Made by a program: the position numbers and the translations under genes. A DNA stretch of 40,967 nt from Deltaproteobacteria bacterium (GTDB lineage: Bacteria; Desulfobacterota; Binatia; UBA1149; JAJCZL01): NCBI GenBank assembly GCA_029262415.1, contig JAJCZL010000048.1:1-40967 (forward strand). The letters run 5' to 3'. The notes under the pieces are model-generated. The model had not been told where the DNA came from, did no database searches, and saw nothing but the letters and a program-made list of their open reading frames with translations. The number at the start of each line of letters is the position of its first letter. Positions within the stretch are counted from its first letter, which is position 1. This document shows, in pieces, positions 1 through 40,967 of the stretch.

Positions 1-47
1 CCGAAACCCGGCCCACCGTTACGCCCTTATGGAAATCCGCGCGTCAG

Positions 48-521
48 CTACTCCGCAAACGTCTGGAACGTCGCGAAGCGCTCAATAAATGGCGAATAGT
101 CGGTGGGCTGCTGTTCGCACAAGACGTCTTCGGCATCGGGCCGGAACCAGGGTTGCGCGCTACGCATCCATATATGACCGGCGGGTCGCACCCACGAGGT
201 ATCGTCCAAGGTGCCGGCGCGTAGACTATAGAAGCCGATCGTCGGGGTTTGCCCGTTGACGATTCGTGACCCGCAGGCACCGCAGAAAAGCCCGTAGCGC
301 TCTGTGCCCGAATCCGACGTCCACGTCACCCGCGACGGCTCGCTCGCCGTAAACGAGAATGCATTCTCAGGGGTTGTCGCCGAGACCACGAACGCGCTGC
401 CGGTTTGTTTTTGGCAGACCGCGCAGTGGCAGGCGTAGATCATGAACGGCGGCGCGTCGAGACTGTAGCACAGCGCACCGCACTGGCACTGCCCGGTAAG
501 CGGTAGAGCGATTGTTTTCAT
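48..521 (-). CDS. GFA-family zinc protein (glutathione-dependent formaldehyde-activating enzyme/CENP-V fold)
   Basis: A 157-residue protein with the cysteine pattern of the GFA family: C12 and C14 in a CQCG motif, C31, C33 and C36 in CHCAVC, and C80 and C83 in CGACGS. In this family such cysteines bind structural and catalytic zinc. Named members act on S-hydroxymethylglutathione, but most homologues have no proven substrate, so only the fold is assigned. The reading frame is open upstream to 608. I chose the ATG at 521 because a GGGAGG ribosome binding site lies six bases before it and the family's N-terminal motif begins soon after. No signal peptide is seen, so it is probably cytoplasmic. 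It stands alone; its upstream neighbour is the decayed transposase. Confidence 0.85.
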   Translation of the reverse strand: MKTIALPLTGQCQCGALCYSLDAPPFMIYACHCAVCQKQTGSAFVVSATTPENAFSFTASEPSRVTWTSDSGTERYGLFCGACGSRIVNGQTPTIGFYSLRAGTLDDTSWVRPAGHIWMRSAQPWFRPDAEDVLCEQQPTDYSPFIERFATFQTFAE

Positions 522-1126
522 GCAGGCCTCCCGGGTCATGATGCCCACTGCCGACAGATATGAAAACGCGGGCCCACCTACGGCTCGCCACCGCCATCCC
601 GGCTGCAATCAAGTCGACGACGGACAGCCGAACGGAAGCTACCCGCAGGCCGCGCTCTACATCAATTGCATGACGACGTACTGCAATTGCAGTATCAGAA
701 ATCCTATTGCCTGGGGCGATAGCGGCGTGGGTATGATGCCGCGAGGTAGTATTCGACGCGATTGTTCGCTTCGGGTCCGAGCAGAGTCCCGGTCGTGGGT
801 TCGGAGAGAACCGATGAAGATGAAGGGGTGTGAGTATCTGTCCGATTGCGGGTTCATCAAGGCCTGGGGTCGTGCCTAGGAACTCCAAGGCCCCATCCCG
901 AAGTATCGAACTTCGTCCGATAACATCATTTACGCAAACTAGCGCTTCGATGTACGCGCCGACGGGGCGGGGCGGCGCGGCGCTTATCGAGGGTTCAGCA
1001 GTGCCGTGCCCTGCGAATTCAAGCTTTCTCCCGTGTCTGGGCGCAAGCGGGTGCGTCGGCGAACGGTGCGTATCGCGTGGCGGTGATGCGGGTTGTGGTC
1101 GGCCCAGTCGGGGGATGCCGCGGTAC
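522..1126. other. Non-coding stretch between GFA gene and transposase remnant
   Basis: About 600 bases with no convincing gene. Open frames occur on both strands, but they carry no recognisable domain, no good ribosome binding site and a composition rich in Arg, Ser and Cys, as expected of chance frames in GC-rich DNA. A small inverted repeat is visible at 899-915 (CGAAGT, five-base loop, ACTTCG). It lies on the 3' side of the minus-strand transposase, where IS91-type elements carry their replication-origin end, but I cannot match it to a defined oriIS. Confidence 0.5.
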
Positions 1127-2325
1127 TCAAGGCCCGCGCGGGTGGGCGAGTCGCGCGAGAGTGGTTTCGATTGCAGCGGGTGCGGTCACCACGGCAACCG
1201 GTCGCATGCGGCCACCGCGAACGTATTTCTTAACAGCACGGCCCAACGTGGTCGCGCGGTTGCGGGTACGGGACTCTTGTTCGGGTCGGTTTCACGAACC
1301 TGTGGTGGAACGACTTTGTCACGATACGCCGCGGCCGGTGCGAGGATGCCGTGGTATCGCAACTGATGCGCGCGCGGCGGCGGGATCTGTGCTGCAAGTC
1401 GGGCCATCAGTTCGTTGGGTTCGAACACGACGTGCGTAGTTCCATCGTGCCACGGGGTGCGCAACGCGTAAGCCAGGCGACCATCGGTGAGCTCTTCGAG
1501 GCGCTCGACCGCCACCGCGGGGCGCGCGGTGTAACGGCAGATTCGCGCGAGCGGGTCGGCTTGGTCTGCGTCGCGGTCGTCACCGAGTCCGCGCGCTTCT
1601 AGTGTGCGCGCCATGCGTTGCGCGGTATCGGTCAGTACCGCCAACACCTCTTCGTGTGTCGGTGCGGGGAGGGGTAGGAAGTCTATCGTGCCGGCTTTGT
1701 GGTCAATGGCGTAGAGTCCGTCGAGCACCAGAGTGTGGAAGTGAACGTTCAAGTTGATGGCGCCGCCGAAGCGTTGGATCAGCGTCACCGAGCCGGGTTG
1801 CAGGTTTACGTTCTGGGCGACGGCGTAACGGCTTCTTATCCGTCGGCGATGGGAGGCGAACGTGGACTTGATAAAGGCGCGGAGAACTGGGCCGACGAGC
1901 TTGCGATCACAGGCCAGCCGGTAGCGCAGCGAGTAGGGGAGCGTGAGGACCCATTGGCGGGTCGCCACCGGTGGGAGCACCCTGTCGGTTAGGTGTGCGG
2001 CGACTTCGTTCATGCGCCGCCCGGTGCACGACGAACACACGCCGCGACGCTTGCAGGAGAACGCGAGGATACGCTCGTGGCTACAAGAGCTGCAACGCAG
2101 ATGAACGAAGCCGCGCGAAGGGTCTCCGCAGGCCAAAAAGTCCTCGAAGGTTTGCCGGACGAAATCGGGTAGAAGGTGGTCGCGAGCGGCTGCCTGCGCG
2201 CAGAAGCTTTCGAACTCTTGAGTGACTATGCGATGAAGGGATGTGGCAAGCGTGCGCGGTCGGTATTGGCGCGATGCTTGTAGGTTGCGAGCGTTCGGCA
2301 CGGACCGAGCGTCGCGCCCACGCAC
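1127..2325 (-). pseudogene. IS91-family (HUH, Y2-type) transposase, decayed
   Basis: The main frame (2325 to 1186, 379 residues, GTG start) has the IS91/ISCR layout: an N-terminal zinc-binding region (C78, C81, C91, C97, C100), the HUH motif H195-F-H197 in the context NLNVHFHTLVLDG, and a tyrosine (Y265) in a CRYTARP motif. Family members move by single-strand rolling-circle transposition. Two lesions are visible. The stretch between the HUH motif and Y265 seems tens of residues shorter than usual, suggesting an in-frame deletion. Near 1209 the frame is lost just before the conserved C-x-x-C-G-G-R-M motif: the main frame stops at 1186, while another frame continues the family ending from GGRMRPVAVVTAP down to a stop at 1127. 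A small deletion that removed the cysteine pair explains this. It is probably inactive; element ends were not defined. Confidence 0.8.
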
Positions 2326-2375
2326 CTGGAGAGCGATGACATGACTGGTTCTTTGTAGCGCGCAAGCAGAGATTT

Positions 2376-2534
2376 ATGATGGTCATGTACAAAACTCTCG
2401 CAGCCACTCCTCGGCGTACCTTCCTCGCCCACGGCGTGCCCATTGCTGCGGCGGCGTTGGTGCGCGCCTTGAGCGATGAACGGGACCATCATGCGGAAGC
2501 GGCGGCCATGGACGCTTCGATTGATCTGGACTGA
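2376..2534 (+). CDS. Small hypothetical ORF (52 aa)
   Basis: A short plus-strand frame starting ATG-ATG and ending TGA. It has mostly G or C in third positions, like the neighbouring genes, and a plausible protein sequence with a central hydrophobic alanine-rich stretch and an acidic tail. The only upstream purine run is a weak AGAGA five bases or so before the ATG. I recognise no family. It lies just upstream of, and divergent from, the IS91-type transposase, so it could be a host gene, a passenger near the element end, or chance. Conservation in relatives would decide. Confidence 0.3.
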   Translation: MMVMYKTLAATPRRTFLAHGVPIAAAALVRALSDERDHHAEAAAMDASIDLD

Positions 2535-2564
2535 CGGACGCAGTCGCGCGTGCGGGCGAGTGTC

Positions 2565-2594
2565 CCCACGACGACTGTGCCCACGACGAGTGGC
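2565..2594. repeat. Imperfect 15-bp tandem duplication
   Basis: Two adjacent copies of a 15-base unit beginning CCCACGACGA (2565-2579 and 2580-2594), identical at 12 of 15 positions. It lies in the short gap between the small ORF and the 3' end of the DUF502 gene. No function is apparent. Confidence 0.4.
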
Positions 2595-2661
2595 GCCTGC
2601 TGATGGATGATCCCGTTGGGGCAGTAGTGGCGCTTCAGCCGTGAACCAATTTGGGCTTTTG

Positions 2662-3483
2662 TCAGGATTCGGCGGTCGTGTGTACGCCAGGCATGCGCGC
2701 GACTTTCTTTGCGCTTGTCTTGATTCCTGCTTGGTTGGTCCGGGCGTCACTACTTTGCGAGGCGGGCTGTACCTGGGAAGCGGCTGTCTTCGACACCGAC
2801 TTGCCTGAATAGCTCAGCGTGTCGGGTGCGACCGCACCGCCGCTGATGATGAAGGTCATGGCATCGTCAATCGACCAGTCGGTGGAGGTGAGACGCTCGA
2901 TCGGAACGATCTCGAGATATCCCGAGGTCGGGTTGGGGGTGGTTGGAACGTAGACCGCTGCGACCTCGCGACCGGTATCTGCGTCTTTGAAGGTCCGCGT
3001 CACGAAGCCCACGGCGCGCATCTCGGGTGTTGGAAACTCGATAAGAACCACCCTTTGCACGTTGTCGGGCTTTTGCTGCAAGGCGGCGACGAGCTTCTTG
3101 GTTGATCCGTAGATCCGTTTGGCGACCGGAATACGCTCCATCAACTGGTCGAATGCCGAGATAATCCGTCGGCCTATCACCAGCGTGGCCACCCAACCGA
3201 TGACGTACAGCGCCGCCAGCATCCACAGGGCGGCGAGCAGGGTCTGGAACGATGGTGCGAGCACCCACTGGGCAAGCGACGGAGCCGGGCCACGCAGTAG
3301 GTTGGCAAGCCCGTTGACGACCGGCTGACCCCACTTGGAGAGTTGGCCGAGCAAAAAACCGAAGACTAACCACGTTACCCAAATCGGGATGAGGGTGAGA
3401 ACGCCGGCGAGGATTCGCTGCTGCGTAGCGGCGAGAAACGGTTTCCCGGATCTCTCTCTTTTTGTTGCTTGCTTGATGCCCAT
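2662..3483 (-). CDS. DUF502 family membrane protein
   Basis: A 273-residue protein of the DUF502 family. Two hydrophobic segments (about residues 24-46 and 82-105) sit in the typical order, followed by the conserved region after the second helix (MERIPVAKRIYGSTKKL) and the later motif YVPTTPNPTSGYLEIVP. The biochemical role of DUF502 proteins is not established; they are inner-membrane proteins. The last 45 or so residues are low in complexity, rich in Ser, Ala and Lys, and extend beyond the usual family core. The frame is open to 3576, but the ATG at 3483 fits the family N-terminus. The gene is divergent from the ankyrin protein gene across about 130 bases. Confidence 0.85.
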   Translation of the reverse strand: MGIKQATKRERSGKPFLAATQQRILAGVLTLIPIWVTWLVFGFLLGQLSKWGQPVVNGLANLLRGPAPSLAQWVLAPSFQTLLAALWMLAALYVIGWVATLVIGRRIISAFDQLMERIPVAKRIYGSTKKLVAALQQKPDNVQRVVLIEFPTPEMRAVGFVTRTFKDADTGREVAAVYVPTTPNPTSGYLEIVPIERLTSTDWSIDDAMTFIISGGAVAPDTLSYSGKSVSKTAASQVQPASQSSDARTNQAGIKTSAKKVARMPGVHTTAES

Positions 3484-3614
3484 CGCTGATTCTCGAATCT
3501 GACACCGACGCCGCGAGCGGTCCAGTCGCGACCAAACATATATCATGCCATGGTTCGGGCTTGGGCGCGTGCGCAATTTCGTGGTGGACGGTACAGACTA
3601 AACCCTGGTGTTTG

Positions 3615-5078
3615 GTGAGCAACAGACGCGGTGGGCACGGTCGCGTACAACGCATTGTGGCCGCTGTAGGGTCGCTGGCTTCGGCAGCAGTCCTTGCACC
3701 CGTTATCGTGTGGGTTTCGTTATCGGTCCAAGCGGTGTCGGCTGCCGACGGCGCCGACGCCGGCCGGCTTATCGCCGCAGCTCGCGCGGGCGACCTGACG
3801 CTTCTCGACTCGGTCTTGGCCTCGGGCGTTGAACTGGGCGGTCCTGAAAAAGTCGGCACCACGGCTTTGTTCGTGGCGGTCGGTGCAGGCCGACGCGAGA
3901 TCGTACGACACCTGCTGGTTGCAGGCGTAGACCCGAACGCGGTCAGAGACAAGCGTGGTCGCACGGCCATCGCCGTGGCGGTGCGGCGCGGCCGACTTAG
4001 TGTCGCCGCCGACCTGATCTCGGCCGGAGCAGACGCCGATGTCGCAGACACGTCGGGCATTCGCGCTCTGCACTACGCAGCTGCGCGCTGTGATATGGGT
4101 GCGGCCCGGCTCTTGCTGCGTGCAGGTGCCGACCCCGGTCGTGCATCAAAGCAAGGTCGCACGCCGGTGATGGAAGCGGCAAAGGGTGGCTGCCAAGAAC
4201 TACTGCTGGTGCTTGCCGAAGCCGGTGCGGATCTCGATGCCGGCGACGAAGACGGCTGGACGGCGCTGATGTTTGCCATCGATTTGGGGCGCACGCTCAT
4301 CGTAAGAGAACTCCTTGAGCGCGAGGTCTGGCTCGGCCCGACACGGGAGGGTGCGTTGACTCCGTTGGATCTAGCGGTGGCGCGTGGACGCGCAGACGTC
4401 CACGCGCTGTTGCGGAACGCCTGTGGTGCGAGCTGGGGCGGGAAATGCTCGCGGCGGATGGTCCGCGCGCGGCCGACCCTGGGTGCTTCTCCGCTGCAAC
4501 CCGGCGAAGATCCGGTCGCTGCGGCCTCCAGTTTGCTGTTGCGTGCCCAGCGACTCGGGGCACGCGACAAATTGGGGCGGACGCCGTTGATTCTCGCGGC
4601 GGAGCGGGGCTCGATGCGTGCCGTCGAGGCGTTGCTGGCTACCGGTCCCGCGCTCGAAGCACGTACCTCCGGTGGTGAAACCGCCCTCCACCGTGCGGCT
4701 GCGGCGAGGAACCCTGCAGCCGTTTCGCTGTTGCTCGCTGCCGGAGCGGATGCCGATGCACGGGTTTCTGGGAGCCAACTACGCGAAGGTTGGACGCCGC
4801 TGATCCACGCTGCTGCGTTCGGTAGAGGGGTCGCGATCCCACCGCTGTTGGCGGCCGGTGCAGACGTGGACGCGCAAAGCGCTGCGGGGCGATCGGCGTT
4901 GTTTTTCGCCGCGTTGCACGGGCAAGACGCGATCGTATCGATGCTGTTGAAAGCTGGGGCGAGCACTAGGCTGCGCGACCGTTGGGGGTTTGATGCAGCC
5001 CACTTTGCCGGTCGCGCTGGACACATCCCGGTACTGCGGCGCATCGAACGAGCCGAGGCCCTACGCTCAGATGGTTGA
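3615..5078 (+). CDS. Exported ankyrin-repeat protein
   Basis: A protein of about 487 residues with a hydrophobic N-terminal signal (AAVLAPVIVWVSLSV followed by Ala-rich residues), then about ten ankyrin repeats filling almost the whole length. They are recognisable by repeated TALxxAxxxG, LLxAGADxxxxD and GxTPLxxAA patterns. Ankyrin repeats bind proteins; no catalytic domain is present. It is predicted to act in the periplasm or on the membrane. The start is uncertain: the frame opens upstream to an ATG at 3561, but the GTG at 3615 gives a compact signal peptide. Its last eight bases overlap the ATG of the next gene, so the two are probably translated together. Confidence 0.8.
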   Translation: MSNRRGGHGRVQRIVAAVGSLASAAVLAPVIVWVSLSVQAVSAADGADAGRLIAAARAGDLTLLDSVLASGVELGGPEKVGTTALFVAVGAGRREIVRHLLVAGVDPNAVRDKRGRTAIAVAVRRGRLSVAADLISAGADADVADTSGIRALHYAAARCDMGAARLLLRAGADPGRASKQGRTPVMEAAKGGCQELLLVLAEAGADLDAGDEDGWTALMFAIDLGRTLIVRELLEREVWLGPTREGALTPLDLAVARGRADVHALLRNACGASWGGKCSRRMVRARPTLGASPLQPGEDPVAAASSLLLRAQRLGARDKLGRTPLILAAERGSMRAVEALLATGPALEARTSGGETALHRAAAARNPAAVSLLLAAGADADARVSGSQLREGWTPLIHAAAFGRGVAIPPLLAAGADVDAQSAAGRSALFFAALHGQDAIVSMLLKAGASTRLRDRWGFDAAHFAGRAGHIPVLRRIERAEALRSDG

Positions 5079-6609
5079 GGGCGCAGAGCGAGGGAGTGTC
5101 GGGCTTCGCGATCGCTTAGGCCTAGCCGCGGCCGATGTGTTGTTGTTCGTGCTGGCGGTGTGGATTTGTTTGTTGTACCGCCCGCTCGATCGTCCAATTG
5201 CGGCCGACAATCAGATCTATTTCTACATCGCCGAACGGGTGGCCTCGGGCGAGCCGCCGCACCTCTCGCTGGTCGACCACAAGCATCAACTTTCTACCCT
5301 GCTTTCTGGTGCGGCAATCAGACTTGCACGCAGCTTTGATGTTCCGGACTACGTCGGGGCCCGGATACTCAGTATCCCGGTTGCCGCTGCCTGTGTGCCG
5401 CTGGTGCGCAGTCTCGCTACTGCAACCGGTGCCGGAAAGGTTGCGTCGCTGTTGGCGGGGTTGGTGATGGTTGGGTTCGTCGATTTTCTATACCACGGCA
5501 CGATGGGGGTACGGCCTAAGGTTTTCATGGTGTTTTTCCTAGTACTTTCGTTGCGCGGCTTCGCGCTTACGCATTACCTGCGCGCGGGTGCAGCGGCGGC
5601 GGCATCGTTCCTATGCTGGCAGCCTGCGCTGATCGTGTATGGAGGTTTGGCGGCGGGCAGCGCATGTTTGCGCGAGCGCCGCATGCGCGCGCTGTTTATG
5701 GTCGGGGTTGGATCGTTCGCCGCATTCGCCGCTTACGAATTCTACTTTCTCGCCGCGGGCGCGCTTCAGGAACAGCTTTATCAGTCTTACCGAATGCCTG
5801 CCGACTCAGGTGGTTATACAGGCTACGCGCCGTGGTCGACGGTCAAGTTTTTGTTTGCCATGGGGCTATGGCGCAAGGACTTTGGGACCGTGATCTCCGG
5901 TATTTGTGTTGGCGGGCTCCCCTTGATGTGGCTTTACGTAGGATCGGGTCGTGGCGGAGTTCGGCACTGGTTACGCGGCCAGCCCGGTGCAGTGGCGACG
6001 ATTGTGGCGGCGCACGGTGCGCTGGCGTTTACGTTCATCGACCGTCAAGCCTACCCGGACATGTTCTTTCTATACCCGTTCATGGCGATGTTTGTCGGCG
6101 CCATCCTTGCTGCCGGCTTGAGCACGGTGGAACGCCACTCCGGGGTGATCACGCAACGGGTTTCTCTGGCCCTGGCCGTGGTGTTCCTGGTTTGGCTGCC
6201 GTTCCATCGTATGAATTTGTTCGCGCTCAAACCGCGCCCGATTTCCGAGCAAATCGATGCGGCCAAGCAGCTCGACTTGCTGCGTGAGCAGTTCGGCCCG
6301 GTGTGGGTTGTAGGGGCGCCGCACTTGCTCGCTTACACTCGGACGCGCAACCATACCAAGTTCGGGCTTCTTATCGACCCGAAGGTTCGCGGCTACATGC
6401 AGTCCACCGCTACGGTCGAAGGTCGCTGGCGGCCTTACTCCGACGGTGTTTTGCCGGGGGTGATCCTTCTTTCGCGGGGCGGCTACGGCGGCGAACTCTT
6501 TAAGTGGATCAACCGTGAGTACCGCGAATTAGAGATGAAGTCTCTTAACAAGCAAGGCGTAAAGGTTTGGGTTGCGCGTCGCGATCCAGACCAGCTCGAG
6601 CCCCAGTGA
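5071..6609 (+). CDS. Polytopic GT-C-like membrane protein (glycosyltransferase family 39/83-like)
   Basis: A 512-residue protein with many hydrophobic helices spread over its length and a conserved acidic first loop after the first helix (ADNQIYFYIAERVASGE). This arrangement is typical of polyprenyl-phosphate-sugar-dependent GT-C glycosyltransferases. The substrate cannot be told from sequence. I took the ATG at 5071 rather than the longer frame from 4990, because it overlaps the ankyrin gene by only eight bases and starts close to the first helix. A second protein of the same general type lies one gene downstream, so the cluster may glycosylate a surface lipid or protein. Confidence 0.65.
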   Translation: MVEGAERGSVGLRDRLGLAAADVLLFVLAVWICLLYRPLDRPIAADNQIYFYIAERVASGEPPHLSLVDHKHQLSTLLSGAAIRLARSFDVPDYVGARILSIPVAAACVPLVRSLATATGAGKVASLLAGLVMVGFVDFLYHGTMGVRPKVFMVFFLVLSLRGFALTHYLRAGAAAAASFLCWQPALIVYGGLAAGSACLRERRMRALFMVGVGSFAAFAAYEFYFLAAGALQEQLYQSYRMPADSGGYTGYAPWSTVKFLFAMGLWRKDFGTVISGICVGGLPLMWLYVGSGRGGVRHWLRGQPGAVATIVAAHGALAFTFIDRQAYPDMFFLYPFMAMFVGAILAAGLSTVERHSGVITQRVSLALAVVFLVWLPFHRMNLFALKPRPISEQIDAAKQLDLLREQFGPVWVVGAPHLLAYTRTRNHTKFGLLIDPKVRGYMQSTATVEGRWRPYSDGVLPGVILLSRGGYGGELFKWINREYRELEMKSLNKQGVKVWVARRDPDQLEPQ

Positions 6610-6656
6610 GCCATGCGGCCTTGAACCCGTACCTCGACATATCGTATTGTTGAGCG

Positions 6657-6908
6657 GTGGCAAAGGTAACCGTCTATACGGTCGCTTGGTGTGGGTTCTG
6701 CACGCGCGCGTTGAGACTGCTTTCGTCCAAAGGGGTAGAGTTTCAGGAAGTCGGTGTCGGTGAGGAGCCGAAATCCAGGGCTGCACTAATCGGCAGGACC
6801 GGTCACCGGACATTTCCTCAGATCTTCATCGACGACCTTTTTGTAGGCGGCAGCGACGAACTCTCCTCGCTCGAGCGTAGCGGCCGCTTGGATGCGCTTC
6901 TTTTCTAA
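6657..6908 (+). CDS. Glutaredoxin
   Basis: An 83-residue thioredoxin-fold protein with a dithiol active site C12-G-F-C15, a slight variant of the usual CPFC/CPYC, followed by the cis-proline segment TFPQIFI and the glutathione-binding GGSDEL motif. It should reduce protein or glutathione mixed disulfides in the cytoplasm, as no signal is seen. The start is GTG. The end overlaps the next membrane protein gene by 17 bases, which ties it to the glycosyltransferase-like cluster, although a functional link is not obvious. Confidence 0.9.
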   Translation: MAKVTVYTVAWCGFCTRALRLLSSKGVEFQEVGVGEEPKSRAALIGRTGHRTFPQIFIDDLFVGGSDELSSLERSGRLDALLF

Positions 6909-8760
6909 ACGCCTGCTCTGGCTACCGGTGGCGATATTGGCCGTTGCCTTGCGCGCGGCCAACTACGCGGAGGTCGGCGATACGCCGCTGGGGAACCTGC
7001 ACGTTTGGACCCAGAGCGACATGCACTTCTTCGATGCCTGGGGCCGCAGCGTAGCCCAAGGGGAATTGGTCTTTGCGCGGCCCCCGCGTCCTTACCATGT
7101 CTGGCACCAGACCATCGCAGCCGAGGCGTACGCGCTGACCAGTGGCCGTGGCGAGCAAGCTCTTACTGGCGCGGATGAGTCGGATGTTGCTGCCGGTGGT
7201 GCCGCTCGTATTGACGAAGCAGGCGGCCGGGCGCTCTGGGACGGATGGCTAGGACCAAAGCGTTTCTATCAGGACCCCGGTTATCCCTACGTACTCGGCG
7301 CGTTGTTCCGCTTTGCCGGGCGTGAGCCTGCGGTGCTACGGGCCTTTCAGGGGTTGCTGGGGGTGGGTTCGGTGCTGCTGGTTTTCTCGATTGCACGGTT
7401 GCTGTTCGGGGCGTCTGCGGCGGTGATATCGGGATTATTGGCCGCTTTGTTCGGTCCGCTGGTGTTCTACGAATCTCTGATGCTAAGAGCGGTTTTGATT
7501 GCCTTCCTCGCTCTCGCCGCGCTCAGGCTCGGGGTTTCAGTGGCGACGTATAAGCGCGACGGTGCGTTGGCAACCCTGGCTTGCGGTGTGGTTTGTGGAC
7601 TCGGCAGTTTGGTCAAGGCTACGGCCGGCGTCTACGCGCTGCCTATCCTGGTGGTCGGCATGGTCGTGCGCCGCGCCGACTTCCGTTCAGCCGCGCGATT
7701 CGCGACGCTCTTGGTCGCGGGTTGGCTGCTCGCGCTCTCGCCGCTCATTGCGCGCAACACCGCGGTAGGCGAGCCCCCGTTCGCGGGCGCGGCAACAGGC
7801 GCGGTCAGCTTCATCCGCCACAACCATGCGGGGTACTCTCCGTTCACCGGTGGGGAGAATCACGCGGTAGTAGCGCAGATTTTGCTCGACACCGAGGGGC
7901 GCGCCGTTGCCGCCGTGCGAGCGACGATTCAAACACACGGTGGCGCGTTGGGTTGGGCGAAGCTCTTAGCCGTCAAGTTCATCGCGTTCTGGGTGCCCTA
8001 TGAGATCCCCAACAACGCCAATTATCAGTATGGAAAACTCCTTGCGCCGGTCTCGTCAGCGTTCTTCGTAGGGTTCGCCTTGATCGCGCCGTTGGCCGGC
8101 GCGGGATTTGCGGCTGCGGCGAGAGCGGCCGCTGTGGGCGCAGCACCACTGCGCGCGGGAGTTTTCTTGCTTGCCGTCGCCGCGCTTGGGCAACTGCTCG
8201 TCTGTGTTGTCTTTTTCAATCTTTCGCGGTTCCGGCTTCCGATTGCGATGTTGATGTTGCCCGCCGCCGGCTACGGTTTGGTCGAGTTTGCAGCCGCTAT
8301 TCGCTCACGCGGCGCGGTCAGAGCGCTGGTGCCGACATGCGGTGCACTTATCACGGCCGGACTGATACTGGCGGCCTCGCTGCAGTCTGGTCCCGGCCGA
8401 GGCGCACCGCGTGTGGCCGACTACGGAGTGTCGAACAAGATTGCTGTGCACCAGATCCGCCGTGCGGTCCGCGCGGGAGACATCGACGGCGCTCTTCGTC
8501 TTGCGCGGCGACAACTGGGAACCGAGCCTGCCTCGTTGGCGGCGTTCGATGTGAGTGTCGGTCGCAGTCGACTGCCGGCTATCGACGCTCTCGCGTCGGG
8601 CAGTTTCGCAGAGCTACACACGGCGGTGGCCGAAACGTTCACGCGTGCCGGCGATCCAGTATCGGCCTCGTTTCATCGCCGGCGTGCGCTGGTATGCGCA
8701 GGCGTCGATGCAACGCTCAATCCGGCTCCCCTCGATGGGGGGGCGCCGACGCGTCCGTAG
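6892..8760 (+). CDS. Polytopic GT-C-like membrane protein with C-terminal soluble tail
   Basis: A 622-residue membrane protein. An N-terminal helix is followed by an extracytoplasmic loop with acidic motifs (SDMHFFDAW and, later, QDPGYPYVLGALF) of the kind found in family 39-like GT-C glycosyltransferases, then about ten helices, then about 120 soluble residues. The tail has paired-helix spacing resembling a short TPR-like region. The ATG lies inside the 3' end of the glutaredoxin gene (17-base overlap), so translation is probably coupled. The donor is probably a polyprenyl-phosphate sugar by family analogy; the acceptor is unknown. Confidence 0.65.
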   Translation: MRFFSKRLLWLPVAILAVALRAANYAEVGDTPLGNLHVWTQSDMHFFDAWGRSVAQGELVFARPPRPYHVWHQTIAAEAYALTSGRGEQALTGADESDVAAGGAARIDEAGGRALWDGWLGPKRFYQDPGYPYVLGALFRFAGREPAVLRAFQGLLGVGSVLLVFSIARLLFGASAAVISGLLAALFGPLVFYESLMLRAVLIAFLALAALRLGVSVATYKRDGALATLACGVVCGLGSLVKATAGVYALPILVVGMVVRRADFRSAARFATLLVAGWLLALSPLIARNTAVGEPPFAGAATGAVSFIRHNHAGYSPFTGGENHAVVAQILLDTEGRAVAAVRATIQTHGGALGWAKLLAVKFIAFWVPYEIPNNANYQYGKLLAPVSSAFFVGFALIAPLAGAGFAAAARAAAVGAAPLRAGVFLLAVAALGQLLVCVVFFNLSRFRLPIAMLMLPAAGYGLVEFAAAIRSRGAVRALVPTCGALITAGLILAASLQSGPGRGAPRVADYGVSNKIAVHQIRRAVRAGDIDGALRLARRQLGTEPASLAAFDVSVGRSRLPAIDALASGSFAELHTAVAETFTRAGDPVSASFHRRRALVCAGVDATLNPAPLDGGAPTRP

Positions 8761-8910
8761 GAACTTGGCAAACCCTGATCATCGCACCAGGGAAACAGCA
8801 GCCTCTGTGAACTCGGGCATATCACCACAGCAAAAATGAGAGCTCAAGAAGCAGACCTCGTTGACAGCCCTCGGTAACGGCGTCATCGCTGAGCTAAGGT
8901 GGCAGCGAGC

Positions 8911-9186
8911 GTGAAACAGAGTATCGGTTCGCCGGTGATCGCACTCGGCACGGTTGTTTTGGGTGTTCAGATCGGCGGTTGGTTGCTTGGCCAGGGTTGG
9001 GTGGACGTACGCACCGGGCTCGTACTGGATCCGATCCTGCACGCGACATCGGCGTCGTCGATGCTCGAGGTCGGTTCCATGCGTGGTATCGCCTCGCTGC
9101 TCCGCTGGCTCGGCGGGACCCAGTTTGCGCTCCTGTGCCTGGCGGTCGGCTTTTTCCTTACGAGTCTGGAAGGCCGCTTAGACTAG
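8911..9186 (+). CDS. Small two-helix membrane protein, hypothetical
   Basis: A 91-residue protein with two hydrophobic segments, one near residues 7-26 and one near the C-terminus (FALLCLAVGFFLTSL), joined by a loop of about 45 residues. I do not recognise the family. The frame opens at a GTG at 8899, but the GTG at 8911 is preferred because an AAGGTGG purine run lies eight bases upstream. It follows the glycosyltransferase-like cluster after a gap of 150 bases that holds nothing I can name, and is transcribed in the same direction. Confidence 0.6.
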   Translation: MKQSIGSPVIALGTVVLGVQIGGWLLGQGWVDVRTGLVLDPILHATSASSMLEVGSMRGIASLLRWLGGTQFALLCLAVGFFLTSLEGRLD

Positions 9187-9368
9187 TGTCTCGGCGACGC
9201 GCCGGCTTTCTGTGCGGCTTCGCGATCGGAGACCACGGACTCCGAAACCGTGACAAAACCGAGAAATAACAGAGCTGCAGCCAGCAAGTAGACCAGTAAG
9301 GCCTTGTAGCTGCTGACGACGATCGCCCGGTCTTGGCGCGTGCGTGACTGTGTGGCGTGTGTGGACAA
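9183..9368 (-). CDS. Possible small single-helix membrane protein
   Basis: A minus-strand frame ending at 9183 encodes a basic stretch followed by a well-formed hydrophobic helix (KALLVYLLAAALLFLGF) and a polar tail, the look of a genuine one-helix membrane peptide. The start is unclear. A TTG at 9368 gives 61 residues but has no ribosome binding site; the frame stays open to a TTG at 9491. Its stop overlaps the stop of the plus-strand small membrane gene by four bases. The rest of the gap up to 9599 holds nothing I can name. Confidence 0.3.
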   Translation of the reverse strand: MSTHATQSRTRQDRAIVVSSYKALLVYLLAAALLFLGFVTVSESVVSDREAAQKAGASPRH

Positions 9369-9599
9369 GGTTGGCTGCAGGAACCGGTGGTAGTTTCGAC
9401 CGGGGTTCGCTTGCGCTCCCAGTAAGCAAGTAGCGCGCCAATGCCAGCCCGCACGGTTCCCCTCGAAAAACCGAATTGACCCAGCGCTCAACTGCTCGGC
9501 GTGTCAAAATTCTGACGCCGGGTGTTGTTGCTTGCCACAACCAACGTATGTCGGACCGTATTGTTGCGTCGCGCAAAAACTCAGGCGGCCGGTGCGGCC

Positions 9600-10286
9600 C
9601 TAGGGTTGTGCTTTGAACAAGGCCCGCTCGGCCTCGCCGAGGAACGAACTCGTTGTCCCGACTATTTCGATGCTACGGAAGCCGCACGATTTCAGGAAGT
9701 CGGCGATCCACGTGTGCGGATCGGTTCCCATGTCGGGCATGTCTTTGGCCCAGCTTTCCTTGATCTCGTCGGACTGGCCCATCTCGAAGATCAGAAACTT
9801 GCCGACTTTGCCGTGCAGCGCCTGCATGAGTCTACGGCAGTGGTCCAAGCCGTTTTGGTACATGATATGGTGAAGCACCGACATGAACACCACCGTGTCG
9901 AACCTGGGCATCGCGTTGAGCAGGCCTTCGGAAACCTCGCCGATCATGAACCCGGCGTTGGGCAGATCGTTGAGGATCACCTGGTTGGTCGAGGTGAAGG
10001 TGCGACGTTGGTCGAAGTCGATGCCCATGCAGAACGGGACGCCCGCGCGGGCTGCCTTGATGACGTAGTAGCCCTCGCAGCTACCTAGATCGACCATGCT
10101 CTGTGCACCGTGTTCTTGCATGGCTCTGTAGATCGCTTCCCAACGGTTCTCGCAGTCGCGCGCGGCGTCGGACTCTTTCCCCTCCGAGAGCAACACCGGT
10201 TGGTAGATCTCGTAGCTCTTGATGTGGCGGTTCTGAACGCCGCGCAGCACGGCTTGTAAAAGGGGCTTGATGGCTTTTCTTTTCAC
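9600..10286 (-). CDS. SAM-dependent class I methyltransferase
   Basis: A 228-residue protein with the Rossmann methyltransferase motifs in order: motif I VDLGSCEGYY (residues 65-74), the acidic end of strand two at D90 in GIDFDQRR, and motif IV around D130 in FDTVVFMSVLHHIM. The substrate cannot be named. The N-terminal 60 residues, basic and lacking a signal, may shape substrate choice. The start is a GTG with GGAGAG just upstream. The gene stands alone on the minus strand, divergent from the PPOX-type gene across 128 bases of very GC-rich sequence. Confidence 0.85.
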   Translation of the reverse strand: MKRKAIKPLLQAVLRGVQNRHIKSYEIYQPVLLSEGKESDAARDCENRWEAIYRAMQEHGAQSMVDLGSCEGYYVIKAARAGVPFCMGIDFDQRRTFTSTNQVILNDLPNAGFMIGEVSEGLLNAMPRFDTVVFMSVLHHIMYQNGLDHCRRLMQALHGKVGKFLIFEMGQSDEIKESWAKDMPDMGTDPHTWIADFLKSCGFRSIEIVGTTSSFLGEAERALFKAQP

Positions 10287-10414
10287 GTCTCTCCGTAGGC
10301 CGGGGCCGGGCCTGCCGCGTGTATTGCAGTATCGGTGACGGCGGGCAACTGTGGAAACCTTGTCCTTGCTAGGCCACAGCGGGCACCGTAGGGTTCGAGG
10401 GGGGAGGTTTCCCG

Positions 10415-10837
10415 GTGGCCAAGCTTAGCAAAGAAGAGATCGATGTGCTGCTCGACGAACCGCAGATGGGTGTGCTTGCTACTGCAGACGCAGAGGGTGT
10501 CCCCGAAGGATCGCCCGTGTGGTTCGAGCACCGCGACGGTGAGCTGTACGTTCTTGTCGGTGGAAACTCGAAGAAAGCACGTAATGTGAGAGTCAATCCA
10601 CGTGTAGCATTGACGGTCGATACCCGCCGGGCACCGTACAAGGGAGTGATTCTTCGCGGCCGAACCGCGATCTCCGGCCCGGATTTAGAACTCCGGCGGC
10701 GCCTTGCGCACCGCTACCTGGGAAAGAAAGTCGGCGACGGCTACCTCGCCAAGACCGCCCACTTGGACGCCGAAGATGTCTTGCTGACAATCACGGTCGA
10801 CAGCCGCTTCAGCTGGGATTACGCGAAAGGATTTTGA
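10415..10837 (+). CDS. Pyridoxamine 5'-phosphate oxidase-fold (PPOX) flavin/F420-dependent protein
   Basis: A 140-residue split-barrel protein. The N-terminus has the family pattern of a short helix followed by GVLATADAEGVPEGSPVWF, then the strand ELYVLVGGNSKKARNVRVNPRVALTVD, typical of the PPOX class that binds FMN or F420. The exact redox substrate is unknown, and F420 use cannot be inferred from sequence alone. The start is GTG with a strong GGGAGG upstream. Only three bases separate its stop from the following SDR gene, so the two reductase-type enzymes are probably made from one message. Confidence 0.8.
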   Translation: MAKLSKEEIDVLLDEPQMGVLATADAEGVPEGSPVWFEHRDGELYVLVGGNSKKARNVRVNPRVALTVDTRRAPYKGVILRGRTAISGPDLELRRRLAHRYLGKKVGDGYLAKTAHLDAEDVLLTITVDSRFSWDYAKGF

Positions 10838-10840
10838 ACT

Positions 10841-11680
10841 ATGATGAAACTTGAAGGAAAGACCGCGTTCGTTACCGGTGCGGGTTCCGGGCTGGGTGCG
10901 GCGATTTCTCGTGCGTTCGCCCGTGAAGGCGCCCGCGTTTTCGTCAGTGACATCGACGAGAAGACGGCACAAGCTGTCGCCGCCGAGTGTAGTGCGTTTA
11001 CCCCCGGGGCGGTTGCCGGTGTCTGCGACGTTTCCGACTCCGCATCGGTCGATCGGGCATTCGCGCGTTTTGATGACACGCTGGGTTCGATCGATATTCT
11101 CGTTAACAACGCCGGGATCGTCCACCGTGACGCCGACTACGTAACTCGAGTAAACAGCACCGGCCTTGCGCAGGCCGGCGAACTCATGTCCGGTTCGCCG
11201 GTTAGCACTCACTGGGAGGTCATCGAGAACACCACCGACGCGCAATTCGACAAGATGTTCAAGATCCATATGTACGGAACATTCTATTGCACGCGTGCGG
11301 CGCTTCGACGCATGCGCCCTGCCGGTAACGGTGGTCGTATTATCAATATCGGCTCGATCATGGGCAGTGCGTCTCTTGCTGGTGCGCCTGACTACTGTGC
11401 CGCCAAAGGTGCGATTCTCGCCTTCACACGCGCAACCGCCCGCGAGGCGGCGTCTTATGATGTGCTGGTTAACGCGATCGCACCGGGGTTCATCGAGACG
11501 CCGCTGCTTGACGACATCTCGCCCGAGACGCGCGGGCTGTTCGCGCTACAGACTCCGCTTGGAAGGCTCGGGCGTCCCGACGAAGTCGCGGGGGTTGCGG
11601 TCTTTCTTGCGGGGCCGGACTCAACCTTCATGACCGGCCAGGTGGTTTCGCCGAATGGCGGGATCCACATGTCGCAATAG
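10841..11680 (+). CDS. Short-chain dehydrogenase/reductase (SDR)
   Basis: A 279-residue classical SDR: glycine-rich NAD(P) motif G13-A-G-S-G-L-G19, N89-N-A-G92, and catalytic S172, Y185 and K189 (YCAAK). D37 in SDID at the end of strand two suggests a preference for NAD over NADP. A stretch of about 30 extra residues after the NNAG motif (residues 93-125) is longer than in the basic family and may form a substrate lid. The C-terminal GRLGRPDEVA and GQVV motifs are present. It lies three bases after the PPOX gene and nine before the beta-helix protein gene. The natural substrate is unknown. Confidence 0.9.
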   Translation: MMKLEGKTAFVTGAGSGLGAAISRAFAREGARVFVSDIDEKTAQAVAAECSAFTPGAVAGVCDVSDSASVDRAFARFDDTLGSIDILVNNAGIVHRDADYVTRVNSTGLAQAGELMSGSPVSTHWEVIENTTDAQFDKMFKIHMYGTFYCTRAALRRMRPAGNGGRIINIGSIMGSASLAGAPDYCAAKGAILAFTRATAREAASYDVLVNAIAPGFIETPLLDDISPETRGLFALQTPLGRLGRPDEVAGVAVFLAGPDSTFMTGQVVSPNGGIHMSQ

Positions 11681-11688
11681 GCACCGTT

Positions 11689-12840
11689 ATGGCGCCGATG
11701 CCGCGGCTTCTGACCGCCACACTTCTGGCCGCGGTGACGTTTGGTTGCTCTGCGGCCCCTGCCGCAGGTGCGGCGGTGGCGAACGGATCTGTGCCGGCTG
11801 GATCCGCCGAACGCGATCCGGCCATGGCTGACGGCCCTCGGCACGGGGCTGCGATACCGGCCCCGACGGTTGGTGACCAGATTCTGCGCGTCACTTCGAC
11901 GGTGTCGATTGGCCCGGGCAGCATCGGTTCGGCGATTGAGGCGGCGAATCGCAACGTCGGCGGCGAGACCACAATCGTCTTTGAACTCGATCCAGGTGCG
12001 ACGATTTACGTCTTCCGCGCGCTCCCGGAGATTACCGGCACGCGTGTCACGATCCTCGCAAACGGAGCGCTGCTAAAGGGCGGTAGCTGTGTGCGGCCCG
12101 ATGGCAAGAAGGGTTGCAGCGGGCTGGTGCTGAGAGGGAGTGAGATCGTTGTGCGTGACCTACACGCCGAAAATTTCACCTTCGACGGTGTCGCGGTGAT
12201 CGGACCGCGCGCCCGCGATGTGCAGATCCTCGGCGGCGAGTTCCGCAACAACCTGGACGACGGCGTCGGGATCTCCGGTGCCGCTCAGGGGGTGCTGGTT
12301 GAGGACTGTCTGCTCGAAGGCAACGGTTTTCGTACTAAGGGTAAGGGGATTTTGGTGTTTGACGCTTCGCGTGCGACGCTGCGGCGCAATATCATACGTG
12401 GCAATCGTGACGGTATAACCGTTAGCCGCTACGCCGATGCGTTGCTCGAACTCAATCGCATCGAGGCTAATTTTGACAAAGGCCTAGGAGTCTCCGGTGC
12501 CACTGTCCGTGGCAGTCGCAACTATATCGGAGGCAATGGGCGCACGCCGCGCGACGGTGAGCAGCCGCCCAACGCGGACGGGTTGCGCGTCGGCCTGACT
12601 TCTTCGGTGACATTGAGCGAGACGCTTATTGAGGACAACGGCGATTCCGGTGTCGTGGCGCTGAACGACTCCACCGTGGTCCTTGCAGGCGGACACGTGA
12701 TCGGCAACGGTGGTGCCGGTATCGTCGCGCGAGGGACAGCCCGCGTGTCGCTCGATAAACTCACCGTAGGTGGCAACGGCAAGGGACACGTCGATGTCAC
12801 GCCGCCTGCCGTCGTTCTTGGTCTGCCGGGCCCGCGCTGA
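11689..12840 (+). CDS. Exported right-handed parallel beta-helix repeat protein
   Basis: A 383-residue protein with an N-terminal export signal (hydrophobic residues 7-18) and a cysteine at position 20 in TFGC that could be lipidated, although the lipobox is not canonical. From about residue 140 to the end, repeated short turns rich in Gly, Asn, Asp and Val (NNLDDGVGISG, GNRDGITVSR, DNGDSGVVALNDS) mark a right-handed parallel beta-helix of the PbH1 kind. Such proteins bind or cleave polysaccharides. I cannot point to catalytic residues, so binding or lyase activity is open. It follows the SDR gene by eight bases and ends 24 bases before the convergent mutase gene. Confidence 0.8.
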   Translation: MAPMPRLLTATLLAAVTFGCSAAPAAGAAVANGSVPAGSAERDPAMADGPRHGAAIPAPTVGDQILRVTSTVSIGPGSIGSAIEAANRNVGGETTIVFELDPGATIYVFRALPEITGTRVTILANGALLKGGSCVRPDGKKGCSGLVLRGSEIVVRDLHAENFTFDGVAVIGPRARDVQILGGEFRNNLDDGVGISGAAQGVLVEDCLLEGNGFRTKGKGILVFDASRATLRRNIIRGNRDGITVSRYADALLELNRIEANFDKGLGVSGATVRGSRNYIGGNGRTPRDGEQPPNADGLRVGLTSSVTLSETLIEDNGDSGVVALNDSTVVLAGGHVIGNGGAGIVARGTARVSLDKLTVGGNGKGHVDVTPPAVVLGLPGPR

Positions 12841-12864
12841 GACCAGTGCCCGTTGTAACTAGGT

Positions 12865-14886
12865 TCAGGCCGCTTGCGTGCGTCGCTCCGTAATCATCCT
12901 CGCGATCTCACGCATGATGTCGTTGAGCAAAAAATCTTTCGGCGTGTACACGCCCGCAATACCCAAAGTGCGCATTGTTGCGGCGTCTTCGTCGGGGATT
13001 ATTCCGCCGACGATCACCAGCGTGTCCTGAAGCCCGTTCTCTTTTAGGCGTGAGAGCAGCTCTGGGACCAGCTCCATGTGTGAGCCCGACAATATACTGA
13101 GGCCGATCGCGTCGACGTCTTCTTGGCCGGCGGTCGCAACGATCTCATCAACCGTCAAACGGATGCCCTGATAGATTACATCCATGCCCACGTCGCGCGC
13201 ACGAACAGCGATTTGTTCGGCGCCGTTACTGTGTCCGTCGAGACCAGGTTTGCCGACCAAAAAACGTGGCGGACGACCGAGCTTGGCGGTTAAGTCCCGT
13301 ACTTCGGCTCGAATCTCCAGCAGCGCTTTGCCGACACCGTCGGGTGAGGCTTGCGCGCCGACACCAGTCGGGGCGCGGTACTCTCCGAAGGTTCTTCTCA
13401 AGGTGTTGGCCCACTCGCCCGTGGTTACACCCGCGTGTGCAGCACGGATTGAGGAGAGCATGATGTTATCGCCGTTGACGGCGGCATCGGCCAATGCCCT
13501 GAGAGCGGCGTCGGCATCGGCTTGGTTGCGCGCGGCGCGGTGTGCTACGAGACGCTCAATCTGCTCGCGCTCCGCGGCGGGGTCGACACGCATGATTGCA
13601 CCGTCAATGTCGGCTGTGAGCGGCGAAGGCTCGCTCTCCACCCACGCGTTGACGCCGACGATCTTTTGCTCACCGCGTTCGATGCGCTGGACACGGCGGC
13701 TGTTCGAGTCGACTAGCGCCTGTTTCATGTAACTCGATTCGACCGCTGCAACTGCGCCACCGAGTTCTTGAATCGTCGCCAGTTCTCCTTGTGCTCCGTC
13801 GATGAGCGCGTCGACCTTGCGCTGTACGACCGGCGAGCCGTCGAAGATGTCGTCAAATTCGAGCAGGTCGGTTTCGTAGGCCATGATTTGCTGGGTGCGC
13901 AGCGACCACTGCTGATCCCACGGACGTGGGAGTCCGAGCGCTTCGTTCCAGGCGGGAAGCTGTACAGCACGTGCGCGGGCGTTTTTCGACAGCACGACAC
14001 CGAGCATCTCCAGTGCGATGCGAATGGCATTGTTCTCCGGCTGTTGCTCGGTCAGGCCAAGGGAGTTGACCTGGACGCCGTAGCGAAAGCGCCGCATCTT
14101 TGCGTCAGCCACATTATATCGTTCGCGTCCGAGGTCGTCCCAGAGTTGGACGAATGCACGCATCTTGCACATCTCTTCGAGGAAGCGGATGCCGGCGTTG
14201 ACGAAAAAGGAGATGCGTCCGTAAACCTGTGCGAAAATCTCGTCGCTGATACCGGGACGGTTGCGGACCTCATCGAGAACTGCGATGGCATTCGCGATTG
14301 TAAAACCGACCTCTTGGACCGGGGTCGCTCCGGCCTCTTGCAGGTGGTAGCTGCAAATATTGATAGGGTTCCATTTGGGAACGTTTTCGACGGTGTAGGC
14401 GATGATATCGCCGGTGAGTCGCATCGATGGAGCAGGCGGAAACACGTAAGTGCCGCGCGAGAGGTATTCCTTGATGATGTCGTTTTGAATCGTGCCCTGC
14501 AGAACCTCGGGTCCTACGCCCCCGCGTTCGGCAACAGCGATGTAGAGCGACAGCAACCACGCGCCGGTCGCGTTGATCGTCATCGAGGTGTTCATGCGGT
14601 CAAGCGGAATGTTCTCGAAAAGCTTCTGCATGTCGCTTATCGAACCGATCGGGACGCCGACTTTGCCGACTTCGCCGCGCGCGAGCGGATGGTCGGCGTC
14701 GTAACCGGTCTGGGTCGGCAGATCGAAAGCGACGCTCAGCCCGGTTTGGCCTTTGGCCAAATTTGAGCGGTAGAGCTTGTTGGAGGCGGACGCGGAACTG
14801 TGCCCCGAGTAGGTCCTGAAGATCCACGGCCGGTCGCGTTCGTCCGCAGCGGTTATCGGTGTCGATTGCTTCACAACTGCAATCAC
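12865..14886 (-). CDS. ecm: Ethylmalonyl-CoA mutase (MeaA/Ecm-type, adenosylcobalamin-dependent)
   Basis: A 673-residue fused acyl-CoA mutase with an N-terminal TIM-barrel half and a C-terminal B12-binding half. The cobalamin motif D550-x-H552-x-x-G555 lies in GLDGHSNG, followed by LSILSGSH and VVGGIIP. The barrel carries the segments TEQQPENN and LPAWNEALGLPRPWDQQWSLR, which I associate with ethylmalonyl-CoA mutase (MeaA) rather than methylmalonyl-CoA mutase, where the equivalent is SLTEQDPYNN. Ecm converts (2R)-ethylmalonyl-CoA to (2S)-methylsuccinyl-CoA in acetyl-CoA assimilation. No crotonyl-CoA carboxylase/reductase or methylsuccinyl-CoA dehydrogenase is in the window. The start is GTG (14886), with another GTG four codons in. 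It is divergent from the lipid A acyltransferase gene. Confidence 0.85.
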   Translation of the reverse strand: MIAVVKQSTPITAADERDRPWIFRTYSGHSSASASNKLYRSNLAKGQTGLSVAFDLPTQTGYDADHPLARGEVGKVGVPIGSISDMQKLFENIPLDRMNTSMTINATGAWLLSLYIAVAERGGVGPEVLQGTIQNDIIKEYLSRGTYVFPPAPSMRLTGDIIAYTVENVPKWNPINICSYHLQEAGATPVQEVGFTIANAIAVLDEVRNRPGISDEIFAQVYGRISFFVNAGIRFLEEMCKMRAFVQLWDDLGRERYNVADAKMRRFRYGVQVNSLGLTEQQPENNAIRIALEMLGVVLSKNARARAVQLPAWNEALGLPRPWDQQWSLRTQQIMAYETDLLEFDDIFDGSPVVQRKVDALIDGAQGELATIQELGGAVAAVESSYMKQALVDSNSRRVQRIERGEQKIVGVNAWVESEPSPLTADIDGAIMRVDPAAEREQIERLVAHRAARNQADADAALRALADAAVNGDNIMLSSIRAAHAGVTTGEWANTLRRTFGEYRAPTGVGAQASPDGVGKALLEIRAEVRDLTAKLGRPPRFLVGKPGLDGHSNGAEQIAVRARDVGMDVIYQGIRLTVDEIVATAGQEDVDAIGLSILSGSHMELVPELLSRLKENGLQDTLVIVGGIIPDEDAATMRTLGIAGVYTPKDFLLNDIMREIARMITERRTQAA

Positions 14887-15000
14887 TTATCAGGGCAGCG
14901 GCGCTCCCTCAAAGGGCGGTTTCGTGGGTCGAGTATGTGTGGCGCCCGGGTCAGGAACAATGCCATGGTACGTGAACGCGGAACCGGATAGAGTCTGACG

Positions 15001-15948
15001 GTGTCGCGCCTGCGCTCTTTGCTCACTTATTCCCTGATCCGTGTTGGGTGGTGGCTTGGCGAGAGACTTCCTCTGCGTACACTCCGGAATTTGCTCGAGG
15101 GCATTGCCTCGCTCGGCTACAGAGTCGATACCCGTTGGGCCGATCGAGTCCGCGGGAACCTAGGGCTGGCATTTCCGGACTGGACTCCCGAGCGTCTGGA
15201 AACCGCCGTCGAACAGGCCTTCCGATATTGGGGCCGGCTGGCCGCCGAGATCATCCATGCCCGCGACGCACGCGGCGTCGAGGCCGAAGACACCCTCCGC
15301 GTCGCGCACGACGCTATGGATCAGGCGCTGGCGCGCGGTCGCGGCGTACTAATTCTGACCGCCCACATCGGAAACTTCGAGCTGCTCGGCCGGCTGGTCG
15401 CGCGCGACGACGTAACGCTGGCGACTTTTCACCGACAGTTCAAGAACCCTTACTTTGACACGTTCTTTCACCGAGACCGTGAATCGATGAACCTGCTGCG
15501 CTTGGGCAGGGGGGCAGGCGTTCGCGAAGCGCTACGATTGCTCGGGCGCGGGGCGATGGTGGCTGCGCCTCTCGACCAGAACCAGCGTCCGGGCCGCGGT
15601 GTGTTTGTCGACATGTTCGGCCACCCCGCGTGCACCTCTACCGTGCTTGCGAGACTCTCGCTGGCCTCGGGCGCGCCAGTGCTGCCGGTCTTCGGGATTT
15701 GGGAAGGCGACGACATCGTCCCGGTGGTGGGACAGCTGATCGAACCCGATGGGCCCGATTCGCCGGCCTTCGGCCTGGATGGCCGAGCGGAGCGTGTGCG
15801 CGCACTCACAGCACGTTACACTAACGAGATCGAAGCAGTGGTTCGGCGTTATCCCGAGCAGTGGAATTGGGTGCACCGACGCTGGAAAACACAGCCCGAT
15901 GATGCCGTGAAGGAAGCGAGTGTCCAGACCACTATCGTGGCAGCCTGA
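15001..15948 (+). CDS. Lysophospholipid/lipid A late acyltransferase (LpxL/HtrB family)
   Basis: A 315-residue membrane-associated acyltransferase. The catalytic H122-x4-E127 motif lies in TAHIGNFE, followed by the MVAAPLDQNQRPGRGVFVDMFG segment near residues 184-205 and the C-terminal QWNWVHRRWK typical of HtrB/LpxL enzymes. An N-terminal hydrophobic helix (residues 5-20) would anchor it to the inner membrane. It adds a secondary acyl chain to lipid A, implying a lipopolysaccharide outer membrane, though related enzymes acylate other glycolipids. The start is GTG with no strong ribosome binding site. The 114-base gap to the divergent mutase gene presumably holds promoters, but I could not pick convincing boxes. 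Confidence 0.85.
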   Translation: MSRLRSLLTYSLIRVGWWLGERLPLRTLRNLLEGIASLGYRVDTRWADRVRGNLGLAFPDWTPERLETAVEQAFRYWGRLAAEIIHARDARGVEAEDTLRVAHDAMDQALARGRGVLILTAHIGNFELLGRLVARDDVTLATFHRQFKNPYFDTFFHRDRESMNLLRLGRGAGVREALRLLGRGAMVAAPLDQNQRPGRGVFVDMFGHPACTSTVLARLSLASGAPVLPVFGIWEGDDIVPVVGQLIEPDGPDSPAFGLDGRAERVRALTARYTNEIEAVVRRYPEQWNWVHRRWKTQPDDAVKEASVQTTIVAA

Positions 15949-15993
15949 ATCTGCCCCGCATTAGAGCCTCACTCTATTTTTCCTACGAAAGAT

Positions 15994-16022
15994 TTGAAAT
16001 CGTAATGTTGAGGGCCTACCTT
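15994..16022 (+). promoter_or_regulatory. Candidate sigma-70 promoter for korAB-CBS operon
   Basis: TTGAAA at 15994-15999, a 17-base spacer, and TACCTT at 16017-16022. This gives a start near 16029 and a leader of about 45 bases before the korA ATG at 16073. The -35 box is close to consensus and the -10 is moderate. It lies in the only sizeable gap upstream of the operon. Confidence 0.45.
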
Positions 16023-16072
16023 GTTCGAGCAGCGAAGTATTCATGGGGGCGCATTCCAAGGAGAGTTCAGGG

Positions 16073-17949
16073 ATGGTAGCAACGATCGGCGCAGCAACGA
16101 CCAGCGCAGCATCGGCGAAACGGGTAGAAGAACGTAGCACCGTCGTCATCCGCTTTGCCGGAGATTCCGGCGACGGGATGCAACTGACCGGCACGCAGTT
16201 CACCAACGAATCGGCTTTGGCCGGCAACGATATAGCTACGCTTCCGGATTTCCCCGCTGAGATTCGTGCCCCGATCGGCACTTTGGCCGGCGTGAGCGGT
16301 TATCAGCTAAACTTTTCCAGCGGTCGTGTCTTTACACCAGGCGACGACCCCGACGTTTTGGTCGCGATGAATCCGGCGGCGCTCAGGGTGAACCTCGCCG
16401 ATCTCGTTGATAACGGCATTCTGATCGTCGATACCGATGCGTTCACAAAAGCGAACGTCCGCAAGGCGGGCTACGACTCCGATCCTCTCGAAGATCCGTC
16501 TCTTGAGCGCGTGTCGGTCTTTAAGATCGCGCTCACAAAGCTGACCTCGCAGGCTCTCAAAGAACTCGGACTGCCGAACAAGACAGTTGTGCGCTGTCGT
16601 AATTTCTTCGCGCTCGGACTGTGTTCTTGGTTGTTCACGCGGCCGACCGAAGAGACGCTCAACTGGATCGCTGAGAAGTTCAAGAAGGCGCCACAATTGG
16701 TCGAAGCCAACACCCTGGTGTTCAAGGCCGGGTGGAATTACGGCGAGACCACCGAAGCGTTTCACTCCAGTTATACGGTAGCACCGGCGACTGGAATCGA
16801 ACCGGGCACCTACACGAATATGATCGGTAACAAAGCGCTTGCCTATGGTCTCATGGCCGGTGCCGCGAAAGCCGACAAGCGGTTGTTCCTCGGCACCTAT
16901 CCGATCACACCTGCGACCGACATTCTTCACGAGCTGGCCTCGCACAAAGAGTTAGGCGTAATCACATTCCAGGCCGAAGACGAAATCGCGGGCGTGTGCT
17001 CGGCCCTGGGTGCTTCCTTTGGTGGGGCGATCGGCGTGACGACTTCGAGCGGCCCCGGCATCGCGCTCAAGTCTGAGGCCATCGGTCTGGGGGTGATGGT
17101 TGAATTGCCGCTTGTCGTTGTCAACGTTCAGCGGGGCGGGCCGAGCACCGGGTTGCCGACCAAGACCGAACAGGCCGATCTGCTGCAGGCGTTGTTCGGA
17201 CGCAACGGTGAGTCCCCGGTGGCGGTCGTTGCGCCGTGTACCCCAACCGATTGCTTTATGGCGGGATACGAAGCCGTCGCCACGGCGATCCGCTACATGA
17301 CGCCGGTCATCGTTCTTTCCGACGGCTATCTTGCCAACGGTGCCGAACCATGGTCGATTCCTAAGTTCGCCGAGCTTCCGAGCATCGAGGCGAAGTTTTG
17401 GACCCAGTCCCAGGGGTTTCACCCCTATCTACGCAACGAAGACACGCTCGCGCGGCCGTGGGTGGTGCCGGGTACGCCGGGGTTTGAGCACCGGATTGGA
17501 GGTATCGAGAAAGACTACGCGAGCGGCAACATCAGCTACGACGCCGATAACCACGAAAGGATGTCGCGTGTGCGTGCGAGCAAAATCGAGCGCATCGCCG
17601 AGGACATCCCGCCGGCCAGAGTCGAGGGCAGCGATACCGGCGAGGTCCTCGTAATCGGGTGGGGGTCGACCTACGGCGCGATAACAGAAGCCGTCGCGCA
17701 GTTGAACGCCGAAGGTATCGCCACCGGACACTTGCACTTTCGTTGGCTCAATCCGTTTCCCCGCGGTGTCGGAAGCATCCTGAAGCGCTTTAAACACGTG
17801 GTCGTGCCGGAGATGAATCTCGGGCAGTTGATACGCCTGATTCGCGATCGGTTCCTTGTCGACGCGAGGCCGATCACAAAGATCCAGGGCCAGCCGTTCA
17901 AGGTACGCGAACTGGTTGAGCCGATCCGGGCTCTTGTGGAGGCCTCGAA

Positions 17950-17953
<4 letters not shown>
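16073..17953 (+). CDS. korA: 2-oxoglutarate:ferredoxin oxidoreductase, alpha (fused gamma-alpha) subunit
   Basis: A 626-residue subunit of a CoA-dependent 2-oxoacid:ferredoxin oxidoreductase. The N-terminal third is the gamma domain (RFAGDSGDGMQLTGTQF, DFPAEIRAP, VAMNPAAL). The rest is the alpha/pyrimidine-binding domain (GTYPITPATDILHELA near residue 275, SGPGIALKSEAIG, VQRGGPSTGLPTKTEQADL). It matches the actinobacterial KorA layout. With KorB it oxidises 2-oxoglutarate to succinyl-CoA and reduces ferredoxin, replacing or bypassing the 2-oxoglutarate dehydrogenase step. The frame opens at 16043, but the ATG at 16073 has AAGGAGAG seven bases upstream and is preferred. Its end overlaps korB by four bases (ATGA). 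Another 2-oxoacid substrate is possible. Confidence 0.92.
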
Positions 17954-18972
<1,019 letters not shown>

Positions 18973-18996
18973 CCCAAACGGTTTCGGAGGGTGAGT

Positions 18997-19548
18997 ATGG
19001 TAAAGAAAGATGAAGTCGGCGAGTTCATTCAAGACGCCATCGCAGAACTCAAAAGTGAAAAAGGTGGAGTAGAGCGCGTCTTTGACGCAGAAATGCTCCG
19101 GCAACCGATATCCGTCCTTGAACCGCGCAGCCCCGTTGTCGTCGAGGCCCAGACTACCGCTCTCGAAGCTATCACTACGATGCAGGAGCAACGTATCGGT
19201 TGCGTTCTCGTCGTACGGGCTGGGAAACTAAAAGGAATATTTACCGAGCGCGATGTATTGACCCAGGTCGTCGGCCGCGGTGTGGATCCGTCAAAAACTC
19301 CGGTACGTAAACTGATGACGTCCGACCCCGAGAGCCTGCGGCTTACAGATTCGATCGCGTACGCGCTAAACAAGATGGGTGTCGGCGGCTACCGACACGT
19401 CCCGTTGGTGGATAATGCGGATGTCCCGGTCGGGGTGATTTCGGTCAAAGATATCGTCAACTACCTGGTTGGCTTCTTCCCGAAGGAGATTATGAATCTG
19501 CCGACGCTGCCGCGGGGCAACTATGCCCAGGAGCGCGAGGGTGCCTGA
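18997..19548 (+). CDS. CBS-domain pair protein
   Basis: A 183-residue protein made mostly of two CBS domains: the first about residues 40-95 (TMQEQRIGCVLVV, GIFTERDVL), the second about 105-165 (MGVGGYRHVPLVD, GVISVKDIVNYLV). An N-terminal helix of about 30 charged residues precedes them. CBS pairs usually bind adenine nucleotides and report energy state. No enzymatic domain is attached. I chose the ATG at 18997 with GGAGG six bases upstream over the GTG at 18991. Its place 24 bases behind korB suggests it may tune KorAB activity or assembly, which is inference from position. Confidence 0.88.
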   Translation: MVKKDEVGEFIQDAIAELKSEKGGVERVFDAEMLRQPISVLEPRSPVVVEAQTTALEAITTMQEQRIGCVLVVRAGKLKGIFTERDVLTQVVGRGVDPSKTPVRKLMTSDPESLRLTDSIAYALNKMGVGGYRHVPLVDNADVPVGVISVKDIVNYLVGFFPKEIMNLPTLPRGNYAQEREGA

Positions 19549-19660
19549 ACCCGAAGCCTCTGCGGCCCTTGCTCTGGCCGCTGTCCGACTCTAGGCTTGA
19601 CTGGACCAGAGTGGACGTGTTCAACCCACCCTTTCGGTCTGGGACCGGGCGGGTAGCAGG

Positions 19661-21523
19661 ATGGGCAGTGGATCGTCGCGCGGATGGACCGCCGAGGTGT
19701 CCGACGCTCTTGGGCAGGTAAGAGTGGCGGATAACGTCGAACAACTCCGACTCAGAATGGAACAACTGATAACTCGGCTGGCCGATGCCGAGCGGGCGGT
19801 GGGGCTCGACCCTGAACAGCCCCTTGCGGCCGGTGCCGGCCGTAAGGCGGATCCCGATTCGGTGTTGGCAGCTTCTGCTGCTGTGCCTGGCGGCGCGGGG
19901 CGCACCGAGATCGAGCAGATCAGCAGGGAGGTTGAGCACGCCGACCGGATGCTGGCTGAGTTAAGTGAACTCCTCGAGGCCCAGTCTCGCCGTATCGAGC
20001 AGGTCGAATCCGGTCGCCGAGATACGCCGGATGCGAATGTCCGCGGCGGCGCCGAGGATCGTAGCGCGCAAACCGAAGACCGTGGTTCTGGTTACGACGC
20101 GGCTCGCTTCGCGTCGGCCGCTGCACCTCAGCCACAGCCCAATCCTCATAAGAGCGGCGATATCATTGATAAATACCAACGCCGGCTCCTCGACCTCGAG
20201 GCCAAGCTTTGCGCAGTGCTCGACGACCGACATGTTCGCGAGGAGGTCGCAGGCCTGACCGGTGCGGTTGAGGCCGCTGTTTCGGAGCGGCAAGAGGCCG
20301 GGCAGGGGGTAGCTGCAACGCAGGAAGAAGTCGTTGCGCTGCAAGACTTCCTTTCGATCATGCTCGATAGAATCGACGAGGGCTTCGGCGGACTCCGTTC
20401 CCGCATCGATCACCTAACAGGCACCTTTGACGCGCACCTTCGCGGGCTCACCGATCGTGTCGGCGAGATGCGTACTCTTCTCGCTGAAAAAGACAGCCGC
20501 ATCGCCGAGCTTGAGGAGCGCTTGATGCTATTGGTCGAGGGCGACGCCGCTCCGGCACACGACGGCTCCGACGTGCCAGGGCGAGGCTCGCACGGCGAAG
20601 ACCCACGCACTGGCGGCAGCGACCGCCGAGGTGACGGTGGCGGCAGCGAGGGTGAGCTTGAGAAATGGCCGCGTCGTATGGGTCCGCCCGCGTTTGAGGC
20701 GGTCGTCCACGGGCAAGACCGACAAGGGCTAATCCCGCCTCTGCTGAAGACAGGACCGGCGTTCGCGCCGATCGAGGCCCGCGATGCGGTTAGCGAGACC
20801 AGGTTGCAATCGGCCCCCGAGTCGTCAATGCCGGCATTCGAACTGGTCTCACCGGAAGCGGAGTTCACGGCTGCCGCCGCGCTGCCCCCCGCGGTTGCAG
20901 CGCAGACGTTGCCGCTGGCGCACGGAGTTGACAGCGACAAGCCTGGTCAGGTAAGTACCGTGATGACACGGTCGACTTCGCCTTCAGCGCGCGATTTGTT
21001 ATCGGGACGCGGACGGATAGTCGACCGGGGCGACGTTGAGATAGAGCCCGGCGCTACTGGTGCGCGCTCGGCGCAGACAGCCGATGTTGGGCATTTGGTG
21101 CCCGGCAAGGCGCGACCTACGGTGATGGTCGTTGACGATGCCACGGATGCGCGGACGATTCTGTCCCTGTACCTGTCGCGTACAGGCTTTCAGGTGGTCA
21201 CCGCAGCCAGTGCAGAGGACTGCCTCGCTAAGCTTCGCCATCATGCGGTAGACGCCATCGTGCTGGATGCTTCGCTGCCCGGAGCCGACGGCGGGCACGT
21301 TTGCCGGGTGCTGCGTAGTGAGTCGGACTTTGAATCAAAGCGGCGGACGCCGGTGATTATTTACACGGGCTATCCCGATGAATACACGCGGACGTTGGCG
21401 AACCAATGGAAAGCGGACGACTACGTAGTCAAAGGCGGGGACATGCTCGCGTTGATGAGTTCTCTGTTACGCCACACATCGGGCCCAGCAGCGGTCGGTC
21501 TGGCAAAAGGCAACGGCGCGTGA
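19661..21523 (+). CDS. Coiled-coil protein with C-terminal response-regulator receiver domain
   Basis: A 620-residue protein of unusual build. The first 300 residues contain coiled-coil heptad stretches (about residues 22-45, 88-110 and 180-290) broken by polar linkers. Residues 300-485 are low in complexity and probably disordered. The last 125 residues are a full receiver domain with D492-D493, phospho-acceptor D536 in VLDASLPG, T569 and K591. There is no output domain after the receiver, so signal output would pass through the coiled coils, as in scaffold or polarity proteins. It ends in a four-base GTGA overlap with an exported protein gene. The start is uncertain: the ATG at 19661 has only a weak purine run, and a GTG at 19724 is possible. 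Confidence 0.75.
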   Translation: MGSGSSRGWTAEVSDALGQVRVADNVEQLRLRMEQLITRLADAERAVGLDPEQPLAAGAGRKADPDSVLAASAAVPGGAGRTEIEQISREVEHADRMLAELSELLEAQSRRIEQVESGRRDTPDANVRGGAEDRSAQTEDRGSGYDAARFASAAAPQPQPNPHKSGDIIDKYQRRLLDLEAKLCAVLDDRHVREEVAGLTGAVEAAVSERQEAGQGVAATQEEVVALQDFLSIMLDRIDEGFGGLRSRIDHLTGTFDAHLRGLTDRVGEMRTLLAEKDSRIAELEERLMLLVEGDAAPAHDGSDVPGRGSHGEDPRTGGSDRRGDGGGSEGELEKWPRRMGPPAFEAVVHGQDRQGLIPPLLKTGPAFAPIEARDAVSETRLQSAPESSMPAFELVSPEAEFTAAAALPPAVAAQTLPLAHGVDSDKPGQVSTVMTRSTSPSARDLLSGRGRIVDRGDVEIEPGATGARSAQTADVGHLVPGKARPTVMVVDDATDARTILSLYLSRTGFQVVTAASAEDCLAKLRHHAVDAIVLDASLPGADGGHVCRVLRSESDFESKRRTPVIIYTGYPDEYTRTLANQWKADDYVVKGGDMLALMSSLLRHTSGPAAVGLAKGNGA

Positions 21524-22233
21524 GCGAGCTGCGCTTGGCGGTGGTGGCGGGCGTCGTCGCGCTCGTCGTGAGCGCCGGCGATGCGTCGGCGCAGCAGGTG
21601 CTCAACCCGCTGAGCGGTGACTTTACGGTCGGGACTTTCAACTACTCGCCGCCCATCAGTGATGGCTGGCGTGAACTTAGCAAGGGACCTTCCGGGCTCG
21701 AACTGGTTTACGTCGAGGGACTGGCCGACGGGCAGATTAACAGCCGCGCCCATCTGGTCCTTGAGTCCTCGAAGGTGCCCGAGAACGCGGAGGCTCCCGA
21801 TCCCGAGGTCCTCACCCGCCTAAGTCGGGACCAGCAGATCGAAGCCCGCAAGGACGTCCTCGTCGGCAAGACCGATATCTCACGCGTCCCGGGTGACGCG
21901 GATCTGTACCGCTATACGCTTACGACTCGCGGAGGAGAGATCACGTTGATCGAGGCTTTCTTCGTGCTGCTGGCCAGGGACAGGTCTGAGTATGTTGTCG
22001 CAAAGCTCGCGACGCGAGAACCGGACTATGAGAAGTCGCCGTATTTTCCGGATTTCTATGGGTCTTTGGCTTCCCTAAAGCGGGCCGGGGTGTCGGTCGC
22101 GTCCGAGAGCGGTGCCACTAGCGGCGGCCAGAAGGCCGTCTCCGGGGCCGCTGGTAGACCCTCAGAGCCCGAGAGTGCCAACACCAGGTCCAGCGCCGAC
22201 GTCGGTTCTGGTAACGCCGGCGAGGCTCCCTAA
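21520..22233 (+). CDS. Exported protein of unknown function
   Basis: A 237-residue protein with a clear N-terminal signal peptide (hydrophobic LAVVAGVVALVVSAG ending at an Ala-Gln-rich cleavage region) and a soluble domain to about residue 190, then a low-complexity Ser/Gly/Ala tail. The mature part (FNYSPPISDGWRELSKG, EAFFVLLARDRSEYVVAKL) looks like a small alpha/beta periplasmic domain, but I do not recognise the family. The GTG start overlaps the stop of the coiled-coil receiver gene by four bases, so the two are translated together. The C-terminal 72 bases overlap the convergent patatin-like gene on the other strand. Confidence 0.7.
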   Translation: MSELRLAVVAGVVALVVSAGDASAQQVLNPLSGDFTVGTFNYSPPISDGWRELSKGPSGLELVYVEGLADGQINSRAHLVLESSKVPENAEAPDPEVLTRLSRDQQIEARKDVLVGKTDISRVPGDADLYRYTLTTRGGEITLIEAFFVLLARDRSEYVVAKLATREPDYEKSPYFPDFYGSLASLKRAGVSVASESGATSGGQKAVSGAAGRPSEPESANTRSSADVGSGNAGEAP

Positions 22234-23073
22234 CCACGCTTCGGCCGCCGCGGCTCCGTCGATCATGAGTCTTTCTGGGACTCCCGAGCCGGGCCAAACG
22301 AAGTCCAGGACCCGCGGGCGTTCATCGCTGTGGAAACGGATGGTTGCCAGTTCCGCTCCAGCAGCCCGAGCGACCCGGGTGGCCTCGGCGGGCGTAGCGT
22401 CCGCGTCAGCCGACGAACTTCCAATCAGCAATATTTTTCTCGCACCTGCGCTGATTGCGGCTTCGACCGACGCTACCCACACCGAGTCGGCTTGCGAGGT
22501 GTCGCGCATCGCGCGCGCGGCCAGGCTCGCTGCTGGATCCTTTCCCAGATCTTTGGCTATCTCGCGGTACGCGTCGTCGACTCGAGCGTAGACCTGCAGC
22601 TGGCGCCGGCCGGCTGTGGGTTTGGAGAATTTATCGCAAAGCAGCTTCTCAATCCGCGTGCCGTGGCCGGCGAATGTTGTGAGCAGCGGGACCCCTCGAA
22701 GCCCCGCATCGAAGAGCAGGCGGTTGCTGCGCAGCATCTCCCATCCGCTGTTAAGCGCAGCGGTGCCACCGCATGCCGCAAGTACGGCGTTGATGGTCGC
22801 GTAACCTCCACAATAAAGCGCGGTCGGGGGGGGGAGGCCGATACACAGCCGAGTACAAACCCCGGCCTGAAACAGGGCCGCTCTCAGATCGCCATGCATC
22901 ACCCACGCGTCGTAGGCAGCGCCGGTGAGGCTCTCGGGCCGGCAGCCGTGGGGCTCCTGCCTGGTTGGGGAGGCCTCGGAGCTATGCATCTGAGGGGCCG
23001 GGGCTAAGGCGGTGGCACCGGAGACGACGCGCGTTCCTACAGCATTGTCATGTGCGATCAGCATCCAGGGCAT
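22162..23073 (-). CDS. Patatin-like phospholipase homologue lacking catalytic motifs (putative pseudoenzyme)
   Basis: A 303-residue protein that I align by eye to the patatin fold. Residues 56-72 (AWVMHGDLRAALFQAGV) match the region around the oxyanion loop GGGxRG, but the glycines are gone. Residues 86-103 (LYCGGYATINAVLAACGG) match the nucleophile elbow GxSxG, with tyrosine 91 where the serine should be. Later segments GWEMLRSNRLLF, AAISAGARKILLIG and the C-terminal MIDGAAAAEAWL follow the family order, yet the DGG/DGA aspartate is absent from its normal place. If the alignment holds, the protein cannot hydrolyse lipids by the normal Ser-Asp dyad and may bind lipid or a partner. I chose the ATG at 23073; the frame extends upstream to 23166. 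Its 3' end overlaps the convergent exported-protein gene. Confidence 0.55.
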   Translation of the reverse strand: MPWMLIAHDNAVGTRVVSGATALAPAPQMHSSEASPTRQEPHGCRPESLTGAAYDAWVMHGDLRAALFQAGVCTRLCIGLPPPTALYCGGYATINAVLAACGGTAALNSGWEMLRSNRLLFDAGLRGVPLLTTFAGHGTRIEKLLCDKFSKPTAGRRQLQVYARVDDAYREIAKDLGKDPAASLAARAMRDTSQADSVWVASVEAAISAGARKILLIGSSSADADATPAEATRVARAAGAELATIRFHSDERPRVLDFVWPGSGVPERLMIDGAAAAEAWLGSLAGVTRTDVGAGPGVGTLGL

Positions 23074-23191
23074 GGCGCGCCTCGACTCGTGCGCCGGCGG
23101 GGCACGGCGGCAGAGCGTCAGACGTTGAGACGGTAGCAACCTGCAGCCGCCACTGTCAACGCGCACGATACGCGAACGCTATAGCGGTTGC

Positions 23192-23389
23192 GTGAAGGAG
23201 AAGGACGCTGGGGCGCAGATCGCCGAAAATGTCGCGGCGACCCTACGCCACTTGCAGAGTATATGTGCTTTTTGCAGCGAACCCGAAATCGGGTGTGCGA
23301 TGATACAGACCTATCGCCGTACCCGCGGTCGTGGTCGGGCGTGCCGAATGCGGGAAACCAAAGTGGTAGACAAAGAGGCCTATGAATAA
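23192..23389 (+). CDS. Possible small Cys-containing protein upstream of the response regulator
   Basis: A 65-residue frame from a GTG with a charged helical N-terminus, a C-x-x-C pair followed by a third cysteine (ICAFCSEPEIGC), and a basic Arg-rich stretch with a fourth. Its stop lies inside the response regulator gene, an eight-base overlap (ATGAATAA), which suggests translational coupling. Against it, there is no ribosome binding site before the GTG. No family is recognised. A zinc-binding regulatory peptide is conceivable but unproved. Confidence 0.4.
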   Translation: MKEKDAGAQIAENVAATLRHLQSICAFCSEPEIGCAMIQTYRRTRGRGRACRMRETKVVDKEAYE

Positions 23390-23825
23390 CCTGGAGCTTC
23401 AGAATCGCATCTTACTGGTCGACGATGAACCCAATATCCGCGAGACTGTTGCGTTTATCCTGGAGGCCGAAGGCTACGACGTCGATACGGCGGTGGATGG
23501 CGTCGATGGTCTCGAGAAAGTCCGTCAGGTGAAGCCGAAGCTGGTTCTGCTCGACGTCATGATGCCACGCATGGATGGCTATGAGGTCTGTCAGGCAATC
23601 CGGGCCGATCCGTCTCTGGCCGGTGTTTTCATCCTGATCCTGACCGCAAAGGGCCAGAAGTCCGACGAGTTGAAGGCTTTAGAGGTTGGTGCCGATCTGT
23701 ACATGTCCAAGCCTTTCGACGATGAAATTGTCGTTCAGGTTATCCAGGATGTGTTCGAAGGCCGCTTGGTCTCGCAGGTCGGTGCGATCGGCGAGACGCA
23801 TGTCGTTCATTACCAGCGCGCGTAA
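23382..23825 (+). CDS. Single-domain response regulator (CheY-like)
   Basis: A 147-residue protein consisting of one receiver domain and a 25-residue tail. Key residues are all present: acidic D14 and D15, phospho-acceptor D58 in LLDVMMP, T88 and K110 in SKPFD. It has no DNA-binding or enzymatic output domain, so it would act by protein contact or as a phosphorelay step. No histidine kinase is in the window, which makes it an orphan. The receiver-bearing coiled-coil protein lies 1.9 kb upstream, so both could answer to the same kinase. A strong hairpin spans its stop codon. Confidence 0.9.
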   Translation: MNNLELQNRILLVDDEPNIRETVAFILEAEGYDVDTAVDGVDGLEKVRQVKPKLVLLDVMMPRMDGYEVCQAIRADPSLAGVFILILTAKGQKSDELKALEVGADLYMSKPFDDEIVVQVIQDVFEGRLVSQVGAIGETHVVHYQRA

Positions 23826-23836
23826 CGCGCGCTGGT
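23812..23836. terminator. Stem-loop over the stop codon of the response regulator
   Basis: An 11-bp perfect GC-rich stem (ACCAGCGCGCG and its complement) closes a three-base loop that is exactly the TAA stop codon of the response regulator. There is no T-run on either side. It could act as a bidirectional or factor-assisted terminator between the convergent response regulator and SCP2 genes, or protect the 3' end of the message. Confidence 0.45.
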
Positions 23837-23877
23837 CGTCAACGCGTAGCGCTCGGTCCCGCCCGGCCGGTGTAGCG

Positions 23878-24294
23878 CTAGCGGCTGCCGTGAGAGATCC
23901 CTAGTACGTCGCCTTCGTTGATCAGTCCCACGAATGCGATCGCCGTATCGAGGTCGCCATCGATCACGATTCTTTCGCTTTTCACCGCTAACTCCCCGTC
24001 GAAAGTACCGTCGGCAATCCTCAAGAAATCTTCGACACTGAGCGTGGCTGTAATGTCAGCGTCGATGTCGCTCTCGCGGGTGACGCCGTCGGGAGCCACC
24101 TTGACCAAGAAGCTGCCTCCGCCGTCGCCGTCTAAAACGAAGTTACAGACAACGCTGCGCTCGGCACCGGTAGGACCGGTGCGAGCGAAGGCCTCGAAAA
24201 TCTGTTCGACCCGCTGGGCGGGCGTCAGGGCCGGCGCGCTGACGGGAGCCGCGACAATTACCTCTTTGGGTGCCTCTGTCTCTTCTTGTTCCAT
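23878..24294 (-). CDS. SCP2 sterol-binding domain family protein
   Basis: A 138-residue protein. After about 25 residues rich in Glu, Ala and Pro, the rest follows the SCP2 pattern: an early helix (QRVEQIFEAFAR), a beta-sheet (CNFVLDGDGGGSFLVKVAPDG), the segment DADITATLSVEDFLRIADGTFDGE, and a C-terminal helix (LDTAIAFVGLI). SCP2 domains bind sterols, fatty acyl-CoA or other lipids in the cytoplasm. The assignment is by motif order. It lies alone on the minus strand, convergent with the response regulator and divergent from the exported Ntf2-like gene. Confidence 0.75.
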   Translation of the reverse strand: MEQEETEAPKEVIVAAPVSAPALTPAQRVEQIFEAFARTGPTGAERSVVCNFVLDGDGGGSFLVKVAPDGVTRESDIDADITATLSVEDFLRIADGTFDGELAVKSERIVIDGDLDTAIAFVGLINEGDVLGISHGSR

Positions 24295-24408
24295 GATTCC
24301 GGTGTTTTAGACCGGTTTGCGCATACGGGCAAGCGTGCCTGCGCACCGCGGCGTAATGGTTGCGATCTAGTGGTTGCCTTGCGCGATATGGTTGCTACCA
24401 TTGCCGGT

Positions 24409-24855
24409 ATGAAACATGTGCTGCTCGCTGCCGTCATTTCGCTGTTTCTCATGCCGTTTTCAGCCGCACAAGCCACGGCGGAGAGGTCTCCCGAGGACAC
24501 CGTCACCGGGTTCCTAAAAGCCATGCAGGACCATGAGTTCCAAAAGGCCTACGATTACGTCTCCACGACCCTACGCGGTGGGAAAGGCCGCGAGGAGTGG
24601 GCTAAAGAGCAGCAGTATATCGTGCAAGTGGGCGAGGTGAAGATCTTCGGCTACAAGGTTTACCCCGCGACAGTTGACGGCGAGAAGGCCAAAGTGCCCA
24701 ACGTTCTGAAGTCGCAGGACAAGTTCTTGAACCAGCTGGGACTTGACGAACACGAGGTCTACGAACTGCTCAAAGAGGAGGGGCAATGGCGCATCGACCA
24801 GCAAATGCTCGTCCAGACCGACGAAGAGAAATCGATGTACTTCCCTGAGCAGTAG
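24409..24855 (+). CDS. Exported protein, DUF4878/Ntf2-like
   Basis: A 148-residue protein with a signal peptide (residues 1-24, ending Ala-Gln-Ala-Thr-Ala) and a domain that begins SPEDTVTGFLKAMQDHEFQKAYDYVS and ends with a strand after EEGQWRID. That is the outline of DUF4878/SnoaL-type Ntf2-like folds, small cone-shaped barrels that bind ligands or serve as periplasmic accessory domains. The exact family is inferred from the pattern. The frame opens earlier at 24286, but the ATG at 24409 starts the signal peptide directly. The promoter of the next transcription unit follows about 85 bases after its stop. Confidence 0.7.
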   Translation: MKHVLLAAVISLFLMPFSAAQATAERSPEDTVTGFLKAMQDHEFQKAYDYVSTTLRGGKGREEWAKEQQYIVQVGEVKIFGYKVYPATVDGEKAKVPNVLKSQDKFLNQLGLDEHEVYELLKEEGQWRIDQQMLVQTDEEKSMYFPEQ

Positions 24856-24939
24856 CCCTTTCGGAGTCGGGCGATCCTTGGCTCGATGATTCTGTCGCAA
24901 ACCGCCACCCTCCGTCGTAGCCGGTGGCGGAATGTTACC

Positions 24940-24968
24940 TTGACATGCGCCATGCCGGTCGGTAAATG
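24940..24968 (+). promoter_or_regulatory. Candidate sigma-70 promoter for the Ycf48-like/exporter unit
   Basis: A perfect TTGACA at 24940-24945, an exact 17-base spacer, and TAAATG at 24963-24968. Transcription would start near 24975, leaving a leader of about 60 bases before the ATG at 25034. The -35 is consensus; the -10 matches at three of six bases. Confidence 0.55.
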
Positions 24969-24996
24969 GGCAATCCCATAAGGGTTTTCTAAACGG

Positions 24997-25031
24997 GGAG
25001 GTTTGCGCTTCCTCCGTTATTGAAGGAGGAA
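24997..25031 (+). promoter_or_regulatory. Leader RNA with mutually exclusive hairpins masking the ribosome binding site
   Basis: Three complementary pieces lie in a row: GGAGG at 24997-25001, TTCCTCC at 25009-25015, and GGAGGAA at 25025-25031. The last contains the Shine-Dalgarno of the gene at 25034. The middle piece can pair with the first (five pairs, nine-base loop) and leave the Shine-Dalgarno free, or with the last (seven perfect pairs, nine-base loop) and hide it. This is the geometry of a translational switch or thermosensor. The pairings are read directly from the sequence; regulation is inference. Confidence 0.5.
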
Positions 25032-25033
25032 CA

Positions 25034-26170
25034 ATGAAGATCGGGAATGCTGCCTACTCAAGGCCGGTCCTCGCCTGTGTCGCGGTTGCTAGCGCATTTG
25101 TTGCGGGTTGCCACGGCGCGACCGAGTGGGAACCCCTGACCGAACAAAAGATCTACGTTGCAGACAAGTTCTACGATGTGTCACCTCGCAGCGAGAAAGA
25201 GGCCATCGTCCTCGGCTACGCGGGTAAGATTTTACGCACCCAAGATTCGGGCTTCACTTGGGAGCTAATCGACAGCGGGACCGATCACGCGCTCTTCAGC
25301 ATAGACTTTGCGGACGACAATCCTCAAGTCGGTTGGATTACCGGTCAGGAAGGCCTGGCGCTGAAGACCACCGACGGCGGCGCCAGCTGGAAACCTCAGC
25401 AGACCGGCGCCTGGATGGGCGAGGACTGTCGCGACGACGGGTACCGCGGCCGTAACGAAGAGAAGTGCCACCAGGCCTACCTATTCGCGGTTTCGGTCGT
25501 TGATGAGACCACCGTCATGGCGATTGGCGACCGCTCGACAATGGTCATCTCGACCGATGGCGGCCAAAGCTGGGAAGCGACGACGGTCAAATCCGCCTCG
25601 CAGATCGAGAACGCCGACGAAGAGTTCGCGATCGTGTTCGAGGATCCGGTCCTTTACGATCTCAAGTTTTTCGATGCGAAGACCGGTTTCATAGTTGGCG
25701 AGTTCGGAAAGATCTTCAAGACCACCGACGGCGGCAAAAGCTGGGCTGAGAAGCAGGGCTCGCTGATGGGTGGCGACATCTTCGACATCCTCGATCTGCC
25801 GACGTTCTTCGACATCGACTTCGACGGTGACACGGGGGTTGTGGCGGGCCTCGACGGCCGCATCGCGGTCTCGAGCGACGGCGGTGAGACTTGGAAGTTC
25901 TCGCCCAATAACGTCGATCAGTACATCGATCCGATGTACTCGGCCGAAATTCAGCCGAACGGGATCCGCTGGGTGGTTGGATCTTCGGGGCAAGTGGTCA
26001 CCGCGGGACCGACAGGCGCGTTTGCGCGCGGTTCGCTCGGATCTGCGATCAGCAGCTGGCTTCGCCGGATTGTCTTCCTCGATGACAAGCACGGATGGGT
26101 GGTCGGCGGTTTTGGCTTGATTATGAACACCGACGACGGTGGTAAGACTTGGTACCGCCGATTCGGCTAG
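25034..26170 (+). CDS. Ycf48/HCF136-like BNR beta-propeller lipoprotein
   Basis: A 378-residue protein with a lipoprotein signal (hydrophobic stretch ending VAGC, lipidated C26) and repeated Asp-box motifs (TQDSGFTWE, TTDGGASWK, STDGGQSWE, TTDGGKSWA, SSDGGETWK, TDDGGKTWY), six or seven blades of a Ycf48-like propeller. In chloroplasts and cyanobacteria Ycf48 helps assemble photosystem II; non-photosynthetic homologues are often beside RND exporters and probably act as periplasmic partners. Here the exporter gene starts 16 bases downstream, supporting that role. The ATG is preceded by a strong GAAGGAGGA that may be masked by a leader hairpin. Confidence 0.88.
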   Translation: MKIGNAAYSRPVLACVAVASAFVAGCHGATEWEPLTEQKIYVADKFYDVSPRSEKEAIVLGYAGKILRTQDSGFTWELIDSGTDHALFSIDFADDNPQVGWITGQEGLALKTTDGGASWKPQQTGAWMGEDCRDDGYRGRNEEKCHQAYLFAVSVVDETTVMAIGDRSTMVISTDGGQSWEATTVKSASQIENADEEFAIVFEDPVLYDLKFFDAKTGFIVGEFGKIFKTTDGGKSWAEKQGSLMGGDIFDILDLPTFFDIDFDGDTGVVAGLDGRIAVSSDGGETWKFSPNNVDQYIDPMYSAEIQPNGIRWVVGSSGQVVTAGPTGAFARGSLGSAISSWLRRIVFLDDKHGWVVGGFGLIMNTDDGGKTWYRRFG

Positions 26171-26186
26171 GGAGTTACAAGGACCA

Positions 26187-28850
26187 ATGAGCAGAGCAAC
26201 CAAACCGGCCCTTTACCTCCTCGGCGACAGGCTGATCCAGTACCGCGTACCGGTCACCATCATTACGGCGATCTTTACAGCATTTTTCGGCTACCACATG
26301 TTGCAGCTGGAGATGATCACCAGTTTCGGGGATTTGCTGCCGCAGAGCCACGAATTCATCAAGATTCACAACAAGTATTCCAAGGATTTCGGCGGCGCTA
26401 ACAACATCATGATGATGGTTGAGGTCGACGATGGCGACATCTTCACCGTAGAGCGGCTTGGTCAGATTTATTTGATGACCGAAGAAATCGATAAGGTCTA
26501 CGGCGTAAACCACAACCAGATCGACTCGATCGGTCACCGTACCACGCGTCACCTTGCCGTTGCGGCAGGTGGGACGCTGCGGTCGGAGCCGGTGATGATC
26601 GGTATGCCGAGAACTCCGGACGAAGCGCAAGAGGTCCAGCGCATCGTTCACAACTCGGAGAATATCTACGGCATTCTCGTCTCGCTTGACGATAAAGCCG
26701 CGATCATCAGGGCGAACTTTATCGAGGGGCGTCTGGATTACAGACTGATATTCGACCAGATGAACGAACGCGTCATCAAGCCCTTCAAAGAGGGGTGGAT
26801 TGGCGCCGAACTCGATGACGTCGACCCGGATCGCAACGAGGTCTACGGGGTCGAGAAAGGCGTCGGGGTACTCGTCAAGCGCTTGTTCCCGGGTAGCGTG
26901 GCTGCTGCGGCCGGGCTTCAATCCGAGGACGTTATCGTCGCTATTGGTGAACGGACGATTTCCCACCGTTGGGAGATCTCCGACGAGGTTGCCAAAGCAG
27001 AGGGTGGCGCCCTCGAGATCAAGTACCTGCGTGATAAGAAGCCGGGCAGCGTGACCTTGACCGGTGGCGGTTCCGACATACAGATTTGGGCTGCCGGCGA
27101 ACCGCGCTTGTACGGCTGGGTCTATCACTTCTCGGGCGAGATCTTCTGGATCTTCCTTGCCGTGACTTTGTTCATGTGGATTCTGCTCTACCTGTACTTT
27201 CACGATTGGCGTGGCGCATTGCGCCCGACAATCACGGGAGTGCTCTCGGCGATCTGGGGCCTTGGGTTCATTCACCTGATCGGCTTTGCGTTGGATCCTC
27301 TGGCGTTGGTCATCCCGTTCTTTATTACTGCTCGCGCGGTCTCGCACTCGGTCCAGATGCACGACCGCTATTACGAAGAGTACTTCAAAAACGACTTCAA
27401 CAAGCACGAAGCGATCGTCGCCTCGTTTGCCGAGATGTTCGTACCGACGCTGTCGGGGATCATCACCGACGCGCTCGGCGTGCTCGTGATCATCCTGGTG
27501 CCGATCCTACTTCTCCAGAAGCTCGCTGTTACCGCGTCGTTCTGGATTATGTGCATCACGATCTCCGAGCTACTGCTCAACCCGATCGTCTACGACATGA
27601 TCGATCCTCCCGATGTAGAGGTCATTCATAAACGCCGCGACGGGATCTTCTACCGCACCGCGGCTGCGTTCGCCTCGGCTGCACTCAGTTCGAAGGGGCG
27701 GGTTCTAACCATCGTTTTCTGGTCGTTGTTGGTTGTGGTTTGCTCCACGCAGTGGAGCAAGTTGACGATCGGCGATCCGACCGCGGCGTCTCCGCTTCTC
27801 GACATCGATTCGCAGTACAACGCCTCTCATACGCGTATTCAAGGCAAATTCGGCGGCGTTGAACCGCTGATCGTTGTCGCCGAGGGCTACGACAAGAACG
27901 CGATGAAAGACCCGAAATCTCTGCAGACGATGGAGAAGTTCCAACGCTTCCTCGAGCGCGATTCGGGCGTCGGTTACAGTTTTTCGCTCGCCGACATTAT
28001 CCGCGCAGTAAACAGCGTGTTCCACGAACTGGAACCGAAGTGGGGAGTGATCCCGAACAACTGGGTGGACATTGGCGGGCTGTTCTTCATCTTCTTCTCC
28101 GGGTCGCCTCCGACCGAGACTGCGAAGTACGTATCCACCGATTACGCAACCGCGCACGTAACGTTCTTCTGTCGTGACCACAAAGGTGACAACATCGAAC
28201 GGATTATCGCGCGTAGCCGTACGTTCATCGACGAGAATCCGATGGAACAGGCCGACTTCAAGCTTGCGGGCGGCTTGATCGGTGTGCTCGCGGCTGCAAA
28301 CGAAGAGCTGCTCAAGAACGACGTTCTCGTTAATATGCTTGGATTCGGAACGATCTACATCGTGCTGATGTTTACCTACCGCTCGTTTGTCGCGGGTATC
28401 ATCATGCTTATGCCGCTGATTGTCTCGAACATTACGATTAACGCGTACATGGGCTGGCAGAACATGGGCATCAACGTGAACACGCTGCCGGTCATCACTG
28501 TCGGGGTCGGGTTCGGGATCGATTACGGCTTGTATTTGGTCAGTCGTACGATCGAGGTGTATTTCGAGCTTGAACAAGAGTACCGCGGCAAGCCGAACGA
28601 CGATCGGGTACAGATGGCGGTACACACCGCGATCACGACGGCCGGTAAGGCGACTACGTTCGTTTCAACGACGTTGATTATGTCGACCCTGTTCTGGACG
28701 GTATCCAAGATTCGCTTCGACGCCGAAATGGGCCTCTTGCTGGCGATCTGGATGACGGTAAGTTGGGCGGCTTCGCTGACCCTATTGCCGGTCGTCTTGA
28801 TGCTCGTCAAGCCGAGATTCATTCAGCGCCGTCCGGCAATTGATGCCTAA
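26187..28850 (+). CDS. RND/MMPL-superfamily exporter with PDZ domain in first periplasmic loop
   Basis: An 887-residue inner-membrane exporter with the two-fold RND build: helix 1 near residues 20-40, a large periplasmic loop, a helix bundle about 317-480, a second loop, and a second bundle to the end. The second half keeps the proton-relay type motif GVGFGIDYGLYLVSR; the first half has ITARAVSHSVQMHDRYYEE at the equivalent place. Unusually, residues about 215-295 form a PDZ domain (GVGVLVKRLFPGSVAAAAGL, then SEDVIVAIGERTISHRWEI). The substrate is unknown; related exporters move lipids or hydrophobic compounds. I chose the ATG at 26187, with ACAAGGA upstream, over a longer frame from 26139. 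It is co-transcribed with the Ycf48-like lipoprotein. Confidence 0.88.
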   Translation: MSRATKPALYLLGDRLIQYRVPVTIITAIFTAFFGYHMLQLEMITSFGDLLPQSHEFIKIHNKYSKDFGGANNIMMMVEVDDGDIFTVERLGQIYLMTEEIDKVYGVNHNQIDSIGHRTTRHLAVAAGGTLRSEPVMIGMPRTPDEAQEVQRIVHNSENIYGILVSLDDKAAIIRANFIEGRLDYRLIFDQMNERVIKPFKEGWIGAELDDVDPDRNEVYGVEKGVGVLVKRLFPGSVAAAAGLQSEDVIVAIGERTISHRWEISDEVAKAEGGALEIKYLRDKKPGSVTLTGGGSDIQIWAAGEPRLYGWVYHFSGEIFWIFLAVTLFMWILLYLYFHDWRGALRPTITGVLSAIWGLGFIHLIGFALDPLALVIPFFITARAVSHSVQMHDRYYEEYFKNDFNKHEAIVASFAEMFVPTLSGIITDALGVLVIILVPILLLQKLAVTASFWIMCITISELLLNPIVYDMIDPPDVEVIHKRRDGIFYRTAAAFASAALSSKGRVLTIVFWSLLVVVCSTQWSKLTIGDPTAASPLLDIDSQYNASHTRIQGKFGGVEPLIVVAEGYDKNAMKDPKSLQTMEKFQRFLERDSGVGYSFSLADIIRAVNSVFHELEPKWGVIPNNWVDIGGLFFIFFSGSPPTETAKYVSTDYATAHVTFFCRDHKGDNIERIIARSRTFIDENPMEQADFKLAGGLIGVLAAANEELLKNDVLVNMLGFGTIYIVLMFTYRSFVAGIIMLMPLIVSNITINAYMGWQNMGINVNTLPVITVGVGFGIDYGLYLVSRTIEVYFELEQEYRGKPNDDRVQMAVHTAITTAGKATTFVSTTLIMSTLFWTVSKIRFDAEMGLLLAIWMTVSWAASLTLLPVVLMLVKPRFIQRRPAIDA

Positions 28851-28879
28851 GGAGCACAGGTCTAGTCTGTAGGCAGTAG

Positions 28880-28913
28880 GGGCCGGATCGAATTCGATCC
28901 GGCCCTTGTTTTT
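28880..28913 (+). terminator. Intrinsic terminator or attenuator: perfect 26-bp palindrome plus T-run
   Basis: GGGCCGGATCGAA followed at once by its exact reverse complement (28880-28905), then TTGTTTTT (28906-28913). The stem and T-run fit a strong Rho-independent terminator for the exporter transcript. The T-run runs directly into GGAGAG (28914-28919), the ribosome binding site of the next gene, leaving no room for a separate promoter after it. The same perfect dyad in DNA could also be a regulator's operator. Confidence 0.85.
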
Positions 28914-28927
28914 GGAGAGCGCCAACT

Positions 28928-29890
28928 TTGATCAAGGCCGAACACCTTACGAAAGATTACGGACTCAACCGTGCTGTCGACGACGTATCTTTCCAGATCG
29001 GCAAGGGCGAGATCGTAGGACTGCTCGGACCCAACGGCTCGGGCAAAAGCACGATCATGCGCATGCTGACGGGGTTCTTCACCCCTACGGAGGGCACATG
29101 CAGCATCGCGGGCCGCGATATTCGAACCGATTCACTAGCGGCGCGAACCCACGTCGGATACCTCCCCGAGCGCGTTGCGCTTTACCCCGACATGAGCGTG
29201 CGTGGCTATCTCTCGTTTGTGGCTAGGGTGCGTGAGGTCGACGGACGGGTGGCGTCCTATGTCGACGATGCATTGCAGCGCTGCGGGCTGACCGACGTCC
29301 ACCGAAAACGGATCGGCAAGCTTTCGCGCGGTTACCGACAGCGCGTGGGCATCGCCCAGGCGATCGTGCACCGGCCCGACGTACTGATTCTGGACGAGCC
29401 GACCGTCGGCTTGGACCCGCGCCAGATCGTTGAGATTCGCTCTTTGATCCGCCACCTCGCGGGCGGCGTAACGATACTACTCTCTACCCACATCCTCCCC
29501 GAGGTAAGCCTGCTATGCCGACGTGTTCTCATTCTGGACCGCGGCAAGCTGATTGCGGAGGACACGGCCGAAGGCCTGGCCGCCAAGACTGCCGGTCGCG
29601 GAGAGGTTACCTTAGAACTCGAGGCGCCCGAGGATGTTGCCGTCCTGGCGATTTTAGCGTGCAAGGGCGTGCGCGGCGCCGAGGTTGACGGACGCGTTGA
29701 TGGACGCCTACGGATCACCGTTCGCACCGATCCGGCCACCGATGCTAAACCCGAGTTGGTCCGTGCCGCCGTCGAGAAAGGCTGGCCGGTCCACGAGGTC
29801 AGCCCGAAATTGTTGACTCTCGAAGATCTCTTCGTTGAGATCCTGGCGGACTCCGGCTCCGAACTCCCCTCGGCTGAGGAGCGCGGGTGA
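28928..29890 (+). CDS. ABC transporter ATP-binding protein (GldA-like)
   Basis: A 320-residue ABC ATPase: Walker A GPNGSGKST (residues 34-42), Q-loop region, signature LSRGYRQRVG near residue 132, Walker B VLILDEPTVGLD, and switch histidine in LSTHIL. The C-terminal 100 residues form an extra domain common in the ABC-2/Gld-type subfamily. It would drive the permease encoded next. The start is TTG with GGAGAG eight bases upstream; the ribosome binding site touches the T-run of the preceding terminator. Its stop overlaps the permease start (TGATG). The system resembles GldA-GldF-GldG of gliding bacteria, but such sets are widespread and the substrate is unknown. Confidence 0.9.
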   Translation: MIKAEHLTKDYGLNRAVDDVSFQIGKGEIVGLLGPNGSGKSTIMRMLTGFFTPTEGTCSIAGRDIRTDSLAARTHVGYLPERVALYPDMSVRGYLSFVARVREVDGRVASYVDDALQRCGLTDVHRKRIGKLSRGYRQRVGIAQAIVHRPDVLILDEPTVGLDPRQIVEIRSLIRHLAGGVTILLSTHILPEVSLLCRRVLILDRGKLIAEDTAEGLAAKTAGRGEVTLELEAPEDVAVLAILACKGVRGAEVDGRVDGRLRITVRTDPATDAKPELVRAAVEKGWPVHEVSPKLLTLEDLFVEILADSGSELPSAEERG

Positions 29891-30636
29891 TGGTCAGCTT
29901 CAGGGCGCTACTGTTCAAGGAGTTAAGGGCGTTCTTCGGTTCGCCGCTCGTGTACTTTGTGGGCGCGGTGTTTTTGGTGTTGTCCGGATACTATTTCTAC
30001 ACCGACCTAAGCGCCTTCATCACCTTCGGCTTCGGCGAGAGCATCCTCGAGCACCTTTGGCAGCGCTTGTACAAAGACGTCGTTCGGCTGGTGATCACGG
30101 TTGTCCCGCTGGTCACCATGCGGGTCTACGCCGAAGAGAAAGCGCTCGGCACCATCGAGCTTCTCTACACTGCACCGCTGCGCGATTCTGAGATCTTGGC
30201 GGCGAAGTTCGTGGCGTGTATGGCCGTGTTCGTGGTGATCATTGGGACGACCGTTACCTACCCGGTGATGCTGTATGCGATCCAGCCTTTCGACGTCAGC
30301 CAACTGCTTTCGATCTACCTCGGCCTTTTTCTGCTGGTTGCTATGCTGGTGTCGATCGGGGTCTTTCTATCATCGCTGACCGAAACCCAGCTGATCGCTG
30401 CGATGTTTACTTACGGCGTGATTCTCCTGCTTTGGAATCTCTCATGGAACGAGGCCGCGATTCCCACCGACTGGCTCGGCGCGGTCTCGCAGCTGTGTGC
30501 GTTCGACCACTTTGAGCCCTTCGCGCGTGGGGTGATCGACCTAAAGGACATCATGTACTTCGTTTGCACCACGCTGCTGATGTGGCACCTGACGATGCTG
30601 TCGATGGAAGCGCGCCAGTGGAGGGGACGGCGATGA
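29890..30636 (+). CDS. ABC-2 type permease (GldF-like)
   Basis: A 248-residue membrane protein with six hydrophobic helices. The first is preceded by KELRAFFGSPLVYFVGAVF, and the conserved ABC-2 segment RVYAEEKALGTIELLYTAPLRDSEILAAKF lies after helix two. It forms the membrane channel with the ATPase upstream. I chose the ATG at 29890 (TGATG overlap with the ATPase stop); a GTG one codon earlier is equally possible. It overlaps the next gene by four bases (ATGA). The partner genes and order match the Gld-type set. Confidence 0.88.
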   Translation: MVSFRALLFKELRAFFGSPLVYFVGAVFLVLSGYYFYTDLSAFITFGFGESILEHLWQRLYKDVVRLVITVVPLVTMRVYAEEKALGTIELLYTAPLRDSEILAAKFVACMAVFVVIIGTTVTYPVMLYAIQPFDVSQLLSIYLGLFLLVAMLVSIGVFLSSLTETQLIAAMFTYGVILLLWNLSWNEAAIPTDWLGAVSQLCAFDHFEPFARGVIDLKDIMYFVCTTLLMWHLTMLSMEARQWRGRR

Positions 30637-32015
30637 TTTCGACCTCCTCGCGTCGTACCTTCCAAGCTATAGCCTCCGGATTCGGGATGTTCGCCATGCT
30701 GGCGAGCCTGACCGCGCTCACCTACGTGCACGGGTTTCGTGCCGACTTCAGTACCGGCACGCGCTTTACGCTCTCGGATCACGCGCGCCAGGTTTTGCGC
30801 GACATCGCCGAGCCTATCCGCTTGACCGCGTTCATCCGCACCGAAGACGGCCGCAACCCGGTAATCAAAGACCTGCTTTGGCAGGCGCGTAACCAGAGCG
30901 ACAAGCTCAGCTACGAAATTGTAGACGTCAATAAGAACCCGGCACGGGCAACGCGGGTGGGAGTTACCGCCTACGGTGCGGTCGTCGTCGAGACGGCTAC
31001 TAGACGGCGCGACTTTACCAACCCTACTGAGACGCAGCTGATCTCGGCAATCCTCAATGTGACGCGTCCGCCCAAGCGGATCGGCGTGATCACCGGCCAT
31101 GGCGAGTGTGCCCTCGGCGACGTAAACCGCAGAACCGGATGCTCACAGCTGCGTACGGCCGTGTCGCAGGAGTCGTACAGGATCGATGAGTTGTCGCTGG
31201 CGACCTCGGATATTATCGCCGATGAAATCGACGTCGTACTTATTAACGGGCCGAAAAGCGACTTTCTTGATCCTGAACTGAAGGCCTTGCGTTCCTACCT
31301 CGACGCCGGCGGTAAGCTGGTGGTGCTCTTGGATCCATATGCGGCGTCGCGTTTGACCGCGCTGTTGCTCAAGTACGGCGTGGTCATGGGCGAGGACGTG
31401 GTCCTCGATCCGCAGAACCGCCTTGCCGACGGTGAGGCTATCTCGGCGGTACTCCCCGACGTGAACCGCTCCCACCTCGTCGCCGCCACGCTCAAGTCTC
31501 CACCAATGTTCTCCGGTATGCGTAGCGTCGCCGGTCGCGGTGTCGGCGAGGTAGCGAAACGCGTCGTCGTTGACTTGGTCCGTAGCGGTCCGCGCAGTTG
31601 GGCCGGCCACGACCCGGCGATTCTTGATGGCGCAGCACCGAAGTTCGTCGCGGGCCGCGACCTCAACGGACCATTCAGTGTAGCGCTCGAGGTTAGCCAG
31701 CCGGCCAATGATGGAGCCGCAGCTGTGCGTGGTACGACCACGCGTATCGTTGCGGTTGGCGACGCCGATTTCGCATCCAACCGATTTTTTGACTACCTCG
31801 GGAACAAAGACCTGTTGCTCAATACGATCAACTGGCTGGTGCGTGACGAACGCTTGATCGGCAATCGGCCCGAGGCGCAGCCGGGTGGCAGCAAGGTGCT
31901 CTTCATCAGCCAAGCCCAGGTGGTGGGTTTATTTTGGTGGTGCGTTCTCATCATCCCTGCCATGTATCTGGCGGTCGGCATCGCGGTACTTGCGTGGAGG
32001 CGCGTAGGCCCGTGA
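30633..32015 (+). CDS. GldG-like ABC auxiliary protein
   Basis: A 460-residue protein with one N-terminal helix (residues about 10-33), a large extracytoplasmic domain of the GldG/ABC_transp_aux type (TLSDHARQVLRDIAEPIRLTAF, VVVETATRRRDF, ITGHGE, DVVLINGPK, VVLLDPYA, VAVGDADFASNRFFDYLGN), and a C-terminal helix (about residues 430-455) ending in basic residues. In Gld-type systems it pairs with the permease outside the cytoplasm. It overlaps the permease gene by four bases and the DUF4340 gene by four bases (GTGA), so the four proteins are made together. Confidence 0.85.
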   Translation: MISTSSRRTFQAIASGFGMFAMLASLTALTYVHGFRADFSTGTRFTLSDHARQVLRDIAEPIRLTAFIRTEDGRNPVIKDLLWQARNQSDKLSYEIVDVNKNPARATRVGVTAYGAVVVETATRRRDFTNPTETQLISAILNVTRPPKRIGVITGHGECALGDVNRRTGCSQLRTAVSQESYRIDELSLATSDIIADEIDVVLINGPKSDFLDPELKALRSYLDAGGKLVVLLDPYAASRLTALLLKYGVVMGEDVVLDPQNRLADGEAISAVLPDVNRSHLVAATLKSPPMFSGMRSVAGRGVGEVAKRVVVDLVRSGPRSWAGHDPAILDGAAPKFVAGRDLNGPFSVALEVSQPANDGAAAVRGTTTRIVAVGDADFASNRFFDYLGNKDLLLNTINWLVRDERLIGNRPEAQPGGSKVLFISQAQVVGLFWWCVLIIPAMYLAVGIAVLAWRRVGP

Positions 32016-32554
32016 GCTGGAAACGAATCGCGGTGACTTATGCCGTCGCACTATCGATTGCAGGCTACCTCTACGTGCAAACCAGCGGCCGTGACGCCTC
32101 CGTCGAACCAGCAGTCACGACTCTCGCCCCATTGCTGCAGATCGTCCCTGGATTGATCGACACCATGACCATCAAGGGAGAGGTCGGCAGGGTGTTGCTG
32201 GAAAGGCGTGAGGGTCGCTGGCGCGTAGCCGAGCCCCAGGGCGCGGCAGTGACCAGCGATCTGATCGATGCGCTGCTCGAGACGCTGTCGCGGATTCCAC
32301 CCATCGAGGCGGTAGCCGCCGACGACGCCTCGGACGCCGAGTTCGGGCTCGGCGAGCCTTCTGTTGTGATCACCATGATGGCCGCCTCCGATCCGGTTGC
32401 GAGTATCCACCTCGGTGACCGCAGCCCTACGCGGACCGCCTTGTACGCCCGCGTTGATGGCGATCCTGCGGTCTACCTTTTGGGCCTGAATGCGGGCTAT
32501 TATGCCGATCTGATCCTCCAGGAGTTAGCAAAGGGGTCGGCTGAGGCGAATTAG
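32012..32554 (+). CDS. DUF4340-family membrane-anchored protein
   Basis: A 180-residue protein with a short N-terminal helix (AVTYAVALSIAGYLYV) and an extracytoplasmic part with the DUF4340 pattern: EVGRVLLERREGRWRVAEP, then SDLIDALLETLSRIPPIEAV, the FGLGEPSVVITM strand and GDRSPTRTALYARVDGDPAVYLL. It is shorter than many DUF4340 proteins, which may carry a second domain. DUF4340 genes commonly follow GldG-like genes. The GTG start overlaps the preceding stop by four bases. The dehydrogenase gene follows after 26 bases, so the transcript may continue into metabolic genes. Confidence 0.82.
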   Translation: MSWKRIAVTYAVALSIAGYLYVQTSGRDASVEPAVTTLAPLLQIVPGLIDTMTIKGEVGRVLLERREGRWRVAEPQGAAVTSDLIDALLETLSRIPPIEAVAADDASDAEFGLGEPSVVITMMAASDPVASIHLGDRSPTRTALYARVDGDPAVYLLGLNAGYYADLILQELAKGSAEAN

Positions 32555-32580
32555 GCCGAGTTCGGAAAGGCGACGAAACC

Positions 32581-33708
32581 ATGGATTTCGGATTTAACGA
32601 AGAACAAGAAGCCTTGCGCGACTCTTTCCACGAATTCTTAGCCGGTGAGGCCCCGATCGCGTATACGCGCGCGGTCGCTGAGCACGGGACTGCCACTTCG
32701 GCGGCATCCTCAACCTGGGATTCGTTTGCTCGGCTGGGCTGGCTCGGCCTCAACGTTCCCGAAGCCGACGGGGGCAGCGGCCTTGGTATGCTCGAGATGG
32801 TACTGTTGATGGAACAGGCCGGTGCTGTGGTATTAGCGGCGCCGCTGTTTTCTACGGCTTGTCTAGGTGTGCCCGCGATCCGTCGCTGTGGTACGCCCGA
32901 GCACAAGCAACGTCTGCTTGCTGCGATCGCGTCCGGACAGACGCGGGTTACCGCCGCATGGTGCGAAGACGACGGTGTCTGGGGTGCCGCGCCGACAACG
33001 GTTGCGTTACCCGAAGGCGACGGATTCAGAATTCATGGACGCAAGGTGTTTGTTCCTGACCTAGACGGTGCTGAGGCCGTGGTCGTTTGCGCACGAACCG
33101 AAACCGGCCGGACGTCCTTATACCTTGTTCCTGTAGGCGGCAGCGGAATCGAACAGCGCGAGATGAAAACCATCGACGCTACCCGCAGTCTTTTTGAGAT
33201 GACGATCGATACGATTGTCGGCGCGGATTGCTGTATGGCGCCCGCTGACGGTGACGTCGCGGCGGCCTCGGCGACGTTGCTCGCCGAAGCGCAGGTAACA
33301 CTGGCGGCAGAGATGGTCGGTGCGGCCGATGCGGCGCTGGGCATGAGCGTCGAGTATGCCAAGTTCCGCGAACAGTTCGGCAAGCCGATCGGTAGCTTTC
33401 AGGCAATACAACACAAGTGTGCCGACATGCGCGTGGTCTTGGAGAACGCGCGGTCGCTGGTCTACTACGCGGCGTGGAGCTTGGACCGCGCCGGTGCAGA
33501 CGCGAACACCGCGGCGGCAATGGCGAAAGGATACGCGGGCGAGGCTTGCGTCAAGGTCTGTCAGGATGCCGTTCAGGTGCACGGCGGTGTCGGTTTTACC
33601 TGGGAACACGACCTGCACCTTTACCTGAAGCGGGTGCGTGCCGATGCCGCTTCTTACGGCGATGCAACCCGCGCACGTGAGGCCGTCGCGAAAGCGATCG
33701 GGCTGTGA
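32581..33708 (+). CDS. Acyl-CoA dehydrogenase family protein (FadE-like)
   Basis: A 375-residue flavoprotein-type dehydrogenase with the family order: N-terminal helices (NEEQEALRDSFHEFL), middle beta domain, and C-terminal helical domain (KFREQFGKPIGSFQAIQHKCADM, then QVHGGVGFTWEHDLHLYLKR). The position that carries the catalytic glutamate in the YEGT motif of many members reads SYGDA here, so the usual base is missing. This occurs in FadE-type subunits that form alpha2-beta2 complexes, but no partner subunit is in the window. The likely reaction is alpha,beta-desaturation of an acyl-CoA. It starts at ATG with GGAAAGG upstream and overlaps the SDR gene start. Confidence 0.85.
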   Translation: MDFGFNEEQEALRDSFHEFLAGEAPIAYTRAVAEHGTATSAASSTWDSFARLGWLGLNVPEADGGSGLGMLEMVLLMEQAGAVVLAAPLFSTACLGVPAIRRCGTPEHKQRLLAAIASGQTRVTAAWCEDDGVWGAAPTTVALPEGDGFRIHGRKVFVPDLDGAEAVVVCARTETGRTSLYLVPVGGSGIEQREMKTIDATRSLFEMTIDTIVGADCCMAPADGDVAAASATLLAEAQVTLAAEMVGAADAALGMSVEYAKFREQFGKPIGSFQAIQHKCADMRVVLENARSLVYYAAWSLDRAGADANTAAAMAKGYAGEACVKVCQDAVQVHGGVGFTWEHDLHLYLKRVRADAASYGDATRAREAVAKAIGL

Positions 33709-34484
33709 TGATAGAAGCCGACGTGAGGTCCGCTGAGCCCCGTGTAGCGGTGGTCACCGGTGCAGGAGCCGGCATAGGTAGGGCGACCGCACAGTTGCTC
33801 GGTGAGCGTGGATGGACGGTTGCGGTCTGGGATCTTGACGAAGCTGCGGCGCGTGCGTGTGCAGGATCGATTCGACGCGACGGCGGCAATGCTGCGGCGT
33901 TCTGTTGTGATATTTCCGACCGCGCCGGTGTCGAGGCCGCGGCCACGGCGACCCGTGAGAGTCTCGGCGCCGTCTACGCCTTGGTCAATAACGCCGGCAC
34001 CGACCGGATGGGGATCTTTGCCGACAGCGACCCGGAGGATTGGCGTTTCGTTATCGACGTAAACCTTCTCGGCACACTCCACGTCACCCAAGTCGTCATG
34101 CGCGATCTTCTCGCGCGTGGGTCGGGCCGTATTGTAAGCGTAAGTTCTGATGCCGCGCGTGTCGGCTCGACCGGCGAAGCCGTGTACGCGGCGACAAAAG
34201 CCGGCGTACTCGGATTCACCAAGACCCTTGCGCGCGAACTGGCACGCAGTAGCGTCACCGTGAATGCAGTATGTCCGGGGCCCACCGACACCGATCTTCT
34301 GGAAAACGTACGGCGCGGCCCGACCGGAGATAAGATCATCGCGGGCATGATCCGCGCCGTCCCTCTCGGCCGGATTGCCGATCCCCGTGATATCGCGGGC
34401 GCGATCGCGTATTTTCTGTCCGACGAAGCCGCCTATGTAACCGGACAGACCCTGTCGGTGTCCGGTGGCCTGACCATGTCTTAG
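33708..34484 (+). CDS. Short-chain dehydrogenase/reductase (SDR)
   Basis: A 258-residue classical SDR: NAD(P) motif G18-A-G-A-G-I-G24, N94-N-A-G97, and catalytic Y160-x-x-x-K164 (YAATK) with serine 146/147 upstream. WDLDE after strand two suggests NAD. The C-terminal PLGRIADPRDIAGAIAYFLSD and GQTLSVSGG are standard for 3-oxoacyl reductase or 3-hydroxyacyl-CoA dehydrogenase-like members. Placed between an acyl-CoA dehydrogenase and an acyl-CoA synthetase gene, it may act on a hydroxyacyl-CoA, but the substrate is unproved. The ATG overlaps the dehydrogenase stop by one base (TGATG). The next gene follows after nine bases. Confidence 0.9.
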   Translation: MIEADVRSAEPRVAVVTGAGAGIGRATAQLLGERGWTVAVWDLDEAAARACAGSIRRDGGNAAAFCCDISDRAGVEAAATATRESLGAVYALVNNAGTDRMGIFADSDPEDWRFVIDVNLLGTLHVTQVVMRDLLARGSGRIVSVSSDAARVGSTGEAVYAATKAGVLGFTKTLARELARSSVTVNAVCPGPTDTDLLENVRRGPTGDKIIAGMIRAVPLGRIADPRDIAGAIAYFLSDEAAYVTGQTLSVSGGLTMS

Positions 34485-34493
34485 GAGAGCATC

Positions 34494-36446
<1,953 letters not shown>

Positions 36447-36461
36447 GGAGGACCGGAGCGG

Positions 36462-37877
36462 ATGGCGCTGCGCTTTCACAACACCCGTACGCGAAAGATC
36501 GAAGAGTTCGAGCCCCGTGTAGCGGGCAAGGTCTCTTTGTATGTCTGCGGGATCACGGTCTATGACCGTTGTCACGTCGGACACGCCCGTTCGCTTATCT
36601 TCTTCGATACCGTCGTGCGCTACCTCCGTTGGCGTGGTTACGAGGTTACGTTCGTACGAAACATCACCGACATCGAAGACAAGATCATCAATAAAGCCAA
36701 GGACCAGGGGGTTCCTTGGATGGAAATCGTCGAGCGCTACATCGGTGAGATGCACCGCGACGTCAAGGATCTGGGCTGTCTGCAGCCCGACATCGAACCG
36801 CGTGCAACCGATCACATCCCCGAGATGCTCGCCATGATCGCGCGTCTAGAAGAGCGTGGTTTGGCTTATAAGGTCGGCGACGGCGACGTGTACTTCTCGG
36901 TTGGTGACTACAAGCCGTACGGCGCGTTGTCGGGACGTAACCTCGACGATCTAAGAGCCGGCGCGCGCGTCGAAGTGGATGAGCGCAAACGCGGGCCTCT
37001 CGATTTTGCATTGTGGAAGTCGGCCAAGCCCGGCGAGCCGAGCTGGAAGAGCCCGTGGGGAGCGGGCAGGCCGGGTTGGCACCTGGAGTGCTCGGCGATG
37101 AGCACCAAGTACCTCGGGCAACCCTTCGACATCCACGGTGGCGGTGAGGATTTGATCTTCCCACATCACGAGAACGAGCTCGCGCAGGCATGCGGGGCTT
37201 GCGACCAAGAGTTCGTCAACAAATGGCTGCACCATGCGTTTGTGCGGATCGATCAGGAGAAGATGTCTAAGTCGATTGGCAACGTATTCGCGATTGAGGA
37301 CGTCCTTAAAGAAGTCGAGGCGGAGGGGCTTCGCCTACACCTTCTCTCAACGCACTACCGCAGCCCTCTCGACTTCTCGCCCCAGGGTATCGCCGAGTCG
37401 ACCAAAGCCTTGCTGCGCATCTACGAGACCATCGCGCGCGCGGAGCAGAGTGGGGTGTCGGCCGAGGCGGCCGTGCCCGGCGAGGATGCCGCCGCACAGA
37501 TCGTCGAGTTCATGGATGAAGATTTCAACACAGCCAAGGCCGTGGCACTCGCATTCGATTCGATGCGCGATATTAACCGGGTGCTCGACGGTGGCGACAA
37601 GGCCGCCGCGGTCGCCCCTTTGGCGACACTGCGTGGGGTCGGGGCGGCGATCGGTCTTTTCGGCCGCGATCCCAAGGCCTATCTCGACGACTACAACGAA
37701 CGCAGGGCCTCAGGGGCTGGTGTCGATGGGGCCGAAATCGACGCGCTGATCGAGGCACGCAACGCGGCGCGTAAGAGTAAGGATTTTGCTCGTGCCGACG
37801 AAATCCGCGATGAACTCGTTGCGCGCGGTATCGTACTCTTGGACGGCCCTGGCGGAACTACCTGGAAAATGGGCTGA
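36462..37877 (+). CDS. cysS: Cysteinyl-tRNA synthetase
   Basis: A 471-residue class I synthetase of normal length. The first zinc-ligand cysteine lies in CGITVYD, followed by the HIGH-type motif [21 protein letters not shown] with further zinc ligands, and the K267-M-S-K-S271 motif. The C-terminal helix-rich domain ([27 protein letters not shown]) matches the DALR region. It charges tRNA-Cys in the cytoplasm and is probably essential. The start at 36462 is 15 bases after acsA, with GAGGA upstream, so this housekeeping gene appears to ride at the end of the Gld-like/acyl-CoA transcript unless it has its own promoter inside acsA. Confidence 0.97.
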
Positions 37878-37985
37878 TCCGGCGCGAATTATGGGTTGGT
37901 TCTTGCGTCGAACCTGATACAAACGCGAGACGCGGTCCGAACCGTCCGCGATGATTCTTTCGAGAGAGAGGTAGGAAGCATTCCA

Positions 37986-38156
37986 ATGGTGAGAACACTC
38001 CTGACGTGCATGGTGGTGGCGGCGATGTTCGCGGCCGTCCCGGCTTGTAAGAACAAAGACGCAGCGAAGTCTGAGGTCGGATCGGCTTCTACGGCGGCGG
38101 ATACCAACGCGACGCCCGCCGAGCCCGCCCCTAAACCTGAAGCGCCCGAGACCTGA
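37986..38156 (+). CDS. Small lipoprotein, hypothetical
   Basis: A 56-residue protein with a short hydrophobic signal (TCMVVAAMFAAV) ending PAC, a probable lipidation site near residue 20, and a mature part of about 35 residues rich in Lys, Ala, Thr, Glu and Pro with no fold to speak of. No family is recognised. I used the ATG at 37986, with AGGAAG upstream, not the longer open frame. It ends ten bases before the Tat-type reductase gene, so the two exported proteins are likely co-expressed. The gap of about 110 bases after cysS probably holds their promoter; I did not find clear boxes. Confidence 0.6.
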   Translation: MVRTLLTCMVVAAMFAAVPACKNKDAAKSEVGSASTAADTNATPAEPAPKPEAPET

Positions 38157-38166
38157 GCCAACCGGT

Positions 38167-39405
38167 ATGGCGGGAGCGCTCGATCGTCGGGGGTTCTTCA
38201 AGGGCGTAGGTGTCTTGGGAGGGCTGGTCGGACTCGGTGCGATCCTCAAGTACCAAACCCAACTCTTCCTCCTGGGGCGGCCTCCCGAACAAGCCGATGC
38301 CACGTCTACTTCGTGGTCGGGCTCAACCGTTAAATCTTATCGTCCGCTCGGCCGTACCGGCTGGGAGATGTCGGACATCTCGATGGGTACTTCGGGGCTG
38401 AACGACCCTGAGGTCGTGCGTCGCGCGATCGACCGCGGCATCAACTACATCGATACCTCGCCCGATTACTCGAACGCCGAGTCTGAGACCTCGGTTGGCA
38501 TCGGCCTCAAGGGGCTGCGCGACAAGGTCTTTCTTGTTTCCAAGTTGTGTACGCCCGATGGGCACTTAGACAAGGACACATCGGTTGCGAAGATCGTTGA
38601 GTCTGTTGAGGCGAGTTTGCAGCGGCTGCAAACCGACTACCTCGATCTCGCGCACATCCACGCCGTCAACGATCTCGAGCGTCTTATGGCGCCTACGTTC
38701 CACGAGGCCTTCGACCGCCTGAAGGAGCAGGGCAAGGTCCGGTTTCTCGGGGTCTCCAGCCACACGCCGGAACTCGAGAAGGTTATGCACAAGGCCATCG
38801 ACAGCGACCGCTTCGACGTCTTGATGGTCGCGTATAACTTTAAAAACTGGCCCGACTTAGACAACATCATTACCAAGGCTCACGACAAGAAGGTCGGCTT
38901 CGTGGCGATGAAGACGCTCAAGGGCGCCTACCACACCGTCCTGAAAGATTTCGACGGCGACGAGCGCAACACCTTTACGCAGGCTGCGTTCAAGTGGGTG
39001 AACAACAACCCCAAGGTCTCGGGCTTGGTCGTCACCATCGAGAACTTCGAGAAGATCGACGAGTATCTCTATGCCTCGGGCGGCAAGCTCGACCCCGCCG
39101 ATCTCGCGCTTCTCGAAAAGTACGAAACGCTGATCGCGAAGACCTATTGCCGACCCGGTTGCGGTGAGTGTCTCGGCTCGTGCCCTTACGGCGTTCCGGT
39201 CGATGACATTCTGCGCTACTCGATGTATTTCGAGAGCTACGGTCACGAGCGCGACGCCATAGCGAAGTACGCCCGGCTCGACCCCTCGCGCACCGCGCAG
39301 GCCTGCCTGGGCTGCAGCGCGCCTTGCGAAGCGGCTTGTCCGCAAGAAATCCCGATTCGCGCGCGCTTGCTTGGGGCCCATGCGAAACTCTCAATGCCGG
39401 GCTGA
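38167..39405 (+). CDS. Tat-exported aldo/keto reductase with two [4Fe-4S] motifs
   Basis: A 412-residue protein. Residues 6-28 form a twin-arginine signal (DRRGFFK then a glycine-rich hydrophobic run). Residues about 60-310 are an aldo/keto reductase barrel with the catalytic set D96, Y101, K126 and H165. The C-terminal part has two cluster motifs: C328, C332, C335 and C339-P, and C380, C383, C387 and C391-P. The cluster-bearing AKR family is known, usually with one ferredoxin-like segment. Tat export implies that cofactor and clusters are loaded before transport to the periplasm. The substrate and electron partner are unknown. It follows the small lipoprotein gene by ten bases and precedes the polymerase gene by 33. 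Confidence 0.88.
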   Translation: MAGALDRRGFFKGVGVLGGLVGLGAILKYQTQLFLLGRPPEQADATSTSWSGSTVKSYRPLGRTGWEMSDISMGTSGLNDPEVVRRAIDRGINYIDTSPDYSNAESETSVGIGLKGLRDKVFLVSKLCTPDGHLDKDTSVAKIVESVEASLQRLQTDYLDLAHIHAVNDLERLMAPTFHEAFDRLKEQGKVRFLGVSSHTPELEKVMHKAIDSDRFDVLMVAYNFKNWPDLDNIITKAHDKKVGFVAMKTLKGAYHTVLKDFDGDERNTFTQAAFKWVNNNPKVSGLVVTIENFEKIDEYLYASGGKLDPADLALLEKYETLIAKTYCRPGCGECLGSCPYGVPVDDILRYSMYFESYGHERDAIAKYARLDPSRTAQACLGCSAPCEAACPQEIPIRARLLGAHAKLSMPG

Positions 39406-39438
39406 GCGGCGTCGCAATCGCGGCACTCGTTTGCCAAC

Positions 39439-40626
39439 GTGATCCTTCACGCCGACATGGACGCGTTTTACGCGTCGGTCGAGCAACGCGACGATCCGTC
39501 GCTGCGCGGACGCCCGGTTGCGGTCGGGTTCGGCGGCAAACGCGGCGTCGTCGCTGCCGCCTCCTACGAGGCCCGCAAGTTCGGCGTGCGCTCTGCGATG
39601 CCGTCTTCGACCGCCAAGCGGCTGTGTTCCGAGATCGTGTTCAAGCGCTGCCGAATGCCGGTCTACGCAGAGATCTCCGCGCACGTGCGCGAAATCTTTT
39701 ACCGCTACACACCTTTGATCGAACCGTTGTCGTTGGACGAGGCCTATCTCGATGTCACCGGTTCGCTGCGGCTGTTCGGGTCGGCCGCAGCGATCGCGGA
39801 ACGAATCCGTCGTGAGATCTACGACGAGCTCAACCTGCCGTGCTCGGTTGGCGGCGGAGCCGGCAAACTCGTTGCCAAGATCGCGTCGAAGAAAGCCAAG
39901 CCCGACGGTTTGTTGATCGTACAGTCTGAGGGCACGCTCGCTTTCTTGCGGCCGTTGCGCGTCTCGGAGATCTGGGGCGTCGGCCGTGTGACTGAAGAGA
40001 AACTGTTGTCGATGGGCATCGTAACCATCGGTGCGCTCGCCGATCGCCGCAGCGATGAGATCGAGCGCGAACTCGGAAGCTGGGGACCGTTGTTGCAGGG
40101 CTTGGCGCGCGGCGAAGATCTGCGCCGCGTCGAGGGCGACCGCAGTCGTAAATCCTACGGCGAGGAAAACACCTTCAACGATGACGTCAGCGAGCGTGAG
40201 GTCATCGAGGGCATGGTGATCGCACACGCCGAAACCGTCGCGCGGCGTCTGCGCGCCAACGCGACCTGCGGGCGTACGGTCACGCTCAAGTACCGCCCGA
40301 GCACCCGCAACGACTCGTTCCGTTTGGTCACCCGTTCACGCACACTCCCGGTGCCCACCGACGACGGCCCGACGGTGTCCAAAACGGCAATGGCGCTGTG
40401 GGACGCCGAGGTCGATCCGCCGCCGATTCGTCTGGTCGGCGTGCAGATCAGCGGTTTGGATCGCGACAAGCCGCTCCAGCTGTCGCTGTTTGGCGAATCC
40501 GACGATTCCGGCGAAAGCGGCCGGGGTGGCGAAGACCGCGATCGCCGCCGCGCGCTGAACGCAGCACTCGATGATATTGTCGAGCGCTTCGGCAGCTCTG
40601 CGATCAAGCGGGGGCGTTCCGAGTAG
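39439..40626 (+). CDS. dinB: DNA polymerase IV (Y-family)
   Basis: A 395-residue Y-family polymerase. The catalytic acidic residues lie in HADMDAFYASVE (D6, D8) and SLDEAYLDVTG; the helix-hairpin-helix and little-finger regions follow (GVGRVTEEKLLSMGI, RDKPLQLSLFGE). Q347-L-S-L-F351 is a near-perfect beta-clamp binding motif, after which about 45 charged residues extend the usual length. It performs error-prone bypass of DNA lesions, usually under SOS control; I saw no LexA box in the short upstream gap. The start is GTG (39439). The tRNA gene follows about 60 bases after the stop. Confidence 0.95.
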   Translation: MILHADMDAFYASVEQRDDPSLRGRPVAVGFGGKRGVVAAASYEARKFGVRSAMPSSTAKRLCSEIVFKRCRMPVYAEISAHVREIFYRYTPLIEPLSLDEAYLDVTGSLRLFGSAAAIAERIRREIYDELNLPCSVGGGAGKLVAKIASKKAKPDGLLIVQSEGTLAFLRPLRVSEIWGVGRVTEEKLLSMGIVTIGALADRRSDEIERELGSWGPLLQGLARGEDLRRVEGDRSRKSYGEENTFNDDVSEREVIEGMVIAHAETVARRLRANATCGRTVTLKYRPSTRNDSFRLVTRSRTLPVPTDDGPTVSKTAMALWDAEVDPPPIRLVGVQISGLDRDKPLQLSLFGESDDSGESGRGGEDRDRRRALNAALDDIVERFGSSAIKRGRSE

Positions 40627-40638
40627 GCGACCGCGATG

Positions 40639-40666
40639 TTGAAGCTGTCGGTGGCTCCCGTACACT
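40639..40666 (+). promoter_or_regulatory. Candidate sigma-70 promoter for tRNA-Arg
   Basis: TTGAAG at 40639-40644, a 16-base spacer and TACACT at 40661-40666. Transcription would start near 40673, about 18 bases before the mature tRNA. It fits well as the tRNA's own promoter between dinB and the tRNA. Confidence 0.5.
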
Positions 40667-40690
40667 GGCGCGCTGCAAACCTCGCAGTGT

Positions 40691-40767
40691 GCGTCCGTAG
40701 CTCAGCTGGATAGAGCACCGGGCTTCGAACCCGTAGGTCGCAAGTTCGAATCTTGCCGGGCGCACCA
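40691..40767 (+). tRNA. tRNA-Arg (anticodon UCG)
   Basis: A 77-base tRNA with encoded CCA. The acceptor stem GCGTCCG/CGGGCGC has one G-U pair; the D arm GCTC...GAGC, the TPsiC arm GCAAG-TTCGAAT-CTTGC and the anticodon loop CTTCGAA (anticodon TCG, reading CGA and probably other CGN codons) are intact. The first anticodon-stem pair (C27-T43) is mismatched; the other four pair. A plausible promoter lies just upstream. Confidence 0.97.
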
Positions 40768-40768
40768 G

Positions 40769-40967
40769 ATGACGCAAGGGAAGATCGTGCGGTGGCATCG
40801 CACGATGAAGAACGTCGTGAAGCTGGAGCACTACTACTCACCGTGGGAAGTGGAGCGCGCGATCTCTCGCTTCGTCGAGTACAACCACAGGCGCTACCAC
40901 GAGGCACTGGGCAACGTGACACCAGCCGACATGTACGCAGGCAAGCAGCGAGAGGTCCAAACGCGTC
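40769..40967 (+). pseudogene. C-terminal fragment of IS3/IS481-type transposase, 5'-truncated at the tRNA and cut by the window end
   Basis: From two bases after the tRNA CCA an open frame encodes the C-terminal end of a retroviral-integrase-type transposase: TQGKIVRWHRTMKNVV, LEHYYSPWEVERAISRF, YNHRRYHEALGNVTPADMYAG. In family members the first segment usually reads TQGKIERWHRTLKN, where E is the catalytic glutamate of the DDE triad; here it is valine. Everything upstream (the helix-turn-helix and both aspartates) is missing, so this is an inert remnant. The frame is still open at the window end. Confidence 0.8.

Follow-up and report, generated by a model that had tools for sequence, protein, structure and literature searches.

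A PDZ domain in the first periplasmic loop of an HAE3-like RND/MMPL exporter and its alternative architectures among relatives

Introduction

Can an interaction domain of the protease-regulator type be built into a porter loop of an RND exporter, and what would it do there? The question is raised by a gene on contig JAJCZL010000048.1 of a Deltaproteobacteria bacterium of the class Binatia (assembly GCA_029262415.1); the whole stretch of 40,967 nucleotides that was analysed is called the window below. The original prediction, made from the sequence, had placed a PDZ domain at about residues 215-295 of an RND/MMPL pump, and had suggested that the domain recruits the lipoprotein encoded just upstream. 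Transport in RND pumps is driven by the movement of porter subdomains, and these pumps are known to gain docking elements, such as the docking domains of AcrB and the coiled coils of MmpL proteins. To our knowledge, there is no PDZ domain in the lipid transporters MmpL3, MmpL4, MmpL5 or HpnN. No description of a PDZ domain in an RND or MMPL pump was found in the open-licence papers searched, and relative to that literature a protease-regulator-type interaction domain inside a porter loop is new.

Results

The open reading frame of the pump was confirmed from the ATG at 26187 to the stop at 28850 (26187..28850; this and all further features lie on the plus strand unless stated otherwise) and encodes 887 aa. 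The protein matched the MMPL profile PF03176 of Pfam (E 1e-19). A full-length model built from six alignment rows, which with a pLDDT of 50 is too low in confidence for the domain arrangement, contained 12 membrane helices and two large periplasmic loops and resembled MmpL4/5 and MmpL3 best (MmpL5, E 2.3e-16). Profile, topology and the fold of this low-confidence model all assign the protein to the RND superfamily and the MMPL family. The top NCBIfam model was HAE3 (TIGR00921, E 7e-34), and since the score of 116.9 bits is below the cut-off of 351.9, we call the pump HAE3-like without formal HAE3 membership. It is not assigned to the HpnN, MmpL3 or BstA families either, with scores of 18-36 bits far below the cut-offs of these NCBIfam models (752-1400). 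The porter domains of the two loops comprise residues 46-199 (26322..26783) and 525-681 (27759..28229), respectively. The pair Asp779-Tyr780 in TM10 (28521..28526), likely a proton relay, and Arg383 in TM4 were invariant in our alignment A1, and TM4 did not carry the Asp-Tyr pair known from MmpL pumps.

A PDZ domain of the HtrA type, residues 203-296 (26793..27074), lies between the last porter helix of loop 1 and the strand leading into TM2; this strand and TM2 (residues 298-338, 27078..27200) resume immediately behind it. The location between TM1 and TM2 had thus been foreseen rightly, with a span slightly narrower than the one found here. In the search of the loop against PDZ models, PF00595 matched just above its cut-off (23.5 against 23.2 bits), PDZ_2 remained 0.2 bits below its own (E 6e-6) and PDZ_6 gave E 4e-5, while the PDZ domains of close homologues were well above the Pfam cut-offs, including that of PDZ_2. 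The DegP/HtrA model of NCBIfam matched with E 1.3e-13 (best stretch residues 199-292), and DegQ was the match among PDB sequences (E 1.7e-8). An AlphaFold model of the isolated domain, built from five sequences, reached a pLDDT of 84-92 in the core (mean 78) and resembled the PDZ domains of DegQ, DegP, MucD and AlgW (Foldseek E 2e-7, TM about 0.75), with a VIA-align Z of about 14 against PDZ1 of DegP/DegQ. With both a PDZ match and a predicted PDZ fold present, profile and structure agree on a true HtrA-type PDZ domain inside loop 1, as originally proposed. Within it, GVGVLVKR (residues 225-232, 26859..26882) would comprise a putative carboxylate-loop-like motif, GVGV, and the next strand. The octamer was conserved only in the window's lineage and in the double-PDZ lineage described below. 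In the window's lineage the PDZ domain was the least conserved part of the protein: its identity was 58%, where most segments of the porter and membrane regions had about 80-85%.

An alignment of 42 relatives revealed four architectures, all with clean boundaries. A PDZ domain was present in loop 1 only in the window's lineage, f115 and f5; in both loops in five f2 genomes; in loop 2 only in f111-f113; and in neither loop in f8, f110, f6 and f7. In the PDZ-less proteins, which include close relatives of about 62-65% identity, a 4-residue turn replaces the domain. These close homologues were intact, so the PDZ domain appears dispensable for the core pump. The loop-2 inserts scored 30.8-34 bits against the Pfam PDZ_2 cut-off of 27, and profile comparison identified them as divergent homologues of the loop-1 domains (probability up to 96%). 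When the two halves of the pump were aligned, both insertion sites fell, within some residues, behind the last porter helix and ahead of the final strand that precedes TM2 or TM8, which indicates that they are equivalent positions of the internal repeat. The window pump has no insert at the loop-2 site, residues 686-692 (MEQADFK, 28242..28262). The binding loop also differed between the lineages: the GxG loop and its adjacent strand showed little or no variation in the window's and the double-PDZ lineages, and the GxGx-type carboxylate loop was shortened in f5 and f115 and replaced in the loop-2 domains. Classical binding of C-terminal peptides may therefore not be general among these PDZ domains. 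In the loop-2 domains of f111-f113 (L113-L119) a conserved WEKAGPSW-like segment replaces the PxSPAAxAGL turn that is usual for PDZ, and the loop-2 domain at L103 carries an extra insert of about 24 residues behind the GD..I strand.

Counted as contiguous matches, PDZ1 (the loop-1 domain) occurred in 23 of the 148 genomes of the class, five of them with PDZ2 (the loop-2 domain) as well, and PDZ2 alone in seven, so that at least 30 of the 148 bear a PDZ domain. A profile of the junction between PDZ and TM2 was fully covered in six of 395 genomes of the phylum among the matches listed, all six within the class; no PDZ-bearing MMPL protein outside the class was among them, and the partial matches that were checked were PDZ-less. 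The best plasmid-borne relative was 35% identical and, at 792 aa, shorter by one PDZ-sized length. In the genome G469, an in-frame TAG breaks the orthologue (L027 6001-8682; L087 1060-3741) into pieces of 98 and 771 aa, which reflects either a pseudogene or an assembly error.

The double-PDZ proteins are mosaics by the evidence of their sequences. Diagnostic sites in their membrane parts favoured f8/f11x over the window's lineage by 59:1, whereas those in the two porter loops favoured the window's lineage over f8/f11x by 14:1 (Fisher p 4e-13 for the contrast). In AU tests, porter columns rejected a grouping of f2 with f8/f11x (p 0.003), and membrane columns rejected a grouping of f2 with the window's lineage (p 4e-67). 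The distribution of PDZ1 required one change on the porter tree against five on the membrane tree; a single group of PDZ2-bearers, on the other hand, was compatible with membrane columns (p 0.40), while porter columns rejected it (p 2e-4). The porter loops and PDZ1 follow the window's lineage, and the membrane parts and PDZ2 another one. The simplest account is a single origin of each PDZ domain, after which PDZ1 was carried along by the porter module and PDZ2 by the membrane half that follows it. The PDZ1-bearers formed one group with moderate support (68/92), given which independent gains or losses of PDZ1 may also have occurred. From the whole-protein tree it had seemed that f8 and the loop-2-only lineages lost PDZ; this reading was discarded, because the separate trees displayed recombination and a single change of PDZ1.

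In the PDZ-bearing lineages the gene order around the pump is kept. It begins with a small secreted protein with a signal peptide (24409..24855), NTF2-like by inspection alone and with no Pfam match, followed by a Ycf48-like beta-propeller lipoprotein with the lipobox VAGC (25034..26170), which lies directly upstream of the pump as had been predicted. Downstream come an ABC transporter ATPase (28928..29890), a GldF-like ABC-2 permease (29887..30636), a GldG-like ABC_transp_aux protein (30564..32015, true start probably near 30630) and, as the final gene, a DUF4340 protein (31934..32554). The NTF2-like protein was found in 35 of the 148 class genomes, which comprise almost every genome of the PDZ-bearing groups together with f8 and G465. 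The MMPL gene is separated from the cluster in f8 and in three of the double-PDZ f2 genomes, where the NTF2-like gene, Ycf48 and the ABC module remain linked (L104-L108; L166-L170, L172). The Gld-type ABC module (28928-32554) is a conserved feature behind the PDZ-bearing pump, and its link to an RND pump merits study. Two response-regulator genes lie upstream of the cluster (19661-21523 and 23382-23825); of their products, the 147-aa receiver protein is conserved next to the cluster across the order. An SCP2 sterol-carrier-type protein is encoded on the opposite strand (23878-24294, minus strand) and is a conserved neighbour of the cluster both in the window's lineage and in f2.

Discussion

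We propose, with about even confidence, that the pump is a proton-driven HAE3/MMPL exporter of a lipid or other hydrophobic compound, onto which a PDZ domain has been grafted as an extra periplasmic docking subdomain. Proton drive would be expected of an RND exporter with an invariant Asp-Tyr pair in TM10. The substrate class is suggested by the family, by the precedent of AmeD discussed below and by the neighbouring SCP2 gene, which could point to a sterol or lipid. In the periplasm the pump would work with the Ycf48-like lipoprotein, and the NTF2-like protein and the Gld-type ABC module of the operon probably cooperate with it too. The HtrA-type domain would have been inserted in the window's lineage between the last porter helix of loop 1 and the strand into TM2, and from its fold and place we infer that it most likely docks a protein tail or an edge strand. 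As it stands on the moving porter subdomain, its partner would either be coupled to that movement or be held over the exit path. In relatives, the second, divergent PDZ domain would have been acquired at the matching position in loop 2, and the double-PDZ form would be a product of recombination of periplasmic and membrane parts.

Which partner might be docked is the point at which the original prediction fared less well. In our judgment, it is quite unlikely that the Ycf48-like lipoprotein is recruited by the PDZ domain with its C-terminus as the ligand. The gene does lie directly upstream of the pump in the window, in all 15 fetched loop-1-only loci and in all seven loop-2-only loci; in the Ycf48 tree f2 groups with the window's lineage (100), in agreement with the porter-loop tree; and in the PDZ-bearing lineages the C-terminus has a short, fixed length and a fairly apolar composition, ending in G or A. 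Yet Ycf48 genes are also directly upstream of PDZ-less MMPL genes, both in this class and in Pseudomonadota, and a published pair, AmeC-AmeD, includes a pump of 787 aa for which no PDZ domain was described (PMC6394551). The PDZ domain would thus be an addition to an older partnership. Moreover, the PDZ-less f8 has the same kind of Ycf48 C-terminus, with no PDZ-linked change across the PDZ-bearing lineages compared with it, which gives no sign of coevolution, and a terminal Gly or Ala is atypical of a PDZ ligand. A constant association of PDZ with adjacent Ycf48 genes stood for all fetched single-PDZ loci and failed for three of the five double-PDZ genomes, where Ycf48 is encoded elsewhere. Besides the Ycf48 C-terminus, that of the NTF2-like protein was rejected as ligand: its [YWF]FP motif is conserved, but the terminal residues are not, and in neither protein did the C-terminus track the presence of PDZ among the lineages compared. 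The concordance of the trees suggests that the lipoprotein belongs with the periplasmic side of the pump. Alternatively, Ycf48 and the porter loops may both simply follow the genome lineage, with the membrane body replaced; even so, the porter loops appear to have stayed with the resident Ycf48.

The strongest rival to docking is a purely structural or steric role, in which the PDZ domain acts as a lid, spacer or oligomer contact and binds no peptide. It ranks first because only the window's and the double-PDZ lineages have an intact peptide-binding loop, which is degenerate in f5, f115 and the loop-2 domains, and the low conservation of the whole domain in the window's lineage points the same way; we nevertheless hold this role to be unlikely, as these two lineages preserve precisely the GxG loop and the strand next to it. 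A sensor resembling DegS, which binds C-termini that envelope proteins expose under stress and gates the pump, would accord with the nearest PDZ relatives, DegQ, DegP, AlgW and DegS, but nearness to HtrA proteins is common among bacterial PDZ domains, no gene of the conserved operon was recognised as a stress-response gene, and the second PDZ domain in loop 2 would be left unexplained. We regard such a sensor as very improbable. As for an artefact, in which a chance match, a frameshift or a misassembly joined a protease PDZ to the pump gene, the draft state of the genome (83 contigs) is the only circumstance in its favour, and we give it almost no credence in view of the identical junction in 23 separate class genomes and a predicted fold that is PDZ at the Z given above.

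Docking by an inserted subdomain has a parallel in AcrB-type (HAE1) pumps, where the DN and DC docking subdomains are inserted at matching places of both periplasmic halves and dock partners. The extra subdomains of the window-type relatives likewise occupy matching places of both halves, and PDZ docking would be comparable in principle; the insertion in AcrB, as far as is generally known, occupies an earlier position in the porter domain and has a fold other than PDZ. The HtrA proteins DegQ, DegP, MucD and AlgW have the PDZ fold and sequence profile in common with the window domain, whereas the window protein has no protease domain and carries its PDZ in a membrane transporter loop. With MmpL3, MmpL4, MmpL5 and HpnN the pump shares the overall RND fold and the MMPL profile.

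The occurrence of relatives with a PDZ domain at the loop-1 site, the loop-2 site, both or neither points to an exchangeable docking module. We extend this, tentatively and with somewhat less than even confidence, to the reading that PDZ domains are interchangeable modules for partner binding, placed on one or both of the pseudo-symmetric halves, whose specificity is reshuffled by recombination between periplasmic module and membrane motor. Both porter loops were kept together while the membrane body changed, suggesting that the periplasmic part and the motor are separable. At about 60-80% identity, the four kinds of relatives constitute a natural experiment on the docking module of an HAE3-type pump, in a family with few characterised members.

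The closest studied system is AmeABCD of Castellaniella defragrans, in which the HAE3 RND pump AmeD is accompanied by the Ycf48/COG4447 protein AmeC and which raises tolerance to hydrophobic monoterpenes (PMC6394551). The window locus likewise combines an HAE3-type RND pump, with two periplasmic loops and 12 TM helices, with an adjacent Ycf48-like (COG4447) periplasmic protein, as in an AmeABCD-type cassette, and export of hydrophobic compounds is the likely task in both. It differs in the PDZ domain and greater length of its pump, and in its companions: the Ame cassette has DUF1302 and DUF1329 proteins, and the window operon has the NTF2-like protein and the Gld-type ABC module instead. No DUF1302 or DUF1329 match lies on the window's contig (C48); matches in the genome are on C8, C9, C18, C22, C37, C47 and C76. 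The genome, G000, has seven good DUF1329 matches on other contigs and more than 10 MMPL genes, and one of the latter (C37 57349-61631) adjoins DUF1302 and DUF1329 genes in an Ame-like cassette.
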